Part shown: piece by piece, positions 1 to 64,000 of the stretch
Numbering within the stretch: position 1 is the first letter of the stretch
Layout: each line of letters starts with the position of its first letter
Source of the DNA: Jiulongibacter sediminis
GTDB lineage: Bacteria; Bacteroidota; Bacteroidia; Cytophagales; Spirosomataceae
Reading direction: 5' to 3'
NCBI RefSeq assembly: GCF_001306455.1
Contig: NZ_LGTQ01000005.1
Coordinates: 558,001 to 622,000 of the forward strand
DNA length: 64,000 nt
The notes under the pieces: model-generated
The model's database searches: none
Told to the model about the DNA's origin: nothing
What the model saw: the letters and a program-made list of their open reading frames with translations, nothing else
Made by a program: the position numbers and the translations under genes

Positions 1-1014
1 GGACCTTATCAAAAAACTGACTTATGGGATTTACCCTATCAAAAACGTAGCCTGCAGTTAAAGTTTAGCTTGCCAGCCATGAAAAACCCAGGCAGAGCAA
101 AAATTTTATACCAATGGGATGAAGAAGGAACCTCGTGGGAGCAATTACCGGAAAGTGGAGATTTGCTATTGAACAATATTGGGATTGGGAATCACACGCT
201 AAGACTCAGGAACTCCCTAGATACTAATGAGCAAAAAGTCTTATTGGTTAATATCAGAGTGAATCCTCCATGGTGGGGTAGCTGGTGGTTTATTGCTTTC
301 ATGACCGCAGCAATTATTCTTTTTATCTATCAGCTTCAGAAGTATTTTTCAAACAAAAAGCTTCGTAAAGAAATTGAACTAAGAGAATTAAGGGAAGAAG
401 CGGAAAACGAAATCAGAACGCAGTTGGGGCAGGATTTTCATGATGAGGTGGGCAATAGACTGGCCTCCATCACTACGCAAACCGGGGTGCTAAGTTTGAA
501 AATGAAAGAGGCTCCTTCCGATGAAAAAGCTGTATTAAATCAAATCCAACAAAATGCCCGTAAACTCTACTCTGATACCAAAGATTTCATCTGGACGATC
601 AATCCTGAGAGTAGTCGTTTTTCTGAAATTGTTATTTATATCAAAGATGTAGGCGAGAAACTCTTCGAGTATTCGCCGATGAATTTTTTGTGCGAATCTG
701 AACTCACCACTGAAATGGAAAAGACTACACTACCGTCTGGCCAGAGTATGCAATTGATCATGATTTTTAAAGAGGCTATGACCAATGTGGTTAAACATTC
801 GGAGGCCACCAAGGTGACTTTAAGCTTCGGAAAGATCGGTGAAAATTGGTATATTGAACTGAAGGACAACGGAATAGGCTTTGAGGAAACAGGAGAGGTT
901 AGCGGTCATTACGGACTTGGAAATATGAAGGACAGGGCGGACAAGATCCAAGCTAAACTGACCATTGCATCAAAGAAAAATAAAGGGACCAGCATCCGAT
1001 TATCGAATTCATAA
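1..1014 (+). CDS. Two-component sensor histidine kinase, C-terminal part (5' end outside window)
   Basis: The reading frame is open from base 1, so the N-terminus lies outside the window; 337 codons are visible. They show a beta-rich extracellular end resembling the Y_Y_Y domain of Bacteroidota propeller sensors, one membrane segment (Trp-rich, about visible residues 89-113), a coiled linker, a HisKA_3 dimerisation helix with the phospho-acceptor His in FHDEVGN (visible residue 147), and a HATPase domain with N-box KEAMTNVVKH, G1 DNGIGF and G2 GHYGLGN. It would autophosphorylate at the inner membrane in response to an external signal. It overlaps the next gene (NarL-type regulator) as TAATG, so the two form a cognate pair. 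The signal is unknown. Confidence 0.88.
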   Translation, partial: GPYQKTDLWDLPYQKRSLQLKFSLPAMKNPGRAKILYQWDEEGTSWEQLPESGDLLLNNIGIGNHTLRLRNSLDTNEQKVLLVNIRVNPPWWGSWWFIAFMTAAIILFIYQLQKYFSNKKLRKEIELRELREEAENEIRTQLGQDFHDEVGNRLASITTQTGVLSLKMKEAPSDEKAVLNQIQQNARKLYSDTKDFIWTINPESSRFSEIVIYIKDVGEKLFEYSPMNFLCESELTTEMEKTTLPSGQSMQLIMIFKEAMTNVVKHSEATKVTLSFGKIGENWYIELKDNGIGFEETGEVSGHYGLGNMKDRADKIQAKLTIASKKNKGTSIRLSNS

Positions 1015-1658
1015 TGAATACTTATAACACATACCAGCCGCTATGCCGGGTTGTACTGATTGAGGACAATAAAGAGGTGAGAGAAGGCTTTAAAACGATC
1101 ATTGAAAGTCATTCCGATTATGTGGTCGTCAATGACTACGGAACATGCCCTCCTGCCTTAAAGCAACTATCTAGTGATAAGCCAGATTTGGTTATTATTG
1201 ACCTTGAAATGCCGGAAATGCATGGAATAGAAGGGATCAAACGTATAAAAAAGGCTAAACCCAAAACTATCATTCTGGTCGTTAGTGTACATGAAGATAG
1301 CAAAATGGTTTTTGATGCTTTGGTGGCAGGAGCTATGGGTTATTTAACAAAAGATACCGACCCTGAAGGTTTGCTTAAAGCCTTGGATGAGCTGAGAAGA
1401 GGTGGTGCTCCAATGTCCTCAAAAATCGCCTCTTTGGTGGTGAAATCTTTTCAAAGAAGCCATGATACACCCCTATCTGAACGTGAAACGGAGGTTTTGG
1501 TTTTGCTCTCCAAGGGAAAGACCTACCATTCCATTGCTGATGAGCTCTTCATTAGCATGGAAACCGTGAAAACGCATATTCGTAATATTTACCAAAAGCT
1601 TCACGTCAATAACAAAACCGACGCACTGCTCATTGCCGAAAAAGACAAATTGATTTAG
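1014..1658 (+). CDS. NarL/LuxR-family response regulator
   Basis: A 214-residue DNA-binding response regulator. The N-terminal receiver domain has the acidic pair (IEDN), phospho-acceptor Asp63 in VIIDLEMPEM, the switch Ser in VVSVHED and the conserved Lys in YLTKD. The C-terminal LuxR helix-turn-helix runs from LSERETEVL to HVNNKTDAL. Its start overlaps the kinase stop codon (TAATG), indicating translational coupling and partnership with the HisKA_3 kinase upstream. Target genes are not evident. Confidence 0.93.
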   Translation: MNTYNTYQPLCRVVLIEDNKEVREGFKTIIESHSDYVVVNDYGTCPPALKQLSSDKPDLVIIDLEMPEMHGIEGIKRIKKAKPKTIILVVSVHEDSKMVFDALVAGAMGYLTKDTDPEGLLKALDELRRGGAPMSSKIASLVVKSFQRSHDTPLSERETEVLVLLSKGKTYHSIADELFISMETVKTHIRNIYQKLHVNNKTDALLIAEKDKLI

Positions 1659-1721
1659 TACAAAAAGGGGGAAGCACAACAAACGGGTTTGATTGAAATT
1701 TGTAAAAACGACAAATCTTCA

Positions 1722-2624
1722 ATGAACAAACTAAAAACCTTCATATTCTTTTTTATAGTCTTCTCTGCCGCTTTTGCTCAGGATAAACGTCGAATAGCCG
1801 ATTCTCTTTATTATAAAGATCATTTTGAGGAAGCTAAAAAGCTCTATGCCGAGCTGGTTCATGAATTCCCTGAAGACCCTTTGATAACCTATCGCTATGG
1901 TTATGTACATTACCGAACGGGTGAACTTGATAAAGGGATTGAGCTGATCAAAAAAAGCCTGGTCCTGAATGACGATAAATCACCGACATTGACCTACACG
2001 GCATGGTCAAGGTTGGCCAAAATATATTCACTTAAAAATGAGAAAGCTACGGCTCTGATGTGGCTTGAAAAAGCTGTTGATAAAGGATATAATGGTTTAG
2101 GAGAGTTTAAAGATGAACCACATTTTGCCAATATCAGACCCACAGAAAAGTTTCAGGAATTACAGATGGTACTGGAAAAAAGAAACTTTCCCTGTCGTTT
2201 CGATGAAAATTTCAGAGCTTTTGATTTCTGGATTGGCGAATGGGATGTTTATCGAACCAATACTGCAAATTTGGTTGGTCATAGTATAATCGAAGACGGG
2301 TCCGGAGGTTGTTCAATGATAGAAAATTGGCAATCTTTAGTGAGTACTCATGAAGGCAAAAGCATCAATTATTACAATTCGGATAAAGGATACTGGGAGC
2401 AGTTTTGGCAGGGATCTCAAAATGATCGACAACATTTTCTTAACGGCGAATTAAAAGATAACGCCATGCATTTCGATTATGTAGATTCAAAGGGCAAGAA
2501 AGGAACCCTGACCTTTTTTAAACTGAATGAAAACACTGTTCGTCAATACAGCGAGTTGGAAACAGAAAAAGGGTCAGGTGAATTTACTGTTGCTTATGAT
2601 TTGACTTATAAAAGGAAGAAATAA
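1722..2624 (+). CDS. Secreted TPR protein with DUF1579-like C-terminal domain
   Basis: 300 residues. The ATG at 1722 is preferred over the longer frame because it starts a clean signal peptide (MNKLKTF, hydrophobic core, AFAQ cleavage site). Residues of about 25-130 form TPR-like helices (alternating A/Y/G patterns such as ITYRYGYVHY). The C-terminal half starts with FRAFDFWIGEWDVY, a motif seen at the start of lipocalin-like DUF1579-type domains in Bacteroidota exported proteins. The function is unknown; periplasmic or surface location is inferred. It is separated from the regulator by about 60 bp on the same strand. Confidence 0.7.
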   Translation: MNKLKTFIFFFIVFSAAFAQDKRRIADSLYYKDHFEEAKKLYAELVHEFPEDPLITYRYGYVHYRTGELDKGIELIKKSLVLNDDKSPTLTYTAWSRLAKIYSLKNEKATALMWLEKAVDKGYNGLGEFKDEPHFANIRPTEKFQELQMVLEKRNFPCRFDENFRAFDFWIGEWDVYRTNTANLVGHSIIEDGSGGCSMIENWQSLVSTHEGKSINYYNSDKGYWEQFWQGSQNDRQHFLNGELKDNAMHFDYVDSKGKKGTLTFFKLNENTVRQYSELETEKGSGEFTVAYDLTYKRKK

Positions 2625-2669
2625 GCCGGATTGTTTCTCATTTGACTTCGATTTTGGATAGGTTATCCC

Positions 2670-2677
2670 TACTTTTG
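2670..2677 (+). promoter_or_regulatory. Bacteroidota -7 element TACTTTTG, candidate gldC promoter
   Basis: The octamer matches the TAnnTTTG -7 consensus of Bacteroidota sigma-A promoters and lies 16 bp before the gldC ATG, in the gap after the preceding stop. TTG trimers upstream are at spacings (13 and 25 bp) outside the usual 17-23, so the -33 part is not convincing. Confidence 0.4.
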
Positions 2678-2693
2678 CCCAAAATTTGAAGAA

Positions 2694-3050
2694 ATGAATA
2701 AATCAGAAATAAACTTCACCGTAGAGCTTGATGCTAACCGCATACCCGATAAGATTTTTTGGGATGCTACTGAAAATCCAAATGAGGGAATTAACGAAAC
2801 CAAGGCCATTTCAGTAGGAGTTTGGGATCAGTACCACAAAGGATTGCTGGGTATAAATCTTTGGACCAAAGACATGCCGGTTGATGAAATGAATCACTTT
2901 GTGGTTGATTTAATAGGCAATCTTGCTCAGATGGTTTCAGACTCTACACAAGATCCGGTGATTATTGAAACACTTCAAAGTGCCGGGCAAAAGATCGCCA
3001 AACATTTAGAAGAAGAAGCTAAGAAACAATCGCAACAACAGCAGCAATAG
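2694..3050 (+). CDS. gldC: Gliding motility protein GldC
   Basis: 118 residues, matching the small GldC family of Bacteroidota: it starts MNKSEINFTVELD, contains the characteristic IPDKIFWDAT and GLLGINLWTKDMPV stretches, and ends in an acidic then Gln-rich tail (QSQQQQQ). GldC is an accessory protein of gliding motility thought to associate with the GldB lipoprotein; it has no signal peptide. gldB, often adjacent in relatives, is not next to it here. A TACTTTTG -7 element lies just upstream. Confidence 0.9.
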   Translation: MNKSEINFTVELDANRIPDKIFWDATENPNEGINETKAISVGVWDQYHKGLLGINLWTKDMPVDEMNHFVVDLIGNLAQMVSDSTQDPVIIETLQSAGQKIAKHLEEEAKKQSQQQQQ

Positions 3051-3058
3051 ACTTTTTG

Positions 3059-3451
3059 CTACTCTTCAATAAAACGGCCTTTCGGGTATTTTTCAAACTG
3101 CCTGAAGGGCTTTTTGTAATAATAGACCCAGGAACTGAAACTTTTCACGCTATTGTCAGTAAGCCATACTTCACTTTTCTCTCGGGTATAAAGTGAGTTT
3201 TCAGGGTCATTTGGTCGGTAGTCTTCATATTGGTCCAAATAATGAAAAATATAACTTGAATCCTGAATCTCGAAGAGTTCTCCGTATACCCAATTCTCGC
3301 TTTTTATCAGACCCGGGTAGTAATCCACTTTGTATAAATCGCCTCTTATCTTCGCTTCTCCGAGGTATCTCGCATTTTTTAGTAAAAAAGCCGACCATTC
3401 ATTTCGGGTACATTTCTGCATCAATGTTCCATAAACGAAGAGGTATTCCAT
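3059..3451 (-). CDS. Gamma-glutamylcyclotransferase/AIG2-like family protein
   Basis: 130 residues. The N-terminus MEYLFVYGTLM carries the YGTL motif that forms the substrate pocket of the GGCT-like fold, followed by the typical GDLYKVDYYPGL and VYGELFEI strands and an Asp/Glu-rich YLDQYEDY segment, where the family's acidic catalytic residue usually lies. It is a cytosolic enzyme probably acting on gamma-glutamyl amines or amino acids; the real substrate cannot be told. Its 3' end converges on gldC with an 8-bp gap. It follows the 3457-4032 gene on the minus strand. Confidence 0.82.
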   Translation of the reverse strand: MEYLFVYGTLMQKCTRNEWSAFLLKNARYLGEAKIRGDLYKVDYYPGLIKSENWVYGELFEIQDSSYIFHYLDQYEDYRPNDPENSLYTREKSEVWLTDNSVKSFSSWVYYYKKPFRQFEKYPKGRFIEE

Positions 3452-3456
3452 GAGAT

Positions 3457-4032
3457 CTATTTGAAAGTGAAACTATCCAGATAAGGCTCTATCAAGGGTT
3501 GATAGATTTCATATTTACGAGTTTCGGCAGAGAACGTTACGATATAAACTTTACCACTCCTAACATAATAGTATTGTCTCCAGGTTTGTCTGAGACCGTT
3601 TTTAACCCCTCTGTAAGTGACTCTGTAAGAATTGCGACCTAAATTCTTTCTTTCTAAAACCTGAAATTGCTGAACCACCTTGGGCAGGTAGCCAATAGAG
3701 TAATCTGCGTATTTAAGGGCTGTGTAACTTGTATTATTTAGTTTGTTGACCGTTAAATTGACACTTTCAATATAGGTGTCAAAATTCATTAAAGTGTCTC
3801 GCGGCGAATTGATGGTGCATTGCGTTTCTATACAACCATTTTTAACTTTCCAGGTGTCAGGGAAAGTCATTTTGTAAGAAGGGAAATCTACCATCAAAGG
3901 CTCGGGCTTTTCTTTAACAATGGTTGAATCAGATTTCAAAGAGTCGGTTAAAACACTATCTCCCTCGACGGTCACCTGAGCTATGGATGCAAAACTTAAA
4001 AATAGGAGAACTGTAACGAGTACTTTATTCAT
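3457..4032 (-). CDS. Exported PsbP/DcrB-like hypothetical protein
   Basis: 191 residues with a signal peptide (MNKVLVTVLLFLSFASIAQ). The mature part has a low-complexity Ser/Asp/Thr linker (about 20-45), then a beta-rich domain with FPDTWKVKNG near its start and an RQYYYVRSGKVYIVTFSA strand near its end, the pattern of DcrB/PsbP-like small secreted proteins. No catalytic motif is seen. It sits in a compact minus-strand run of small genes downstream of ispG. Confidence 0.6.
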   Translation of the reverse strand: MNKVLVTVLLFLSFASIAQVTVEGDSVLTDSLKSDSTIVKEKPEPLMVDFPSYKMTFPDTWKVKNGCIETQCTINSPRDTLMNFDTYIESVNLTVNKLNNTSYTALKYADYSIGYLPKVVQQFQVLERKNLGRNSYRVTYRGVKNGLRQTWRQYYYVRSGKVYIVTFSAETRKYEIYQPLIEPYLDSFTFK

Positions 4033-4042
4033 TAATTGATTT

Positions 4043-4399
4043 TCAAAGAGCTGCCAGCTCTGTTTTTAGTTTTTTGGTGAGACCGGAAACCACGAGGTCA
4101 TAGGAGTCATCGATACATTCTTTCAATAGATTCGAAGAAATACCCTCCCTCATTAGAAACATACTCCAGTGTTTTTTATTCATGTGATAAGCTCCTTGAA
4201 TACCAGGGTTTTCGGCCCTGAGCTCCAGATTTTTTTCAGGAGTGTTTTTCAGGCTAACGCGTAGATCACTTTCATCAAGAGGCACTAAGGCAAACATTTT
4301 GCCCATAACTTTAAAAACGAGCGTATCAGGGCCAAATGGAAATTCTTCGGTAACTCCCTTTTTATCAATGCAGTATGCTCTTACGGTTTCAATATCCAT
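4043..4399 (-). CDS. MmcQ/YjbR family DNA-binding-like protein
   Basis: 119 residues from the ATG at 4399, which overlaps the stop of the upstream gene as TAATG; a longer frame exists but lacks the family N-terminus. It matches the CyaY-like YjbR fold: MDIETVRAYC, the FPFGPDTLVFKVMGKMFAL segment and the NKKHWSMFL signature. The family is cytosolic and of uncertain biochemical role; some members bind double-stranded DNA. It is part of a chain ispG - small membrane protein - yjbR with overlapping ends. Confidence 0.85.
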   Translation of the reverse strand: MDIETVRAYCIDKKGVTEEFPFGPDTLVFKVMGKMFALVPLDESDLRVSLKNTPEKNLELRAENPGIQGAYHMNKKHWSMFLMREGISSNLLKECIDDSYDLVVSGLTKKLKTELAAL

Positions 4400-4593
4400 T
4401 AGTCCCGGAAAAAGAAGCGATAAATCAAAACCAGCACACAAATACTGAACATAATAATTGAAATCTTATTGATTCCATGCATCATTCTCAGGTTTGTGCT
4501 CGTGGGGTACTTACCATCCTTATCCTTTTTGAAAACTCTGACGAAGTATCCGAAAACTGGTGCCAGACGGAGGTATTCCATTAGTTTACTCAT
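4399..4593 (-). CDS. Small single-pass membrane protein
   Basis: 64 residues. The N-terminal half is basic and soluble (APVFGYFVRVFKKDKDGKYP); one hydrophobic helix follows (ISIIMFSICVLVLIYRFFF). Its ATG overlaps the ispG stop as ATGA and its own stop overlaps the yjbR start, so it is translationally coupled on both sides and is almost certainly a real gene despite its size. Function unknown. Confidence 0.7.
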   Translation of the reverse strand: MSKLMEYLRLAPVFGYFVRVFKKDKDGKYPTSTNLRMMHGINKISIIMFSICVLVLIYRFFFRD

Positions 4594-6554
4594 GATTGTA
4601 AAATTTGTTCTGTTGAGGCAGGCTCTATCCAGTTGCCATCCTCTTTGATTAATTCAATTAGTTCATCTACCGCATTGTCTGAATGCACAGAACGTTTAAC
4701 CACGTTCTGTCCGCGATACAGCGATATCTTATCTTTTCCAATGCCCACGTAACCATAATCAGCATCGGCCATCTCGCCCGGGCCATTCACAATGCAACCC
4801 ATAATACCGATTTTTACGCCTTTCAGGTGATCAGTTCTCTTGCGGATCATGGCTGTGGTTTCCTGTAGATCAAAAAGGGTTCGTCCACAAGAAGGGCAGC
4901 TGATGTATTCTGTTTTCGTTATACGTGTTCTGGCCGCCTGCAATATTCCAAAAGAAGTGCTGTTCACGACCTTTTGACGCTCTTCCGTACTGTTTTCATT
5001 GAAAGACAATTGAATCCCATCACCCATACCGTCAACCAATAAAGAACCACAATCTGTGGCCGAGTAAAGCTGAAAATCACTTGTTGTGAAGTTGGTATAG
5101 TCTTCAGAAAGTATGACGGGCAGTTTGATGTCTCTATTTATTAATTCCACAAAAAGCCTTCGCATCTCGGCTGCAGAGTGGGCGTTTGAGGAAGAAACCT
5201 GTAGCACCACATTATTGAGCGTTTTTAGTTTTTTAAATAGTTCTTCGGTCATTGAAGGCCATTGAACCGAAAGAATATTCAATGTAGCATGTCGTTCATC
5301 ACCCTCTAAAAACTCCGGTATTTTGAAATATGGAATCTTATTGAGTTTGTCCTCATGTTCTTTCCAGGAAGAAAAATCAAGAATTTCTTTAATTCCGTTA
5401 GGCAGCATGAAAGGAGTAGGAATTGTACCCGTATACAAATAGTCTACACCCAGATCATTCATAGCCCATTTATCCGTGGCCGGAAGATAGAAATGTCCCA
5501 CGGCTTTCAGGTCCTCCATTTTTTGAATGCCTTGTGTAGAAAAGTCGGCGATTACTCTTGGGACATTCTGACCACCAAAATTCGCAACTTCCATAGTTTC
5601 CCTTCGTCTGTAAGCATATGGGTCTATGGGATATTGGTCAATAGGGGTGATGTTGTCCTGCTTTTCAGCCCGATGAACATAGCGATCAATCAATGACTTC
5701 GCCACTGGAGCCTCATATTCAGGCTCTTCAGTTAGCGAAACGCGAACAGTATCACCCAAACCATCCTCTAAAAGGGTACCAATACCCATTGAAGACTTAA
5801 TACGGCCGTCTTCACCTTCACCGGCCTCAGTTACGCCTAAATGTAGCGGGTAAGGCTTTAACCCATCCTCATCAAGACGCTGAACCAGTAAACGGTAGGC
5901 CTGAACCATGACCTGAGGGTTTGAAGACTTCATGGAAATGACGATGTCATGGTATTTTTCGTCTTCGCAAATTTTCAAAAACTCCAAAGCAGACTCTACC
6001 ATACCCAACGGTGTATCACCATATCGACTTAAAATACGATCAGAAAGTGAACCGTGATTTGTACCAATACGCATGGCAGTGCCATATTCTTTGCAGATTT
6101 TGACCAGAGGTAAAAAACGCTCTCTGATCCGTTCTAACTCTGCCTGATAAGAAGCATCGGTATATTCAATATGCTGAAATCGCTTTTTGTCCGCATAATT
6201 TCCCGGATTTACTCTGACCTTCTCCACGATTCTTGCGGCCAATTCAGCGGCATTGGGCGTAAAATGAATGTCGGCCACCAAAGGAGTATTGTAGCCACGG
6301 GCTCTAAGTCCCTTTTTTATATTTTCAAGATTTTGGGCTTCTTTGACCGACGGAGCGGTTATCCGCACGAGCTCACAGCCACTTTCTATCATTCTGATAC
6401 TTTGCTCAATTGACCCCTCGGTATCCATGGTATCAATCGTAGTCATGGATTGTACCCTTATAGGGTAATCTGAACCTAACATTAGGTCACCAATTCTGAC
6501 CTGATTCGTTTGTCTTCTGGAGTAGGAGGTAAGGGAATTACAGTAAGATTTCAT
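4590..6554 (-). CDS. ispG: 4-hydroxy-3-methylbut-2-enyl diphosphate synthase, long form
   Basis: About 654 residues from the ATG at 6554 (MKSYCNSLTSYSRR); an upstream in-frame start would add 18 residues not seen in the family. IspG reduces MEcPP to HMBPP, the penultimate step of the MEP isoprenoid pathway. The N-terminal TIM barrel (RIGDLMLGSDYPIRVQSMTT, VADIHF, KVRVNPGN) is followed by a middle domain of roughly 260 residues absent from the E. coli enzyme (about 370 aa) but usual in plants, Chlamydia and Bacteroidota. The C-terminal [4Fe-4S] domain has the Cys pair in SCPSCGRT (near residue 552) and the third Cys in MGCIVNGPGE (near 586). It is the first gene of a coupled minus-strand operon. 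Confidence 0.95.
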   Translation of the reverse strand: MKSYCNSLTSYSRRQTNQVRIGDLMLGSDYPIRVQSMTTIDTMDTEGSIEQSIRMIESGCELVRITAPSVKEAQNLENIKKGLRARGYNTPLVADIHFTPNAAELAARIVEKVRVNPGNYADKKRFQHIEYTDASYQAELERIRERFLPLVKICKEYGTAMRIGTNHGSLSDRILSRYGDTPLGMVESALEFLKICEDEKYHDIVISMKSSNPQVMVQAYRLLVQRLDEDGLKPYPLHLGVTEAGEGEDGRIKSSMGIGTLLEDGLGDTVRVSLTEEPEYEAPVAKSLIDRYVHRAEKQDNITPIDQYPIDPYAYRRRETMEVANFGGQNVPRVIADFSTQGIQKMEDLKAVGHFYLPATDKWAMNDLGVDYLYTGTIPTPFMLPNGIKEILDFSSWKEHEDKLNKIPYFKIPEFLEGDERHATLNILSVQWPSMTEELFKKLKTLNNVVLQVSSSNAHSAAEMRRLFVELINRDIKLPVILSEDYTNFTTSDFQLYSATDCGSLLVDGMGDGIQLSFNENSTEERQKVVNSTSFGILQAARTRITKTEYISCPSCGRTLFDLQETTAMIRKRTDHLKGVKIGIMGCIVNGPGEMADADYGYVGIGKDKISLYRGQNVVKRSVHSDNAVDELIELIKEDGNWIEPASTEQILQS

Positions 6555-6630
6555 CAATTGTAGGTTGCTAAGCAATGGCAAATTTACCATTTGTATAACC
6601 AGAACCAACTGCTTTCTGTTTCCGTTCTTT

Positions 6631-6638
6631 TAACTTTG
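6631..6638 (+). promoter_or_regulatory. -7 element TAACTTTG, candidate queE promoter
   Basis: Exact TAnnTTTG match 8 bp before the queE ATG (6647) in the divergent ispG-queE gap. The closeness predicts a very short 5' leader. No clear TTG -33 element at the usual spacing. Confidence 0.45.
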
Positions 6639-6646
6639 TGACAGAT

Positions 6647-7267
6647 ATGACAGTAAAAACAACAAAGAACACTGACCTTCCCATCATGGAGTCCTTTTAT
6701 ACCATTCAGGGAGAGGGTTTTCACTCCGGTAAAGCCGCCTATTTTATTCGCCTTGGCGGCTGTGATGTCGGCTGTGTATGGTGTGATGTCAAGGAAAGTT
6801 GGAACGCTGAAGACCATCCATTTCAAACTTTGGAAGAGATTGTCGCTGGTGCTGAAGAACAAACGGGGAAAATGGTAGTCATTACTGGCGGGGAGCCGCT
6901 AATGTACGACATGAGGCCATTGACTTCTGCTCTTAAATCAAGAGGATTTCAAACAAATATTGAAACTTCAGGAGCTTATCCAATGACTGGTGAGTGGGAC
7001 TGGGTCTGTTTTTCGCCAAAGAAATTCAAGGAAGCTCATGAAAGTATTTTCCCGGTGGCAGATGAATTGAAAGTCATCATCTTCAATAAATCCGATTTCA
7101 AATTCGCTGAAAAATATGCGGCTTTAGTCAGTGAAAATTGTCAACTCATGCTACAACCCGAGTGGGACAAACAGGAACAAATGCTTCCCTTGATTATCGA
7201 CTACGTCAAAGAAAACCCGCAATGGAAAATTAGTTTGCAAACGCATAAGTGGATGGGGGTGCCTTGA
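6647..7267 (+). CDS. queE: 7-carboxy-7-deazaguanine synthase (radical SAM)
   Basis: 206 residues from the ATG at 6647. QueE converts 6-carboxy-tetrahydropterin to 7-carboxy-7-deazaguanine in queuosine biosynthesis. The N-terminus has ESFYTIQGEG(FHSG), then the radical SAM cluster CDVGCVWCD with Cys39, Cys43 and Cys46 (CxxxCxxC), the GGEPLMYD SAM-binding strand, and LQTHKWMG at the C-terminus. It is compact, as in Bacteroidota homologues. A queuosine precursor transporter lies 54 kb away in this window (61043). A GTG in frame at 6638 is part of the promoter element and less likely. Confidence 0.92.
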   Translation: MTVKTTKNTDLPIMESFYTIQGEGFHSGKAAYFIRLGGCDVGCVWCDVKESWNAEDHPFQTLEEIVAGAEEQTGKMVVITGGEPLMYDMRPLTSALKSRGFQTNIETSGAYPMTGEWDWVCFSPKKFKEAHESIFPVADELKVIIFNKSDFKFAEKYAALVSENCQLMLQPEWDKQEQMLPLIIDYVKENPQWKISLQTHKWMGVP

Positions 7268-7349
7268 GCCAGCGGTTTGCATATTGAGTTATTGACGAAG
7301 TCAAACGTACCATCTACGTAAAAAGTCTGCACCGTTTTTTTGATTCGAA

Positions 7350-7357
7350 TAGTTTTG
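7350..7357 (+). promoter_or_regulatory. -7 element TAGTTTTG upstream of 7373 gene
   Basis: TAnnTTTG match 15 bp before the ATG at 7373, consistent with an independent promoter for this monocistronic gene. No recognisable -33 TTG at standard spacing. Confidence 0.35.
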
Positions 7358-7372
7358 GCTCAAAAACAACGA

Positions 7373-8242
7373 ATGAAAAAACTAATCTACAGCCTATTTC
7401 TATTATTCATTTCCAATTCACTTTTCAGTCAGGCCGTCGAAATTGACCCTTCAAACCGACACAAAATAAAGTCTGATTCGGCCAGTTTGTCGATAGGGCC
7501 AACAACGTACAACACCCAAAATAGTGGAATGCTTCTTTTCAATGAAAATGTAAATAATCCATTTCTTTGTGGATTTGGCCTCATTAATAACGGGATTCAA
7601 AACAAACTTTTCTTTACTGGTGGGTGCCTCGCATCTTTTGGTTCTCTTGGAGCTGATACTCTCATGACACTGGATAGGGATAATGGCAGAATAGGGATTA
7701 TGACTTCCGAACCTACCAGTGCTTTAACGGTAGACGGTGATGTAGAATTAACCGGTGAGGTGAAAGCGACCAAAAAGGTAACAAGGTGTATTAGTATTCC
7801 GGGCTTTGCCTTTCACGATCTGAATGAGAACTATGAGTTGATTCAAGGATTGGCCGTAAATAGTTATGTCTATTATGAAGGAGGTACTTATCCAAATTTA
7901 GGGTATTCTTATGCTACAGTTCAACTACCTCAAAATGCCGAATTACTGAATTTGACCGGGTATGTATACGACAATAGTGCAACAGATTTCGCTAGAATCG
8001 AAATGGAAAGGATTAGCAATACAACTGGTACATCGAATTCTATTTTTTTTAAAGAAACTTCCGGACCATATGCAGCAGATGCTTTTACGGCAATTTTGGA
8101 TTCAACTCCCCGTCCGATAGATAACATTGTAGATAATGAAAATTACTCATACGTAATCTCTTTTACAGGAGTTCAGGACAGATCAACCATTCGTCTCAGA
8201 GCCACCAAATTATGTTATCGTCATAATGATCTCTACAATTAG
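7373..8242 (+). CDS. Exported hypothetical protein
   Basis: 289 residues from the ATG at 7373, where a signal peptide begins (MKKLIYSLFLLFISNSLFSQ). The mature protein is rich in Asn, Gly, Thr and aromatic residues. The segment around RDNGRIGIMTSEPTSALTVDGDVEL resembles the repeats that precede trimerising domains in Bacteroidota surface and tail-fibre-like proteins (a gene-model pattern 'G.vGIGT..P...L.V.G'). The C-terminal half looks like a beta sandwich. No type IX sorting domain is visible. A role as a surface protein is inferred only. Confidence 0.6.
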   Translation: MKKLIYSLFLLFISNSLFSQAVEIDPSNRHKIKSDSASLSIGPTTYNTQNSGMLLFNENVNNPFLCGFGLINNGIQNKLFFTGGCLASFGSLGADTLMTLDRDNGRIGIMTSEPTSALTVDGDVELTGEVKATKKVTRCISIPGFAFHDLNENYELIQGLAVNSYVYYEGGTYPNLGYSYATVQLPQNAELLNLTGYVYDNSATDFARIEMERISNTTGTSNSIFFKETSGPYAADAFTAILDSTPRPIDNIVDNENYSYVISFTGVQDRSTIRLRATKLCYRHNDLYN

Positions 8243-8319
8243 TAAGGGATTTATGTTGTTTAGATAGAACAAGTTTACGGACTTACAAAACCGAAAATTT
8301 TAGAATACCCTATAATGAA

Positions 8320-8349
8320 AAAGGTCGTAAACATTGGTTTACGACCTTT
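8320..8349 (-). terminator. Rho-independent terminator of ssrA
   Basis: Perfect 13-bp stem (8320-8332 with 8337-8349, loop ATTG) followed on the minus strand by a T-run. It begins 3 bp past the encoded CCA of the tmRNA. Confidence 0.85.
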
Positions 8350-8351
8350 AC

Positions 8352-8725
8352 TGGTGGAGCTGCAGGGATTCGAACCCTGGTCCGAACATGGCTACTGTCA
8401 AGCCTTCTACATGTTTAGCTGATCTTGTTTGTCGGGATTGGGATGCCGTTCAGCGTAGCAAGCCCTCACCTTAGTTCCTCAGATACTATCATCCGGCTAG
8501 AAACCCGCCGAAAAACGCCTCTGCGTGTTGACACCCCTTGATCCGCCACGGCAGAGGTTAGCAGCGGAGGGATGTGGCATTAGCGTAATCTATCCTAGAT
8601 TAGGCAGCCATGGCATACTGTGTATTGCCAGTTGTTGTTTGAAAGAATTTTTAAATGGAGATCCTCTCAACTCCATACATGCTTATACTTGCAATGGCTT
8701 CACGCCGTCAAAACCGGTCAGCCCC
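8352..8725 (-). ncRNA. ssrA: tmRNA (transfer-messenger RNA)
   Basis: 374 nt on the minus strand. The 5' end GGGGCTGACC pairs with CAGCTCC at the 3' end to form the acceptor stem; the 3' part has the T arm GGTTCGAATCC and an encoded CCA (8352-8354). The tag region (8600-8629) reads GNTQYAMAA then TAA, giving a proteolysis tag (A)GNTQYAMAA after the charged Ala. Pseudoknot-type inverted repeats fill the middle. The RNA rescues stalled ribosomes together with SmpB. The tag ends in AMAA rather than the usual ALAA. It fills the otherwise gene-free stretch 8243-8769. Confidence 0.96.
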
Positions 8726-8769
8726 ATTACAATGCAATAAAAGAACGATCTAGAGGAACATTAGTTCCG

Positions 8770-9453
8770 TCAAAGGGCTTCCATTGCGTATTTTGATGCA
8801 AAGCAAAGCAAAAAGGTTGGTATCACACTCAAAAATGTGGCTAGTGTCAGATATTTTCTTTTTGGGCTATCTAAGGCCAGAACAATTTTTACCAGAAAAA
8901 GAGGAATAACATAGATCCAAAAACCGAAGGCAAAACTTAGAATGATTAACAAACGCTCGGCTATTCCGATATACTCCATAGTTTTATTCTTACCACCCGA
9001 AACAGGATATAATACAATATGCTGAATCATGGCAAAAGGATAACTGAACAAAAGTATAAGAGCTAAAAGCGTCACAGACTGTACACTCATGATATTTAAC
9101 CAAAAGATGCTGTTTGACCATTCAAAGAAATTTTGAGTGAATATTGTAACCAAAAGACTGGTTAAATGTAATGACTGATCAAGTAGGAGAGTCCTGACCT
9201 TGTTTTGGCCAAAATGCATTTTAAAATAATCTATTGCAGCATGGAGAATAGTAACCATTATGGCCACTGGTAGTGAAAAAGAAAAGAAGTAAGCACATAA
9301 GAAGGTGAAAAGAATGTGCAGCTTAAACTTACCTGACTTCTCCTTCAGAATACTTTTTTCCTTAGCTCAGCCCTCAAATTGTAAGAAGTAGTCAGAAACA
9401 ATGTGAGCAAGAAAAAGCCTTACTAAAAGGTGGATAGACTCGTACTCAAACAT
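8770..9453 (-). pseudogene. DUF3307 membrane protein gene interrupted by in-frame TGA
   Basis: From the ATG at 9453 the frame reads MFEYESIHLLVRLFLAHIVS then DYFLQFEG, a TGA at 9369-9367, and continues without shift as AKEKSILKEKSGKFKLHIL into a long hydrophobic protein ending at 8770 (228 codons in all). LFLAHIVSDYFLQ and the downstream HAAIDYFK...LLLDQSLH motif are both DUF3307 hallmarks, and the total length fits the family (about 220-240). The stop falls where relatives commonly have Trp (QFEG-stop-AKEK), so a TGG to TGA change is likely. A GTG at 9267 could only give a 165-residue N-terminally truncated product. It lies 8 bp downstream of the ctlX-like gene. Confidence 0.75.
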
Positions 9454-9461
9454 TCTGTATT

Positions 9462-10379
9462 TTACTTTTTGGGTAAATGAATTTCAGCCATCATACAGCG
9501 GGCTGACCCACCTCCTAAGGTCTCTATTAAATCCAGTTCTGAATAAACTATTTTGCCATGTTTAGTTAATCTCATTTTTTGATCTTCATTTAATGAGTTA
9601 AAGGCTTTTGAAGACATAACGTTCAGTTTTTCTCCTTTCATGCTTTCTAGCTGAAGCATATTTCCGGCAAAGCTTTCCATTTGATCATAACTGATAGTAA
9701 TTACCTCTTTTTGAGCTTGTTCAAAACTTTTAAAGAGTGTTTTGGTTTCTTTTAGAGAGTCAGCACAAATAACTACGTGTCTTTCTCCTACTGACATTAG
9801 TACATTCGTATGATAAATGGGTAAACCATTGCGATCAACGGCCTCAAAAGAAATTACTTCATATTCAGGGAAGAGTTTATTCCATTCTTCTATACCCAGT
9901 TCATGTGTTCTGGCAGATAGACAGGCGTATGCCTTTTTGTTAATTCGGTCTAAAACCAAGCTTCCTGTACCTTCCAAAAAGCAGCCACCTTTTTCGAGCG
10001 GACTTAAATCCAGAATTTGAGAAATATTGAAGTTTTGACTGATTTGATGGATAATCTCCGGTCGTCTTTCCAATCGCCGGTTTTCTACTTCCATAGGGTA
10101 GAGGCAAATAGTACCATCTGCATGAAATGACACCCAATTATTCGGAAAAATGCTATCCGGAGTAAAAGGTTCTGGAGTATCCTCAAAAACATGAACTTCT
10201 ATACCATTGCTTCTCAATAGGTCAACAAACGTATCAAAGTTTTGCAAGGCATTCTTTTGAGGGTCTTTTGACGTCTCAATATCTTCCATGAATGCATTGG
10301 TCTCTGCAGCTTGCCGGTTAAAACTGAAGTCACTTGGTCGCACCATCATCAAAGAACCGGAACATTGTTTCTCTCTCAT
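9462..10379 (-). CDS. ctlX: CtlX-like citrulline/arginine hydrolase (amidinotransferase fold)
   Basis: 305 residues from the ATG at 10379, which overlaps the stop of the arginine deiminase gene as ATGA. The pentein fold is shown by MVRPSDFSFN near the N-terminus, TPDSIFPNNWVSFH, the GGCFLEGTGSLVLDR strand and the C-terminal catalytic Cys in GGGSARCMMAEIHLP (Cys295). Members annotated as CtlX (citrulline utilisation hydrolase) or amidinotransferases are common in Bacteroidota. Coupling to a deiminase suggests successive or alternative handling of arginine and citrulline in the cytosol. The exact substrate is inferred. Confidence 0.82.
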   Translation of the reverse strand: MREKQCSGSLMMVRPSDFSFNRQAAETNAFMEDIETSKDPQKNALQNFDTFVDLLRSNGIEVHVFEDTPEPFTPDSIFPNNWVSFHADGTICLYPMEVENRRLERRPEIIHQISQNFNISQILDLSPLEKGGCFLEGTGSLVLDRINKKAYACLSARTHELGIEEWNKLFPEYEVISFEAVDRNGLPIYHTNVLMSVGERHVVICADSLKETKTLFKSFEQAQKEVITISYDQMESFAGNMLQLESMKGEKLNVMSSKAFNSLNEDQKMRLTKHGKIVYSELDLIETLGGGSARCMMAEIHLPKK

Positions 10380-11806
10380 ACCGGTTTTCTCAAGATGGGT
10401 AAACTCATGCAATGCGAACCGCCTCTGGCCCGCGAGAGCTCAGCAGAAGGCAATAAGATTATGGTATTTTCAACCTCATCAGGGTCGGTAAGTCCGTCTT
10501 CAAATTCACAAACTAAATCTGTAGCATGTTTAATTTGAAAGCCGGCCGCTTCAAATGCCTCAGAGGTTTTGTCATTTCTGTCATAGCCAATGGCCACGCC
10601 TTCTTTGATTACCAGCAGGTTACACGAGTCAGTCCATTGTTCTCTGGCTCCGTAAGGGAATTCCCCATTGCCGGAATACACAAATACAGTTTCCTGATCT
10701 GAGTGAAGATCATTTTTTGAAATATCATCCAGCAGGTCTTCCAAATTCTCGAAGCTTTTGGCTTTTTCCTTATCGTTTTCGATGTAAAACTGCTTAATAA
10801 CGAGCTTTTCCGCCTTTTCTTTTTGACCAAGCTCTTCCCAGATTCTATCTTTCTTTTGCTTTTCAGCCGCTCTGCCCAATGAGCTCAGAAGCACCCAAAC
10901 GTTTTTCTTGATTTGAGTAAAAATGGTATCAATGTGCATATAATCTCTTTTGGCGGGTATTTTGACCAATGAGACCTTGGTCAATACTTTTTTATCAAAA
11001 AGCTTTCGCATCGCCTGCCGGGCTGCTTCAAGACTGGTTCGTTCACTTATTCCTATTAAAAGGTGATTAGGAGCCACCATCATTACGTCACCGCCCTCAA
11101 GGGTGTCTAATCTTGAGTTTTGCTCTTCTTCCGGCAAAAGAAAGTGTTCCTCATTTTCTTCAACCTCAATAATTTTGCCCTTCAAATCCTCAAAGTAGGG
11201 ATGATTGAAGAAAACATACTTGGCAAGTAAGGACTCACGGCTTCTTGCCATTTTAGCAGGTCTGTTGAGTAAAATGTGATCGTTGATCACAATACCGATA
11301 TCTCGCGTGAAAATAAGATTGGGCACAGGAGGGAAGAACATTTCCTCTTTTGCATTAATACCCGTGATCAATACTTTTGTCAGCTCCTTCAGGTCCATTT
11401 TCTCAAAATCGAGCATTTCCTGATAAGAACATTCTTCAATAGCCGAGACAGCTGCAATAAGCTGACGTCTAAGCCTGCTCTCCTTGAGTATATCTGCCAG
11501 TAACCTCTCAAATTCAAGAACTTTGTCTGACATGAAATACTCTTCCTTTTCAGGGTTAAAAAACTTCCTGTTCTCGTAGCCAACTTTCGCCTGACGCACA
11601 TTTTTTATTTTATCAGGATCCAAAAAGTAAAGTAGAATACGCACATAATAATCGTACTCATTCTGTCGCATTGTTTTTAAATGAACGATGTCCTCAAAAA
11701 GCCAGTCCTGAGCTTTGGAGGGGACCACCTTTCCTAAACCGCTGTCGGGGCTGTGTATAATTAATCGCTCCAGTTGATTGATTTCACTGTCTACGTAGAT
11801 ATTCAT
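10376..11806 (-). CDS. arcA: Arginine deiminase-like amidinohydrolase
   Basis: 476 residues. Pentein-fold hydrolase that would convert arginine to citrulline and ammonia. Visible elements: N-terminal LERLIIHSPDSGLGKV, substrate-binding FTRDIGIVIND, the LEGGDVM strand, MHIDTIFTQI with the catalytic His, and the nucleophile Cys466 in ARGGSHCMSLPI. It is somewhat longer than classical ArcA (about 410) because of an insert around residues 310-360, usual in Bacteroidota homologues. No ornithine transcarbamylase or carbamate kinase gene is nearby, so it is not a standard fermentative ADI operon. It is first of a coupled pair with the ctlX-like gene. Confidence 0.85.
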   Translation of the reverse strand: MNIYVDSEINQLERLIIHSPDSGLGKVVPSKAQDWLFEDIVHLKTMRQNEYDYYVRILLYFLDPDKIKNVRQAKVGYENRKFFNPEKEEYFMSDKVLEFERLLADILKESRLRRQLIAAVSAIEECSYQEMLDFEKMDLKELTKVLITGINAKEEMFFPPVPNLIFTRDIGIVINDHILLNRPAKMARSRESLLAKYVFFNHPYFEDLKGKIIEVEENEEHFLLPEEEQNSRLDTLEGGDVMMVAPNHLLIGISERTSLEAARQAMRKLFDKKVLTKVSLVKIPAKRDYMHIDTIFTQIKKNVWVLLSSLGRAAEKQKKDRIWEELGQKEKAEKLVIKQFYIENDKEKAKSFENLEDLLDDISKNDLHSDQETVFVYSGNGEFPYGAREQWTDSCNLLVIKEGVAIGYDRNDKTSEAFEAAGFQIKHATDLVCEFEDGLTDPDEVENTIILLPSAELSRARGGSHCMSLPILRKPV

Positions 11807-12034
11807 TTGATATTAGTTTTGATTGATAAAAAACCTTTTGAAAAAGCTCTATCATTCAAAACCGAAGTGACCAATGAAATAAATGAGTTGCCTGAAGTAC
11901 ATGTTAATAGGTTGATGAAGTCTGTTGTTTACAAAAATAGAAATCTTTTGAATAAATTCTTTTTTGGCTTGGCTGGAACATAGAAGCAGATATTAAGGTT
12001 TAATAGCCAATAGAAATAAAGCTGCTATTTTTTG

Positions 12035-12042
12035 TACCTTTG
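12035..12042 (+). promoter_or_regulatory. -7 element TACCTTTG, candidate suf promoter
   Basis: Exact TAnnTTTG match 32 bp before the sufC ATG, in the 268-bp gap after the divergent arginine deiminase gene. The rest of this gap is AT-rich with no convincing gene. Confidence 0.45.
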
Positions 12043-12074
12043 CAGCCCAAACGAATACCATAAAATAGTTTACG

Positions 12075-12842
12075 ATGCTGACAGTCAGTAATTTACATGC
12101 CAGAGTAGAGGAAAAAGAAATCTTAAGAGGTATAAATCTTGAGATCAAACCGGGTGAAGTACATGCCATAATGGGACCAAATGGTTCAGGAAAAAGTACC
12201 CTGGCCTCTGTTTTAGCCGGAAGAGAAGATTTTGAAGTCACTGATGGTTCTGTTGAATTTCAGGGAAAAGATTTACTTGATCTTGCACCAGAAGAAAGAG
12301 CAGCGGAAGGTATTTTTCTCGCTTTCCAATATCCTGTAGAAATTCCGGGTGTAACAACCATAAATTTCTTAAAAACTGCCTTGAATCAAATCAGAAAGTA
12401 TAGAGGTGAGGAATCTTTAGATGCAGCTCAGTTTCTGAAGCTGATGAAGGAAAAATCTAAACTTGTAAAAATTGACGATCAGTTGTTAAGACGTTCTCTA
12501 AACGAGGGTTTTTCTGGTGGTGAAAAGAAGAGAAACGAGATTTTCCAAATGGCGATGCTTGAGCCTACTCTCGGTATTCTGGATGAAACTGATTCTGGTT
12601 TGGATATCGACGCCCTGAGAATTGTGGCTGACGGAGTTAATCAATTGAAAGATCAAAACAGATCATTTATAGTGGTAACACACTATCAGAGACTTCTTGA
12701 CTACATCGTTCCTGATTTCGTGCATGTTCTTTACAAAGGAAGAATAGTGAAGTCTGGTACAAAAGAACTTGCTTTGGAGCTTGAAGAAAAGGGTTATGAT
12801 TGGATAAAGGCAGAAGCGGACGCTGCTGAGTCTGTTGCTTAA
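12075..12842 (+). CDS. sufC: Fe-S cluster assembly ATPase SufC
   Basis: 255 residues. ABC-type ATPase of the SUF complex (SufBC2D), cytosolic. Walker A GPNGSGKSTLA, Q-loop FQYPVEIPGV, signature SGGEKKRNE, Walker B GILDETDSGLD and H-loop VVTHYQR are all intact. It starts the cluster here, followed 18 bp later by sufD. SufB, normally the gene before sufC in this phylum, is not upstream. Confidence 0.97.
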   Translation: MLTVSNLHARVEEKEILRGINLEIKPGEVHAIMGPNGSGKSTLASVLAGREDFEVTDGSVEFQGKDLLDLAPEERAAEGIFLAFQYPVEIPGVTTINFLKTALNQIRKYRGEESLDAAQFLKLMKEKSKLVKIDDQLLRRSLNEGFSGGEKKRNEIFQMAMLEPTLGILDETDSGLDIDALRIVADGVNQLKDQNRSFIVVTHYQRLLDYIVPDFVHVLYKGRIVKSGTKELALELEEKGYDWIKAEADAAESVA

Positions 12843-12860
12843 TTAAAAATTGAATTTTAG

Positions 12861-14168
12861 ATGTCTGAAAAGAATATACAAACTCAATTATTGGCTGAAT
12901 TTCAGGAGGTTGAATCCGGAATAAACGGTCATGCTGCAGAGCCATTCAATCAAAGAAGACTTAAGGCCATTGAGAGTTTTAAGAAACTGGGTTTCCCTAC
13001 CACAAAACACGAAGAGTGGAAATATTCAAATGTTCGAAAGCTGACACAGAAAGAATATAACTTCCACCCTAAAAGTGATATCACTGCTGAAGATTTAAAC
13101 AGTTTTCATCTTCCTGAGCTTAATGGAATCGTTCTTTACTTCGTGAACGGAATCTACCATCCGGAATTATCTGACCTGGAATCTGCCAAAGGGAAGGTTG
13201 AAATTTTGACATTTCAGGAGGCTCAAAAACAGAATCCTGAACTGCTCAATACTCATTATGGTATTTATACCGACGAAGAAAATGAAGCTTTCTCGGCTAT
13301 GAATACCGCAATGGCTAACGATGGTATCATTGTTCATGTACCGGCTAATGTAACTGTGGAGCAACCCATCATTCTGAGAATGGTTTCAGATACCCGTGAG
13401 GAAAACGTGGGCTCGGTTCTTCGCAATTTGATTGTGGTTGGCGAAAATGCTGAGGTAAAACTTGCAGAATCTTTCAGAACCTATGGAGAACACAGTGGCT
13501 TTGTAAATACATTGACAGAAATTTCTGTCGCTGAAAGTGCGAGAGTAGACTATTATAAAGTTCAGGATGAAAGCAACGAGGCCTATCATATTGGAACCAC
13601 AAATGTGCTGCAGAAAGACAAAAGTTATTTTTACGCTGCCACAGTTACGTTAAATGGAGGGTTTATCCGCAACAATCTAAATCTGAAATTGGACGGAGAG
13701 TACATTGATAGCTATATGTACGGCCTTTATGTGCCGAATGGCAATCAACATATTGACAATCATACGGTTGCTGATCATACTAAGCCAAACTCTGTTTCAA
13801 ATGAGCTTTACAAGGGCATTTTAATGGATGAGGCGACTGGTGTTTTCAATGGGAAAATCTTTGTTAGGGAAGATGCCCAAAAAACCAATGCCTACCAGAA
13901 CTGTCGAAACGTAGTAACCTCAGACAAGGCTGTTATGAACACGAAACCCCAACTGGAAATTTGGGCTGACGATGTGAAGTGTTCACATGGTACCACCACG
14001 GGTAAGCTGAACGATGAAGCTATATTTTATATGCAGTCAAGGGGTATCCCTAAGCAGGAGGCTATAAGACTTCAACTGCTTGCTTTTGCTGAAGATGTGG
14101 TTTCTCAAATTAAAATTGAGCAAATCAGAGAGTTTTTGGCTGAAAAAATCAAAGAAAAATTGGGTTAA
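12861..14168 (+). CDS. sufD: Fe-S cluster assembly protein SufD
   Basis: 435 residues. SufD partners SufB and SufC in the SUF scaffold. The N-terminal helical region has the GFPTTKHEEWKYSNVRKL motif of SufD, followed by the beta-helix core; the C-terminal SufB/D signature includes SDKAVMNTKPQLEIWADDVKCSHGTTTGKL and YMQSRGIP, with Cys and His retained. It could be asked whether this is SufB, but the length and N-terminus are those of SufD. A strong terminator follows, ending this part of the suf cluster. Confidence 0.95.
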   Translation: MSEKNIQTQLLAEFQEVESGINGHAAEPFNQRRLKAIESFKKLGFPTTKHEEWKYSNVRKLTQKEYNFHPKSDITAEDLNSFHLPELNGIVLYFVNGIYHPELSDLESAKGKVEILTFQEAQKQNPELLNTHYGIYTDEENEAFSAMNTAMANDGIIVHVPANVTVEQPIILRMVSDTREENVGSVLRNLIVVGENAEVKLAESFRTYGEHSGFVNTLTEISVAESARVDYYKVQDESNEAYHIGTTNVLQKDKSYFYAATVTLNGGFIRNNLNLKLDGEYIDSYMYGLYVPNGNQHIDNHTVADHTKPNSVSNELYKGILMDEATGVFNGKIFVREDAQKTNAYQNCRNVVTSDKAVMNTKPQLEIWADDVKCSHGTTTGKLNDEAIFYMQSRGIPKQEAIRLQLLAFAEDVVSQIKIEQIREFLAEKIKEKLG

Positions 14169-14189
14169 ACCTCAAGATCATATTGGAGA

Positions 14190-14216
14190 AACGGCAACCT
14201 CATAAGGGTTGCCGTT
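14190..14216 (+). terminator. Terminator after sufD
   Basis: 10-bp perfect stem (14190-14199 with 14207-14216, AACGGCAACC) followed by TTGCTTT on the plus strand. It separates sufD from the convergent acetyltransferase gene. Confidence 0.75.
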
Positions 14217-14221
14217 TTGCT

Positions 14222-14710
14222 TTACAGAAACTTTTGAAGAAAAACGCAATCAAGCCATTTCCCGTTTTTAAAGCCGATTTCTCTGAAGGTACCCACCATC
14301 TCAAAGCCCATACGTTTATGAAAAATTATGCTGCCCGGGTTTGAGCTGTCAATTCCGGCTACCATGGTATGAAACCCTCTTTCTTTTGCATCTTTCATTA
14401 AGTGCTCCAGTAGTACTCGACCAAAACCATTGCCCTGAAATTTTTCGTCGAAATATAAACCGTGCTCCGCTGAATGGAGATAACCGTCTCGTCCTCTGAA
14501 TTGCCCATAGTACCCGTATCCGGCGAGTTCACCTTCTACGTCCACAACAAAGACCGGAAGGTTTAAATCCTCACGGTCTTTTAGCCATTTCTCAAAAAAA
14601 TCTGCCGTCTTAGGTTCGTAATCGTAATTATAGGTGGAATTCAGAATATAATGATTCCACAATTTGGCTATTGCCGGCAAATCAGCCTTTATGGCTTCTC
14701 GAATGACCAT
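14222..14710 (-). CDS. GNAT acetyltransferase, phosphinothricin acetyltransferase-like
   Basis: 162 residues. N-terminal IREAIKADLPAIAKLWNHYI, conserved acetyl-CoA site (FDEKFQGNGFGRVLLEHL, i.e. the Q/RxxGxG/A motif) and C-terminal GIDSSNPGSIIFHKRMGF, the order seen in Pat/MnaT-type N-acetyltransferases acting on phosphinothricin or methionine derivatives. Cytosolic; natural substrate unknown. Its start overlaps the 3' end of the symporter gene by 29 bp, so it is read from that transcript. Confidence 0.85.
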   Translation of the reverse strand: MVIREAIKADLPAIAKLWNHYILNSTYNYDYEPKTADFFEKWLKDREDLNLPVFVVDVEGELAGYGYYGQFRGRDGYLHSAEHGLYFDEKFQGNGFGRVLLEHLMKDAKERGFHTMVAGIDSSNPGSIIFHKRMGFEMVGTFREIGFKNGKWLDCVFLQKFL

Positions 14711-16112
14711 TGTTTGTTTCTTTTAAAAATTTTAAATGGCTGTTGTCAGGTAATAAAAGACTGCCAGAGACCATACATATTAAACTTGCAACTACCCCCC
14801 ATAAAGTTGGCTCAATCGCTGTTCCCCAAAGTAAGGCTCCAAACCAAACCGTCGCTCCACCAATGATTCCAAACCATGCACCGCTGACTGAAGACTTAGA
14901 CCAATAAATTCCTAAGATAAACGGGAAAGTCATTGAGACGGTAATTAAGGTGACACTGTTTACAACCAGCGAGTGAATACTGTCATTGAAATAAGTATAT
15001 CCACCGGAGATAAGGGCCATCAAAATAACCGAAATACGGGTAGTCAAAAGCAATTGCTGATCAGTGAGATTCGTCCGATTACTTTTGATCAGATTCTCAG
15101 CAAAGACTGTTGCAGGAGCTAGTACTGCACCACTAGATGTACTCAAAATGGCCGAGATAAGGGCTCCCAGGAAAATAATTTGAACAGGTATACTAAAATA
15201 TTCCGTTACCATTGCCGGAAGAAGGTTCTGGCCATCATTGCTTTCAATGAGTTCGGGATGAATAGTGTAAATCAACAATCCAATAAGAGAAGGTACTATG
15301 CCCACGAAAAACATGAAAAACGCCCCGATGAAAACTCCATTGCGAGCTTTTTTTTCTGATTTTGCCGCAAGTACTCTTTGATAGATTTCCTGAGAAACAA
15401 TGGAGCCGAAACCAAAAATCATCCATAAATACAAATGGTTAGTCCAGTTGATAAATCCACTTTCAGGAAAAAGATTGAAAAAACCTTCTTTTTGATCGGA
15501 TATCACCTTCAACAAACCTTCAGTTTGTTGGTTCAGCACAAAGAGAATGTAGCCCAGACCCAATACCATGACCACTGCCTGAATTAAATCGGTAAGAGAA
15601 ACAGCCCACATTCCACCAACATAAGTGTATAGCACCACAATACCTGCTGCTACAACCACACCCATATTTACGGGCCAGTTATACAAGGATTCAAAAATGT
15701 AGGCCAGTGCCAATAGTTGAGAAGCCACCCAGCTAAAATATGATAAGATTAAAATGAGGGATGTGATAGTTTCCACCCTCTTACCGTATCTCATCTTGAA
15801 AAAATCATTGACGGTAAGAATATTTAAGCGATAGATTGGTCTTACGAAAAAGAAAGCAACAATTAGCAAACATAGAGTACCACCACCAGCGTCTATAATA
15901 AGAGCCTGAGCTCCTTCCTGAACAAAATAACCTGGTACTCCCATGATCATTTCAGAGCCAAACCAGGTGGAAAAAATTGTAACCCCTACGATGAAAGCCG
16001 GAAGATTTTTTCCGGCAATCATATAGTCTTCAGAATTTTTTACTCTTTTGGCAGCCCAAAAACCAATCAGGATTGTCAGTAGTAGATATAAACTTATAAA
16101 CAGGGATACCAT
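14682..16112 (-). CDS. Sodium:solute symporter (SSS family)
   Basis: 476 residues with about 13 hydrophobic segments. SSS features: N-terminal FWAAKRVKNSEDYMIAGKNLP, IFSTWFGSEMIMG in helix 2, GGMWAVSLTDLIQAVVM, and ISAILSTSSGAVLAPATVFAENL, the Na+-site region in the LeuT-like repeat. It would couple Na+ influx to uptake of an organic solute at the inner membrane; the substrate (proline, pantothenate and sugars are all possible) cannot be assigned. It is one base from the upstream membrane-protein gene and overlaps the GNAT gene. Confidence 0.9.
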   Translation of the reverse strand: MVSLFISLYLLLTILIGFWAAKRVKNSEDYMIAGKNLPAFIVGVTIFSTWFGSEMIMGVPGYFVQEGAQALIIDAGGGTLCLLIVAFFFVRPIYRLNILTVNDFFKMRYGKRVETITSLILILSYFSWVASQLLALAYIFESLYNWPVNMGVVVAAGIVVLYTYVGGMWAVSLTDLIQAVVMVLGLGYILFVLNQQTEGLLKVISDQKEGFFNLFPESGFINWTNHLYLWMIFGFGSIVSQEIYQRVLAAKSEKKARNGVFIGAFFMFFVGIVPSLIGLLIYTIHPELIESNDGQNLLPAMVTEYFSIPVQIIFLGALISAILSTSSGAVLAPATVFAENLIKSNRTNLTDQQLLLTTRISVILMALISGGYTYFNDSIHSLVVNSVTLITVSMTFPFILGIYWSKSSVSGAWFGIIGGATVWFGALLWGTAIEPTLWGVVASLICMVSGSLLLPDNSHLKFLKETNNGHSRSHKG

Positions 16113-16775
16113 CTATTTTTTCATTAACTGTTTAATGCTCATTAAGTGTGAAAACAGCACCAAAGGAACTATGAATGATGGAAGCCAGATGAAAGGGAAA
16201 GTCAAAACCGCAACATTTGGTGTTTCAAATGCCAGTTTCTGAAATGGAGACGGAGCGGATAAGATAGCGGTTATTACAATATTGGCTAAAAGAAACAGAC
16301 CAATGAAATTCCAAAGCAATACTCTTTGTGAATCGATAATTGTCTTCCTTAGTCCGTATAGAATGATCAAAGGGGCAGTAAAGCCTGCAATAATGTCAAA
16401 GTTTCTACCTTCAAAAGTCATCAGTTTGGGAATAGTCTCATAACTGGCCAACAACCACAGCACAATTTCAACGGGTATTCTGACCGTGTGAATCCAATGA
16501 AGGTTTTCCAGTGAGTGATTACCATCTTTCTTTATATAGACCAGATACAGAACAAATAAAAATGGAGGCAAAATCGCCAGTGCAAATTTTGGAGGCAGGG
16601 TGGTCGTATCCTGATAGAAACCGCTGTAAGCCAGAGAAGCCTGAATTGCCAGCCAGGCAAATAAGGCTAGCCAGGTAGATTGATTAGGTCTGAAGGCTTT
16701 CTTAAACAGCCAAACGGCGTAAAGCGTCGTTAAGGTAAACAAGAAGGCAATAAAAGGAGGTAGTTCTTCAATCAT
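16113..16775 (-). CDS. Polytopic membrane protein of unknown function
   Basis: 220 residues, about seven predicted membrane helices with short polar loops (for example FLFTLTTLYAVWLF, LAILPPFLFVLYLVY, LWNFIGLFLLANIVITAIL). No catalytic or transporter signature is recognised. It overlaps the DinB gene upstream by 4 bp and abuts the SSS symporter downstream, so the three form one transcript. Confidence 0.65.
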   Translation of the reverse strand: MIEELPPFIAFLFTLTTLYAVWLFKKAFRPNQSTWLALFAWLAIQASLAYSGFYQDTTTLPPKFALAILPPFLFVLYLVYIKKDGNHSLENLHWIHTVRIPVEIVLWLLASYETIPKLMTFEGRNFDIIAGFTAPLIILYGLRKTIIDSQRVLLWNFIGLFLLANIVITAILSAPSPFQKLAFETPNVAVLTFPFIWLPSFIVPLVLFSHLMSIKQLMKK

Positions 16776-17281
16776 TCGTTTTTGATATTCAGGTTGACAG
16801 CATCATAAAAGCCCATTTGTTGATTCGTCAGAGCCTTAGTGTAAAAAATGATTTGACCGGTATGATAGGAGAGGTGTTCTACCACATGTATTAAAACTCC
16901 AATGCCAGAAAATCGATACCCCTGAACCATTCGAACCCTCTCCAGTTCTATAGCGGAGATTGATTGACAGATTTCAATGGTTTTTCCAATGCTTTCCTTC
17001 AATTTTTGCAGGAGATTATCTTTTTCAAAGCCTCCTTTTGTATCAAATTCAAGATCCCTCTCTCTATGATCAGGTTGATTACCAAGAGAAGAAACACCAT
17101 ATTGTTCAATATTGCCACGAAGATGAAGGAGTTGGTTGCCGATACTCAAACTATTTTCATTCGGCCTTTGCCAAAGCAAATTTTCGTCAATCAAGTTTAC
17201 CGTTTTCTGGATTTTGCTCAGGTTTTCCTGAAGACGGTAAATGCAATTGTCAATAAATTCTTTTTGAAAGTTTTCAGTCAT
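16772..17281 (-). CDS. DinB-family protein
   Basis: 169 residues from the ATG at 17281 (MTENFQKEF); a TTG four codons upstream is less likely. Four-helix DinB/YfiT-type fold: RLQENLSKI in helix 1, QLLHLRGNIEQYG in helix 2 with a metal-site His, and VVEHLSYHTGQII in helix 4 with the HxxxH pair. Such proteins are metal-dependent thiol transferases or related enzymes; this one is not specific enough to assign. It heads the four-gene minus-strand block that splits the suf cluster. Confidence 0.82.
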   Translation of the reverse strand: MTENFQKEFIDNCIYRLQENLSKIQKTVNLIDENLLWQRPNENSLSIGNQLLHLRGNIEQYGVSSLGNQPDHRERDLEFDTKGGFEKDNLLQKLKESIGKTIEICQSISAIELERVRMVQGYRFSGIGVLIHVVEHLSYHTGQIIFYTKALTNQQMGFYDAVNLNIKNE

Positions 17282-17331
17282 AATGTATTTCAAAAATAAG
17301 GTTCACACTTTAGCTCCCAAACAAATAATGG

Positions 17332-17339
17332 TAACTTTG
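17332..17339 (+). promoter_or_regulatory. -7 element TAACTTTG, candidate sufS promoter
   Basis: Exact TAnnTTTG match in the divergent gap before sufS (start 17423), giving a leader of about 80 nt. It would let the second half of the split suf cluster be transcribed on its own. Confidence 0.45.
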
Positions 17340-17422
17340 TGACCATTTTCGAGTCTTATTTAGAATTTCTCTAAACTTAAAGGTTCGTAAATCTGTTTTG
17401 CCCATATACGATATCGAGAATT

Positions 17423-18646
17423 TTGAGTCAGATAAACATTAATAAAGTTAGGGAGCAGTTTCCTATTCTTCATCAGGAAGTTAACGGAAAACCACTGGTA
17501 TATTTTGATAATGCGGCCACTACACAAAAGCCGCAGGTTGTCATTGATGCTCTTTCGGGTTATTATTCCGGTTATAATGCCAACATCCACCGGGGAATTC
17601 ACTATTTGGCGGAAAAAGCAACTTCTGCTTTTGAAGCTTCCAGGAAGTCAATTCAGGAGTTTCTTAATGCACCCTCATCTGATGAGATTATATTCACTTA
17701 CGGTACCACGGACGGCATAAACCTTATTTCCAATACCTACGGTAGAGCTTTTTTAAGCGAAGGAGATGAGATCATCATCAGTACGATGGAGCATCATAGC
17801 AATATTGTACCCTGGCAAATGCTTTGTGAAGAGAAAGGTTGTGTTTTAAAGGTTATTCCTATTTCAGATGATGGTGAACTTTTGATGGATGAATACCATC
17901 AGATGCTTTCAGAAAAAACCAAAATAGTCTCGGTCGTCTATGCCTCCAATGCTCTTGGAACAATAAATCCGGTAAAAGAAATTATAGATGCAGCCCATAG
18001 CGTAGGAGCCGTTGCTATCATTGATGCTGCACAGGCTACTTCTCATATAAAAATTGACGTTCAAAGTCTTGATGTTGATTTTATATGCTTCTCTGCACAT
18101 AAACTGTATGGACCTACCGGAATGGGAGCACTTTTCGGTAAAAGAGAATTATTGGAAAAAATGCCACCCTGGAGAGGTGGTGGAGAAATGATCAAGGAAG
18201 TTAGCTTTGACAAGACTACCTACAATGAGATTCCTTATAAGTTTGAAGCAGGCACGCCTAATATAGCGGATGTAGTGGCTTTAAAAACAGCCCTTGAATA
18301 TGTAAATGAACTTGGTCTTGAAAATATTTCAGCTTATGAACAAGAGCTTTTGGCTTACGCCACGGATAGACTCGAGGCTATTGAGGGACTTAAAATTGTT
18401 GGTAAAGCAAGAGAAAAAGTTAGTGTTATCTCTTTTGTAATGGATGGGATTCACCCTCAGGATATTGGTGTCTTGTTAGATCAGCAGGGAATAGCGATTC
18501 GTACGGGTCACCATTGTACTCAACCTCTGATGCAACGATTTGGAATTGTAGGAACTTCCAGAGCGTCATTTGCGGTTTACAACACAAAAGAAGAAGTAGA
18601 CCTGCTTGTTGAAGGCTTAGCAAAAGTGAAGCGGTTTTTATTGTGA
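17423..18646 (+). CDS. sufS: Cysteine desulfurase SufS
   Basis: 407 residues. PLP enzyme that takes sulfur from cysteine for SUF Fe-S assembly. Visible: YFDNAATTQKPQ, TMEHHSNIVPWQ with the PLP-stacking His, AAQATSH, the PLP Lys in FSAHKLYGPTG, and the persulfide Cys in IRTGHHCTQPLM (group II/SufS type). The frame has no ATG near the family N-terminus; the TTG at 17423 gives SQININKVREQFP, the expected beginning. sufE follows 29 bp downstream. Confidence 0.96.
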   Translation: MSQININKVREQFPILHQEVNGKPLVYFDNAATTQKPQVVIDALSGYYSGYNANIHRGIHYLAEKATSAFEASRKSIQEFLNAPSSDEIIFTYGTTDGINLISNTYGRAFLSEGDEIIISTMEHHSNIVPWQMLCEEKGCVLKVIPISDDGELLMDEYHQMLSEKTKIVSVVYASNALGTINPVKEIIDAAHSVGAVAIIDAAQATSHIKIDVQSLDVDFICFSAHKLYGPTGMGALFGKRELLEKMPPWRGGGEMIKEVSFDKTTYNEIPYKFEAGTPNIADVVALKTALEYVNELGLENISAYEQELLAYATDRLEAIEGLKIVGKAREKVSVISFVMDGIHPQDIGVLLDQQGIAIRTGHHCTQPLMQRFGIVGTSRASFAVYNTKEEVDLLVEGLAKVKRFLL

Positions 18647-18675
18647 TTTTTTTAAGGCTGATTTAAGAAGTATTA

Positions 18676-19107
18676 ATGACCATTAACGAAATACAAGACG
18701 AGATTATCGAAGATTTTGAACTCTTTGATGATTGGGAAGGCAAATACGAATACATTATTGACCTGGGCAAAAAGTTGCCTGAGTTAGCGGAAGAGCATAA
18801 ACAAGATGAGAACATCATCAAGGGCTGCCAGTCTGTTGTTTGGCTTCATGCCTATGAAGAAGGCGGTAAAGTCTTCTACGAAGCAGACAGTCAGGCAATA
18901 ATCGTGAAAGGTTTGGTGAGTATGCTAACCAAAGTCTTAAGTGGACAACCTGCTGAGGAGATAATGAAAGCTGATTTGTATTTTATTGATAAAGTAGGCT
19001 TGGCAAGTCATCTGGCACAAACACGCTCAAATGGTTTGGTGGCCATGTTAAAACAAATGAAAAATTATGCTCTTGCTTTCACGAGCAAAGAGGCAACGAC
19101 AAAATAA
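18676..19107 (+). CDS. sufE: Cysteine desulfuration protein SufE
   Basis: 143 residues. SufE accepts sulfane sulfur from SufS and passes it to the SufBCD scaffold. Typical N-terminus EIQDEIIEDFELFDDWEGKY, the loop with the active Cys in IIKGCQSVVWL, and the C-terminal HLAQTRSNGLVAM. It lies between sufS and the DUF59 gene (1-bp gap to the latter), all co-directional. Confidence 0.96.
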   Translation: MTINEIQDEIIEDFELFDDWEGKYEYIIDLGKKLPELAEEHKQDENIIKGCQSVVWLHAYEEGGKVFYEADSQAIIVKGLVSMLTKVLSGQPAEEIMKADLYFIDKVGLASHLAQTRSNGLVAMLKQMKNYALAFTSKEATTK

Positions 19108-19108
19108 A

Positions 19109-19426
19109 ATGACGGAAGCAGAATTAGAACTAAAAGATAAAGTAGTAGCGGCCATAAAAGAAGTTTATGACCCCGAAATTCCCGTAGATGTTTTTGAACT
19201 GGGTTTAATTTATGAAGTTAAAATTTTCCCCGTTAATAATGTTTACATATTGATGACATTGACATCTCCTTCTTGTCCATCAGCTGAGCAGATCCCTAGC
19301 GAAATTGAACAGAAGGTTCGTGACGTCGAAGGTGTCAGTGATGTTTCTGTCGAATTGACTTTTGATCCTCCTTACAGCACGGAAATGATGTCAGAAGTAG
19401 CTAAGCTGGAGCTTGGCTTTATGTAG
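19109..19426 (+). CDS. DUF59/MIP18-family Fe-S assembly factor (SufT-like)
   Basis: 105 residues from the ATG at 19109, one base after the sufE stop. MIP18/DUF59 fold: KEVYDPEIPVDVFELGLIYEV followed by LTSPSCPSAEQIP with the conserved Cys, and VELTFDPPYSTEMMS. In suf operons this protein (SufT in other phyla) helps mature Fe-S proteins. Its position between sufE and a bacilliredoxin supports this role. Not the PaaD paralogue, as no phenylacetate genes are present. Confidence 0.9.
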   Translation: MTEAELELKDKVVAAIKEVYDPEIPVDVFELGLIYEVKIFPVNNVYILMTLTSPSCPSAEQIPSEIEQKVRDVEGVSDVSVELTFDPPYSTEMMSEVAKLELGFM

Positions 19427-19450
19427 TACCAAATTTAAATTTAGATAGAT

Positions 19451-19876
19451 ATGTATTCTCCTCAATTAGTAGCCCCAATGAAAGCTCAGCTAACCGACGC
19501 CGGTTTCAGCGAGTTAACCTCAGCTGCAGATGTAGATAAGTTTTTTGAAGATCAAAAGGGAACAGCCTTAATTGTAATTAACTCAGTATGTGGTTGTGCA
19601 GCAGGAACTTGCCGCCCTGGCGTGTTAGGTTCGTTGCAGCGTTCAGCTGTTAGGCCAGATCAGTTGGTGACGGTTTTTGCTGGCTTTGACACAGAAGCTA
19701 CTCAGCGTATGCGTGAATATATTCCAATGCCTCCTTCATCGCCTTCTATTGCATTATTCAAAGACGGGGAGTTGGTTCATTTTGTAGAACGTCATCACAT
19801 TGAAGGTCGTTCGGCTGAAATGATCGCTCAGCATCTTGAGATGGTGTATGATGAAGTTTGCGGAGCTGAAGCCTAA
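19451..19876 (+). CDS. BrxA/BrxB family bacilliredoxin
   Basis: 141 residues of the YphP/YqiW family. Thioredoxin-like fold with the CGC active site in VINSVCGCAAGTCRPGV and the family signature MPPSSPSIALFKDGELVHFVERHHIEGR. Bacilliredoxins remove bacillithiol from S-bacillithiolated proteins in the cytosol. Placement at the end of the suf genes suggests a redox role around Fe-S assembly. A YfiT-type bacillithiol transferase candidate at 61986 fits the use of bacillithiol by this organism. Confidence 0.92.
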   Translation: MYSPQLVAPMKAQLTDAGFSELTSAADVDKFFEDQKGTALIVINSVCGCAAGTCRPGVLGSLQRSAVRPDQLVTVFAGFDTEATQRMREYIPMPPSSPSIALFKDGELVHFVERHHIEGRSAEMIAQHLEMVYDEVCGAEA

Positions 19877-19924
19877 TTCAAAGGTTAAAGATCCTAGATT
19901 TAAGACAGAAGACTAGCTGTCATG

Positions 19925-19954
19925 AAAGCATCAGAATTTGTTCTGGTGCTTTTT
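19925..19954 (+). terminator. Terminator of the sufS-brx operon
   Basis: 12-bp stem (19925-19936 with 19941-19952, one G-U) ending in a T-run; it lies between the convergent brx and hemW genes. Confidence 0.8.
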
Positions 19955-19955
19955 A

Positions 19956-21068
19956 TTACGTAAAGAACAAATCAGAAGCTATGCGATCAGCCTGAAGTTT
20001 TCCCTGTGGTGTGAGAAAGATAGTTTCACCCACTTTTTGGAGCATTTGATGATCTAAATAGTGAGAGAGCGTTCTGTTAAAATCCTCATCAATTAAGCTA
20101 CTCACTTTAGTCAAGTCTACCCCCCATTTTGTTCTCAATCCAGTCATTATCAATTCGTTAGCAATATCTGTTTTGCTAAGCTGTTCCACTTCAAATAGCA
20201 CCTTATCTTCAGCCAACGACTTTATATATAGTGCATTATTGGAAACATTCCACTGACGGTTAATACCATCAAAGGAATGAGCCGAAGGGCCGATACCTAA
20301 GTAAGGTTCTCCTTTCCAGTATGACGTGTTATGCCTGGCGTATTGATGATTTCTGGTAAAATTTGAAATCTCGTATTGTTCAAACTGATGCTTTCCAGTT
20401 TCTCCAAGCAATATCTCAAATTGCTCAACAGCAAAATCCTCATCTATTGGCTTCATTTGCTTTTTTTTCAATTGATGACCGAAAACCGTTTTATCTTCAA
20501 TAGTCAAACAGTAGGCAGAAAGATGTGTAAATGAATAACTTAAAGCCTTTTCCAGGTTTTTTTTCCAAATATCATGCGTTGGGTGGGGGATTCCGTAAAT
20601 CAGGTCAATACTGAAATCCTTAAAACCGGCATCTAACGACTTCTGAATACATAACTCTGCATGTTCAGCCGTATGTGCACGGTTTAAGTATTTAAGCTGA
20701 GCTTCGTCAAAACTTTGAATTCCAAGGCTTAATCGGTTGATTCCTAGGGATTTCCAAAGGCGAAGTGACTTGTCATTGACATCGTCGGGGTTTGCCTCAA
20801 GGGTAACTTCTGCTTTTGAATCAACGGTGTAAAAGCGGTTAATAGCTTCAAAAACCGATGAAAGTTCTTCTTTATCGAGTAAGGAAGGTGTACCGCCACC
20901 AAAGTAGATGGTGTTCAGATGTTTGTTCTTAAGATAATCTTTTTGCAGTTCAATTTCTCTGACCAGTCCACTCACCAGTTCTTTCTTTTTTGAAAGATTA
21001 GTAGAGAAGTGAAAATCACAATAATGACAGGCCTGTTTACAAAATGGGATATGCAGGTATAGGTGCAT
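19956..21068 (-). CDS. hemW: HemW-like radical SAM protein (coproporphyrinogen III oxidase family)
   Basis: 370 residues. The N-terminus MHLYLHIPFCKQACHYCDF has the HemW-type CxxxCxxC (Cys10, 14, 17) followed by Asp-Phe, not the HemN pattern; YFGGGTPSLL and SLGIQSFDEAQLKYLNR follow, and GIGPSAHSF is in the C-terminal half. HemW is regarded as a heme chaperone that binds heme and a 4Fe-4S cluster rather than a true CPO dehydrogenase. It is coupled to the methyltransferase gene upstream (1-bp stop/start overlap). Confidence 0.92.
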   Translation of the reverse strand: MHLYLHIPFCKQACHYCDFHFSTNLSKKKELVSGLVREIELQKDYLKNKHLNTIYFGGGTPSLLDKEELSSVFEAINRFYTVDSKAEVTLEANPDDVNDKSLRLWKSLGINRLSLGIQSFDEAQLKYLNRAHTAEHAELCIQKSLDAGFKDFSIDLIYGIPHPTHDIWKKNLEKALSYSFTHLSAYCLTIEDKTVFGHQLKKKQMKPIDEDFAVEQFEILLGETGKHQFEQYEISNFTRNHQYARHNTSYWKGEPYLGIGPSAHSFDGINRQWNVSNNALYIKSLAEDKVLFEVEQLSKTDIANELIMTGLRTKWGVDLTKVSSLIDEDFNRTLSHYLDHQMLQKVGETIFLTPQGKLQADRIASDLFFT

Positions 21069-21841
21069 TATTTGGTTCCTACAAAGTAGAAATCAAGGCT
21101 CTCATCAGGCTCAACACAAACACAATAGTCTTTCCATTCGATACTGGCAGCGAGAGTATCCTGAGAATCATGAAGCTTATTTCTGTTCTTTCTATTCATG
21201 TACTCATATGGAATTCGCAGCACCCATGATGGCAGTTTATGTTGTAGATCAAGCACATCCCATTTCATCATTTTCTGAACAGAAACCTTATTTTTTTCGT
21301 AATAGTCCCAGACCTTGTCATTGCCGCTTACTCCCAGGGTATCTACAGTTTTGAAGTATTTTTCCATGAGTTCTTTGAGCTCATTAGTGAAATACTCTCT
21401 TACATGCCATGGATTTCGACTGAGTGAAAACTTCTTGTTGACTGTAGTCAAAATGATTTTACCCCCTGGTTTAAGTACGCGTTGAGCTTCAGCCACAAAT
21501 TTCTTGTCGTCCTGGATATGCTCAATAACCTGAAATGAGACAACGAAGTCAAACGTATTGTCTTCAAATCTGGATAAATCGGGGAAACTAGCTGTTTGAA
21601 AAGTAGAATCAGGGTATTTTTCCTGAAGAGCCTTTATTAGCGATTCGTTTTTATCAAGACCTGTGTAATGATCAGATACCTCAATTAATTTTTCTACGCC
21701 ACGGCCCCAACCACAGCCAAGCTCGAGGACGTTTCCGTGAAGAATTTTAGACACTTCTTCATATGGAAAATATAACCTCTGGTGTACAGGATTATCAGAA
21801 GCAATCTCTGCACTTGTAATTTCAGTTGTCGCGTAACTCAT
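21068..21841 (-). CDS. Class I SAM-dependent methyltransferase
   Basis: 257 residues. Motif I VLELGCGWGRGVEKL, the acidic end of beta 2 in YTGLDKNESL, motif II DNTFDFVVSFQVIEHI and post-motif RVLKPGGKIILTT define a Methyltransf_11-type enzyme. The C-terminal third (YMNRKNRNKLHD, CVCVEPDESLDFYFVGTK) is similar to Bacteroidota proteins of unknown substrate. It overlaps hemW and is likely cotranscribed. Confidence 0.88.
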   Translation of the reverse strand: MSYATTEITSAEIASDNPVHQRLYFPYEEVSKILHGNVLELGCGWGRGVEKLIEVSDHYTGLDKNESLIKALQEKYPDSTFQTASFPDLSRFEDNTFDFVVSFQVIEHIQDDKKFVAEAQRVLKPGGKIILTTVNKKFSLSRNPWHVREYFTNELKELMEKYFKTVDTLGVSGNDKVWDYYEKNKVSVQKMMKWDVLDLQHKLPSWVLRIPYEYMNRKNRNKLHDSQDTLAASIEWKDYCVCVEPDESLDFYFVGTK

Positions 21842-21944
21842 TTATTAGGAATTGCATTAAATCTGATCAGGCAAATACCAAAACAATGCCATGAACTGCT
21901 TTTGTTAATCAAAGATAGGAATTTGTCTCGATTTACATTAAAAA

Positions 21945-21974
21945 GAAAACCCGACCATCGTTGGTCGGGTTTTC
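21945..21974 (-). terminator. Terminator after the DAHP synthase gene
   Basis: 13-bp stem (21945-21957 with 21962-21974; ACCCGACCA core) with a T-run on the minus strand, 22 bp past the stop at 21997. Confidence 0.85.
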
Positions 21975-21996
21975 AAATATCAAAATTGGTTTTGAA

Positions 21997-23091
21997 TTAA
22001 GCAGGTTGCTGATTCATTACCTCTGTTTGCTTTCTGATTGACTCCATGTGAATCAACTTAAACAACTCTTCAACGGTTTCGTTATAAAGATTAAGGCTTT
22101 TGCCCCATTCTGCACGGCTATCGTGTACTTTATTCCATCTGTCAAGCTGAAGAACTGCTACATTATTATCTCTTTTGTACTCACCAAGTTGCTCAACAAC
22201 CGCCATTCTGGCTGCGATTACTTCAAGAAGCTCTCTGTCAAGATTATCAAGACGACCTCTCAAACGCTCAAGCTCATCCTGGAAATCAGCACCGTAAGTT
22301 TCGTTTCTGAACTCGATACCTTTTAACATCTCGCCCAAAGCGTCAGGTGTTAACTGCTGAGCCGCATCAGACCATGCTTCATCAGGATTTCTGTGAGATT
22401 CAATGATCAAACCGTCATAGTTAAGGTCCATCGCTCTCTGAGTTAGCTCAGCAAGGTAGGCACGCTTACCAGCCATATGGCTAGGGTCACCTATCATTGG
22501 AATATCAGGGAAGATTGACTTGAACTCAACCGCGATCTGCCACATTGGAGAGTTTCTGTATTTAGCTTCCTGAGCATTAGAGAAACCTCTGTGAATAGCA
22601 CCTAATTTAGTGATACCTGCACCTGCTATACGCTCAAAAGCTCCAACCCATAGAGCCAGATCAGGGTTTACAGGGTTTTTGATGAAAACAGGTACATCAA
22701 CTCCTTTCAATGAGTCAGCAAGATCTTGTACGTTGAAAGGGTTTACTGTAGTTCTTGCTCCAACCCAAAGAGCATCCACTCCATATTTAAGGGCAAGCTC
22801 AACATGCTGAGGAGTAGCAACCTCACATGAAGTAGGAAGACCAGTTTCTTCTTTAGCTTTTTGCAACCAAGGCAAAGCAGGCTCTCCAACACCTTCAAAA
22901 CTACCCGGACGAGTACGTGGTTTCCAAACTCCGGCTCTTAGAATGTGAGCATATCCTTCTTTTGCGATAGCTCTTGCAGTTTCAAGGTATTGCTCCTCTG
23001 TTTCTGCACTACATGGTCCGGCAATAATTAATGGTTTTCCTCCAGTATCAATCCAACTGCTGAGAGGTTCTGTGTTTAATTGTACGTTCAT
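21997..23091 (-). CDS. Bifunctional DAHP synthase / chorismate mutase type II
   Basis: 364 residues. The N-terminal 260 residues are a type I-beta (KDO8P-like) DAHP synthase: PLIIAGPCSAE, LRAGVWKPRTRPGSFEG, GVDALWVGARTTVNPF, IKNPVNPD and IGDPSHMAGKR. The C-terminal 85 residues are an AroQ-type chorismate mutase (LERLRGRLDNLDRELLEVIAARM, VEQLGEYKR). The fusion links the first committed shikimate step to the Phe/Tyr branch and typically makes prephenate/chorismate regulate the synthase. It is monocistronic, with its own terminator. Confidence 0.95.
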   Translation of the reverse strand: MNVQLNTEPLSSWIDTGGKPLIIAGPCSAETEEQYLETARAIAKEGYAHILRAGVWKPRTRPGSFEGVGEPALPWLQKAKEETGLPTSCEVATPQHVELALKYGVDALWVGARTTVNPFNVQDLADSLKGVDVPVFIKNPVNPDLALWVGAFERIAGAGITKLGAIHRGFSNAQEAKYRNSPMWQIAVEFKSIFPDIPMIGDPSHMAGKRAYLAELTQRAMDLNYDGLIIESHRNPDEAWSDAAQQLTPDALGEMLKGIEFRNETYGADFQDELERLRGRLDNLDRELLEVIAARMAVVEQLGEYKRDNNVAVLQLDRWNKVHDSRAEWGKSLNLYNETVEELFKLIHMESIRKQTEVMNQQPA

Positions 23092-23174
23092 CTTCTACAA
23101 ATTCAAGCTTTCGCCTATGGTTCCTAAAACTGATAATGAAGGCCCTGAATTAGAACTACTTCATTTTGAGGCCA

Positions 23175-23182
23175 CAAAGATA
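23175..23182 (-). promoter_or_regulatory. -7 element TATCTTTG, candidate DAHP synthase promoter
   Basis: Minus-strand TAnnTTTG match about 84 bp before the ATG at 23091. The leader between has no obvious attenuator peptide or hairpin pair. Confidence 0.4.
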
Positions 23183-23297
23183 GCAGATATTGTTTGAATT
23201 AATTCTCTAAGGATTATAAAAAAAGCTATGCTCCGTATTAAAAAAGCCTTTATTTTGTGCAACACTTTTAAATCAAACGGAAGGCTTTTACTTTTCA

Positions 23298-23939
23298 ATG
23301 AAATCTCCTTTTAAGTTTTATCTTTTTGCGGTTATACTCATCATTATAGATCAGGCGATAAAGCTTTGGATGCACTTTGAGGTGATTCCAAACCACTTTG
23401 GTGAAATTGACCTTATACCCGGTTTTTTAAAACTTCATTATATCACTAATAAGGGGATGGCCTTTGGGATGGAGCTTGGCGGTGATTACGGTAAACTTAT
23501 TTTAACAGCTTTCAGGCTGGTAGCCATGGGAGTAATCGTTTATATTCTAGCGAAGTTGGCCAGGAAAGGCTCCCCGGATGGTCTTTTATGGAGTTTAGGT
23601 GCCATTCTTGCCGGTGCAATCGGTAATGTAGTTGATAGTATTTTTTACGGTGTGTTTCTCAATAACGCTCCATTTGATGCTCCATCGCCGTGGTTTCATG
23701 GGCAGGTTATTGACATGTTTTATGCTTATGGTCTCGATGGCTACTGGCCGGATTGGGTACCTTTCCTTGGAGGAACATATAACAACACCCCGATCTTTAA
23801 TTTTGCCGATGCCTGCATTTTTGTTGGTGTGGTTACCATATTAATTTTCCAGAAGTCATTCATTGATCAACCTCTGGAGAATTCAAAAAATGAATTTCAA
23901 ACTGCAATAGAATCAGATTATGACAACGAAGAGAACTAA
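23298..23939 (+). CDS. lspA: Lipoprotein signal peptidase (signal peptidase II)
   Basis: 213 residues with four membrane helices. Lsp motifs: IDQAIKLWM, ITNKGMAFGM (N-x-G-x-A/G-F), GNVVDSIFYGVF with one catalytic Asp (near residue 114) and NFADACIFVG with the second (near 171). The 30-residue insertion between these motifs (VFLNNAPFDAPSPWFHGQ...) is common in Bacteroidota. It cleaves prolipoproteins ahead of the lipid-modified Cys at the inner membrane. Its 3' end overlaps the next gene by 20 bp. Confidence 0.95.
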   Translation: MKSPFKFYLFAVILIIIDQAIKLWMHFEVIPNHFGEIDLIPGFLKLHYITNKGMAFGMELGGDYGKLILTAFRLVAMGVIVYILAKLARKGSPDGLLWSLGAILAGAIGNVVDSIFYGVFLNNAPFDAPSPWFHGQVIDMFYAYGLDGYWPDWVPFLGGTYNNTPIFNFADACIFVGVVTILIFQKSFIDQPLENSKNEFQTAIESDYDNEEN

Positions 23940-24162
23940 CTGGTTAATTTCGCTTACTATATTATTCCTCTTTGTGATGATTTTTCTTCCTGCCCAGGTA
24001 GCGTCACCAAGAATTCAAACGATTATTGTCGCTGTGGTTGGAGTTTTTGCCCTTGCATTTCAGGTTTTACTTCTCAGAACCTCAAAAGAAAAGACCCAGT
24101 CGTATATTCTCCTGGGTCTTACATTGATTGCGATGGCTTTGATGTTTTTGGTATATCGATAG
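23920..24162 (+). CDS. Small membrane protein
   Basis: 80 residues with three hydrophobic segments (SLTILFLFVMIFLP, TIIVAVVGVFALAFQVLLL, YILLGLTLIAMALMFLVY). The ATG overlaps lspA by 20 bp in another frame. No family recognised; translation coupled to lspA is the main reason to accept it. Confidence 0.6.
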   Translation: MTTKRTNWLISLTILFLFVMIFLPAQVASPRIQTIIVAVVGVFALAFQVLLLRTSKEKTQSYILLGLTLIAMALMFLVYR

Positions 24163-24170
24163 ACCAAAAC

Positions 24171-24767
24171 TTATTTGTTCTCTTTAAACGGAATAATCAG
24201 CTTTTCTCCTCTTTCAGCGTAATTTTTAGTCTTTTCGTTAGCTTTCATCAGTGCATCAACTGTAATGCCATATTTGCCACCAACTACTCGCAATATATCT
24301 CCCGGACCGACAGTATGAATAGCCATCACGGGAACGGTAAGTTTTTTGCCAACACTCAATGAGTTAGCGGAAATATTATCATTATAAGATTGTAGCGTAC
24401 TTACAGAAATATTGTACCTGTTTGCGATACTGAAGAGTGTTTCACCTTTTGAAATGGTATGTGTAGCCATTTTGGCATCTCCCATAGCGGGCTGAGCTTT
24501 CACCGTTTCTTCAACTTTAGCAGCTGGTACTTCTTCTACGGGCTCAGAGCTTTCAGTCGCAACATCTTCTTCATTAGCAATAGGCTCTTCTCTAACGACA
24601 ACAGCCTCGGGATGGTCAAGCTCTGCTACCGTAGAGGCTTCGTCTGAAATCATTTGCCAACCTACATAAAGTAGAAGACAAACAATACCCACCAGACTAA
24701 TCAAAACTGCCATTGGCAGATTTTTCGATGCTTCCTCAGGCTTGGGGTTTCTTTTTTCAAATTCCAT
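24171..24767 (-). CDS. LysM-domain membrane-anchored protein
   Basis: 198 residues. A short cytosolic N-terminus, one transmembrane helix (MAVLISLVGIVCLLLYVGW, residues 19-37), an acidic Glu/Val-rich linker (45-95) and two LysM repeats (HTISKGETLFSIANRYNIS; HTVGPGDILRVVGGKYGIT), which bind peptidoglycan. Signal-anchor topology in the periplasm is inferred. It is 11 bp downstream of purE, so it may be read from the pur transcript. Confidence 0.85.
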   Translation of the reverse strand: MEFEKRNPKPEEASKNLPMAVLISLVGIVCLLLYVGWQMISDEASTVAELDHPEAVVVREEPIANEEDVATESSEPVEEVPAAKVEETVKAQPAMGDAKMATHTISKGETLFSIANRYNISVSTLQSYNDNISANSLSVGKKLTVPVMAIHTVGPGDILRVVGGKYGITVDALMKANEKTKNYAERGEKLIIPFKENK

Positions 24768-24778
24768 GTTTCTATTTA

Positions 24779-25258
24779 TTAAGCACGTACTTCCTGGCTC
24801 ATTTTGGCCACTTTTTCTTTTAATTTTTCTTTGTAGTTGTCCAGAGCTTTAGCCATTTCTACATCTGCTGATCCAATAATCTGTAAGGCAAGAAGGCCAG
24901 CATTTTGACTTGCGTTTAAAGCTACAGTGGCTACCGGCACACCATTGGGCATTTGCAAAATGGACAAAACCGAGTCCCAGCCATCTATAGAATTACTGGA
25001 TTTTACCGGAACACCAATCACCGGTAATGAAGTGCATGAGGCTACCATCCCCGGTAAATGTGCGGCTCCGCCTGCTCCTGCTATGATGACCTGAACGCCT
25101 CTTTTTCGAGCATTCTGAGCAAACTCAACCATTTTGATCGGGGTTCTGTGTGCTGAGACTATATCCACTTCATGTTCAACGCCAAATTCTTTAATAACGT
25201 CTATAGCTCCCTGCATGACTTTGAGGTCAGAGCTGGACCCCATAATGATACTGATCAT
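24779..25258 (-). CDS. purE: N5-carboxyaminoimidazole ribonucleotide mutase
   Basis: 159 residues. Class I PurE, converting N5-CAIR to CAIR in purine synthesis. IIMGSSSDLKVM, the catalytic His37 in SAHRTP, GAGGAAHLPGM and the GVPV...SILQMPNGVPVAT signature are present. The stop-to-start gap to purK upstream is 2 bp, the normal purK-purE pair. Confidence 0.96.
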   Translation of the reverse strand: MISIIMGSSSDLKVMQGAIDVIKEFGVEHEVDIVSAHRTPIKMVEFAQNARKRGVQVIIAGAGGAAHLPGMVASCTSLPVIGVPVKSSNSIDGWDSVLSILQMPNGVPVATVALNASQNAGLLALQIIGSADVEMAKALDNYKEKLKEKVAKMSQEVRA

Positions 25259-25260
25259 TT

Positions 25261-26406
25261 TTATGCGTTTTTGCTCGTTACTTTGAGCGTCTGTTTTACA
25301 AAATTCACTTTTTCTTTCAACTTATCAAAATCGGCATCCACGACTGTAATATGCCCCATTTTGCGAAATGGTTTGGTGATAGCTTTACCGTATAAAAACG
25401 GATGAACGCCAGGCAAACCAAGTACATCTTCCATACCTTCATAATTGGCCGGACCGGTGTGGCCTTCCTCCCCTAATAGGTTAACCATCGCCGATGGTCC
25501 CACTGCAGAAGTGTCCCCGAGAGGTAAATCAAGAATAGCCCTTAAGTGTTGTTCAAATTGAGAAACCAAATTGGCCTTTAATGTATGATGACCGCTGTTA
25601 TGTGGTCTTGGAGCCACTTCATTGATCAAAATCTCTCCATTTTTTGTCAAAAACATTTCAACCGCCAATAGTCCTACAATTCCGAAACACTCTGCGGTTT
25701 GTTTCGCCAGAGATGTCGCCTTTTGAGTAAGTTCTTCATTGATTTTTGCAGGTGCAAAAAGGTATTCAACCAAATTGGCCTCAGGATGAAAAACCATTTC
25801 TACCACCGGGAAGGTCGTAATTTCTCCGCTCTCAGACCGGGCTACCACCACAGCAAGTTCCTTTTCAAAATCGACCATTTGTTCAACCAGAGAAGGTTCT
25901 TCAAAGGCCTTTTGAAAGTCGTCATTCGTTCTGATTAATTGAACACCTCTGCCATCATAACCACCTTCACCAAGTTTATTGACAAAAGGAAGCTCAAAAC
26001 TTGATTTTTGAACCGCATCTTTATTGTCAGTTAACTCAAAACCGGCTGTGGGTAACTGATTATCCGCATAAAATTGCTTTTGAATCCTTTTATCCTTGAT
26101 TTTTCGAAGAATTGCCGGTTGAGGAAAAACCTTCTTCCCTTGTTTTTCGAGGTCTTCCAGAGCCTCAAGGTTTACATTTTCAATTTCAATGGTTATCACA
26201 TCACAATCTTCAGCAAATGACATGACCGTCTTATAATCTTTGAAATCACCGTTGACAAACTCATGAGCAATGAATTTACAAGGTGCAGATGGGTCAGGAT
26301 CTATGGCTTTAATATAGATATCAAAATCAATCGCAGCCTGAATTAACATTCGGCCTAGCTGGCCGCCTCCTAATATTCCTAACTTTTTTTCTGTGCTGTA
26401 TGCCAT
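25261..26406 (-). CDS. purK: N5-carboxyaminoimidazole ribonucleotide synthase
   Basis: 381 residues from the ATG at 26406 (MAYSTEKKLGILGGGQLGRM); the longer open frame upstream reads through the promoter. PurK uses ATP and bicarbonate on AIR. ATP-grasp elements visible: GGGQLGRML, KLGEGGYDGRGV, FEKELAVVVAR, LAVEMFLTKNGEILINEVAPRPHNSGHHT. Forms an operon with purE. Confidence 0.95.
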   Translation of the reverse strand: MAYSTEKKLGILGGGQLGRMLIQAAIDFDIYIKAIDPDPSAPCKFIAHEFVNGDFKDYKTVMSFAEDCDVITIEIENVNLEALEDLEKQGKKVFPQPAILRKIKDKRIQKQFYADNQLPTAGFELTDNKDAVQKSSFELPFVNKLGEGGYDGRGVQLIRTNDDFQKAFEEPSLVEQMVDFEKELAVVVARSESGEITTFPVVEMVFHPEANLVEYLFAPAKINEELTQKATSLAKQTAECFGIVGLLAVEMFLTKNGEILINEVAPRPHNSGHHTLKANLVSQFEQHLRAILDLPLGDTSAVGPSAMVNLLGEEGHTGPANYEGMEDVLGLPGVHPFLYGKAITKPFRKMGHITVVDADFDKLKEKVNFVKQTLKVTSKNA

Positions 26407-26423
26407 AACTGAATATTTGGCTG

Positions 26424-26431
26424 CAAAAATA
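26424..26431 (-). promoter_or_regulatory. -7 element TATTTTTG, candidate purKE promoter
   Basis: Minus-strand TAnnTTTG match 17 bp upstream of the purK ATG and within the divergent gap to the AddB-like gene. It also argues for the shorter purK start. Confidence 0.45.
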
Positions 26432-26486
26432 GGAAGCCACCAATAAAACGTCTTATTATTGTTGAAATACTTCGCCCGGAAACTGA

Positions 26487-29303
26487 ATGAATAGCTTCTT
26501 AAAAACGACTGCACAGCAAATTTTTGATCAGCATACTATTAAGGAGTTGAAAGACCTTTGTGTAGTGTTGCCGAGTAGAAGAGCAACATTTTTCTTTAAA
26601 AAAGAACTGTCTGAGTTTTCTGAAACACCCTTTGTTTCTCCGCATGTTTATTCCATTGACGATTTTGTGACCGAGCTTTCAGGTTTACAAATCGCTGATC
26701 AGGTGACGCTGACCTTTGATCTATTCGAGCTCTATAAGAAGCATGATGAAAGCATCAGTTTTGAAGAGTTTATCACCTGGGGGAGTACAGTGTTAAAGGA
26801 TTTTGACCTGATTGATCAGTATTTGGTTCCTGATGTGAAGGCCTTATTTAATTATATGAGTGAAGCCGAAGCACTTAGTCGCTGGGAGCCCGACAGCAGC
26901 CGGCCTATTGAGGCTACAGCAAATACTCGTTCTTATTTTCGTCTTTACGAAATTCTGGGTAAGGTGTATTATGAGTTCCGGCAGCATCTTCAAAACCAGA
27001 AAAGTGCCTATAGAGGTATGGCTTACAGACTCTTAGCCGAAGATTTCGAGCAAATAGACATCGATGACGTAGAGTTCTCTCATTTCTATTTTGTGGGTTT
27101 AAACGCTCTCAGTAAATCAGAAGAACAAATTATCAGTCGACTGGTCAAATCTAAAAAAGCGACCTGCTTTTGGGACACCGATCAATGGTTTATGAACTCA
27201 ACTCATCAGGCAGGTGATGTTCTGAGGAGATACAGGAATAGTCAGGTTTTCGGCAAATGGAATGAACCGGCTGACCTTTTAAGAACCGCTGAACGTGAGG
27301 TTAATATTTTCGATAGTCCTTTTGAGACTTTACAATCAAAGCTCGGAAGTCAGTTTTTAGGCTCTGAGTCAACGGTTTTCGTCGTTCCCGATGAAAATTT
27401 GATACAGCCTTTGCTCTTTTCCATGGGGCAGGATGTCGCAGATTATAATATCACGATGGGGCTCGGGATGGGCCAATCAAAGATTGCGGTATTAATGAAC
27501 GATCACCTTGCAATGCATACTGAGGGTGCCTACCTCTCTGCTGACGGGGTGAAGTTTAATCATCGATACCTGCTTAAACTTTTAAATAATCCATTGGTAA
27601 AGGCTTACGAACAGATCGTTTATCCGATTGAGAAGCCTTATCAGAGCCTTTCTAATTTCATCATTGAGAAAAACAAGGTCTTTATTACGGGTGACGAGGT
27701 AACTAAAAAATTAGCTTCAGATAAGCTATTTGACTTATTCTGTAGAGCTTGGAAAGGGAAAGCACAGAATATCGTCGTATTGCAGCAAAAGGTTCTTGAA
27801 CTGCTTCAGGATCAATTAATCCAGGAGTTAGATGTGATGGAAAAGGGGTTCTTTATGCTCTATTTTTCTGTTTTAAACAGACTGGTCGATGAAATTAAAA
27901 AACATTCTGAGTTTAACACCGATGCCTTAAAGGCACTTTTGAAAGAACTTTTGAAGCAACATCGCGTACCATTTACCGGCGAACCTGTCGCTCCTTTACA
28001 AATCATGAGTTTGCTGGAGACTAGATGTCTTGATTTTGAACACGTTGTGTTATTTTCATTCAATGAAGGTGTAGTCCCCTCTTCTCAAAAGAATAACTCG
28101 CTCATACCTTTTGAAGCCTGTAAAGAGTATGGTATTCCGGTTTTTTCTGATCAGGATAGTATCATGGCCTACCACTTTTACAGACTCATGATGCGGGCAA
28201 AAAAAGTGGATATTATCTATACTTCTGGAGGAACATCGGGTGTAGGTGGGGGTAAGGAGAAAAGCCGGTTTGTGCTGCAGCTTTTGCATAAACTTGCTCC
28301 TGAAAATCCAAAAATGAAGGTATCTGAATCCAAGGTGGATTTTGTAAAAGATGATATTGATGAGAATACCGAGATTATTATTGAGAAAGATCAGGAACTC
28401 GTTCAAAAGATAACCGAATATCTTACAAAAAGAGGAATATCGGCATCTGCTCTGAGTACTTACTATGATTGTAGTCTACGCTTTTACTACTCTAAAATTC
28501 TTGGTTTAAGTGAACTTGATGAAGTTGAGGAAACTTTCGGAAATGATGTTTTCGGTAATTGGATTCATTACAGCATTGAGAAAATTGCAAAGGAAGTTAT
28601 TCTGGAGAAAAACCTGATTACCGATGGACTTAAGCCCAAGGTGCTCGCCGCTATTCCTCGTGTACTAGATTCAGTATTTAATGAGCATTTTGCTGGTTAT
28701 AGTGCAGATAGAGGAATAAATGTAGTTTATCGGGTTATGGCTAATCAGCTTTTGAAAACGTATTATGAGAAAGTGCTTTTCGAAGGCAATGATAACCTGA
28801 TTGTTGCGTCTGAACTTAAAATTAAGGCCCCTCAGCAGCACGAAAAACTGAGCTATAGTTTAACCGGTAATATTGATAGCGTGGAGTTTGAAAATGGTGT
28901 TTTAAAGCTTATTGATTTCAAAACCGGTACTGTAAAAAACGCCGAACTCAATTTTTCGTCAAAAGAAACCTTTAATGAAGCCTTCAAAAGTGCCTCAAAA
29001 GGGAAATTCAGGCAGATGTCTATCTACAAATATTTAGCATATCATGAGCTTCAGAAAAGTGGGAAACTTAACGGATTTAGTCTTAGCCCATCAACACCAA
29101 TGGAAGCTGGGATGTATTCCTTCAGAGATTTGAGTGAATTCCATCAACAAAACCAGATCCCACTGGAAGACCTTAAAAGGGAGGTCGAAAAAGCTCTTTC
29201 CGATTTTGTGGACGAAATTACTGATTCCCAAATTCCATTTGCTCAAACGGATGACCTGAAAAAATGTGAATGGTGCCCATTTAAAGAGGTTTGTGGACGA
29301 TAA
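26487..29303 (+). CDS. AddB-like PD-(D/E)XK nuclease/helicase-related protein
   Basis: 938 residues. The protein resembles the inactivated-helicase plus nuclease arrangement of AddB: N-terminal CVVLPSRRATFFFKKEL, a central region with LETRCLDFEHVVLFSFNEGVVPS and IMAYHFYRLMMRA (UvrD-like motifs V-VI area without a clear Walker A), and a C-terminal RecB-type nuclease with SALSTYYDCSLRFYY (Cys near 659), LKLIDFKTGT (catalytic D-x-K near 807-810) and CEWCPFKEVCG (Cys near 927-937). The four Cys would hold an Fe-S cluster. AddAB processes double-strand DNA ends for recombination. No addA is adjacent. Confidence 0.88.
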   Translation: MNSFLKTTAQQIFDQHTIKELKDLCVVLPSRRATFFFKKELSEFSETPFVSPHVYSIDDFVTELSGLQIADQVTLTFDLFELYKKHDESISFEEFITWGSTVLKDFDLIDQYLVPDVKALFNYMSEAEALSRWEPDSSRPIEATANTRSYFRLYEILGKVYYEFRQHLQNQKSAYRGMAYRLLAEDFEQIDIDDVEFSHFYFVGLNALSKSEEQIISRLVKSKKATCFWDTDQWFMNSTHQAGDVLRRYRNSQVFGKWNEPADLLRTAEREVNIFDSPFETLQSKLGSQFLGSESTVFVVPDENLIQPLLFSMGQDVADYNITMGLGMGQSKIAVLMNDHLAMHTEGAYLSADGVKFNHRYLLKLLNNPLVKAYEQIVYPIEKPYQSLSNFIIEKNKVFITGDEVTKKLASDKLFDLFCRAWKGKAQNIVVLQQKVLELLQDQLIQELDVMEKGFFMLYFSVLNRLVDEIKKHSEFNTDALKALLKELLKQHRVPFTGEPVAPLQIMSLLETRCLDFEHVVLFSFNEGVVPSSQKNNSLIPFEACKEYGIPVFSDQDSIMAYHFYRLMMRAKKVDIIYTSGGTSGVGGGKEKSRFVLQLLHKLAPENPKMKVSESKVDFVKDDIDENTEIIIEKDQELVQKITEYLTKRGISASALSTYYDCSLRFYYSKILGLSELDEVEETFGNDVFGNWIHYSIEKIAKEVILEKNLITDGLKPKVLAAIPRVLDSVFNEHFAGYSADRGINVVYRVMANQLLKTYYEKVLFEGNDNLIVASELKIKAPQQHEKLSYSLTGNIDSVEFENGVLKLIDFKTGTVKNAELNFSSKETFNEAFKSASKGKFRQMSIYKYLAYHELQKSGKLNGFSLSPSTPMEAGMYSFRDLSEFHQQNQIPLEDLKREVEKALSDFVDEITDSQIPFAQTDDLKKCEWCPFKEVCGR

Positions 29304-29313
29304 AAACAACGGT

Positions 29314-30402
29314 ATGAAACAGATATCTCTTTTCCTGATTTTAACCATTTTTCTTATTTCTTGTGAAAGCAAAGAGGAGTCAGATAACACTTTAAACAAG
29401 TCTGTTCAACTTGATCGGGAACTGGCAGAGAAGCTTGTTGAATTACCGCTGGCGTGTGTTCAGACGGAGTATCCGAACAGACTGGGACAAACTTTAGGGG
29501 CGGAAGATGATTTGGCAACTCCAAAACAACTCAGACCGGCCTTTTACGGCTGTTTTGACTGGCATTCAGCCGTTCATGGCCATTGGTCTTTGGTTAAATT
29601 ACTAAGGCTTTACCCTGAACTTGAAAAGGCTGACCAAATCAAAGAAGTACTGGTTCAGCACCTTAGTTCTGATAATATCCAGACCGAGCTCGATTTTTTT
29701 ATGACGGAGCACAATCGGAATTTTGAGAGAACGTACGGTTGGGCCTGGCTATTAAAACTTTCGCAGGAGTTGAAATTATGGGAAGACCCTTGGGGGCCCG
29801 AACTGGACCAAAATCTGGAACCCTTGACTCAGCACATTGAGAAAAGCTATCTTACTTTCTTGCCCAAACTTCAGTATCCCATTCGCACAGGTGACCACCC
29901 GAATTCGGCTTTCGGGTTAAGCTTTGCCTATGATTATGCCGTTTTTGCTGAGAATGATTCATTGAAATCAATGATCGAAAAGCGGGCAAAAGACTTCTTT
30001 TTATGCGATAAAGGTTGCCCAATGGAATGGGAGCCTTCCGGATACGACTTTCTTTCTCCATGCCTTGAAGAAGTTGGTTTGATGATCAGAGTTTTGCCCA
30101 AAGGAGAGTTTGATCAATGGTTAGGGAATTTCATGCCTGACATTTTGAATCCAAACTTTTCTCTGAAGCCAGGTAAAGTAGGGGATAGAGCCGACGGAAC
30201 TTTGGTTCATCTGGACGGACTGAACTTCAGCCGGGCCTGGAATCTTTACTTATTAGCAGAACGGTATCCGGAAAAAGACCACCTTCAAAAACTAGCCGAT
30301 GATCACATTAATTACTCTCTTGACCAGATAAGTGATGAGAATTATGAAGGGACGCATTGGCTGGGAACTTTCGCCCTCAAGGCTCTGGAGGGTGCGGATT
30401 AA
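29314..30402 (+). CDS. DUF2891 family lipoprotein
   Basis: 362 residues from the ATG at 29314, which begins a lipoprotein signal (MKQISLFLILTIFLISC; lipobox LISC, Cys17). DUF2891 features: RPAFYGCFDWHSAVHGHW, ERTYGWAWLLKLSQEL, RTGDHPNSAFGL and FSRAWNLYLLA, suggesting an alpha/alpha barrel. Likely periplasmic-side lipid-anchored; enzymatic role unknown. It is the last chromosomal gene before the integrated element. Confidence 0.88.
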   Translation: MKQISLFLILTIFLISCESKEESDNTLNKSVQLDRELAEKLVELPLACVQTEYPNRLGQTLGAEDDLATPKQLRPAFYGCFDWHSAVHGHWSLVKLLRLYPELEKADQIKEVLVQHLSSDNIQTELDFFMTEHNRNFERTYGWAWLLKLSQELKLWEDPWGPELDQNLEPLTQHIEKSYLTFLPKLQYPIRTGDHPNSAFGLSFAYDYAVFAENDSLKSMIEKRAKDFFLCDKGCPMEWEPSGYDFLSPCLEEVGLMIRVLPKGEFDQWLGNFMPDILNPNFSLKPGKVGDRADGTLVHLDGLNFSRAWNLYLLAERYPEKDHLQKLADDHINYSLDQISDENYEGTHWLGTFALKALEGAD

Positions 30403-30417
30403 GCATTTGAAACGAAA

Positions 30418-30441
30418 AAAGCTCCGATTTCTCGGAGCTTT
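30418..30441 (+). terminator. Terminator after the DUF2891 gene
   Basis: Stem AGCTCCGA/TCGGAGCT with A and T runs on both sides, 16 bp past the stop; can act in both directions. It is the last sequence before the attachment-site remnant. Confidence 0.75.
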
Positions 30442-30447
30442 CTATTT

Positions 30448-30481
30448 GCAGAGGGATAGCGATCCGAACCCCCAGACCTTT
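30448..30481. repeat. Left attachment-site remnant (partial tRNA-Ser 3' end)
   Basis: 34 bp matching 37748-37781 at 30 of 34 positions (differences at 30457, 30460, 30464 and 30474), at an offset of exactly 7300 bp and in the same orientation. It corresponds to the acceptor 3' strand, T arm and part of the variable arm of tRNA-Ser. Two of the changes break T-stem pairs and the 5' part of a tRNA is absent, so it is not a functional tRNA. It marks the left end of the integrated element. Confidence 0.85.
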
Positions 30482-30837
30482 TTTAATTATATAGTTTTCG
30501 TGACACCCAAAAAAAGTTGATAATTTTTAGCCTTGAAACCTACAAAAAAGCAAGCATTACTTTTTGATTTGGAGTGAAAGAGTGAAGAGAAATTATAAAG
30601 GTTATAACCTCTAGTCAACTTAATATTTAATAAAATCAACTTATTCTTTCTGAAAATTAGTCTGAAGACCCGCAAAGAGGATAAAATGAAATATATTGTC
30701 GGCCAATCAATTTGAAAGAAGCAGGGAAATAATTGGATAAAATATTCAAGACCTTTTCCAAATTGAGAGTAAATACTCGTCTATTTTCAATTAGTGAAAT
30801 ACTACTTTAGAATAATGGTGCTCAAATTAAAATATTT
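30482..30837. other. AT-rich left end of the element, no gene
   Basis: Part of the 435-bp gene-free stretch 30403-30837. After the att remnant it holds an 11-bp copy of the sequence abutting the tRNA-Ser gene (TATAGTTTTCG, 30490-30500), then AT-rich sequence without a convincing gene. TACTTTAG at about 30802 is one base off the TAnnTTTG -7 consensus and could drive the defence operon. An eight-codon ORF (30815-30841) overlaps the ATPase start as ATGA. Confidence 0.5.
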
Positions 30838-33225
30838 ATGACGAAAGTTTCCTTCAGCGTTTCTGCCAGAACTGCCAAACTAATTGGGCAAGAGAACTTT
30901 GCATCAGCCGAGGGGGCGATTGTTGAGTTGGTTAAAAATGGATATGACGCCGATGCTAAGAACTGTATAATAATCTTTCAAAATCATGACAGCTTTTCTA
31001 AGCATCCAGTTCTTTACATCATTGATAACGGTGTGGGAATGACCAGAAAAGTAATTCAGGATCACTGGATGAAGATTGGAACAGATGATAAACTTCAAAA
31101 CTACCTATCGGCCGATGGTCGTGTAAAAACCGGGGCCAAAGGTATTGGAAGGTTTGCATTAGATAGACTTGGGCAGGAGTCAGAAATGAAAACTATTTCC
31201 AAAGAAGAGCCAATTGAGAAGTCGATTTGGAAAGTCAAATGGAGCGATTTCGAACAAGTAGGCGTGGCCATTCATCAAGTAAAGGCCGATTTGGACCCAA
31301 GTGATGAACTAGACATTAAAGATGAGTTAAAAGCACAGTTTCAAGGATTTAAAGAAATTATAAATGTTCTGGACAAAACAAAATTTGATTCGGGAACTGT
31401 ACTCAAAATATCCCCACTAAAGGATGACTGGAATGTTGAGTCTATAAAGAGTCTCTTCAATAATTTGGAGGTTTTAATTCCACCTAAGGAGCAGCCAGAA
31501 TTTGCTGTACATCTGTTTTCAACCAACCAACTAGACGATTTTGGAGAAGTCAATAGTGCATATTATGATGATTTTGACTACAAAATTACAGCTAAGTACA
31601 TGGCAGATGATAAAAACACGGTATCAGTTGAAATTACAAGGAATGAGCTAGATGTAAAAAGACTCGAAGAGAATTTTGGTGAAGTTTTTGAGTTTGACCA
31701 AATGAAGGAATTTCCATACCGACTTGAGGACTTCAAAAAAGAGAATTTGACAATAAGTCGTCCTCTACTCAAATTGCCTGGTTTTTCGAAAGTAGACCCA
31801 GAATTACTTAAACAGATTGGCAAATTTGATTTCACATTTTACTTCCTGAAAAAGTCGCTTGTGAAAAAGGATTTAGTAAGATATCCGTATAAGAGTATGT
31901 CTCAGGCAAACCGAAAGGCTTGGCTTGAGAAATTTGGAGGAGTTAAGATTTTTAGAGATGATTTTAGGGTTAGGCCATATGGAGAAGATGGACAAGATTG
32001 GCTTGACCTTGGTAAAAGAGAGTCACGAAGTCCAGGGGGACCAGGTCAAAAAATGGGTGGCTATCGAATAGGACCAGATCAAATTTCAGGAACTGTTTCT
32101 ATTTCCAGAATTGCCAATGCAAGTTTTCAAGACAAATCCGGTCGTGAGGGTATCCAGGAAAATGAAGCTTTTAATCTATTCAAGAATATTATTGTCGAGA
32201 TCATTGCAATTTTCGAGCGGGATCGTAATGTTGTGATGTTTAATCTCAATGAACTTGAAAAGGCAAAAAACAAGGTTGAGGGGGATAAGCAAAAGGCAAA
32301 AGAAGAAGCTGAAAAAATATTAAGCCAAGGAGAAAATGTGGAATCCGACGGTTCAGAAGATGGGCAGGATGATTCTACCCCAGATGATTCGGACCCTACG
32401 GAGCGAGAAAGGCTCTTTGCTCGTAACACAAAAGTCCTTGAACAAGAAATAGAAGAAAAGGATGAGGAGATAAGGTTTTTGAGAGGGTTAGCAAGTGTAG
32501 GTCTGATAATTTCATCTTTTGCTCATGAACTGAAAAGCTTGAGAACAAGATTATCTCCTAGAACTGATTTTCTAGCTGGTGAGCTAAAAAAGTATATCTC
32601 CAAGGAAGATTTAAACGATGTCAATAAGCAAGAGAATCCTTTCTTCATGTTACAATTGATGAAAGAAGAGGACTTGAAACTCAAGCACTGGCTCGATTAT
32701 TCCCTTAGTACATTGAAAAGGGATAAGAGAACCAGAACAAATGTGAATATTGGTGAGTACTTCGAAAAATTTGAAGCAATTTGGAGCAATGCCTTGAAAC
32801 AGCGAAAAGTTCAGATTGTAAGAAAAGGTAGCAAAGACTCTGCGAATGTCATTAAGGCTTTTGAGGTTGATCTTGATGCCATTTTTCATAATCTTTTATC
32901 CAACTCCCTGACGGCTCTAAAAGAGAGAAAAGGAGACTATAAAAAACAAGTAACAATTGAATGGAAGGTTGTTGATGATTACATTGAAATTTTGTTCAAC
33001 GACAATGGTGTCGGTCTGGCTGAGGAATATCAAGCAGAACCAAATCGAATATTTGAGTACAACGAATCTTCAAAGCGAAATAATAAAGGAGATAAAATTG
33101 GAACTGGAATGGGTCTGTATATTGTCAATCTGGTTATTGACGATTATAACAAAGCAAAGCTCCAGCTAATGCCCGCTGAAGAGGGCTTTACAATTAAAAT
33201 AAATTTGCCAAAACGAAAGAAATAA
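30838..33225 (+). CDS. Dual GHKL ATPase: MORC/Hsp90-like N-terminus plus histidine kinase-like C-terminus
   Basis: 795 residues, soluble. Residues 1-120 are a GHKL ATPase: N-box EGAIVELVKNGYDADA (Glu30, Asn34), G1 IIDNGVGM (Asp63) and lid KTGAKGIGRFALDRLG (97-112). A transducer-like region follows to about 450, including KSGREGIQ (433-440). Residues 470-550 form a charged coiled coil with an acidic patch (501-523). Then come an H-box-like SFAHELKSL (His563) and a second GHKL domain: N-box FHNLLSNSLTAL (683-694), G1 NDNGVGL (722-727), G2 GTGMGLYIV (755-763). No membrane segment or sensor domain is seen. Lead gene of a four-gene operon with a receiver protein 7 bp downstream. Inferred role: intracellular sensor that controls the nuclease. 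Whether His563 is phosphorylated is unproven. Confidence 0.88.
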   Translation: MTKVSFSVSARTAKLIGQENFASAEGAIVELVKNGYDADAKNCIIIFQNHDSFSKHPVLYIIDNGVGMTRKVIQDHWMKIGTDDKLQNYLSADGRVKTGAKGIGRFALDRLGQESEMKTISKEEPIEKSIWKVKWSDFEQVGVAIHQVKADLDPSDELDIKDELKAQFQGFKEIINVLDKTKFDSGTVLKISPLKDDWNVESIKSLFNNLEVLIPPKEQPEFAVHLFSTNQLDDFGEVNSAYYDDFDYKITAKYMADDKNTVSVEITRNELDVKRLEENFGEVFEFDQMKEFPYRLEDFKKENLTISRPLLKLPGFSKVDPELLKQIGKFDFTFYFLKKSLVKKDLVRYPYKSMSQANRKAWLEKFGGVKIFRDDFRVRPYGEDGQDWLDLGKRESRSPGGPGQKMGGYRIGPDQISGTVSISRIANASFQDKSGREGIQENEAFNLFKNIIVEIIAIFERDRNVVMFNLNELEKAKNKVEGDKQKAKEEAEKILSQGENVESDGSEDGQDDSTPDDSDPTERERLFARNTKVLEQEIEEKDEEIRFLRGLASVGLIISSFAHELKSLRTRLSPRTDFLAGELKKYISKEDLNDVNKQENPFFMLQLMKEEDLKLKHWLDYSLSTLKRDKRTRTNVNIGEYFEKFEAIWSNALKQRKVQIVRKGSKDSANVIKAFEVDLDAIFHNLLSNSLTALKERKGDYKKQVTIEWKVVDDYIEILFNDNGVGLAEEYQAEPNRIFEYNESSKRNNKGDKIGTGMGLYIVNLVIDDYNKAKLQLMPAEEGFTIKINLPKRKK

Positions 33226-33232
33226 AATCGTC

Positions 33233-33862
33233 ATGCTTAGGGTAGGATATATTGATGAAGATGAAGGACAAAGGAATTCTTTCCATCACTTGTTCAAAGA
33301 TGAATTTGAAGTAATTCTTTTTGAAATAACCGAGGAGACCAATGCAGAAAATTTGGTTGATGAGGTATTGAAGTCGGCTATTGATGTTTTAGTTCTCGAT
33401 TTCAGATTGGACGAAAATGGTCTGGTTGATTTCAATGCGGATAAACTAGTTGAGGGAATTCAAGCCATAAATTTGTTTTATCCTCTGGTAGTTCTTACTT
33501 CTCATGAAGTAGATGCCCTTGATCATCTGGAAAATGCACATCTAGTCAATGGTAAAGATGACATGCTGGACTCGAAAATTGACATTTTTAAGCAAAAGCT
33601 CAGAAGTATAGCCTTGGATAATAAGAGAAAGATTGAAAGTGCTGAGGCAGAGTTAAAGAAATTGGAAGAGAAAAGAATAAATGGAGGCTTTGATTCAAAA
33701 GAAGAAGATAGATATGTTGAACTGAGCAGCTTTCTGGATCAAACTATTTCTGCAAAAGGAAGAGTATCGAGGAGCTTCTATTCTGAACATACAAACAAGA
33801 AGCTAGATGACTTGATTGGCCTGGCGGAACAGATGTTAAACAAAATGCCAGATCAGGAGTAA
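33233..33862 (+). CDS. Stand-alone response-regulator receiver protein with coiled-coil tail
   Basis: 209 residues. Receiver-domain residues are present: acidic cluster Asp8/Asp10 in GYIDEDE, phospho-acceptor Asp56 in VLVLDFRLDENG, Thr/Ser in VVLTSHE (89-90) and a Lys at 108. After residue 120 comes a helical, charged tail (SAEAELKKLEEKR) and an end rich in Leu/Lys, with no DNA-binding output domain. It is 7 bp after the dual ATPase gene and its stop overlaps the HNH gene start (TAATG), so kinase, receiver and nuclease are likely made together. It probably relays a phosphoryl signal to a protein partner. Confidence 0.85.
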   Translation: MLRVGYIDEDEGQRNSFHHLFKDEFEVILFEITEETNAENLVDEVLKSAIDVLVLDFRLDENGLVDFNADKLVEGIQAINLFYPLVVLTSHEVDALDHLENAHLVNGKDDMLDSKIDIFKQKLRSIALDNKRKIESAEAELKKLEEKRINGGFDSKEEDRYVELSSFLDQTISAKGRVSRSFYSEHTNKKLDDLIGLAEQMLNKMPDQE

Positions 33863-34476
33863 TGCATCCATTTAGAGAAAAAACACCCTTAAGAAGACCT
33901 GATAGAGCTAAATGTGAGCATTATAGCTCATACCTGAAGACACTCCGTGAAGACTTTACCCAAAGGTGTGGGTATTGCAATGACTTAGATAATTATCGAA
34001 TTAGAAGTTTTACCATAGATCACTTTGTTCCACAAAAGCCTATAGGATTTAAGACCACTATTGCTCCGAATTACTACTATAACCTTGTCTATGCATGCAG
34101 GTATTGTAATACCTCTAAAACTAACAAATGGCCGACCAATGACGAGAAGGTTCACAATGATGGCTCTAGAGGCTTTATTGACCCTGTTAAGCAAGAATAT
34201 ACTGATCTGTATAAAAGAACAAAATCAGGTAGAATTGTACCTGTAGATGACAAGAACGCGTTGGCTCATGATATCATAGCTGAGTTGAAGCTATGGCAGC
34301 CAATTCATGAACGGATGTGGAAATTCGAAAAGATTGACCGACTGATTGAGCAAATTGAACTGAGATTGAGCAAGGTAAAAGACCAGGCCGCTAAGGAAGT
34401 AGCAGAGGCTATTCATTACAAGCTCCTTAAGAGCTGGAGGGAGATTCAAAAAGGAATCTTTGTTGACAATGATTAA
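33862..34476 (+). CDS. HNH endonuclease
   Basis: 204 residues. An HNH fold with zinc-knuckle Cys pairs: CGYC (36-39), FTIDHFVPQ with the catalytic-type Asp53-His54, NLVYACRYCNTSKTNKW with Asn74, CxxC (79-82), Asn83 and Lys86. The C-terminal half is helical (RMWKFEKIDRLIEQIELRLSK) and may bind a partner. McrA-type HNH proteins cut DNA in many restriction and phage-defence systems. Stop/start overlaps on both sides place it in a fixed order between receiver and methyltransferase, and it is the likely effector. Target specificity is unknown. Confidence 0.9.
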   Translation: MHPFREKTPLRRPDRAKCEHYSSYLKTLREDFTQRCGYCNDLDNYRIRSFTIDHFVPQKPIGFKTTIAPNYYYNLVYACRYCNTSKTNKWPTNDEKVHNDGSRGFIDPVKQEYTDLYKRTKSGRIVPVDDKNALAHDIIAELKLWQPIHERMWKFEKIDRLIEQIELRLSKVKDQAAKEVAEAIHYKLLKSWREIQKGIFVDND

Positions 34477-36298
34477 TGATCTATTCTCATATCTCAAGTT
34501 TTATTCAAAAAAAACTTTAGAAGTCGATAAACTTCTTGTTTCTGCCTTTTTGTACACCAATGAATTGACTGATAGAGCTAACGGCTTTCTTCAGGACTAT
34601 CTCATTCACCCTGAAGAACCGGATTTTCAAGACCTATCGGATTTCATGGCAATTCACAGTCTTGTAGATCTTGAGGAATTAGTAGCACTATTTGAGTTTG
34701 TTATTTCACCTGCCGAAAAGATCGTTTCGGGTGCAGTTTATACTCCCAAAAACATAAGAAACTACATCTTAGATAAGTGTTTGAATGATCTGGATGATTT
34801 AAATTCTGTAATGATCTGTGACCCTGCATGTGGATGTTCAGGTTTTTTGTTTTCTGCTGCAAGAATCATCAAGCATGAAACCAAAAGAGCATACTATCAA
34901 ATATTTGCAGAGAATCTATTCGGTTTGGATATTCAAGAATATGCAATCACACGCTCAAAAATTTTATTGAACCTTTTGGCAATTAGTGAAGGGGAGATAA
35001 ATACAGAGTTTCAATTCAATCTTTTTACTGGGAATTCATTAAGCTTTCATTGGGCTGAGCATATAGAGGGCTTTGACGGTTTTACGACAATTGTAGGGAA
35101 TCCACCTTATGTATGTTCGAGAAACATAGACGACGAATCAAAACGATTGATTTTTGATTGGGAGGTTAGTTCTTCAGGTCACCCTGATCTTTATATTCCA
35201 TTTTTTCAAATTGGTTATGAAAACCTCAAACCTGATGGCAAACTTGGCTTTATTACCATGAATACCTTCTTTAAAAGCGTTAATGGTAGGGCTTTAAGAC
35301 AATATTTTGAAGATAAATCTATTTTGTTGCAGATTCTTGATTTTGGAAGTAATCAGATTTTTCAAAGTAAATCAACATATACTTGTATTTGTATTATTCA
35401 AAAAGCTGAATCCAATGAAATTAAATTTGCAACCGGTGATAAAAACTTTTTGGATAAAAAAATTCTCTTCCATTCGATTCCATATACTAAACTAAACCAT
35501 AGAAATGGTTGGAACCTTCGACATCATGATCTATTGAGCCAGATTGAAAATACTGGTCAGCCATTTGGGGAGTTATACTCTACACGAAATGGGATTGCAA
35601 CACTTAAAAATCATATTTATATTTTCACTGAAATTAAAGAAGATAGAGATTACTACTACCTAGAGAATGGGGCTGTATACCCGATAGAAAAGGAAATTTG
35701 TAAAGACATTATTAATCCGAATAAATTCACTAAAGCAACCTCAATAGATCAATTAACTGAGAAAGTTATTTTCCCATATAGTTTTGATGATTCTGGCCAT
35801 GCAAGATTGATTTCCGAGCATAAAATGAAAGAAGAATATCCAAAGGCCTATGAGTATCTCAAGTCGAAAAAAGAGTTATTGGCAAGTAGAGATAAGGGTA
35901 ATGGGAAATATGAAAACTGGTACGCCTATGGAAGAAATCAATCCTTAGAGAAATATAAGTTTAAAATGTTTTTTCCTCATATAACTCCACATATTCCCAA
36001 TTATACCATCAGTACGGATGAAAACTTGCTTTTTTATAATGGTATTGCAGTGGTGTCTGAGAAAGAGCAAGAGCTAAATTTTCTCAAGAAACTCATGAGT
36101 TCGGACTTATTCTGGTTTTATGTTATTCATTCGAGCAAACCTTATGGATCAGGTTACTTCTCGCTAAGTAGAAACTATATCAAGGGTTTTGGTGTGGCGG
36201 AATTTAGTGAAGAAGAAAAGTCCGATATTGCCCACTTGGAGCAACCCGTGGTTAACGAATTAATCAATAGGAAATATGGTATTGATCCTTATGTTTGA
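34469..36298 (+). CDS. N6-adenine DNA methyltransferase (Eco57I/TaqI-like)
   Basis: 609 residues from the ATG at 34469, overlapping the HNH stop by 8 bp; a TTG three codons earlier is possible. Motif I DPACGCSGFLF (118-128) binds SAM, VGNPPYV (209-215) is the gamma-type catalytic NPPY, and GAVYTPKNIRNYI precedes them as in bifunctional Type IIG-like enzymes. The C-terminal part (KMFFPHITPHIPNYT, SSDLFWFYVIHSSKPYGSG, YIKGF) resembles the TaqI-type specificity domain. No PD-(D/E)XK nuclease motif is seen in the N-terminal 90 residues, so it should be a methyltransferase only, with cleavage supplied by the HNH protein. Recognition sequence unknown. Confidence 0.92.
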   Translation: MINDLFSYLKFYSKKTLEVDKLLVSAFLYTNELTDRANGFLQDYLIHPEEPDFQDLSDFMAIHSLVDLEELVALFEFVISPAEKIVSGAVYTPKNIRNYILDKCLNDLDDLNSVMICDPACGCSGFLFSAARIIKHETKRAYYQIFAENLFGLDIQEYAITRSKILLNLLAISEGEINTEFQFNLFTGNSLSFHWAEHIEGFDGFTTIVGNPPYVCSRNIDDESKRLIFDWEVSSSGHPDLYIPFFQIGYENLKPDGKLGFITMNTFFKSVNGRALRQYFEDKSILLQILDFGSNQIFQSKSTYTCICIIQKAESNEIKFATGDKNFLDKKILFHSIPYTKLNHRNGWNLRHHDLLSQIENTGQPFGELYSTRNGIATLKNHIYIFTEIKEDRDYYYLENGAVYPIEKEICKDIINPNKFTKATSIDQLTEKVIFPYSFDDSGHARLISEHKMKEEYPKAYEYLKSKKELLASRDKGNGKYENWYAYGRNQSLEKYKFKMFFPHITPHIPNYTISTDENLLFYNGIAVVSEKEQELNFLKKLMSSDLFWFYVIHSSKPYGSGYFSLSRNYIKGFGVAEFSEEEKSDIAHLEQPVVNELINRKYGIDPYV

Positions 36299-36341
36299 TT
36301 TTGAATACTTATTTTTTCTTTCCCAAAATGAACATTTAAAC

Positions 36342-37568
36342 TTATGCAGCTTTATTTAATGTAGTCTTTTCGATTAAAGAAAATACTTTCTGAAGCTCAT
36401 GGTGATTTACTCTAGTATTCAAATAATGTTTCAAATAAGCCGTTGACTTCAAGCCCAAGGCAAAAGCTATCTGATCGTCATTAAGGCCGTAAATCGCCCT
36501 CAAGGTTTCAGCAAAAGTTTTCCGTCCTACCTTGGTAGTAATTTCTTTGTCAATACCACATCTTGAAGCCAAGTCTTTTAAATGGCTATTCAAACTTTGA
36601 TGGGCATATCTTGGCAAGTTCTGAAGGCCCCCGTATTTGTCAATTATTCTCAAAACACGATTGGTAAGCATTATACTATGAGGCACCAAAGTCTTCTGTC
36701 TGGCCATATCTACCCAGGAATTTCCGTATTGATCGAGATAGACAATACTCGATTTTACAATCCTGTCATAATCTCCAATGTGTTGTCCGATGTCACATAA
36801 TACAAGCAAAATATCTCTAACCTTATCTAAGCGACCTATTAACGCCTGATGTTCGATTGTAGAAACTTCATCAGGAGTTAAGAAAAGAGTTTCGGGTAAG
36901 CCTTCCCGATGGCGTAATATATCTTTTGTTTGAACTTTCATCTGCCATCCATCAGAGAGGTAAAAAGTCGAATCCACAATTTCCCGTAAGATTTGCCTAT
37001 GTTTATTCGCAGTAGTCTCTTTGAAATGGTAATTATACTTGAGTGCTTTAATGAAGTTGTTACAGAAATCGAGATCAATTACTGTGACCGGGGTATTGGC
37101 TGGATTCAATTTCAAATCATTCAGATAAGCCAGAAGATTCCTTTCATATTGTCGGTATCGACTAGCCGAGACCTTAGAAATTGTAAGGCCAATTTTTGAT
37201 TCCCTCCGTTCGTGAACTTTTATCAAGACTTCGGAAATAGTATTAACCCGAATTTCCTTTGTCTGAAATAAAGCATCAATACCATCCTGGTACTTTTTGA
37301 CAATAATTTCAGGACTCAAGGGCAGTTTGTTGGATTTCAAATGATGGAAAACACGAAGAAGGTCAGCCCTAATTTGGGACAAGCTTGTATTGATTTCAAT
37401 GTTTACCGGACTTGAGTGGTCCAGGTATTGTTTAGAAGAAATCCATTGGTCAGGGTGAATAATGTGACCCGTGGCAAAGTTCTTTTGCTCGTTGTTGTGG
37501 TGAACTCTACCGATAATGGATTTGTAAGGATTGTTTCTTGTAGGCCGAAGCCAGAAGGAAATTTTCAT
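36342..37568 (-). CDS. Tyrosine recombinase/integrase, divergent
   Basis: 408 residues from the ATG at 37568 (MKISFWLRPTRNNPYKSIIG, the usual N-terminal arm of Bacteroidota integrases); the 49 codons upstream run through a terminator and are not coding. A SAM-like core-binding domain (about 110-210) precedes the catalytic domain. Catalytic positions: Arg I is replaced by His263 (IGQHIGDYD where relatives have GxR), Lys292 is present, the HxxR box is KVGR (Arg349 kept, also seen in Bacteroidota relatives), the GH His is Leu373, and the nucleophile Tyr382 is present in KHYLNTR. It lies between the defence operon and the tRNA-Ser gene, convergent with the methyltransferase (43-bp gap). Confidence 0.85.
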   Translation of the reverse strand: MKISFWLRPTRNNPYKSIIGRVHHNNEQKNFATGHIIHPDQWISSKQYLDHSSPVNIEINTSLSQIRADLLRVFHHLKSNKLPLSPEIIVKKYQDGIDALFQTKEIRVNTISEVLIKVHERRESKIGLTISKVSASRYRQYERNLLAYLNDLKLNPANTPVTVIDLDFCNNFIKALKYNYHFKETTANKHRQILREIVDSTFYLSDGWQMKVQTKDILRHREGLPETLFLTPDEVSTIEHQALIGRLDKVRDILLVLCDIGQHIGDYDRIVKSSIVYLDQYGNSWVDMARQKTLVPHSIMLTNRVLRIIDKYGGLQNLPRYAHQSLNSHLKDLASRCGIDKEITTKVGRKTFAETLRAIYGLNDDQIAFALGLKSTAYLKHYLNTRVNHHELQKVFSLIEKTTLNKAA

Positions 37569-37703
37569 TGTACTGATATTGAATAAATTGAGATTAGTTA
37601 AGCGTTGAATTGCAACACTTGTGCCAACTGGTCGCACACCAAAATACCCGTGCGACCATTCTTGACGTATACGAGTATTAAGTACAGTAAAGGCAGAAGA
37701 AAA

Positions 37704-37728
37704 AAAGGGCTCCAAAATGGAGCCCTTT
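37704..37728 (-). terminator. Terminator following tRNA-Ser
   Basis: Perfect 10-bp stem (AAAGGGCTCC 37704-37713 with 37719-37728) with a T-run on the minus strand, 20 bp after the tRNA 3' end. It lies inside the element, between the attachment site and the integrase, so the element supplies the tRNA's terminator. Confidence 0.8.
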
Positions 37729-37747
37729 ACTCTATATTATAGTTTTC

Positions 37748-37781
37748 GCAGAGGGAGAGGGATTCGAACCCCCGGACCTTT
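37748..37781. repeat. Right attachment site within tRNA-Ser
   Basis: Copy of the 34-bp direct repeat whose degenerate partner is at 30448-30481. It spans the tRNA-Ser 3' end through the T arm into the variable arm, the usual crossover region for tRNA-targeting integrases. Confidence 0.85.
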
Positions 37782-37833
37782 GACAGTCAACGGTTTTCAA
37801 GACCGCCGCATTCGACCACTCTGCCATCCCTCT
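37749..37833 (-). tRNA. tRNA-Ser (anticodon UGA)
   Basis: 85 nt, class II tRNA. Acceptor AGAGGGA pairs with TCCCTCT, discriminator G; D arm GCAGAGTGGTCGAATGC; anticodon stem-loop CGGTCTTGAAAACCG giving TGA; long variable arm TGACTGTCAAAGGTCC; T arm GGGGGTTCGAATCCCTC. CCA is not encoded. The 3' half is the integration target of the element at 30448-37747. Confidence 0.97.
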
Positions 37834-37848
37834 AATCGAATGAGGATG

Positions 37849-37879
37849 CAAATGTATTTTGATAGATTTGATTTGTCAA
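37849..37879 (-). promoter_or_regulatory. tRNA-Ser promoter (TTG-N20-TACATTTG)
   Basis: On the minus strand a -33 TTG (37877-37879) is separated by 20 bp from -7 TACATTTG (37849-37856), within the 17-23 bp range of Bacteroidota promoters. The predicted start is a few bases before the tRNA 5' end at 37833. Confidence 0.7.
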
Positions 37880-37915
37880 GTACTCCTGAGTATTTTTTTT
37901 GACCTTTTTTCGGCC

Positions 37916-39199
37916 TCAGGATTCAATTCCTTGTTTATAAGCCTCTAAGGCTCGTTCCCTAGCTTCTTTGTGATCTACCATCGGATTTACATATTTGTCG
38001 GTGCCGAATTCAGGTACCCATTTTTTGATGTATTTATGTTGTTTATCGAATTTGTCTATCTGCGTCATCGGATTGAAAATCCTGAAATATGGGGCCGCAT
38101 CACAACCCGTTCCGGCAGCCCACTGCCAGTTGCCGTTATTGGAGGATAGCTCGTAGTCCAGAAGCTTTTCAGCAAAATAAGCCTCACCCCATTTCCAGTC
38201 GATTAGGAGATGTTTACATAAGAAACTGGCCACCACCATTCTGACTCTATTATGCATGTATCCGGTGGCATTGAGTTCTCTCATGCCGGCGTCTACCATG
38301 GCATATCCGGTTTCTCCGTTGCACCATTTTTTGAAGTCATCTTCATTATTTCGCCATTTAATACCGTCATATTTTGATCTGAAATTATTCTTCACCACAG
38401 AGGGGTAATTGTAGAGAATTTGCATGAAAAACTCACGCCAAATCAACTCATTCATGAACTTCTGCTCCTCTTTGCCAAGCTTTGAGATAATATCTCTGAT
38501 ACTCACGGTGCCAAACCGCAAATGCGGACTCAGGTAACTTGTGGCATCCTTGGCAGGGAAATTTCTTACAGAGTCATACTTGTCAAGATCAGACAAATCA
38601 TAATCCCTGACTTCTATCTCTGACTTTTCAAAACCTATATCTTTTAGGGAAGGAAAGTCAACTTCAAATTCATGAAAATTAGGTCTCCTCGGCAGTTCCT
38701 GAACTGAGAAATCTTTCTTTTTAAACTGGCTGAGCCACTTATTTTTATAAGGCGTATAAACCGTGTACGGGTCTCCATCGTCTTTTACAACCTCTTTCTC
38801 CTCAAAAATGACCTGATCTTTGAAGCGATGAAAATCGATCTCCCGCTCTTTTAATATGTCCCTGATGGCTCCGTCTCGTCGACGAGCATAAGGTTCGTAG
38901 TCCTTATTGGTATAAACGGCCTCAATTTCATACTCTTCAATCAATTCTGACCAAACCTTTTCAGGCTCTCCATGTTTGACTAATAAACTTGAATTATGAT
39001 CGGATAGCTTCTGATTGATTTTCTCCAGCTGCTGGTGAATAAAAGTCACTCTGGCGTCATTTGACGGTAATTCTTTGAGAATCTTCTCATCAAAAATAAA
39101 TAGACAAAGAACCGGATTGCCTTGTTTGAGAGCTTCAATAAGTGCGGTATTATCAAAAAGTCGGAGGTCTCGTCTAAACCAGAATATGTTGAGTTTCAT
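37916..39199 (-). CDS. phrB: Deoxyribodipyrimidine photolyase
   Basis: 427 residues. Class I CPD photolyase that repairs UV-induced cyclobutane dimers with FAD and light. N-terminal NIFWFRRDLRLFDNTAL, antenna-domain VYTNKDYEPYARRRD, and FAD-binding LRFGTVSIRD, ELIWREFFMQILYNYP, MRELNATGYMHNRVRM, LLIDWKWGEAYFAEKLLDYE and SNNGNWQWAAGTGCDAAPYFRIFNP. It is 8 bp downstream of the SDR gene and probably cotranscribed. Confidence 0.96.
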   Translation of the reverse strand: MKLNIFWFRRDLRLFDNTALIEALKQGNPVLCLFIFDEKILKELPSNDARVTFIHQQLEKINQKLSDHNSSLLVKHGEPEKVWSELIEEYEIEAVYTNKDYEPYARRRDGAIRDILKEREIDFHRFKDQVIFEEKEVVKDDGDPYTVYTPYKNKWLSQFKKKDFSVQELPRRPNFHEFEVDFPSLKDIGFEKSEIEVRDYDLSDLDKYDSVRNFPAKDATSYLSPHLRFGTVSIRDIISKLGKEEQKFMNELIWREFFMQILYNYPSVVKNNFRSKYDGIKWRNNEDDFKKWCNGETGYAMVDAGMRELNATGYMHNRVRMVVASFLCKHLLIDWKWGEAYFAEKLLDYELSSNNGNWQWAAGTGCDAAPYFRIFNPMTQIDKFDKQHKYIKKWVPEFGTDKYVNPMVDHKEARERALEAYKQGIES

Positions 39200-39207
39200 A
39201 AATTGTT

Positions 39208-39900
39208 TTAATTCTTTATGGATGAAATACCACCGTCAATATGATGGATTTGGCCGGTAATCCAAGTGGCTTCATCAGATAAAAGGAAAGCCGCCATAGA
39301 AGCAATATCGTCTGCCGAACCAATTCTTTTCAAAGGATGTCTTTCGGCGTTCGCCTCTTTCTTCTGATCAGAGTTTAAAAGTTTTGATGCCAGAGGTGTA
39401 TCTGTTACTGAAGGGGCTATGGCATTCACACGAATTGCTGGGGCAAGTTCAGCAGCCAAAGCCCTGGTTAATCCCTCCAGAGCTCCTTTCGTCGCTGAAA
39501 CCTGGGCATGAAAAGGAAAGCCGCTTTGCACCGCAACCGTCGAAAAAGTCAACACCGATCCACTTTTTGACTTTTTTAAGGCTGGTAAAGCTTTGTTCAA
39601 AATATTGACAAAACCGACTACCTGCAGTTTGTAATCATTCAAATAATCATCAGCTTGAAGTCGCCCAAAAGGTTTGAGATTGATGGTGCCCGGGCAATAA
39701 ACCAAACCATCTAAAAATTCGGGTAGGAAATCAATTCCGCCGGAATCATTGACATCAAAATGATGGTATTCCAGATTCTTTTTATTCTCCGTTTGATGTT
39801 CAAAATAGGTGGCAATGACTTTGTGGCCTTGCGAGGATAGTTTTTCAGCCAGCGTTTTGCCAATTCCGCTGGAGGCTCCGATAATAAGATAGGTTTTCAT
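39208..39900 (-). CDS. SDR-family protein lacking the catalytic Tyr
   Basis: 230 residues. NAD(P)-binding GASSGIG (8-14), LVYCPGTIN in place of NNAG and LTFSTVAVQSG with the catalytic-region Ser are visible. The usual YxxxK reads VSATKGALEGL, so Tyr is replaced by Val while Lys is kept. The C-terminal RVNAIAPSVTDTPLA and HIDGG are standard. SDRs of this form next to photolyase genes are known in several proteobacteria and Bacteroidota, so the loss is probably family-wide. Catalytic activity is doubtful; role with photolyase unknown. Confidence 0.85.
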   Translation of the reverse strand: MKTYLIIGASSGIGKTLAEKLSSQGHKVIATYFEHQTENKKNLEYHHFDVNDSGGIDFLPEFLDGLVYCPGTINLKPFGRLQADDYLNDYKLQVVGFVNILNKALPALKKSKSGSVLTFSTVAVQSGFPFHAQVSATKGALEGLTRALAAELAPAIRVNAIAPSVTDTPLASKLLNSDQKKEANAERHPLKRIGSADDIASMAAFLLSDEATWITGQIHHIDGGISSIKN

Positions 39901-39980
39901 ATTTTGGAAACATGTATCTACATCTATTAGTTTGATTTATTTAAAAATTGAACAAGAAAGGCTTTCACGGTCGGTTTGCC

Positions 39981-39988
39981 TATTTTTG
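39981..39988 (+). promoter_or_regulatory. -7 element TATTTTTG, promoter of the HD-lpx operon
   Basis: Exact TAnnTTTG match ending 5 bp before the ATG at 39994. The transcription start would fall on or next to the start codon, implying a leaderless or nearly leaderless mRNA. It also shows that the longer frame from 39976 is not the real start. Confidence 0.45.
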
Positions 39989-39993
39989 CGGCA

Positions 39994-41259
39994 ATGAAGA
40001 ACAAGCGTAAGATTTTCAATGATCCCGTTTACGGTTTTGTCAAAATACCGAACGACCTGATTTTTGATCTTATTGAACATCCGTATTTCCAACGGCTGCG
40101 AAGAATTAAGCAGTTGGGGCTTGCCGATTTCGTCTATCCCGGTGCTCTACACTCCCGTTTTCAGCATGCTATCGGAGCCATGCATTTGATGACTCAGACT
40201 TTGAATTCATTGGAGTCAAAAGGTATTATGATTATGGATATTGAGCGTGAAGCGGCTCAAATTGCCATTTTATTGCATGATATTGGTCACGGCCCGTTCT
40301 CACACGTGCTTGAATATACCATTCTGGATGGCGTTTCTCATGAGGCTATAACGGATATGATTGTTGAGGAACTTAACAGCGAGTATCAGGGAAGGCTACA
40401 AATGGCTCTTCAAATGTTCAGAAACACTTACGCCCGTCCGTTTTTTCATCAATTGATTTCCAGCCAGCTGGATATGGACCGCATGGACTATATCAATCGC
40501 GATAGTTTCTTCACAGGGGTGGCCGAGGGAAGTATTGGTGTGGAGCGAATTATTAAAATGTTCACGGTCAAAAACAACCAGTTGATGGTTGAAGAAAAAG
40601 GCCTATTGAGCGTTGAAAATTTCCTTAATGCCCGCAGAATGATGTACTGGCAGGTGTACCTTCACAAGACTTCGGTGAGTGCAGAGGTGGTCCTTACCAA
40701 AGCTCTTGAACGTGTCAAAATGCTGCTCAGAGAGGGCAAACCGACCTTCTGCCCTGGTTATCTCAAACCTTTTCTGATTCAGGATGTTAACGCTGAAATG
40801 TTCAGAGAAGATAGCAGCTATTTGCAAAACTTCCTTCAACTTGATGATATGGATATCTGGTTTGCCATGAAAAACTGGCAGAACGAAGAAGACCCCATTC
40901 TCAGCTCGTTATCAAAGGCTTTTGTCAATCGAAAACTTTTCAAAGTAGCCATTTTTGAAGGTGGAGTAAGTGAGGAGTTAATTCATACGTTGAGATCAAA
41001 GCTACTTCAAAATGGGGTTAACCCAAACGACCTTAATTTTTACTATCAGACTGGCAAAATCAGTAACTCAGGCTATATTCCTGAGAATAGCCGCATAGAG
41101 ATTTTGATGAAATCGGGGGATATTCAGGATGTGGCTGAGGCCTCAGATTTACCAACAATTAAGGCTCTCGGTAAGATCGTAGAAAAACATTATCTATGTT
41201 GGACGAATGACGTATATTTGCAGGACGATATTTATCAAAGCCGGAACCAGCTTGTATGA
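39994..41259 (+). CDS. HD-domain phosphohydrolase (dNTPase-like)
   Basis: 421 residues from the ATG at 39994 ([19 protein letters not shown]). HD motif residues: RLRRIKQLG...[13 protein letters not shown] with the first metal His, [15 protein letters not shown] with the HD pair, and [17 protein letters not shown] with the C-terminal Asp. It belongs to the YwfO/SAMHD1-like group; dNTP or other nucleotide hydrolysis is possible. It overlaps lpxD by 4 bp (ATGA) and starts the lipid A operon, an arrangement conserved in Bacteroidota. Confidence 0.9.
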
Positions 41260-42278
41260 AATTTACAGTCCGACAAATCGCACACCTGATTGGTGGGGAA
41301 GTAGAAGGAGATGACAGTTTAGAGATAGATCAATTCTACAAAATTGAGGAAGGACAAAAAGGTGGAATCTCATTTCTGGCGAATCCCAAATACGAAAACC
41401 ACATCTATAAAACCGATTCCTCTGCCGTCATCGTTTCTGATCAGTTCAGACCTCAGAAAGCCGTAAAGTCTTCTTTGATAAAGGTTAAAGACCCATACAT
41501 GGCTTTCACAGAACTTCTCACTGAATACGAGAAAATATCAAGAAAAAAACAAACGGGTAGTGAACAGCCAGCATCTATCGCTGATGGTGCACAACTTGGC
41601 GAAGACGTTTTCGTCGGTGCTTTCAGTTACGTGAGTCCGGGAGTTAAAATTGGAGTCAATACGCAGATCGCTCAGCAGGTTTTCATCGGTGAAAATGTAA
41701 GCATAGGGGCAAACTGCATCATTCATCCAGGGGTGAAGATTTATAAAGAGAGTATTATTGAAGATAACTGCATCATTCACAGTGGAGTAGTTATTGGTTG
41801 TGATGGTTTTGGTTTTGCACCACAGGCTGATGGTTCTTATAAAACCATTCCTCAACTCGGGAATGTACATATTAAAAATAATGTGAGCATCGGTGCAAAC
41901 TCAACGATCGACAGAGCTACAATGGGAAGCACCATTATTGATGAAGGTGTTAAGCTGGACAATCTGGTTCAGGTGGCTCACAACGTTTCTATTGGTAAAA
42001 ACACAGTGATTGCCGCACAGGCTGGCATAGCGGGATCGACTAAAATCGGTGCCTACTGTGTTATCGGTGGTCAAGTGGGTTTTGTGGGGCATATTGAGAT
42101 TGCCGACGGTACAAAAATTGGAGCTCAGGCCGGTGTAAACAGTTCAATCAAAGAAAAAGGAACAAATGTGACCGGAACGCCACATTACGACCTTAAAAAA
42201 TATTTAAAATCTCAGGTGTACTTTAGAAAACTTCCTGAGATAATTAAGGAAATCGAAGATAAAACGAACAAGAAATGA
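41256..42278 (+). CDS. lpxD: UDP-3-O-acylglucosamine N-acyltransferase LpxD
   Basis: 340 residues. The N-terminal uridine-binding domain ([26 protein letters not shown]) is followed by left-handed beta-helix hexapeptide repeats and [30 protein letters not shown], the LpxD signature; [10 protein letters not shown] has the catalytic-type His. LpxD adds the second acyl chain in lipid A synthesis. Overlaps lpxC-fabZ by ATGA. Confidence 0.96.
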
Positions 42279-43660
42279 ACTCAAAACAATCTACAGTAAG
42301 TAGTGAAGTTTCGTTATCTGGAGTAGGGCTACATTCAGGTGAAAATGTAAACCTGAGTATTGCTCCTGCCGCTATTAATCATGGAATTGTATTCCAAAGA
42401 ACTGATCTGGATGGCCAGCCGCTAGTGCCGGCTTTGGTAGATTTTGTGGTAGATACCAGTAGAGGTACAGTCCTTGAAAAGAATGGTGCCCGTGTTCAAA
42501 CAACAGAACATTTACTTTCCGCTCTTGGAGCTCTTCAAATTGACAATGTTCTGGTAAAATTGGATGGTCCTGAAATTCCAATCCTTGACGGCAGTGCCCT
42601 ACCTTTTGTAGAATTGATTGAAAAAGCTGGGATTGAGGAACAGAATGCTCTTAGAAATTATTTCACAATAACGGAGGCTGTTCAAATCAATAATGACGAT
42701 CATAGTATTGAACTCGCTGCTCTTCCATTAGATGATTATCGATTGACCGTTATGGTTGATTATCAATCAAAAGTGATCAGTTCTCAACATGCTCAGCTGC
42801 ATAATCTTGCGGATTATAAAGAATATATCGCCCCGTGCCGAACTTTCGTTTTTGTTCATGAGCTCGAAACTCTGTACAAAGCAGGTTTGATCAAAGGCGG
42901 AGATCTTTCAAACGCTGTTGTTATTGCTGAAAACATTGAGTCTGATGAGCGAATGAGTCAATTGGCGGAGCTTTTGGGCAAAGAGAAGATTAGCATTGGT
43001 GAAACCGGAATTGTGAATGATGAGCCATTGAAATTCAAAAATGAGCCGGCTCGTCATAAACTGCTCGACCTGATTGGTGATTTGGTTTTAGTCGGTCGTC
43101 CTCTGAAAGGCCATATTCTGGCCGCACGTCCAGGCCATGCAGCCAATGTTGATTTGGCGAAAGCGATCAAAAAAGCCATCGCTGCAAGTGACAAATCGGC
43201 CCCAACTTTTGACCCGAATGCCGAGCCAGTATTTGATGTCAATGGGATTGCAAAACTTTTACCTCACAGGTACCCTTTCCAACTGGTAGATAAGGTTGTT
43301 TCTCTAGATGGAACCTCTGTGGTAGGAATCAAAAATATAACCATGAACGAGCCACAGTTCACAGGGCATTTTCCTGATAACCCGGTAATGCCGGGCGTTC
43401 TACAGGTTGAGGCCATTGCTCAAACAGGTGGTGTTCTCGTACTTACATCCACTGGAGAACCAGAAGCTTATTGGCCGTATTTAGTGGGTATAGACAAATG
43501 CAGGTTTTTTAAAAATGTTTTACCGGGTGATACGTTAGTTATAAAATGTACGCTTCTGGCACCTATCCGTCTGGGCGTGGCTAAAATGCATGGAGAAGCT
43601 TGGGTAGGGGATAAAATGGTCTGTAGTGTCGATATGACAGCAAGACTCGTTAAAAAATAA
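42275..43660 (+). CDS. lpxC-fabZ: LpxC-FabZ fusion: UDP-acyl-GlcNAc deacetylase / hydroxyacyl-ACP dehydratase
   Basis: 461 residues. Residues 1-300 are LpxC, the zinc deacetylase committing to lipid [11 protein letters not shown], zinc His79 in [18 protein letters not shown], and the [11 protein letters not shown] zinc/catalytic region followed by [10 protein letters not shown]. Residues from about 310 are FabZ, the beta-hydroxyacyl-ACP dehydratase: [14 protein letters not shown] with the catalytic His, and [20 protein letters not shown] with the Glu. The fusion is characteristic of Bacteroidota. It lies between lpxD and lpxA. Confidence 0.97.
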
Positions 43661-43675
43661 ACTCAAAACTCACGT

Positions 43676-44470
43676 ATGAATCAACCTCTGGCATATATAC
43701 ATCCAGAAGCAAAAGTAGCTCAGAATGTAGTCATTGAGCCTTTTTCCACTATTTCAAAAGACGTTACAATTGGCGAGGGTACCTGGATAGGACCAAACGT
43801 TACTATCATGGAAGGTGCCCGTATCGGGAAAAATTGTAAGATTTTCCCGGGAGCTGTTATAGCAGCTGAGCCCCAAGATCTGAAGTTTCAGGGTGAATAT
43901 ACAACGGTAGAAATTGGAGATAATACCACCATCAGAGAGTGTGTTACTATCAATCGAGGTACAGTCGATAAGTATAAAACAGTAGTAGGCAAAAACTGTC
44001 TTATTATGGCTTATGTGCACATAGCTCACGATTGTATTTTGGGAGATCACGTGATTTTGGCGAACTCAGTTCAGCTAGCTGGCCACATTGAAGTGGGTGA
44101 CTTTGTATTTATTGGAGGTACTTCTGCGGTTCATCAATTCGTCAAAATTGGTATTCATGCCATGATAGCCGGTGGTTCACTGGTACGTAAAGACGTGCCT
44201 CCCTACATTAAGGCGGCGAGGGAGCCTTTGTCGTATTCTGGTGTTAATTCGATCGGATTACGAAGAAGAGGCTTTGATAATGATCAGATCACTGACATTC
44301 AAAATATTTACCGTTACCTCTATTTAAAGGGTTTGAATTTTACTGATGCTCAATCAGCCATAGAACTTGAACTCGCCGCTACTCCTGAAAGAGATGAGGT
44401 TCTTTTCTTTCTCAAAAAATCAGAAAGAGGTATTATCAAAAACGGTCTTAGCAGAGGAGAGGAGAAATAG
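43676..44470 (+). CDS. lpxA: UDP-N-acetylglucosamine acyltransferase LpxA
   Basis: 264 residues. First step of lipid A synthesis. Hexapeptide-repeat beta helix (IGEGTWIGPNVTIMEGARIG), the AAEPQDLKFQGE loop, AYVHIAHDCILGDHVILANS with the catalytic His, GGTSAVHQFVKIG and a C-terminal helical domain (SYSGVNSIGLRRRGF). It starts 15 bp after lpxC-fabZ. Confidence 0.97.
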   Translation: MNQPLAYIHPEAKVAQNVVIEPFSTISKDVTIGEGTWIGPNVTIMEGARIGKNCKIFPGAVIAAEPQDLKFQGEYTTVEIGDNTTIRECVTINRGTVDKYKTVVGKNCLIMAYVHIAHDCILGDHVILANSVQLAGHIEVGDFVFIGGTSAVHQFVKIGIHAMIAGGSLVRKDVPPYIKAAREPLSYSGVNSIGLRRRGFDNDQITDIQNIYRYLYLKGLNFTDAQSAIELELAATPERDEVLFFLKKSERGIIKNGLSRGEEK

Positions 44471-44472
44471 AT

Positions 44473-45090
44473 TTGGAGATTCTACTTTCAAATATTGGTA
44501 AGAAATTCAGGACGGAGTGGATCTTTCGAGGCATTGATTATCATTTTAAAGAGAGTAAATCGTATGCTATTACCGGCCACAATGGTTCCGGCAAGTCGAC
44601 TCTATTAAGGGTGATTACGGGAATGATGCCTGCCAATGAAGGAAAGGTTATTTTTCAAAATCAAGGAATTGAGCTCGGCAATGATGAGACGTATAAAAGA
44701 ATTTCTTTTGCCGCTCCTTATCTGGAGCTTATCGAGGAATTTACGCTTCAGGAAATTCTTGATTTTCACATCAATTTTAAGCCTCTAATTGATGGGGTTA
44801 AGAAAGATGATTTTTTTGAATTGGTTTACCTAACCAGAGAAAAGACTAAACAGCTGAAGCAGTTCTCATCGGGCATGAAGCAGCGACTAAAATTAGGTTT
44901 GTCTTTTTTTACCGAGTCAGATGTCATTTTTTTAGATGAGCCTACAACCAATCTCGATGAAACTGGCATTCAATGGTATATTGATCAGGTTTCTAAGCTC
45001 AAAAAATCTAAATTGGTTATTATTTCCTCCAATGATAAAAGAGAGTATCAATTTTGCGATGAGATTCTGGACGTTACTGCGTTCAAATAG
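44473..45090 (+). CDS. ABC transporter-type ATP-binding protein, short
   Basis: 205 residues from a TTG start 2 bp after the lpxA stop. Walker A GHNGSGKSTLL, signature LKQFSSGMKQRLKLGL, Walker B SDVIFLDEPTTNLDETG and a short C-terminal (ISSNDKREYQFCDEI) are intact. No permease gene is adjacent. Homologues often follow lpxA in Bacteroidota; a role in envelope lipid handling is inferred only. Its 3' end overlaps the start of the next gene by 32 bp. Confidence 0.88.
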   Translation: MEILLSNIGKKFRTEWIFRGIDYHFKESKSYAITGHNGSGKSTLLRVITGMMPANEGKVIFQNQGIELGNDETYKRISFAAPYLELIEEFTLQEILDFHINFKPLIDGVKKDDFFELVYLTREKTKQLKQFSSGMKQRLKLGLSFFTESDVIFLDEPTTNLDETGIQWYIDQVSKLKKSKLVIISSNDKREYQFCDEILDVTAFK

Positions 45091-48000
45091 CCACTTTTTT
45101 ATCTTTGCCAGCAGCCTCTTTTTCATTCAATCTGTGTCTTTTGCATACAATCCGGCCGGGAAGTATGTTTTTGTAGAAAATAAAGGTCAATGGCCTGAAG
45201 AAGTACTATTCAAAGCTGATATCCCAGGTGGTTACCTATTGGTAAAACAACAAGGACTTCAATATTTCTTTTATGACACCAAGACTTTAGCGGGTTTACA
45301 CGCAGGCCCAAAAAAGGAGGAAAATACCAGAAAAGAAGTTGAAAGGATAAAAACTCAAAATGTATTTATAGAGTTTGAAGGTTCCCAAAGACCAATTTCT
45401 AATCCGCTTGAAGAACAAGCTCAGCTGTTCAATTATTTCTATGGAAAGAATAGCACCAAGTGGGTTCAAGGGGCCAGAGGTTTCAAAGAAATTTGGCTCA
45501 AAGGAATTTATACTAATATTGATTTCAGACTTTACAGCATGGGGGAGGCTCTCAAATATGAGTATGTGGTTCATCCCGGTGCCAAAGTTTCTGATATAAG
45601 CATGGCCTATTCAGGCCATTCATCCCTTCAGATTGAAAATGGAGCATTGAAGTTGGCAACGGAGGTAAATAATTTGAAAGAGTTTGAACCTTACACTTTC
45701 CAAAAAAGTGAAAATTCACGAAGAAGTGTAAAATCATCCTTTCATCTCGAAAATGACGTTGTCTCTTTCAGGGTTTCTGACTATAATCAAAATGAAGATT
45801 TGATCATTGACCCTGAATTGATTTTCTCAACTTATAGCGGGTCAGCCTCAGACAATTGGTCGCACACGGCTACTTATGATTCGCAAGGTAACCTATACGC
45901 TGGCGGAACTGTCTTTGGACCTTCCTTTCCGGTAACTCAAAATGCGGCTCAGAACTCCGTTGGTGGTGCCACCAATTCTTCCGGATTCTTGCTCACTACC
46001 GACGTGGTAATCATGAAATATAGCTCTGATGGCCAAACTCTGCTATATTCCACATTTCTTGGCGGTACACACTCAGAAGTACCCCACAGCATGATATGTA
46101 ATTCGCAGGATCAGTTAGTTGTTTTTGGAACTACTTCATCTCCTGACTTTCCGGTGAGCAATTCAGCATTTCAGAAGAACTTTAGAGGAGGGCAAACTTT
46201 AAATGGTGGCCCCATTACGACAGGAATTGGTTTTGTGAATGGAACTGACATGTTCTTAACAGTTCTCAGAGAGGACGGCTCGGCCCTTCGTGGAAGTACG
46301 CTTTTAGGAGGTTCTGAAAACGATGGGATCCATGATTACAGAGCTTTTTTGATACAAAACTATGGTGACGAGTTCAGAGGTGAAGTTTATGTCGGTCCTG
46401 ATGATGATATCTACGTGGCTTCAATTACAACTTCAGATAACTTTCCGGTAGTAGGTTCAAATAGTTCATTATCATCTGGTTATGACGGAATTGTTTTTCA
46501 AATGAGTCCTAATGTTTCTCAACTCAAATGGAGTACTTATTTGGGGGGAAAACGATATGACGCCGCCTACGGTATTAGAGTTAACTCGGCAAATGAAGTT
46601 TTCGTAGTTGGAACTACGCTCAGTGATGATCTTAATGCTTCATCAAACGCCATCAATAGAACAAGACAAGGGGAAGCGGATGCGTTTGTTATCAAATTTG
46701 TAAATGGTCAGCAAGTAGCCCTGACCTATTTGGGAACTGCTGAAGAAGAAATCGGCAATTTGATAGATCTTGATACTGAGGACAATGTTTATGTTTTCGG
46801 TCTTAGTCAAGGGGCTTATCCTATTAATGGCGTGGTTTACCAGAATCCCGGCAGCGGTCAGTTTATTCATTCCCTAAATTCAAGCTTGACTGAAACTAAC
46901 TTTTCGACCGTTATAGGCACTGGAAAAGGGGTAGGGATGGTTGATTTGGTGCCCACAGCTTTTCTGGTGAACGATTGCGGAAATATTTACCTGGCTGGTT
47001 GGGGAGGAAAAATCAATACAAACAATGGCTATAACCCAAACAGTACCACCGAGGGTTTACCCGTGAGCTCAGATGCCTACAGAACCGAGACTAGTGGGAA
47101 TAATTATTATTTAGCTATCCTTGAAGCCGGAGCCCGTTCCCTACTATATGCAACTTATTTCGGTTCTCAAACTCCTGCTGACCCGGACGATGAACGGGGA
47201 GATCACCTGGATGGCGGAACCTGCCGTTTTGATAAAAATGGTATAATTTATCATTCAGCCTGTGTTTGCCGCGGTCAAATCACCGGAAATGTCAGCTTTC
47301 CGACTGAAAACGGACTTCAGGCCAATCATAACAGTAATAACTGTAATATGGCGGCTTTCAAGTTTGATATTGATGTTTTGGAGGCCAATTTCGATTTGGT
47401 GGATGGGAGTAGCATTAATCCGGATTCGGTTTGCCAGGGTTCAAAGTTGAAACTTGAAAATAAAAGTAAAGGGGGAATAACCTATCAATGGTCTGTTAAC
47501 GGAGAGGTGATTTCCAGATTGAGAGAACCCGAATATCTTTTTGAAGAAGCCGGTAATTTTGAAATAAAACTGGAAACTTTCAATGTGGTGACCTGTGCAA
47601 AGTCTGACTCATTTTTCCGTAGCATTCATATCATTCCTTTTGAAAGTTCGGTGATGGCTGATACCTCCGTATGCGGTGGCAGCGAGGTAATATTAAATGC
47701 AGAAGGAGGAGACTTCTATACCTGGTCCCCATCAAATTTGCTGGATGACTCAGAAATTCAAAACCCGACAGCATTGGTCTCAGAAAGCACAACCTTCACT
47801 GTTTTAATTAGCAATGATTTATGTTCTGTTGAGCGGGAGGTCACTTTATTAGTGGAAGATACCAAAGAGGATTTCATTGTCACCGAGAGTTCTGAAATAT
47901 GCTCAGGTGATGAAGTTATTCTGAAAGCCACCGGTCTGGCAGATTATTTTGTCTGGTCTTCATCTGATATATCTGAATTGGAATCAGATAGTTTGACAGT

Positions 48001-48574
48001 ACAGCCTTTTATTAGCTCTACTTACACGGTTCAGGCTTTTTACGCCGATGGTTGTAAGCCTAAGAAAGAGGTCAGTCTTTTGGTAGATGATTCCTATGCT
48101 CCTGATTTTGACTATTCCATTGAGTATGATTGTGGGAAGCCGTTTGAGCTAAAGTTTGAAAATCTTTCTTCCGGAAGTGCCTTGTACACATGGAAAATGG
48201 GCAATGGTGATTCGCTGTCTTCACAAATTCCTGAGAATTATACTTATGCTGCTCCCGGCATCTATGAAGTTACTGTTGATGCTCAGAACCCTATCGGTTG
48301 TGTTTTGAGTATCACAAAGCCTGTTGAGATACCTGAAGATGATGGACTTATCCCCAATGCGATTTCACCAAACAATGATGGAAAAAACGATACGTTTATT
48401 ATTGGGATGAGCAATGTTCATCTCAAGATTTTTAATCGGTGGGGCAAAACAGTTTTTGAGTCTGAGGATTATCAAAATGACTGGGGCACGGATGTTGCAA
48501 TAGGAACTTATTATTACGAAATACAGATTCCAAACGGTAGAAATTGTAAAGGGTGGATTGAAGTATTTCCTTAA
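45059..48574 (+). CDS. Large secreted protein with gliding-motility/T9SS C-terminal domain
   Basis: 1171 residues from the ATG at 45059 (MRFWTLLRSNSHFFIFASSL signal peptide, FAY cleavage region). The N-terminal part (VFVENKGQWPEEVLFKADIPGG) is the DUF7948-like domain, followed by SBBP-type beta-propeller repeats (ILLYSTFLGG, WSTYLGGKRYD), then Ig/PKD-like modules (VCQGSKLKLENKSKGG, CGGSEVILNAEGG, CSGDEVILKATG, YTWKMGNGDSLSS). The last ~85 residues (IPNAISPNNDGKNDTFIIG, LKIFNRWGKTVFES, GTYYYEIQIPNG) are a CHU_C/type B sorting domain that directs export by the type IX system. It begins within the ABC gene in another frame. Confidence 0.92.
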   Translation: MRFWTLLRSNSHFFIFASSLFFIQSVSFAYNPAGKYVFVENKGQWPEEVLFKADIPGGYLLVKQQGLQYFFYDTKTLAGLHAGPKKEENTRKEVERIKTQNVFIEFEGSQRPISNPLEEQAQLFNYFYGKNSTKWVQGARGFKEIWLKGIYTNIDFRLYSMGEALKYEYVVHPGAKVSDISMAYSGHSSLQIENGALKLATEVNNLKEFEPYTFQKSENSRRSVKSSFHLENDVVSFRVSDYNQNEDLIIDPELIFSTYSGSASDNWSHTATYDSQGNLYAGGTVFGPSFPVTQNAAQNSVGGATNSSGFLLTTDVVIMKYSSDGQTLLYSTFLGGTHSEVPHSMICNSQDQLVVFGTTSSPDFPVSNSAFQKNFRGGQTLNGGPITTGIGFVNGTDMFLTVLREDGSALRGSTLLGGSENDGIHDYRAFLIQNYGDEFRGEVYVGPDDDIYVASITTSDNFPVVGSNSSLSSGYDGIVFQMSPNVSQLKWSTYLGGKRYDAAYGIRVNSANEVFVVGTTLSDDLNASSNAINRTRQGEADAFVIKFVNGQQVALTYLGTAEEEIGNLIDLDTEDNVYVFGLSQGAYPINGVVYQNPGSGQFIHSLNSSLTETNFSTVIGTGKGVGMVDLVPTAFLVNDCGNIYLAGWGGKINTNNGYNPNSTTEGLPVSSDAYRTETSGNNYYLAILEAGARSLLYATYFGSQTPADPDDERGDHLDGGTCRFDKNGIIYHSACVCRGQITGNVSFPTENGLQANHNSNNCNMAAFKFDIDVLEANFDLVDGSSINPDSVCQGSKLKLENKSKGGITYQWSVNGEVISRLREPEYLFEEAGNFEIKLETFNVVTCAKSDSFFRSIHIIPFESSVMADTSVCGGSEVILNAEGGDFYTWSPSNLLDDSEIQNPTALVSESTTFTVLISNDLCSVEREVTLLVEDTKEDFIVTESSEICSGDEVILKATGLADYFVWSSSDISELESDSLTVQPFISSTYTVQAFYADGCKPKKEVSLLVDDSYAPDFDYSIEYDCGKPFELKFENLSSGSALYTWKMGNGDSLSSQIPENYTYAAPGIYEVTVDAQNPIGCVLSITKPVEIPEDDGLIPNAISPNNDGKNDTFIIGMSNVHLKIFNRWGKTVFESEDYQNDWGTDVAIGTYYYEIQIPNGRNCKGWIEVFP

Positions 48575-48600
48575 TTTTGAATACAAGAAATATTAAGAAA

Positions 48601-49056
48601 ATGAAAAGGGTATTATTTTTAGCAGTTATTGTTTCATTCGCGGCTATTTCCTCAAAGGCTCAGGGCTATACTGTTTTTGGGGAAAGCTTTAAGCCAGGTA
48701 ATTCTCTGGTTAATGTCAACGACCTGACAGAAGAAATGAAAGACATGACAGTAGAAGTTAAAGGTGAGGTAGTTGAAGTATGTCAGGTAAAAGGCTGCTG
48801 GATGAAAATCAAAATGGACAACGGTGAAACCATGCGTGTGACTTTTAAAGACTATGGTTTCTTTATGCCCAAAGATTTGGCTGGCAACTCTATCATTTTT
48901 AAGGGCGTGCCGACTGTAGCAACAACATCAGTTGAGGATTTACAGCATTATGCAAAAGATGCCGGAAGGTCAGATGCAGAAGTTGCTCAAATCACTCAAC
49001 CAAAAGTGGAAATGACTTTTGAAGCTACTGGTGTACTGGTGCCTGCGGCATTTTAA
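48601..49056 (+). CDS. DUF4920 family exported protein
   Basis: 151 residues from the ATG at 48601 with a signal peptide (MKRVLFLAVIVSFAAISSKAQ). DUF4920 features: VKGEVVEVCQVKGCWMKIKMDNGETMRVTFKDYGFFMP, with the Cys pair in CQVKGC, an OB-like fold; the tail EMTFEATGVLVP closes the sheet. Probably periplasmic; function unknown. It is 26 bp after the large secreted protein. Confidence 0.88.
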   Translation: MKRVLFLAVIVSFAAISSKAQGYTVFGESFKPGNSLVNVNDLTEEMKDMTVEVKGEVVEVCQVKGCWMKIKMDNGETMRVTFKDYGFFMPKDLAGNSIIFKGVPTVATTSVEDLQHYAKDAGRSDAEVAQITQPKVEMTFEATGVLVPAAF

Positions 49057-49081
49057 TAGGTAGATTTCAAATGCTATTTAT

Positions 49082-49111
49082 AAAAAAAGCTCCTGAGAAG
49101 GAGCTTTTTTT
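49082..49111. terminator. Bidirectional terminator
   Basis: Stem AAAAAAGCTCCT/AGGAGCTTTTTT with loop GAGA between the convergent DUF4920 and Spy-like genes. Confidence 0.85.
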
Positions 49112-49565
49112 AATCTCTTGTATTTCTTCGTTCCCGTAATTCTCTCAAAATCATCTGATTAAATTCACGTTCTGCTAAAAGTAAATCTGAGTATTGTTTA
49201 GCAGAAATCACCTCTAGAAATTGAGGACGATAACTTTTTGCTAAAGCCAACTCTTTTTCACGAAGCTTGAAAACTTCATCCTGGCGGGCAATCTCATTAT
49301 CTTCGTTTCGCTGTCCACGAGTTTCACGAAGCTTTGATCGCAAATCCTGATTTAGCTGACGTTTTTCTTCGTCATATCTGTCATAAATGGGCCAGAAAGA
49401 CTTTGCCTGTTCCTCTGTAAGAGAGATCTTTTGAGTAATCATTCCAACTTTCATAGCCCTCAGTTTCTCAAATTGTTCCCGGCTCGGTGGTCCACCAGGC
49501 CGTTGTGCCCATGAAATCATTGACCCGAAAATTAATAGAGAAAGCAGTAAACCTTTCAGTTTCAT
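49110..49565 (-). CDS. Spy/CpxP-like periplasmic protein
   Basis: 151 residues from the ATG at 49565 with a signal peptide (MKLKGLLLSLLIFGSMISWAQ). The mature part is all-helical and charged, with KISLTEEQAKSFWPIYDRYDEE, the LTxxQ-type motif of the CpxP/Spy/zinc-resistance sensor family, whose members are periplasmic chaperones. It is last in the ECF-sigma operon (the start abuts the stop of the upstream gene), consistent with envelope-stress output. Confidence 0.75.
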   Translation of the reverse strand: MKLKGLLLSLLIFGSMISWAQRPGGPPSREQFEKLRAMKVGMITQKISLTEEQAKSFWPIYDRYDEEKRQLNQDLRSKLRETRGQRNEDNEIARQDEVFKLREKELALAKSYRPQFLEVISAKQYSDLLLAEREFNQMILRELRERRNTRD

Positions 49566-49566
49566 T

Positions 49567-50193
49567 TTAAATATCGTTAGCGTATTGTAAATCAATTAAT
49601 TGCAGTAGCTCATCTTCACTGATTTCATCAAGAGGGTCGATATTTAAACCATTTGCTTCAAAACTATCATCCACAATCGAAGCAAAGTCTACCATATCTA
49701 ACTCTTGATTCTCAAGGTAGCTTACCAGCGTTTCTGTTTCAAAATCAGCAAAAGCGATTTCAGAATTGGTTGCGGTATTATTTGAATTCAAAAAGAAATA
49801 TCCGGCGGCTCCAATTGCTAATACCACTGCGGCCGCTCTTACATAGGTAGTACTGTTTCTCCAGATTTTGGTAAAAACACTTTGAGAAGGTTTATTCTGA
49901 AGGGTTTGACCTAAAACACTATTTTCTAGTTGTTGAAAATAACCCTCAGGAGCCTGGAAAGGATGTTCTATGCCCAACGGTAAATGAAATACACTCCTTT
50001 CTGTCTTGTCTAAAATTCTTTTTTCAAATTGTGCGAAATACTTTGAATCCGCTTTGAAAGGATGATCCACGTCAAGAGATAAATGCGTAGCACCACGCTC
50101 TACCTTACTTAAGATACTCTCTTCCAATTGTTTGAAGTAATCTGAATCTCCTTTGAAAGGTGTTTTTTCAGTATGTTTTTGATCCTTTTTCAT
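49567..50193 (-). CDS. Putative membrane anti-sigma factor with three N-terminal repeats
   Basis: 208 residues. Three imperfect repeats of about 33 residues at the N-terminus share the pattern PF-x5-YFxQLExxIL (starting near residues 12, 45 and 78): PFKGDSDYFKQLEESIL, PFKADSKYFAQFEKRIL and PFQAPEGYFQQLENSVL. A single transmembrane helix (VRAAAVVLAIGAAGYFFL) follows at about 117-134, then a short acidic periplasmic domain. Its place directly downstream of an ECF sigma gene and its cytosol-TM-periplasm layout suggest an anti-sigma factor. No zinc-binding HCC motif is seen. Confidence 0.7.
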   Translation of the reverse strand: MKKDQKHTEKTPFKGDSDYFKQLEESILSKVERGATHLSLDVDHPFKADSKYFAQFEKRILDKTERSVFHLPLGIEHPFQAPEGYFQQLENSVLGQTLQNKPSQSVFTKIWRNSTTYVRAAAVVLAIGAAGYFFLNSNNTATNSEIAFADFETETLVSYLENQELDMVDFASIVDDSFEANGLNIDPLDEISEDELLQLIDLQYANDI

Positions 50194-50228
50194 GATTCAG
50201 TGCTTTGATGTCATTTTGACACAAAGGT

Positions 50229-50780
50229 TTAATCAAGCTCTATTATTTCTTCAATTTTTTTCTTCGCAGCATGATAGTTCGCTTTGAGACCTCCGATACT
50301 GGTATCGGTAATTTCTGCAATTTCCTCGTAAGTCAGGTGTTCAAAATACTTGAGATTAAAAACAAGCCTTTGCTTTTCAGGCAATTGCAATACAGCCTTT
50401 TGAAGAGCTATTGCGATATCATCTCCGGAAATATGTTGGGCTTTGCCACCGCCAGAATCTAGCATCCTTAAAAGCTCAGGATTCTCATCCATAGAGATAT
50501 TATTCTGACTTTTTCTTCTTCTTAGAAAAGTAAGAGCTTCATTGGTGGCTATTCTGTAGAGCCAGGTATAGAGATTAGAGTCCCCTCGGAACTTGTCAAG
50601 ATTCTTCCAGATTTTTACGAAAGCCTCTTGTAATACATCATCAGTATCATCATGATCAATGACAATCTTTCGAATGAGAAAGTACAATCGCTCTTTATAG
50701 GTTGAAAGGATTAATCTGAAAGCTTCGGGGTGTTTCTCCTCGTCTTCCAGCAATTGAATGATGTCTTTTTCTTCTGCCAT
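50229..50780 (-). CDS. ECF-family RNA polymerase sigma factor
   Basis: 183 residues. Sigma region 2 (FLIRKIVIDHDDTDDVLQEAFVKIWKNLDKF, YTWLYRIATNEALTFLRRRK) binds core polymerase and the -10 area; region 4 (LPEKQRLVFNLKYFEHLTYEEIAEITDTSIGGLKANYHAAKKKI) recognises the -35 area. It heads an operon with the putative anti-sigma and Spy-like genes, and follows a terminator after the transketolase genes. The stimulus is probably envelope stress, by context. Confidence 0.94.
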   Translation of the reverse strand: MAEEKDIIQLLEDEEKHPEAFRLILSTYKERLYFLIRKIVIDHDDTDDVLQEAFVKIWKNLDKFRGDSNLYTWLYRIATNEALTFLRRRKSQNNISMDENPELLRMLDSGGGKAQHISGDDIAIALQKAVLQLPEKQRLVFNLKYFEHLTYEEIAEITDTSIGGLKANYHAAKKKIEEIIELD

Positions 50781-50786
50781 ATAAAA

Positions 50787-50818
50787 AAGGGTCAGCCTGA
50801 AAACACAGACTGACCCTT
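50787..50818 (-). terminator. Terminator after transketolase genes
   Basis: 9-bp AAGGGTCAG/CTGACCCTT stem with a run of T on the minus strand, between transketolase (stop 50836) and the sigma gene (start 50780). Confidence 0.8.
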
Positions 50819-50835
50819 AAAATTAGTCAATTCTA

Positions 50836-51792
50836 TTAACTCTTACGAGCGATAACTTTCAAAGTCTTTTCAACGATAGCTTCAGCTGAAAGACCATATT
50901 TTGCCATCAATTGCTCCGGTGTACCAGACTCACCGAATGAATCATTCACTGCCACATACTCCTGAGGAGCAAGGAAATTCTGAGCCAGAGTCTGAGCCAC
51001 AGCATCGCCTAAACCACCATTTGCCTGGTGCTCTTCGCAAGTAACCACACATTTTGTCTTTCTTACAGACTTCAAAATTGCAGCGGTATCCAAAGGCTTA
51101 ATCGTATGAATATTAATGATTTCAGCATCAATTCCTTTTTCAGCTAAAATTTCACCAGCCTGAATCGCTTCCCATACTAAATGGCCTGTAGCGAAAATAC
51201 TGACGTCTTTACCTTCATTTACCGTCCATGCTTTACCAATTTCAAATTTTTGGTTTGGATCAGTGAAAATAGGCACTTTCGGACGTCCAAATCTTAAATA
51301 AGCCGGGCCAACATGATCTGCGAGTGCGATAGTTGCCGCTTTCGTTTGGTTATAATCACAAGGATTAATCACCGTCATGTTTGGCATTGATCTCATCATG
51401 GCGATATCCTCAAGAATTTGGTGTGTAGCACCATCTTCACCAAGAGTAAGGCCGGCGTGAGAAACAGCAATTTTTACGTTCTTATTTGAGTAAGCTATCG
51501 ACTGTCGAATCTGATCATAGACACGACCTGAACCAAAATTTGCGAAAGTAGTCGGGTAGGGGATGTATCCACCGATGGTCAAACCGGCAGCAATACCCAT
51601 CATGTTTGCTTCCGCAATACCTGTCTGGAAAAAACGCTCTGGGTTTTCTTTGATAAAAGTGGCAGTTTTCAATGAACCAACGAGGTCAGCACAGAGTGTA
51701 ACCACCTTCGGGTTAGTTCTGCCAAGTTCAGTCATACCATCACCAAAACCTGAACGAGTATCTTGCTTTTCTGTATATGTATATTTCTTCAT
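50836..51792 (-). CDS. Transketolase, C-terminal subunit
   Basis: 318 residues comprising the pyrimidine-binding and C-terminal domains. EANMMGIAAGLTIGG has the TPP-activating Glu, with RQSIAYSNKNVKIAVSHAGLTLGEDGATHQ and an end with TCEEHQANGGLGDAV. It is the partner of the N-terminal subunit gene 19 bp upstream; the split form is common in Bacteroidota and archaea. Together they perform the pentose-phosphate transketolase reactions. Confidence 0.94.
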   Translation of the reverse strand: MKKYTYTEKQDTRSGFGDGMTELGRTNPKVVTLCADLVGSLKTATFIKENPERFFQTGIAEANMMGIAAGLTIGGYIPYPTTFANFGSGRVYDQIRQSIAYSNKNVKIAVSHAGLTLGEDGATHQILEDIAMMRSMPNMTVINPCDYNQTKAATIALADHVGPAYLRFGRPKVPIFTDPNQKFEIGKAWTVNEGKDVSIFATGHLVWEAIQAGEILAEKGIDAEIINIHTIKPLDTAAILKSVRKTKCVVTCEEHQANGGLGDAVAQTLAQNFLAPQEYVAVNDSFGESGTPEQLMAKYGLSAEAIVEKTLKVIARKS

Positions 51793-51811
51793 TTCTATTC
51801 AGATTTTAGGA

Positions 51812-52678
51812 TTAATAATCGCCAAGTGTTTCAGGTAACTGAGCTAAAGCGGCCGCTAATTGCTCATCGTTTGGAGCAATACCATGCCATTTATGGCTAC
51901 CCATCATAAAATCAACACCGGCACCCATTTCTGTATTCATCAGAATCATAATTGGCTGACCTTTTCCACTGATTCTTTTGGCTTTACGAAGGCCTTTCAC
52001 CACTTCTTCCATATCGTTGCCGTTGGCAATTTCCATTACTCTCCAGCCGAAAGCTTTATACTTGGCTTTCAGGTCGCGGTTGTTCATCACCTGATCGGTA
52101 GAACCGTCAATCTGCTGTCCGTTGAGGTCAATCACTGCAACAAGGTTATCTACTTTGTGATGTGGGGCAAACTGAGCTGCTTCCCAGATTTGGCCTTCCT
52201 GTTGCTCACCATCACCCATTAAGACATAGACCATTCGGTCATCTCCATTGAGCTTTTTCGCCAATGCAGCACCAATAGCCACTGACATCCCCTGACCCAA
52301 TGAACCTGAAGCCACACGGATACCCGGTAGGTGTTCATGAGTAGTAGGGTGACCCTGAAGCCTGCTGTCTATTTTTCTGAAAGTAGAAAGCTCGGCAACA
52401 TCAAAATATCCTCTTCTGGCAAGAACTGAATAGAAGACTGGTGAAATGTGGCCATTAGAAAGGAAAAACAGGTCTTCATTAACGCCATCCATTCTAAATG
52501 ACAAGAAACCACCTTTACCTTTTCTGTTGCTAATTTTCATTTGCTGGAAATAAAGGCCTACCAGCAAATCTGTACAGCCCAATGAGCCGCCTGGGTGGCC
52601 TGAGGCACATCCGTGCACCATCCTCACAATGTCTCTTCTAACCTGCGAAGCGATGTCTTCAAGTTCTTTGATTTGCAT
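51812..52678 (-). CDS. Transketolase, N-terminal (TPP-binding) subunit
   Basis: 288 residues from the ATG at 52678 (MQIKELEDIASQVRRDIV). Transketolase start VHGCASGHPGGSLG, ASGSLGQGMSVAIGAALA and the TPP motif GDGEQQEGQIWEAA...VAVIDLNGQQIDG (GDG-x-N-type). Longer frames upstream lack family sequence. It is cotranscribed with the C-terminal subunit. Confidence 0.94.
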   Translation of the reverse strand: MQIKELEDIASQVRRDIVRMVHGCASGHPGGSLGCTDLLVGLYFQQMKISNRKGKGGFLSFRMDGVNEDLFFLSNGHISPVFYSVLARRGYFDVAELSTFRKIDSRLQGHPTTHEHLPGIRVASGSLGQGMSVAIGAALAKKLNGDDRMVYVLMGDGEQQEGQIWEAAQFAPHHKVDNLVAVIDLNGQQIDGSTDQVMNNRDLKAKYKAFGWRVMEIANGNDMEEVVKGLRKAKRISGKGQPIMILMNTEMGAGVDFMMGSHKWHGIAPNDEQLAAALAQLPETLGDY

Positions 52679-52793
52679 TAAAAAGTCGATTTTGATTGTA
52701 AACGGCACAAAAATAGCCATTTCTTCACAATAAGGAAGAATAACTTCATTTAATTAAATGTCATATTGACAATTATTAAAAAAGGTAAATAAA

Positions 52794-52811
52794 AAAGGGC
52801 TGGAGCCCTTT
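52794..52811 (-). terminator. Terminator after bcp
   Basis: Short stem AAAGGGC/GCCCTTT with TTTTTT on the minus strand, 6 bp past the bcp stop. Confidence 0.65.
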
Positions 52812-52817
52812 GACAAA

Positions 52818-53267
52818 TTATGCCAGAATCTGATCTGTATGTTCTTTCGCCTTTACATTATCAATGATGTTTTCAATAACACCATTTTCATCAATAACAA
52901 AGGTGGTTCTTACTGTTCCCATATACTTTTTGCCATACATTTGCTTCTCCTGCCAAACTCCGTAGGCCTCGTTAAGGGCTTTTTCATCGTCAACAAGTAA
53001 GTCGAAAGGCAAGTCGAATTTTTTAATAAAATTCTGGTGCTTCTTCGCTGAATCAGGGCTTACTCCGAGTACCTTGATACCTTTTGAGGTATACTGCTGA
53101 TAATTATCCCTGATATTACAGGCCTGGGTAGTACAGGTTGGAGTATTGTCTTTAGGATAGAAATAGAGGACTACTTTCTGGCCTTTAAAGTCGCTCAGTT
53201 TGACGGTTTCGTTATTTTGATTCTTAACTTCAAAATCAGGGGCTTTGTCACCTATTTTTAATGCCAT
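52818..53267 (-). CDS. bcp: Peroxiredoxin Q/BCP family thiol peroxidase
   Basis: 149 residues. Thioredoxin-fold peroxidase: YFYPKDNTPTCTTQACNIRD with peroxidatic Cys45 and resolving Cys50, the atypical 2-Cys BCP arrangement, and TTFVIDENG. It reduces H2O2 and organic hydroperoxides in the cytosol. It begins 1 bp after the M23 peptidase gene. Confidence 0.95.
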   Translation of the reverse strand: MALKIGDKAPDFEVKNQNNETVKLSDFKGQKVVLYFYPKDNTPTCTTQACNIRDNYQQYTSKGIKVLGVSPDSAKKHQNFIKKFDLPFDLLVDDEKALNEAYGVWQEKQMYGKKYMGTVRTTFVIDENGVIENIIDNVKAKEHTDQILA

Positions 53268-53268
53268 T

Positions 53269-55164
53269 TTATAATGTTGATTTAAAGGTTTGTGTATTAT
53301 TACAATTGTCAGTTACTCTAAAAACAATTTCCCCTGAAAATGGTTTACTCTCTTTCTTTTCAGACCAGGCTAAACCATTTTTGTATTCATACTCCATTAA
53401 AGTCCACTCTCCGTTTATATAGCATTCAAAGCTTTTTATGCCGGAAAGTCCGTCACTAATTTTAAAAGTCAGCTTATCGGAGTTCAGGCTCACTGCCCGA
53501 ATTTCCGGCTTTTCACTATCTCTGAGAATTTCATAAGTCGAAAACTCTTTTGGATTAAACTCAATGACATCACCATTCCAACTACCACCAACATAAGTAG
53601 GTCTTCTACCGCTTGTTATATAAACCTTATCTTTTTCCAGATCAATTTCGGGTCTATTTACTCGCCAACGAGCTTTAAAGCGTCCGCCAAGCGGCTTGTC
53701 GTCTTTGTCCATGAATAGTTTATCGTCCGAAGACCGAATGTTGAGAAACAAAGTATGATAGAGCTGATTCTCAAAGTCAACTTCGAAATCGCGATCTTTA
53801 ATTGTATTTCTTTCAGGACTTACCGAATGGGTGACAGGTAGTTCAAAGGTTTTTCCTTTAAATACGTATTGGGCAAAAAAGTCATCTCTTAAATCTACTA
53901 AATATGTGTTCTCAGTGGCGTTTTCATAAGCGGGCATCACTGGTTTTTGACGGTTTCCGTCAAGAAGAATTAAAGGTTCGGCAATTTTGCTTGTGATGAT
54001 TTTTAATATACTATCGTAAAGTTCTACTTTATGACTTTCATACTTCCCAAGTTTTTTTAGTGATTCTCCGGTCGATTGATTCTGATTTAAATCAAAAAGT
54101 AAACTACGTGTGTTTTTATAACTGTCTTGAAGAGTCACGGAAATATTTGCCTTACCCGATTGGCGAAGATTAAATACCCCCATATTCTGATCATATTCGT
54201 AGAAATCCATAGTATTTCCACGCTCAAAATAGGCCTTGTGAAGTTTATCATTTTCTTCCACCATTCTTTTATAATTGGTGTGAAGATTCATATCCAACTT
54301 ATTATGAAATGCCAGACGATCGAGGTTGAAGGAGTACGTCGGTATCTCATTGGCTTTGACCTCAATATTTTTGATACCTAACCTAAAAGGACTTGTATGT
54401 GATTTGTCATAAGTGTATAATTCAAGGCCTACATCGCCCCAAACCGAGATATTCCGATTAATCGTATAATTTCCATTTGCGTCAAGAGTTACCGGAAAAT
54501 CAAAAGTTCCGAATTCGCCGTTTACTCGGGCATCTTTTGACATACAACGTAGGCTCACATATTCAATTACCGGTGCTCTGTTATCCTGAACTTCACTAAA
54601 GCCAAACATCGAAGGGTCCAAGGTGTTTTCTTCTGCATCTCTGATTTCAAAATGAAGGTGGGGACCACCGCTTCCTCCCGTATTTCCACTGATAGCGACC
54701 ATCTCACCTTTATTCACGGGAAGTTCATTCGGTTCAAAATAGAGGTCGACCTCCCATTCTTGCTGCTCATATTGTTCCTTAGTCAGTCTCTTTTTGATTG
54801 CAGAAGCATATTCTTTGAGGTGGCCATAAACTGTTACCAAACCATTTGGATGAGTAATATAAAGTGCATTGCCGTATCCACCGCGACTCACTTTGATGCG
54901 GGAAACATAGCCATCAGCTGCGGCATACACTGATTTCCCTTCACGTCCGCCAGTGCGTATATCCAGGCCGGCATGAAAGTGGTTTATCCTGAGATCACCG
55001 AAAGTGCCGGAAAGCGAAGCTTGTCTGCCCGGATCAATAGGGAAGATAAAGTAACCCTGAGGATACTCTTCTTCTACAAGAAATTGAGGTTGTTTCCTCT
55101 CAACAACCTCGTTTGGCCAAAATGAGGCCAGAAATAAAAAAATATAGGGTAGCAAATAATTCAA
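53269..55164 (-). CDS. M23-family peptidase (LytM-like), exported
   Basis: 631 residues with an N-terminal signal peptide (MNYLLPYIFLFLASFWP). The LytM domain is N-terminal: GTFGDLRINHFHAGLDIRT with the first zinc ligands, YAAADGYVSRIKVSRGGYG, and GGPHLHFEIRD with the HxH site. The remaining 400 residues are beta-rich with no second enzyme motif and may bind cell wall. All zinc residues are present, so it is probably an active peptidoglycan DD-endopeptidase. Confidence 0.9.
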   Translation of the reverse strand: MNYLLPYIFLFLASFWPNEVVERKQPQFLVEEEYPQGYFIFPIDPGRQASLSGTFGDLRINHFHAGLDIRTGGREGKSVYAAADGYVSRIKVSRGGYGNALYITHPNGLVTVYGHLKEYASAIKKRLTKEQYEQQEWEVDLYFEPNELPVNKGEMVAISGNTGGSGGPHLHFEIRDAEENTLDPSMFGFSEVQDNRAPVIEYVSLRCMSKDARVNGEFGTFDFPVTLDANGNYTINRNISVWGDVGLELYTYDKSHTSPFRLGIKNIEVKANEIPTYSFNLDRLAFHNKLDMNLHTNYKRMVEENDKLHKAYFERGNTMDFYEYDQNMGVFNLRQSGKANISVTLQDSYKNTRSLLFDLNQNQSTGESLKKLGKYESHKVELYDSILKIITSKIAEPLILLDGNRQKPVMPAYENATENTYLVDLRDDFFAQYVFKGKTFELPVTHSVSPERNTIKDRDFEVDFENQLYHTLFLNIRSSDDKLFMDKDDKPLGGRFKARWRVNRPEIDLEKDKVYITSGRRPTYVGGSWNGDVIEFNPKEFSTYEILRDSEKPEIRAVSLNSDKLTFKISDGLSGIKSFECYINGEWTLMEYEYKNGLAWSEKKESKPFSGEIVFRVTDNCNNTQTFKSTL

Positions 55165-55167
55165 TGT

Positions 55168-55776
55168 TTACTTTACCTCAAAATCCAACATAACATTCCC
55201 CTCCAGACTTGCCTGAAGTCTGTCACCAATTTTAACTTCTGCCACACCAGCCGGAGTGCCCGTAAATAGAAGATCGCCTGTTTTCAGAGTAAAAAATTTT
55301 GAGACGAAACTTATAAGATAATCAAAAGTGTAAATCATAAGGCCGGTGTTTCCTTTTTGTCGAAGCTCGTTATTCACTTTCAAATCGAAATTCATGTTTG
55401 AAAGGTCAAATTTTTCTTTAGAAACAAAATCTGAAATTGGAGCTGAGCCATTGAAGCCTTTGGCCAAATCCCACGGCAATCCTTGTTCTTTTAAACGAGT
55501 CTGAATATCACGTGCGGTGAAGTCAATTCCCAGGCCAATTTCATCGTAGTATTTGTGTGCAAATTTTTCCTCAATATTCTTCCCCACCTTGTTGATTTTC
55601 AAAACCACCTCGAGCTCATGGTGAATTGAATTTGAAATAGAAGGGTAATAAAAGGGCTCATTGCCTCGTAAAACGGCCGTGTCTGGCTTTGTAAAGATAA
55701 CCGGCTCGGTGGGAACATCATTTTTTAACTCTTCAATGTGGGCAACATAATTTCTGCCGACAGCGATAATTTTCAT
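55168..55776 (-). CDS. Fumarylacetoacetate hydrolase family protein
   Basis: 202 residues, the short FAH form. KIIAVGRNYVAH, TKPDTAVLRG, HHELEVVLKI with the metal-binding Glu pair, LGIDFTARDIQ, and LLFTGTPAGVAEVKIGD at the C-terminus. These enzymes are Mg-dependent hydrolases or decarboxylases such as acylpyruvase; the substrate is not defined here. It is the first gene of the run with the M23 peptidase and bcp, 3 bp upstream of the peptidase gene. Confidence 0.9.
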   Translation of the reverse strand: MKIIAVGRNYVAHIEELKNDVPTEPVIFTKPDTAVLRGNEPFYYPSISNSIHHELEVVLKINKVGKNIEEKFAHKYYDEIGLGIDFTARDIQTRLKEQGLPWDLAKGFNGSAPISDFVSKEKFDLSNMNFDLKVNNELRQKGNTGLMIYTFDYLISFVSKFFTLKTGDLLFTGTPAGVAEVKIGDRLQASLEGNVMLDFEVK

Positions 55777-55873
55777 ACTGGAACGTTTTGTTCGTAAGAT
55801 TTTGCAAATTTACCGAAACAACGAACAAACGGTACCAAATCACATCTAAATTTCAATTTTACCTCAACTAAAA

Positions 55874-56707
55874 ATGAACACATTTAAAAAGATATTTATA
55901 GCCTTGGTAGGCATTGGCTTTGTAATCCTCTCTTGCCAAAGAGTGCCAATCACCGGAAGGAAACAATTTGTTGGCCTTGTTTCTTCTGACCAGATGCTAC
56001 AATTAAGTTTTGCACAATATGATGGCTTTATGGATACTTCCAAGGTGGTATCTACACGTCAAAAAGAAGGAGCAATGGTGGCAAGGGTTGGTTCGCGTAT
56101 AAAAAAGGCTGTTGAGGACTACCTGATTGCCAACAACTACAGCGAGGTGATTGATGGTTATCAATGGCAGTTTAATACTGTAGAAAATGATCAATTAAAT
56201 GCCTGGTGTATGCCGGGTGGCAAGGTCTGTTTCTATACCGGTATTCTTCCCATTTGTCAGAATGATGAAGGAATAGCCGTTGTAATGGGGCATGAGATAG
56301 CCCATGCAATAGCAGAACACGGCCGTGAGCGTATGAGTCGTGCTATGGCCGCAAATGGGATTACTCAGGTCGGAGCAGTGGCCGCAGGAATTGCCACTAA
56401 AAGTGAAGATGTCATGCAGGTCGCCGGACAGGTTCTGGGGATTGGTACTCAGGTAGGAGGGGTGCTTCCTAACAGTCGAAAGCAGGAATCAGAAGCTGAT
56501 AATCTTGGATTAATTTTTATGGCCATGGCAGGATATAATCCTCAGGAGGGTGTTGCTTTTTGGCAAAGAATGCAGAAAGCAGGCGAAGGTAGCCAGAAAC
56601 CACCTCTTATTTTAAGTACGCACCCTGCCGATGATCAGAGAATTGCTGATATGGAGAAAATGATGCCGAAAGCAATGAAATATTATTACGCCTACGGTGG
56701 ACAATAG
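55874..56707 (+). CDS. M48-family metallopeptidase, lipoprotein
   Basis: 277 residues with a lipobox at the N-terminus (FVILSC, Cys21). The HEIAHAIAEHG motif (HExxH) and downstream QESEADNLGLIFM with the third zinc ligand Glu are typical of the M48C/Oma1-like BepA/LoiP group that degrades misfolded outer-membrane proteins. Periplasmic lipoprotein, inner or outer membrane not determined. Monocistronic, with its own terminator. Confidence 0.93.
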   Translation: MNTFKKIFIALVGIGFVILSCQRVPITGRKQFVGLVSSDQMLQLSFAQYDGFMDTSKVVSTRQKEGAMVARVGSRIKKAVEDYLIANNYSEVIDGYQWQFNTVENDQLNAWCMPGGKVCFYTGILPICQNDEGIAVVMGHEIAHAIAEHGRERMSRAMAANGITQVGAVAAGIATKSEDVMQVAGQVLGIGTQVGGVLPNSRKQESEADNLGLIFMAMAGYNPQEGVAFWQRMQKAGEGSQKPPLILSTHPADDQRIADMEKMMPKAMKYYYAYGGQ

Positions 56708-56728
56708 AAATAATAACTGACAACAAGG

Positions 56729-56755
56729 AGGGACTTTTCTATTAGAGAAGTCCCT
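56729..56755. terminator. Terminator after the M48 peptidase gene
   Basis: Stem AGGGACTTTTC/GAGAAGTCCCT (one mismatch-tolerant G-U pair) followed by TTTT on the plus strand; also facing the convergent mscS gene. Confidence 0.75.
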
Positions 56756-56776
56756 TTTAATTACCTCTATAGTTCC

Positions 56777-57637
56777 TTAAGATTCGTTCTTTTTGATTCC
56801 AAGCGTTCCATCTTTTACATGAAGATCACGCTGAGGGAAAGGTATTTCGACGTTTTCATCTCTGAATTTCTTCACCACCATAAAACGTAGTTCACTTTTG
56901 GTGTTCTCAATTAAAAAGCCGTTGCTACTCCAGAATAACAATTGAAAATCAAGTGAACTGTCTCCAAAATTCGTCAATCGAACGATGGGGGCATGAGCAG
57001 TTGTATTCACATCCGGATGCTCTTCTGCACATTCTGTTAGTATTCTCTTGACCTGTTCGGGGTCACTTCCGTAAGCTACTCCTACCTTAATATCAAAACG
57101 TGTCAGAAAGGCATTGTGGCTCCAGTTTACCACATTCTCTGTAATGAACTTATGGTTGGGTACGATGATTACAATACCGTCACGGGTGAGAATTTCACTG
57201 GTTCTAAGATTAATTTCAGTTACCCGACCCACAATACCATCGACCTCCATGATATCACCGATTTTAACGGTACCCTCAACGAGGAGAAATACTCCCGAAA
57301 CGATATCAGAGAAAATTTGCTGAAGACCAAGCCCTAAACCAACCAGTAAGGCGGCAGAACCGGCAAGAAGTAGTGTTATTTCAAAACCAACGGCTTCAAG
57401 ACTTAATACTATAGCAATTACCCAAATGAAATATTTGATCAACAGCCAGAAACTCTCCTTATTTCGTTCATCTAAAGCCTTTCTTGTGACAAGCCTGTTC
57501 AAAATAGACTTGATTGAAAAAAGAAGTATTCTTGTTGTAATCAGAATGATGACAACAAGGAGCAAGTCCAGTACTTCCAGACTAAACTTTTCAAATTCCA
57601 GAAGCTTAAAACTCAATATTTCTTTGATTCTATTCAT
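56777..57637 (-). CDS. Mechanosensitive ion channel MscS family protein
   Basis: 286 residues from the ATG at 57637, overlapping the upstream stop as ATGA. Three N-terminal hydrophobic helices (VLDLLLVVIILITTRILLF, ESFWLLIKYFIWVIAIVL, FEITLLLAGSAALLVGLGLGLQQIFSD), the last being the pore helix TM3, then the beta domain (IVGRVTEINLRTSEILTRDG, VIIVPNHKFITENVVNW). It releases osmolytes on hypo-osmotic shock. Coupled with a DUF389 membrane gene. Confidence 0.93.
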   Translation of the reverse strand: MNRIKEILSFKLLEFEKFSLEVLDLLLVVIILITTRILLFSIKSILNRLVTRKALDERNKESFWLLIKYFIWVIAIVLSLEAVGFEITLLLAGSAALLVGLGLGLQQIFSDIVSGVFLLVEGTVKIGDIMEVDGIVGRVTEINLRTSEILTRDGIVIIVPNHKFITENVVNWSHNAFLTRFDIKVGVAYGSDPEQVKRILTECAEEHPDVNTTAHAPIVRLTNFGDSSLDFQLLFWSSNGFLIENTKSELRFMVVKKFRDENVEIPFPQRDLHVKDGTLGIKKNES

Positions 57638-58980
57638 TGCTGCACAATCCTGATATCTTCCGTTTTTAATCGAATTTTTAACCAATCCTCCATTTGTGAC
57701 AGGCGTTTTCCACGAACTGCTGCCTTAGTGTCAATGTAAACCATTGTTACTGTATCAATTTTGCCTTCTTTTTGATATATCTTTAGTTTGCTAAAGGCAC
57801 TGGCTTCCACTTCCGGATATTGAACTTCCAGTTCGGCACAAACATCTGCTTGAATTCGGTCATATGCGGTGTAAGTACTTAGCTGTTCTTCCAGAAGGTT
57901 TATTCTTTGGTCTTTGGTTTCTACGAGTTCTTCATTTTTTCGGTAAAGGTCCTCGATGATACCCGCCCTCATGGTCTCAGCATCAGGCATATCCAGGTTA
58001 TTCTTATTTTGACGAATCACCAAATTGGCATCTGCAATATTATAATCCGCCAGTTCTTTCTGTAAACGAGAAACTTCATAATCAGGAATTTCCGACCCGA
58101 ATAGAAAGACCTCTATGAGCTTTTCTTTGGGCTCAATTTTTTGCTCTAAAACCCGACTATCCTCATATTGAAACTCATTGGTAATAAAAGCATTGGCATT
58201 TCTGGTGAAGATACTTCTTTTCACAATACCGTATCCCAAATAGATACTGGGCACCATGGTAATAATGGCCACAATCCAAACGTAAGTCTGCATTTTTCGC
58301 TGTTGAATAGCATCCACCCACTTCTTACTTGGAATGCCCATGAAGCGAATAATCAAAATCGTAGAAACGGTGATGAAAACACTGTTAATAAAGAAAAGGT
58401 AGGTGGCTCCGAGGAAGTAATTCAGGTTTAAGGTAGCAATTCCGTAACCCGCCGTACAAAGTGGGGGCATGAGTGCTGTAGCAATAGCAACGCCCGGTAT
58501 AGCATTTCCCTTGTCTTTTCGGGTAGAGGCCACAATACCCGCTAATCCGCCAAAGAACGCGATGAAAACATCCCAAATCGTTGGAGTTGTTCGTGAAAGA
58601 AGTTCAGATTGAGCATCGCTCAAAGGGGTTAAAGCAAAATAAGCTGCAGAAGCAAAAACTGAAATCAAAACTGCAGCCATTAAGCTTCTGAATGACTTTT
58701 TGATCAATGGAAAATCGTAAATTCCAACTCCAAGACCCATTCCCATAATAGGCCCCATAAGAGGAGAGATAAGCATGGCTCCGATAACTACGGCTGTGGA
58801 GTTCACATTTAAACCAACCGAAGCCACGATTATGGCAAACATCAGAATCCAAAGGTTAGTGCCCCTGAATTCTACACCTTTCTCAATGGTCGCGATAATC
58901 TCATTATAAGAAGCCCTATCGGACTCCAGGTCCAGGAATCTCTTAATGAATTCCCTTAGTTCTTTCCAGATTTGATTCAT
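57634..58980 (-). CDS. DUF389 family membrane protein
   Basis: 448 residues. The N-terminal 230 residues form the DUF389 domain with about six helices and conserved loops ATIEKGVEFRGTNLWILMF, VIGAMLISPLMGPIMGMG, GIVASTRKDKGNAIPGVAIATALMPPLCT. The C-terminal half is a soluble domain (VFLFGSEIPDYEVSRLQKELA). Family function is not established. The ATGA overlap with mscS suggests a joint membrane role. Confidence 0.9.
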   Translation of the reverse strand: MNQIWKELREFIKRFLDLESDRASYNEIIATIEKGVEFRGTNLWILMFAIIVASVGLNVNSTAVVIGAMLISPLMGPIMGMGLGVGIYDFPLIKKSFRSLMAAVLISVFASAAYFALTPLSDAQSELLSRTTPTIWDVFIAFFGGLAGIVASTRKDKGNAIPGVAIATALMPPLCTAGYGIATLNLNYFLGATYLFFINSVFITVSTILIIRFMGIPSKKWVDAIQQRKMQTYVWIVAIITMVPSIYLGYGIVKRSIFTRNANAFITNEFQYEDSRVLEQKIEPKEKLIEVFLFGSEIPDYEVSRLQKELADYNIADANLVIRQNKNNLDMPDAETMRAGIIEDLYRKNEELVETKDQRINLLEEQLSTYTAYDRIQADVCAELEVQYPEVEASAFSKLKIYQKEGKIDTVTMVYIDTKAAVRGKRLSQMEDWLKIRLKTEDIRIVQQ

Positions 58981-58996
58981 TCTTTTATATAAAAAA

Positions 58997-59023
58997 GCTC
59001 CGTAATCCTGATGATTACGGAGC
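58997..59023 (-). terminator. Terminator after sucC
   Basis: 11-bp perfect stem (GCTCCGTAATC with GATTACGGAGC) with a T-run on the minus strand, 24 bp past the sucC stop and before the DUF389 gene start at 58980. Confidence 0.85.
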
Positions 59024-59046
59024 CTAAGATAGTAAGTCTTTCTTTA

Positions 59047-60258
59047 TTACTTCAGTACACTTTGTACCAATTCTGCTGCTTCTTTTAGTTTTACAGCAGA
59101 CGATACTTTCAAACCTGATTCATTGATAATTTTAGCACCTTCTTCGGCATTTGTACCTTGAAGACGTACAACGATTGGTACTGGAATCTCACCGATTGAC
59201 TTATAGGCTTCCACAATACCATTGGCCACTCTGTCACATCTTACAATACCGCCAAAGATGTTTACGAAAATAGCCTTAACGTTGGGGTCCTTAAGAATGA
59301 TTCTAAAACCGGCCTCAACGGTTTGAGCGTTTGCTCCACCCCCTACATCAAGGAAGTTCGCAGGCTCACCTCCGTAAAGTTTGATGATGTCCATAGTAGC
59401 CATCGCCAAACCGGCTCCATTTACCATACAACCTACGTTTCCGTCAAGTTTGACATAGTTAAGATCACTCTCTGAAGCTTCTACTTCCATTGGATCTTCC
59501 TCAGATTTATCTCTTAATTCAGCAATATCTTTCTGACGATAAAGAGCATTGTCATCGATGTTTACTTTAGCATCAACAGCTAAAATTTTATCATCTGACG
59601 TCTTCAATACTGGGTTGATTTCAAACATAGAAGAGTCGGTTCCTTCATATGCCTGATAAAGAGCATAGATGAATTTCACCATCTCCTTGTTAGCAGCACC
59701 GGTAAGACCAAGCTTGTTGGCTACTTTACGAGCCTGGAAGCCCTGAAGACCAACACGTGGGTCAATCCATTCTTTGATGATTTTTTCAGGAGAGTTCTCT
59801 GCTACTTCTTCGATATCCATTCCTCCCTCAGTAGAGGCCATGATCACATTACACGCCTTAGCTCTGTCAAGCAAAATAGACATGTAGTATTCTTTTGGCT
59901 CGCTATCTCCAGGATAGTAAGCATCTTCAGCGATCAACACTTTATTAACTACTTTTCCTTCAGGACCGGTTTGATGTGTTACCAGTGTATTGTGAAGCAG
60001 ATTTGTAGAAATTTCTTTTACATCCTCCGGAGATTTAGCCAACTGAACACCACGCTGCTCAGTGCCAACAATTTTACCTTTACCGCGACCGCCGGCGTGA
60101 ATTTGTGATTTTACAACCGCAAATTTGGAATTCGTCATTTTGGCAATCTCTTTATACGCAGAAACTGCTCTGTCAGGTGAATCTGCTACGATTCCACGCT
60201 GAATTCTTACTCCGTACTTCGCTAAAATTTCCTTACCTTGGTATTCGTGAATGTTCAT
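59047..60258 (-). CDS. sucC: Succinate-CoA ligase beta subunit
   Basis: 403 residues (E. coli 388). MNIHEYQGKEILAKYGV, KSQIHAGGRGKG with the ATP-grasp Lys, MFEINPVLKT, DGNVGCMVNGAGLAMATMDIIKLYG and FVNIFGGIVRCD are the signature regions. It forms succinyl-CoA synthetase with SucD in the TCA cycle. sucD is not adjacent here. It has its own terminator. Confidence 0.96.
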   Translation of the reverse strand: MNIHEYQGKEILAKYGVRIQRGIVADSPDRAVSAYKEIAKMTNSKFAVVKSQIHAGGRGKGKIVGTEQRGVQLAKSPEDVKEISTNLLHNTLVTHQTGPEGKVVNKVLIAEDAYYPGDSEPKEYYMSILLDRAKACNVIMASTEGGMDIEEVAENSPEKIIKEWIDPRVGLQGFQARKVANKLGLTGAANKEMVKFIYALYQAYEGTDSSMFEINPVLKTSDDKILAVDAKVNIDDNALYRQKDIAELRDKSEEDPMEVEASESDLNYVKLDGNVGCMVNGAGLAMATMDIIKLYGGEPANFLDVGGGANAQTVEAGFRIILKDPNVKAIFVNIFGGIVRCDRVANGIVEAYKSIGEIPVPIVVRLQGTNAEEGAKIINESGLKVSSAVKLKEAAELVQSVLK

Positions 60259-60380
60259 TGGTTATATCTATGAAAATTGAACTTTTCTAATTCGTGGCAA
60301 ATTAGCTAATTAATTGCTTCGTTCATAAAAAAATACCCGTGAAAAACTGATATTATTGTGATTAAAATAGAAAGCGATTC

Positions 60381-61031
60381 ATGCTCAAAGGCGTAGATAT
60401 AAAAAAGAAATATGGTGAATTAGAGGTTCTGAAAGGAATTGACCTTGAAATTCAATCCGGCGAAATTGTTGCTATAGTTGGTCCTTCCGGTGCCGGAAAA
60501 ACTACACTTCTACAAATTTTAGGAACCTTGGATAAGGCTGATTCAGGAAAGATATTTTTGGATAATACGGAGTTAAGTGGTCTGAATGATAAGTCATTAG
60601 TTAGGTTGAGAAATGAAGAGCTGGGATTTGTTTTTCAGTTTCACAATCTGATGGCCGAGCTTACCGCATTGGAGAATGTTTCATTACCAGGCTGGATTGG
60701 TAAAAGAAATGAAGAAGCGGTAAAGGCAAAGGCAGCAAAACTTTTGGAAACGCTCGGATTGGGAGAGAGAAAAGATCATCTGCCATCTGAGCTTTCAGGG
60801 GGAGAACAGCAACGGGTAGCGGTTGCAAGAGCTCTGGTGAATGACCCCAAAATCATTTTTGCAGATGAACCGACTGGGAACCTTGACACCAAAAACGCGG
60901 ATGAACTTCATCAGCTCTTTTTTGACATCAGAGAACAATTTAACTGCTCTTTTGTGATTGTTACACACAATAAAGATCTCGCCGCTCAGGCTGATCGAAC
61001 TATTACTTTGAAAGACGGTTTATTAGTCTAA
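60381..61031 (+). CDS. ABC transporter ATP-binding protein, LolD/MacB-like
   Basis: 216 residues. Walker [14 protein letters not shown]-loop [16 protein letters not shown], signature [15 protein letters not shown], Walker [13 protein letters not shown] and H-loop [11 protein letters not shown]. The sequence is that of the LolD-type ATPases, which power lipoprotein release or export with LolC/E-like permeases. No permease gene is in the window, and 11 bp later a transporter gene of another class follows, so the partner lies elsewhere. Confidence 0.92.
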
Positions 61032-61042
61032 AATAACTAGCC

Positions 61043-61810
61043 TTGGAAACTAAGAAGCAAAAACTCTATATCATTCTCTGTGGTATTTTTTTAACAAATG
61101 CCATCACAGCCGAAATTATCGGAGCCAAAATTTTCAGCCTTAGTGATACATTGGGTATGGATATCAAGGGCTTTTCATTTCTTGGAATGGATATGGGTTT
61201 TGCTCTATCGGCTGGAACGTTAAACTGGCCTATTGTTTTTATTATTTCGGATGTCATTAATGAGTATTTCGGAAAGAAGGGCGTTAAGTTCATTTCGTAC
61301 CTGACAGCTGCACTCATTACTTTTAGTTTTGCCGTAATCTATTTGGCTGTTTCTGTAAGGCCGGCAGAATTCTGGTTAGATGTCAATTCAACTGACACTC
61401 AAGGTAACCCTATCAATATCAATGAGGGTTTCAAAATGATTTTCAGGCAGGGAATGGGAATTATTATTGGTAGCATCGCCGCATTTTTAATAGGCCAAAT
61501 ACTTGATGCTCTGGTTTTTCACCGTTTGAGAAGAATTACAGAAAACAGGCTGGTTTGGTTAAGAGCGACGGGTTCTACAGTTTTCTCTCAGTTTTTTGAT
61601 TCGTTCCTGGTCATTTTCATTGCCTTTTATGTCTTCGGCAACTGGTCTTTTAATCAGGTGATTCAGGTGGGTACCAATAACTATTTGTATAAATTTCTTG
61701 TGGCCATTGCATTGACTCCACTTGTTTACCTCGCTCATTTCCTAATTGATAAATGGCTTGGCAAGGAGAATTCTAAGGAATTAATCAGTGAGGCAACTAA
61801 TGCAGATTAA
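61043..61810 (+). CDS. yhhQ: Queuosine precursor transporter (YhhQ/VUT family)
   Basis: 255 residues from a TTG start (ETKKQKLYIILCGIFLTNAI). About six membrane helices with the VUT signatures WPIVFIISDVINEYFGKKG, RLVWLRATGSTVFSQFFDSFLVIFIAF. It imports preQ0 or preQ1. With queE elsewhere in the window the organism seems able both to make and to take up queuosine precursors. Its 3' end overlaps the convergent small gene by 4 bp. Confidence 0.9.
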   Translation: METKKQKLYIILCGIFLTNAITAEIIGAKIFSLSDTLGMDIKGFSFLGMDMGFALSAGTLNWPIVFIISDVINEYFGKKGVKFISYLTAALITFSFAVIYLAVSVRPAEFWLDVNSTDTQGNPININEGFKMIFRQGMGIIIGSIAAFLIGQILDALVFHRLRRITENRLVWLRATGSTVFSQFFDSFLVIFIAFYVFGNWSFNQVIQVGTNNYLYKFLVAIALTPLVYLAHFLIDKWLGKENSKELISEATNAD

Positions 61811-61992
61811 TTATCTGAAGGTACGTATTTCTCGAAATCAGGAATAGAACTGCATGAACCTGATGAGCAAGAGGAACATCCAGATTGATTTTTCCCATTT
61901 TTCAGAATAAAACGATCAGATCCTTTTTTGATTAAATAGCCTAGAGCACCTCCAAAAAGTGCCAGAATCAATATATTTTCTAAAACTACCAT
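61807..61992 (-). CDS. Small membrane-anchored Cys-rich protein
   Basis: 61 residues. One N-terminal helix (ENILILALFGGALGYLI), then a basic stretch and a Cys-Ser cluster CSSCSSGSCSS with three Cys in a CxxCxxxxC spacing. It looks like the FeoB-associated Cys-rich small protein family, but no feo genes are near. It overlaps the YfiT-like gene by 7 bp. Metal or thiol binding is inferred from the cluster only. Confidence 0.65.
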   Translation of the reverse strand: MVVLENILILALFGGALGYLIKKGSDRFILKNGKNQSGCSSCSSGSCSSIPDFEKYVPSDN

Positions 61993-62504
61993 TCTCCTTT
62001 ACAGATTTTTATATGTGCCAAATGGTGCTGACCATGCCAGGCGTATAGTGCCATCACCGTTTTAATATTCCAGAGTTTTTTGGACTCAGGGTGGAAGTAT
62101 TGCTTGTTTAATTCGTCATCAGTATAAGATGACAATAAGGCTACCACTTTGGCGTGAATGCTTTTAATCATATTCACTGAAACGTCTATTGGTAATTGAT
62201 AATCAGCTTCTTTAGCCCATCTGTCTTCAAAATAAGCTTTAATATGAGGGGTTTCCTCCGTTTGCGTCCACTTTAACCTGACCAGCATATTCATATGACT
62301 ATCAGCAACATGATGAATAACCTGCCTCGCCGTCCAACCACCTGGCCTATAAGCCGTTGAAAGTTGTTCTTCCGAAATATCTGAAGTAACAGTGGCCAAT
62401 TCTTTAGGGAAATCTCCCAGATTCTGAAGAAATTCATCAAGTTCAGCACGAGTATAAGAATCCTGAGCTTTGAAGTTTCCAATGGGATATTGCAATTCTT
62501 TCAT
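61986..62504 (-). CDS. YfiT-like (bacillithiol) DinB-family thiol transferase
   Basis: 172 residues. LQYPIGNFKAQDSYT at the N-terminus, RPGGWTARQVIHHVADSHMN, and YAWHGQHHLAHIKI with the metal-binding His pair are the signatures of the YfiT/BstA metal-dependent hydrolase or bacillithiol S-transferase group. Cytosolic. It fits with the bacilliredoxin at 19451. It is 6 bp downstream of the inositol monophosphatase gene. Confidence 0.9.
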   Translation of the reverse strand: MKELQYPIGNFKAQDSYTRAELDEFLQNLGDFPKELATVTSDISEEQLSTAYRPGGWTARQVIHHVADSHMNMLVRLKWTQTEETPHIKAYFEDRWAKEADYQLPIDVSVNMIKSIHAKVVALLSSYTDDELNKQYFHPESKKLWNIKTVMALYAWHGQHHLAHIKICKGEW

Positions 62505-62510
62505 ATTGAA

Positions 62511-63314
62511 TCAATTAAACCAAAAACGTTTTATTTCAGACAGAAGTTCTTTGTGAACCGCATTTCCGGCGACAACAAACCCTCCAAATAAATGATCATC
62601 ACTTCCCTCAAAATCTGTGACTATTCCCCCGGCTTCTTCAACAAGTAAAATTCCGGCAGCCATGTCCCATGAATTGAGATTGTACTCATAAAAACCGTCA
62701 AAATATCCACTTGCTACGTATGCCAGATCAATGGCGGCTGATCCAAAACGCCTCAAACCATGAGTTTTTTGCATTAATGACTCAAGGATAAGAAGATACT
62801 TATCCATATTTTCAAATTTGTAGTACGGAAAACCTGTGGCTAATAAGCTTTCACCTAAAGTTTGAGACTGAGCCACCTTGATGGAGCGACCATTACAAAA
62901 AGCACCACCACCTTTTATCGCGGTATACATTTCATTAACCGGTATATGATAAATCACACCGACCAATACTGTTTTGCCCTTGGCCAAAGCCAGACTAACC
63001 GAGTAATTCGGAACATTATGAATGTAATTAGCTGTACCATCAAGTGGGTCAATAATCCAGTTCAGGCCGTCCATATCTGCAGTATCTGCCGTTCCTTCTT
63101 CTGTAATGAACCCCGCTGCTGGCAAAATTTGACGTAGTTGAGATACAATCAGTTTCTCCGCTTGTTTATCAACATAAGATACCACATTATTGACATCTTT
63201 GTACTCTACAGCCTCAGAATAAAACCTTTTACGCTCGTTTGCAATGAACTCTCCGGCTTCCTGAGCCGTTTTTTGAAGCTTTTCGCAAATATCCTTTAAA
63301 TCATTCTTTTCCAT
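62511..63314 (-). CDS. Inositol-1-monophosphatase family protein
   Basis: 267 residues. Metal-binding motifs: ITEEGT (Glu), WIIDPLDGTANYIHN (DPxDGT), and WDMAAGILLVEEAGG for the third Asp. Mg-dependent sugar- or inositol-phosphate phosphatase; SuhB- or CysQ-like roles cannot be told apart. Overlaps the upstream gene by 19 bp, and is upstream of the YfiT-like gene. Confidence 0.93.
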   Translation of the reverse strand: MEKNDLKDICEKLQKTAQEAGEFIANERKRFYSEAVEYKDVNNVVSYVDKQAEKLIVSQLRQILPAAGFITEEGTADTADMDGLNWIIDPLDGTANYIHNVPNYSVSLALAKGKTVLVGVIYHIPVNEMYTAIKGGGAFCNGRSIKVAQSQTLGESLLATGFPYYKFENMDKYLLILESLMQKTHGLRRFGSAAIDLAYVASGYFDGFYEYNLNSWDMAAGILLVEEAGGIVTDFEGSDDHLFGGFVVAGNAVHKELLSEIKRFWFN

Positions 63315-64000
63315 ACTAAATATGATCTCATCAGTACAATTCCTGCAATGGGCAGAATGGCTACATTAAATGTTTGTGGTAAAAACTTGAACAGTAGGAG
63401 CAAGGCGATTACCATAACCATTTGAACCAGAAAAACCTTTTTCACTAAAGGCTGTTTTGCTTTTTTCTTAACAAAAAGTGCTAAAGGAAAAAGAATCGGC
63501 AGAGCCCATAATACATTCCAGTTGTATTCAGTTACTCCGTGATCAGTAAAAAACCAAAGGAGTAAAAAGATAAAACCGCATAGACCTGTTAGAGTGAAAA
63601 GAACTTTATCCAGCGACAAATACCATTTTCCACTCTGAGATTCTCTATAACTGATGAAAAGAAAAGCCAGAAACAAAATAGCGAAGAACATAAATGGCTT
63701 TATTGGAAGCGACTTTGATTCATTTGAAGCCATATTCAAATCGTACTTCGTTTGTACTAGAGGAAACCATTCGCCATTTCTTCTAATTTTAGCCGAGTCA
63801 AAGGCTGCCATCAAATTATCAGGAATAAACATTGCCCGATAGGCGTTGGTGGTCTCATCGGCTGGAACTCCAATTAACAAGTCCATCCCAAACTCTGACC
63901 AGTCATTATTGCTTTTCTGACTGCTAATTTTTATCCAATCCCGGAAGGACTTTTCTGCATTCAATGTTTGGCTGAACTGTAAACTATCTCCTGTGGCATA
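63296..64000 (-). CDS. DUF4105 (Lnb-like) membrane protein, C-terminal part; 5' end outside window
   Basis: The frame is open to the window edge (235 codons), so the N-terminus is missing. The visible start SEFGMDLLIGVPADETTN...AMFIPDNLMAAFDSAKI is the conserved C-terminal part of the DUF4105 (Lnb N-terminal periplasmic-type) domain of Bacteroidota. It is followed by about five transmembrane helices (FMFFAILFLAFLFISY to VFLVQMVMVIALLLLFKF). Lnb is a lipoprotein N-acyltransferase in relatives; whether this is such an enzyme depends on the missing catalytic part. Confidence 0.75.
   Translation of the reverse strand, partial: YATGDSLQFSQTLNAEKSFRDWIKISSQKSNNDWSEFGMDLLIGVPADETTNAYRAMFIPDNLMAAFDSAKIRRNGEWFPLVQTKYDLNMASNESKSLPIKPFMFFAILFLAFLFISYRESQSGKWYLSLDKVLFTLTGLCGFIFLLLWFFTDHGVTEYNWNVLWALPILFPLALFVKKKAKQPLVKKVFLVQMVMVIALLLLFKFLPQTFNVAILPIAGIVLMRSYLVWKRMI

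Follow-up and report, generated by a model that had tools for sequence, protein, structure and literature searches.

An N-terminal MORC/SMCHD1-like GHKL ATPase with its transducer domain is fused to a complete C-terminal histidine kinase in a protein encoded within the window, the whole 64,000-nucleotide stretch of Jiulongibacter sediminis DNA analysed here. The gene lies in a conserved operon that also encodes an HNH nuclease and an N6-adenine methylase, a setting that goes beyond the preliminary description of this DNA. We give even chances to the hypothesis that the operon is a mobile restriction-type defence cassette driven by a two-component relay.

Domain organization of the clamp-kinase

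The clamp-kinase gene is a single unbroken ORF for 795 amino acids with the following features:

30838-33225, forward strand: clamp-kinase gene, GHKL-S5 clamp, coiled coil, DHp and CA (795 aa)
30838-31482, forward strand: N-terminal MORC-like GHKL ATPase domain, residues about 1-215 (Pfam; Foldseek to MORC2, MORC3 and SMCHD1)
30925-30939, forward strand: N-terminal N-box, E30 to N34 (ELVKN), E30 in 126/127 and N34 in 127/127 homologues
31024-31041, forward strand: N-terminal G1 box DNGVGM, D63-M68 (alignments)
31132-31155, forward strand: N-terminal ATP lid GAKGIGRF, residues 99-106 (alignments)
31483-32157, forward strand: S5/transducer-like middle domain, residues about 216-440, limits approximate (AlphaFold2 and Foldseek to MORC2)
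32164-32346, forward strand: long helix or coiled coil, residues 443-503 (AlphaFold2 model)
32401-32589, forward strand: DHp helix 1, residues 522-584, 63 residues, holding His563 (AlphaFold2; profile alignment to ThkA, ZraS and FixL)
32524-32526, forward strand: His563, predicted phospho-accepting histidine (FAHE in FAHELKSL), in 127/127 and 46/46 homologues
32638-32709, forward strand: DHp helix 2, residues 601-624 (AlphaFold2 model)
32737-33216, forward strand: CA kinase domain, residues 634-793, with N685/N689, DNGVGL (in NDNGVGL) and GTGMGL (Pfam, alignments)

Pfam matches HATPase_c_3 at residues 23-140 (E 3e-18) and HATPase_c at residues 677-793 (E 1.4e-15), both over the curated cut-offs. 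The AlphaFold2 monomer model, built from an alignment of 46 homologues, has a mean pLDDT of 84.6. Its N-terminal half is alpha/beta up to about residue 440, as is the C-terminal segment 634-793; a pTM of 0.61 leaves the mutual placement of the halves uncertain. Foldseek gives human MORC2 as the best PDB match of the model, over about 500 aligned columns spanning the GHKL domain plus the transducer. MORC3 and SMCHD1 are also among the top PDB matches, interleaved with the DHp-CA regions of ZraS, LvrB, CpxA and HK853. The family profile extends the homology to histidine kinases across the entire DHp-CA region (ThkA, E 8e-40; ZraS, 2e-39), and the family histidine aligns with the 'aHei' of solved histidine kinases. 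The protein thus carries the features of a two-component histidine kinase, which are a DHp phospho-histidine and the N, G1, F and G2 boxes of a CA domain, together with those of MORC and paraMORC proteins, which are the N-terminal GHKL domain plus S5, the catalytic glutamate and the lid, with MORC2 as the nearest fold.

The preliminary description had proposed two GHKL modules of different types in one chain. The AlphaFold2, Foldseek and profile results show that this reading is right, with HATPase_c_3 and HATPase_c in Pfam and MORC2 and histidine kinase folds in Foldseek. All the motifs that it quoted are present, namely the N-box (which reads EGAIVELVKNGYDAD in the N-terminal domain), DNGVGM, the KGIGR lid, FAHELKSL with its histidine at position 563, NDNGVGL and GTGMGL. 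The helix that it called H-box-like is a real H-box in a two-helix DHp domain with His563, according to the AlphaFold2 model and the histidine kinase profile alignment. The limits that it gave to the two modules were too narrow: the N-terminal one covers residues 1 to about 440 and not 1-120, and the kinase covers about 522-793 and not only 683-763.

The fusion is no product of misjoining or of a frameshift between two genes, since the 31 loci of the clade described below have the identical full-length architecture. A chance origin of the domain pair is likewise ruled out, as both ATPase families are matched in 13/13 close homologues aligned.

Conservation of the two ATP sites and of the histidine

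Loss of His563 among homologues had been set beforehand as an observation that would speak against the kinase reading. The residue is found in 127/127 full-length homologues aligned, down to about 22% identity, and never being lost among them it leaves that objection without ground. In the 46-sequence alignment, which has 21% mean column identity and reaches 22% identity, His563 is invariant together with N685/N689 and G755/G757/G759. This invariance and the alignments with histidine kinase profiles rule out a chance or low-complexity H-box. The N-terminal ATP site is equally constant: N34, D63, G65, G67, K101, G102 and G104 are present in 127/127 homologues and E30 in 126/127, the exception being a gap in one clade member.

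The C-terminal ATP site is kept in nearly all members of the window clade. In the six proteins of the HEF_HK branch (see the last section), D722 is replaced by N in 5/6 and G726 by K in 4/6. Because the CA domain of HEF_HK looks eroded, phosphotransfer may not be essential family-wide. The C-terminal GHKL domain might then be a structural ATP switch or a dimerisation element that moves no phosphate, with the receiver docking unphosphorylated on the DHp helices. This agrees with the degenerate CA G1 box found next to an intact N-terminal ATPase in most sampled HEF_HK members, but in the window clade D722 is intact in 30/31 proteins, His563 is present in 31/31, the residue after it is E or D in 30/31, and Asp56 of the receiver is invariant. 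We consider the non-catalytic role improbable for the window protein.

Receiver, nuclease and methylase genes

The window cassette has the order clamp-kinase, receiver, HNH nuclease and Eco57I-type N6-adenine methylase. The three genes that follow the clamp-kinase are:

33233-33862, forward strand: receiver protein, 209 aa, (beta-alpha)5 REC with C-terminal helices (residues, model, Foldseek)
33398-33400, forward strand: Asp56, predicted phospho-acceptor (invariant in alignments)
33862-34476, forward strand: HNH endonuclease, 204 aa, distant PtuB similarity (Pfam HNH 6e-8; PADLOC PtuB 5e-13)
34460-36298, forward strand: Eco57I-type N6-adenine DNA methyltransferase, 612 aa, NPPY (Pfam Eco57I 6e-28; PADLOC MTase_II 4e-105)

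The preliminary description had spoken of a receiver protein as the target of phosphotransfer; a receiver gene does adjoin the kinase gene, and its product has a REC fold with an invariant Asp56. D8, D56, T89 and K108 are invariant in 15 aligned proteins, D8 forming an acidic pair with E9. The window receiver matches Pfam Response_reg weakly (E 0.038); among the 15 aligned homologues, 12 have a match to it with E<=0.1, the best at 1.4e-4. The model has a pLDDT of 87 and its top PDB matches in Foldseek are receiver domains (prob 1.00). The protein therefore has the acidic pair, phospho-Asp, Thr/Ser, Lys and (beta-alpha)5 fold of response regulators.

No DNA-binding output domain was detected in the receiver by Pfam, in the 15 homologues or in the model, which makes regulation of transcription a less probable output. 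This bears on the idea that the genes form a regulatory two-component system sensing NTP levels or other cell states and tuning the expression of restriction-modification genes or the activity of the methylase, rather than gating the nuclease. Such a role would suit the location among restriction-modification genes and the published speculation about NTP sensing by HATPase_c_3 (PMC8011034). We judge it very unlikely, given the receiver's lack of a detected output domain and an N-terminal half that has the fold of a MORC clamp including the transducer, which exceeds the needs of an NTP-binding sensor.

The HNH residues C36, H54, N74, C79 and N83 are invariant in 15/15 aligned nucleases. Methylase and nuclease share one operon as in Type II-like restriction-modification, and both are found in 28/31 loci of the clade. 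A different use of the relay would be the release of the nuclease: the receiver, or the methylase, would restrain the HNH protein and phosphorylation would break the complex as in VapKSC, giving an abortive or toxin-antitoxin-like response triggered by DNA damage. The three-gene layout of kinase, phosphoprotein and nuclease resembles VapKSC (PMC13373217) and the HNH protein is distantly similar to PtuB, an effector class. The methylase kept with the cassette (28/31) fits the marking of self and non-self better than a pure toxin, however, and we find release by phosphorylation rather unlikely.

A putative island at tRNA-Ser

The cassette is followed by an integrase gene and a tRNA gene:

36342-37715, reverse strand: tyrosine recombinase/integrase (Arm-DNA-bind_5 8e-6, Phage_int_SAM_5; C-terminus XerA/XerD-like)
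37748-37833, reverse strand: tRNA-Ser (TGA), presumed attachment site (tRNA call)
37745-37781, no strand: 37-nt att-like repeat that forms the 3' end of the tRNA (direct repeat D4)
30445-30481, no strand: distal att-like repeat, with 86% identity to the 3' end of the tRNA (direct repeat D4, spacing 7300)

The four-gene cassette and the tyrosine integrase fill the 7.3 kb between the att-like repeats, the cassette being the only cargo. The segment is a putative tRNA-Ser island with the usual layout of tRNA-borne islands. No clean empty site was found in two congeners around the photolyase and tRNA-Ser genes (L187, L188, L195 and L196), because both genes have unrelated surroundings there. The diverged att-like repeat and the unrelated genes flanking the congener tRNA-Ser suggest a variable site.

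Distribution and sister branches

The order kinase, receiver, HNH nuclease is found at 31 loci; on the kinase tree these make up a single group, requiring one change versus 5.8 in shuffles. Among the hosts are Bacteroidota, Alphaproteobacteria (Ensifer, Salipiger) and Deinococcus. An N6 methylase gene adjoins 28 of the 31 loci, upstream or downstream depending on the locus; for two of the remaining three a contig end is near, and L101, a member of the clade, has no methylase nearby. Relatives of the clamp-kinase are also carried by plasmids, and 94 were found in a scan of viral contigs, each of which may be a phage or a prophage edge. A loose motif search, indicative only, gave receiver-like patterns in 115/122 proteins encoded downstream.

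Sister branches pair the kinase and receiver with other genes: a metallo-hydrolase in Burkholderia (L051) and Hymenobacter (L049), an HNH_2 protein (L080), C5 methylases (L067 and Campylobacter L052) or long receivers. This exchange of effector-like genes fits a scheme in which the kinase-receiver pair is the switch and the last gene is the output.

Loci L049, L051, L069, L115, L118 and L128 have the order N6 methylase, clamp-kinase, short receiver and a protein of about 325-360 aa. A metallo-beta-lactamase fold was found for this protein in L051 and is annotated in L049; in the branch of these two loci it is likely an alternative effector. Conjugative plasmids of Campylobacter (L052 and some 40 plasmid records) encode a divergent clamp-kinase together with a receiver of the long type and a C5 methylase. 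The clamp-kinase is split in two or three frames in L043, L048 and L053, adjoining receiver and/or HNH genes, which suggests either that the switch is decaying in some hosts or that the frames were broken by errors in sequencing. Positions 10039-11299 of L134 hold two short genes in tandem after the kinase, each with a receiver-like start (VIIDD, LVIDE), possibly a two-receiver variant. The HEF_HK-branch loci L075-L078, L082 and L083 have an eroded G1 box and retain His563, the N-terminal ATPase and the partner gene; by their residues they are possible pseudokinases within the published founding family.

A proposed relay model

Sequence and prediction show the domains, the intact active sites, the conservation, the operon and the probable island. 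In favour of a relay, His563 and the N-terminal ATP site are kept in 127 homologues and the REC residues encoded next door are invariant. In the relay that we propose, the methylase would mark host DNA. The clamp-kinase, probably a soluble dimer, would bind or enclose DNA through its MORC-like GHKL-S5 half in an ATP-dependent manner, with DNA as the presumed signal. The trigger could be the right state of DNA, unmodified or damaged invader DNA. Its encounter would reorient the coiled coil and the DHp helices so that the CA domain phosphorylates His563, and the phosphate would pass to Asp56 of the receiver. The helical tail of the receiver may then turn on the HNH nuclease, the supposed output; we infer this putative physical link between receiver and nuclease from gene order. 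By analogy, each step is plausible from the precedents of MORC2, Shedu GHKL and CapK/VapK. Speaking against the model are the eroded CA domain of HEF_HK, the changing place of the methylase gene among loci and its absence near L101.

If the relay is real, restriction here would depend on a DNA clamp that controls the nuclease through His-Asp phosphotransfer. A single chain would combine the GHKL fold in two roles and offer a bacterial model of how MORC clamps report the state of DNA. We also put forward, tentatively and with the balance slightly against it, a wider hypothesis: a MORC-type clamp serves as the input of a histidine kinase, the enclosing of non-self DNA is converted to a His-to-Asp signal, this signal permits a separate nuclease to act, and the same switch is reused on several unrelated effectors in bacteria and phages.

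Comparison with known systems

Prokaryotic MORC proteins of restriction-modification systems (paraMORCs) share the MORC-like GHKL plus S5 and the location in mobile restriction operons, next to genes for HNH nucleases and methylases, as presented in the part of Iyer et al. (2008, PMC2292703) used here; that part describes no histidine kinase or receiver, and the nuclease or a TIR domain is fused. The human protein MORC2 functions as a clamp on DNA (PMC12216690). The BbrUII/HgiDII restriction enzymes (NCBIfam NF050001) are matched at residues 7-125 (5e-11), a hit limited to the ATPase domain and far under the curated cut-off (41.7 vs 550 bits); 38/46 aligned homologues match the same model. This match of the N-terminal domain links the ATPase of the clamp-kinase to restriction.

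CapKS and VapKSC also use a GHKL kinase that phosphorylates a small partner. CapK is activated by single-stranded DNA, VapK acts on a nuclease inhibitor and so releases the nuclease, and VapKSC gives about 2-log protection against phage Bas42. These systems differ from the window cassette by serine phosphorylation of a STAS protein, an HTH-STAS sensor, one GHKL domain and no methylase (PMC13373217). In the GHKL-Shedu protein VcSduA a GHKL ATPase is proposed to control a defence nuclease and an ATP-site mutant loses defence, but the PD-(D/E)xK nuclease is fused directly and there is no kinase, receiver or methylase (PMC12137116). In the DefensePredictor article, HATPase and REC appear only in a legend that lists predicted domains (PMC13092281).

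The closest known family is HEF_HK with its partner Response_reg_2 (PF19191/PF19192). Bellieny-Rabelo et al. (2021, PMC8011034) found HATPase_c_3, HEF_HK and HATPase_c together in 174/222 proteins, with 91.6% linkage to a receiver-like neighbour and enrichment of restriction-modification genes, and suggested a descent from paraMORCs. Since this architecture was published there, the two GHKL domains that gave the preliminary description its title were already known; its term 'soluble clamp-kinase hybrid' is apt, though not for something new. The window protein has the same HATPase_c_3, DHp and HATPase_c domains, with the histidine followed by an acidic residue; it is soluble, has an adjacent receiver-like gene and a restriction-modification neighbourhood, and falls in a common superfamily tree. 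At the level of the Pfam models, membership is not reached by the window pair. PF19191 is matched neither by the window protein (E<=1) nor by its 12 aligned close homologues (13 proteins, E<=0.1), nor elsewhere in the window's own genome, and PF19192 is matched by none of the 15 aligned receivers, the window's and 14 homologues; the partner in the L075 branch does match PF19192. A literature search by domain names, with most subscription journals outside it, returned the 2021 paper, one incidental use of the names and two citations, but no experimental test of the HEF_HK/Response_reg_2 pair, and no demonstration of phosphotransfer, nuclease activity or phage defence in this kinase-receiver family was found in the literature searched.

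The window clade differs from HEF_HK in being a separate supported clade, in its short receiver and in a cassette where the HNH nuclease is a separate protein accompanied by an Eco57I-type methylase. Its kinase is intact, whereas the G1 box is eroded in the HEF_HK members sampled. While the fusion itself has been known since 2021, what is new here is a distinct branch with a more intact kinase in a compact, mobile four-gene cassette. These properties and its wide distribution make the branch a good system for the hypothesis left open in 2021.
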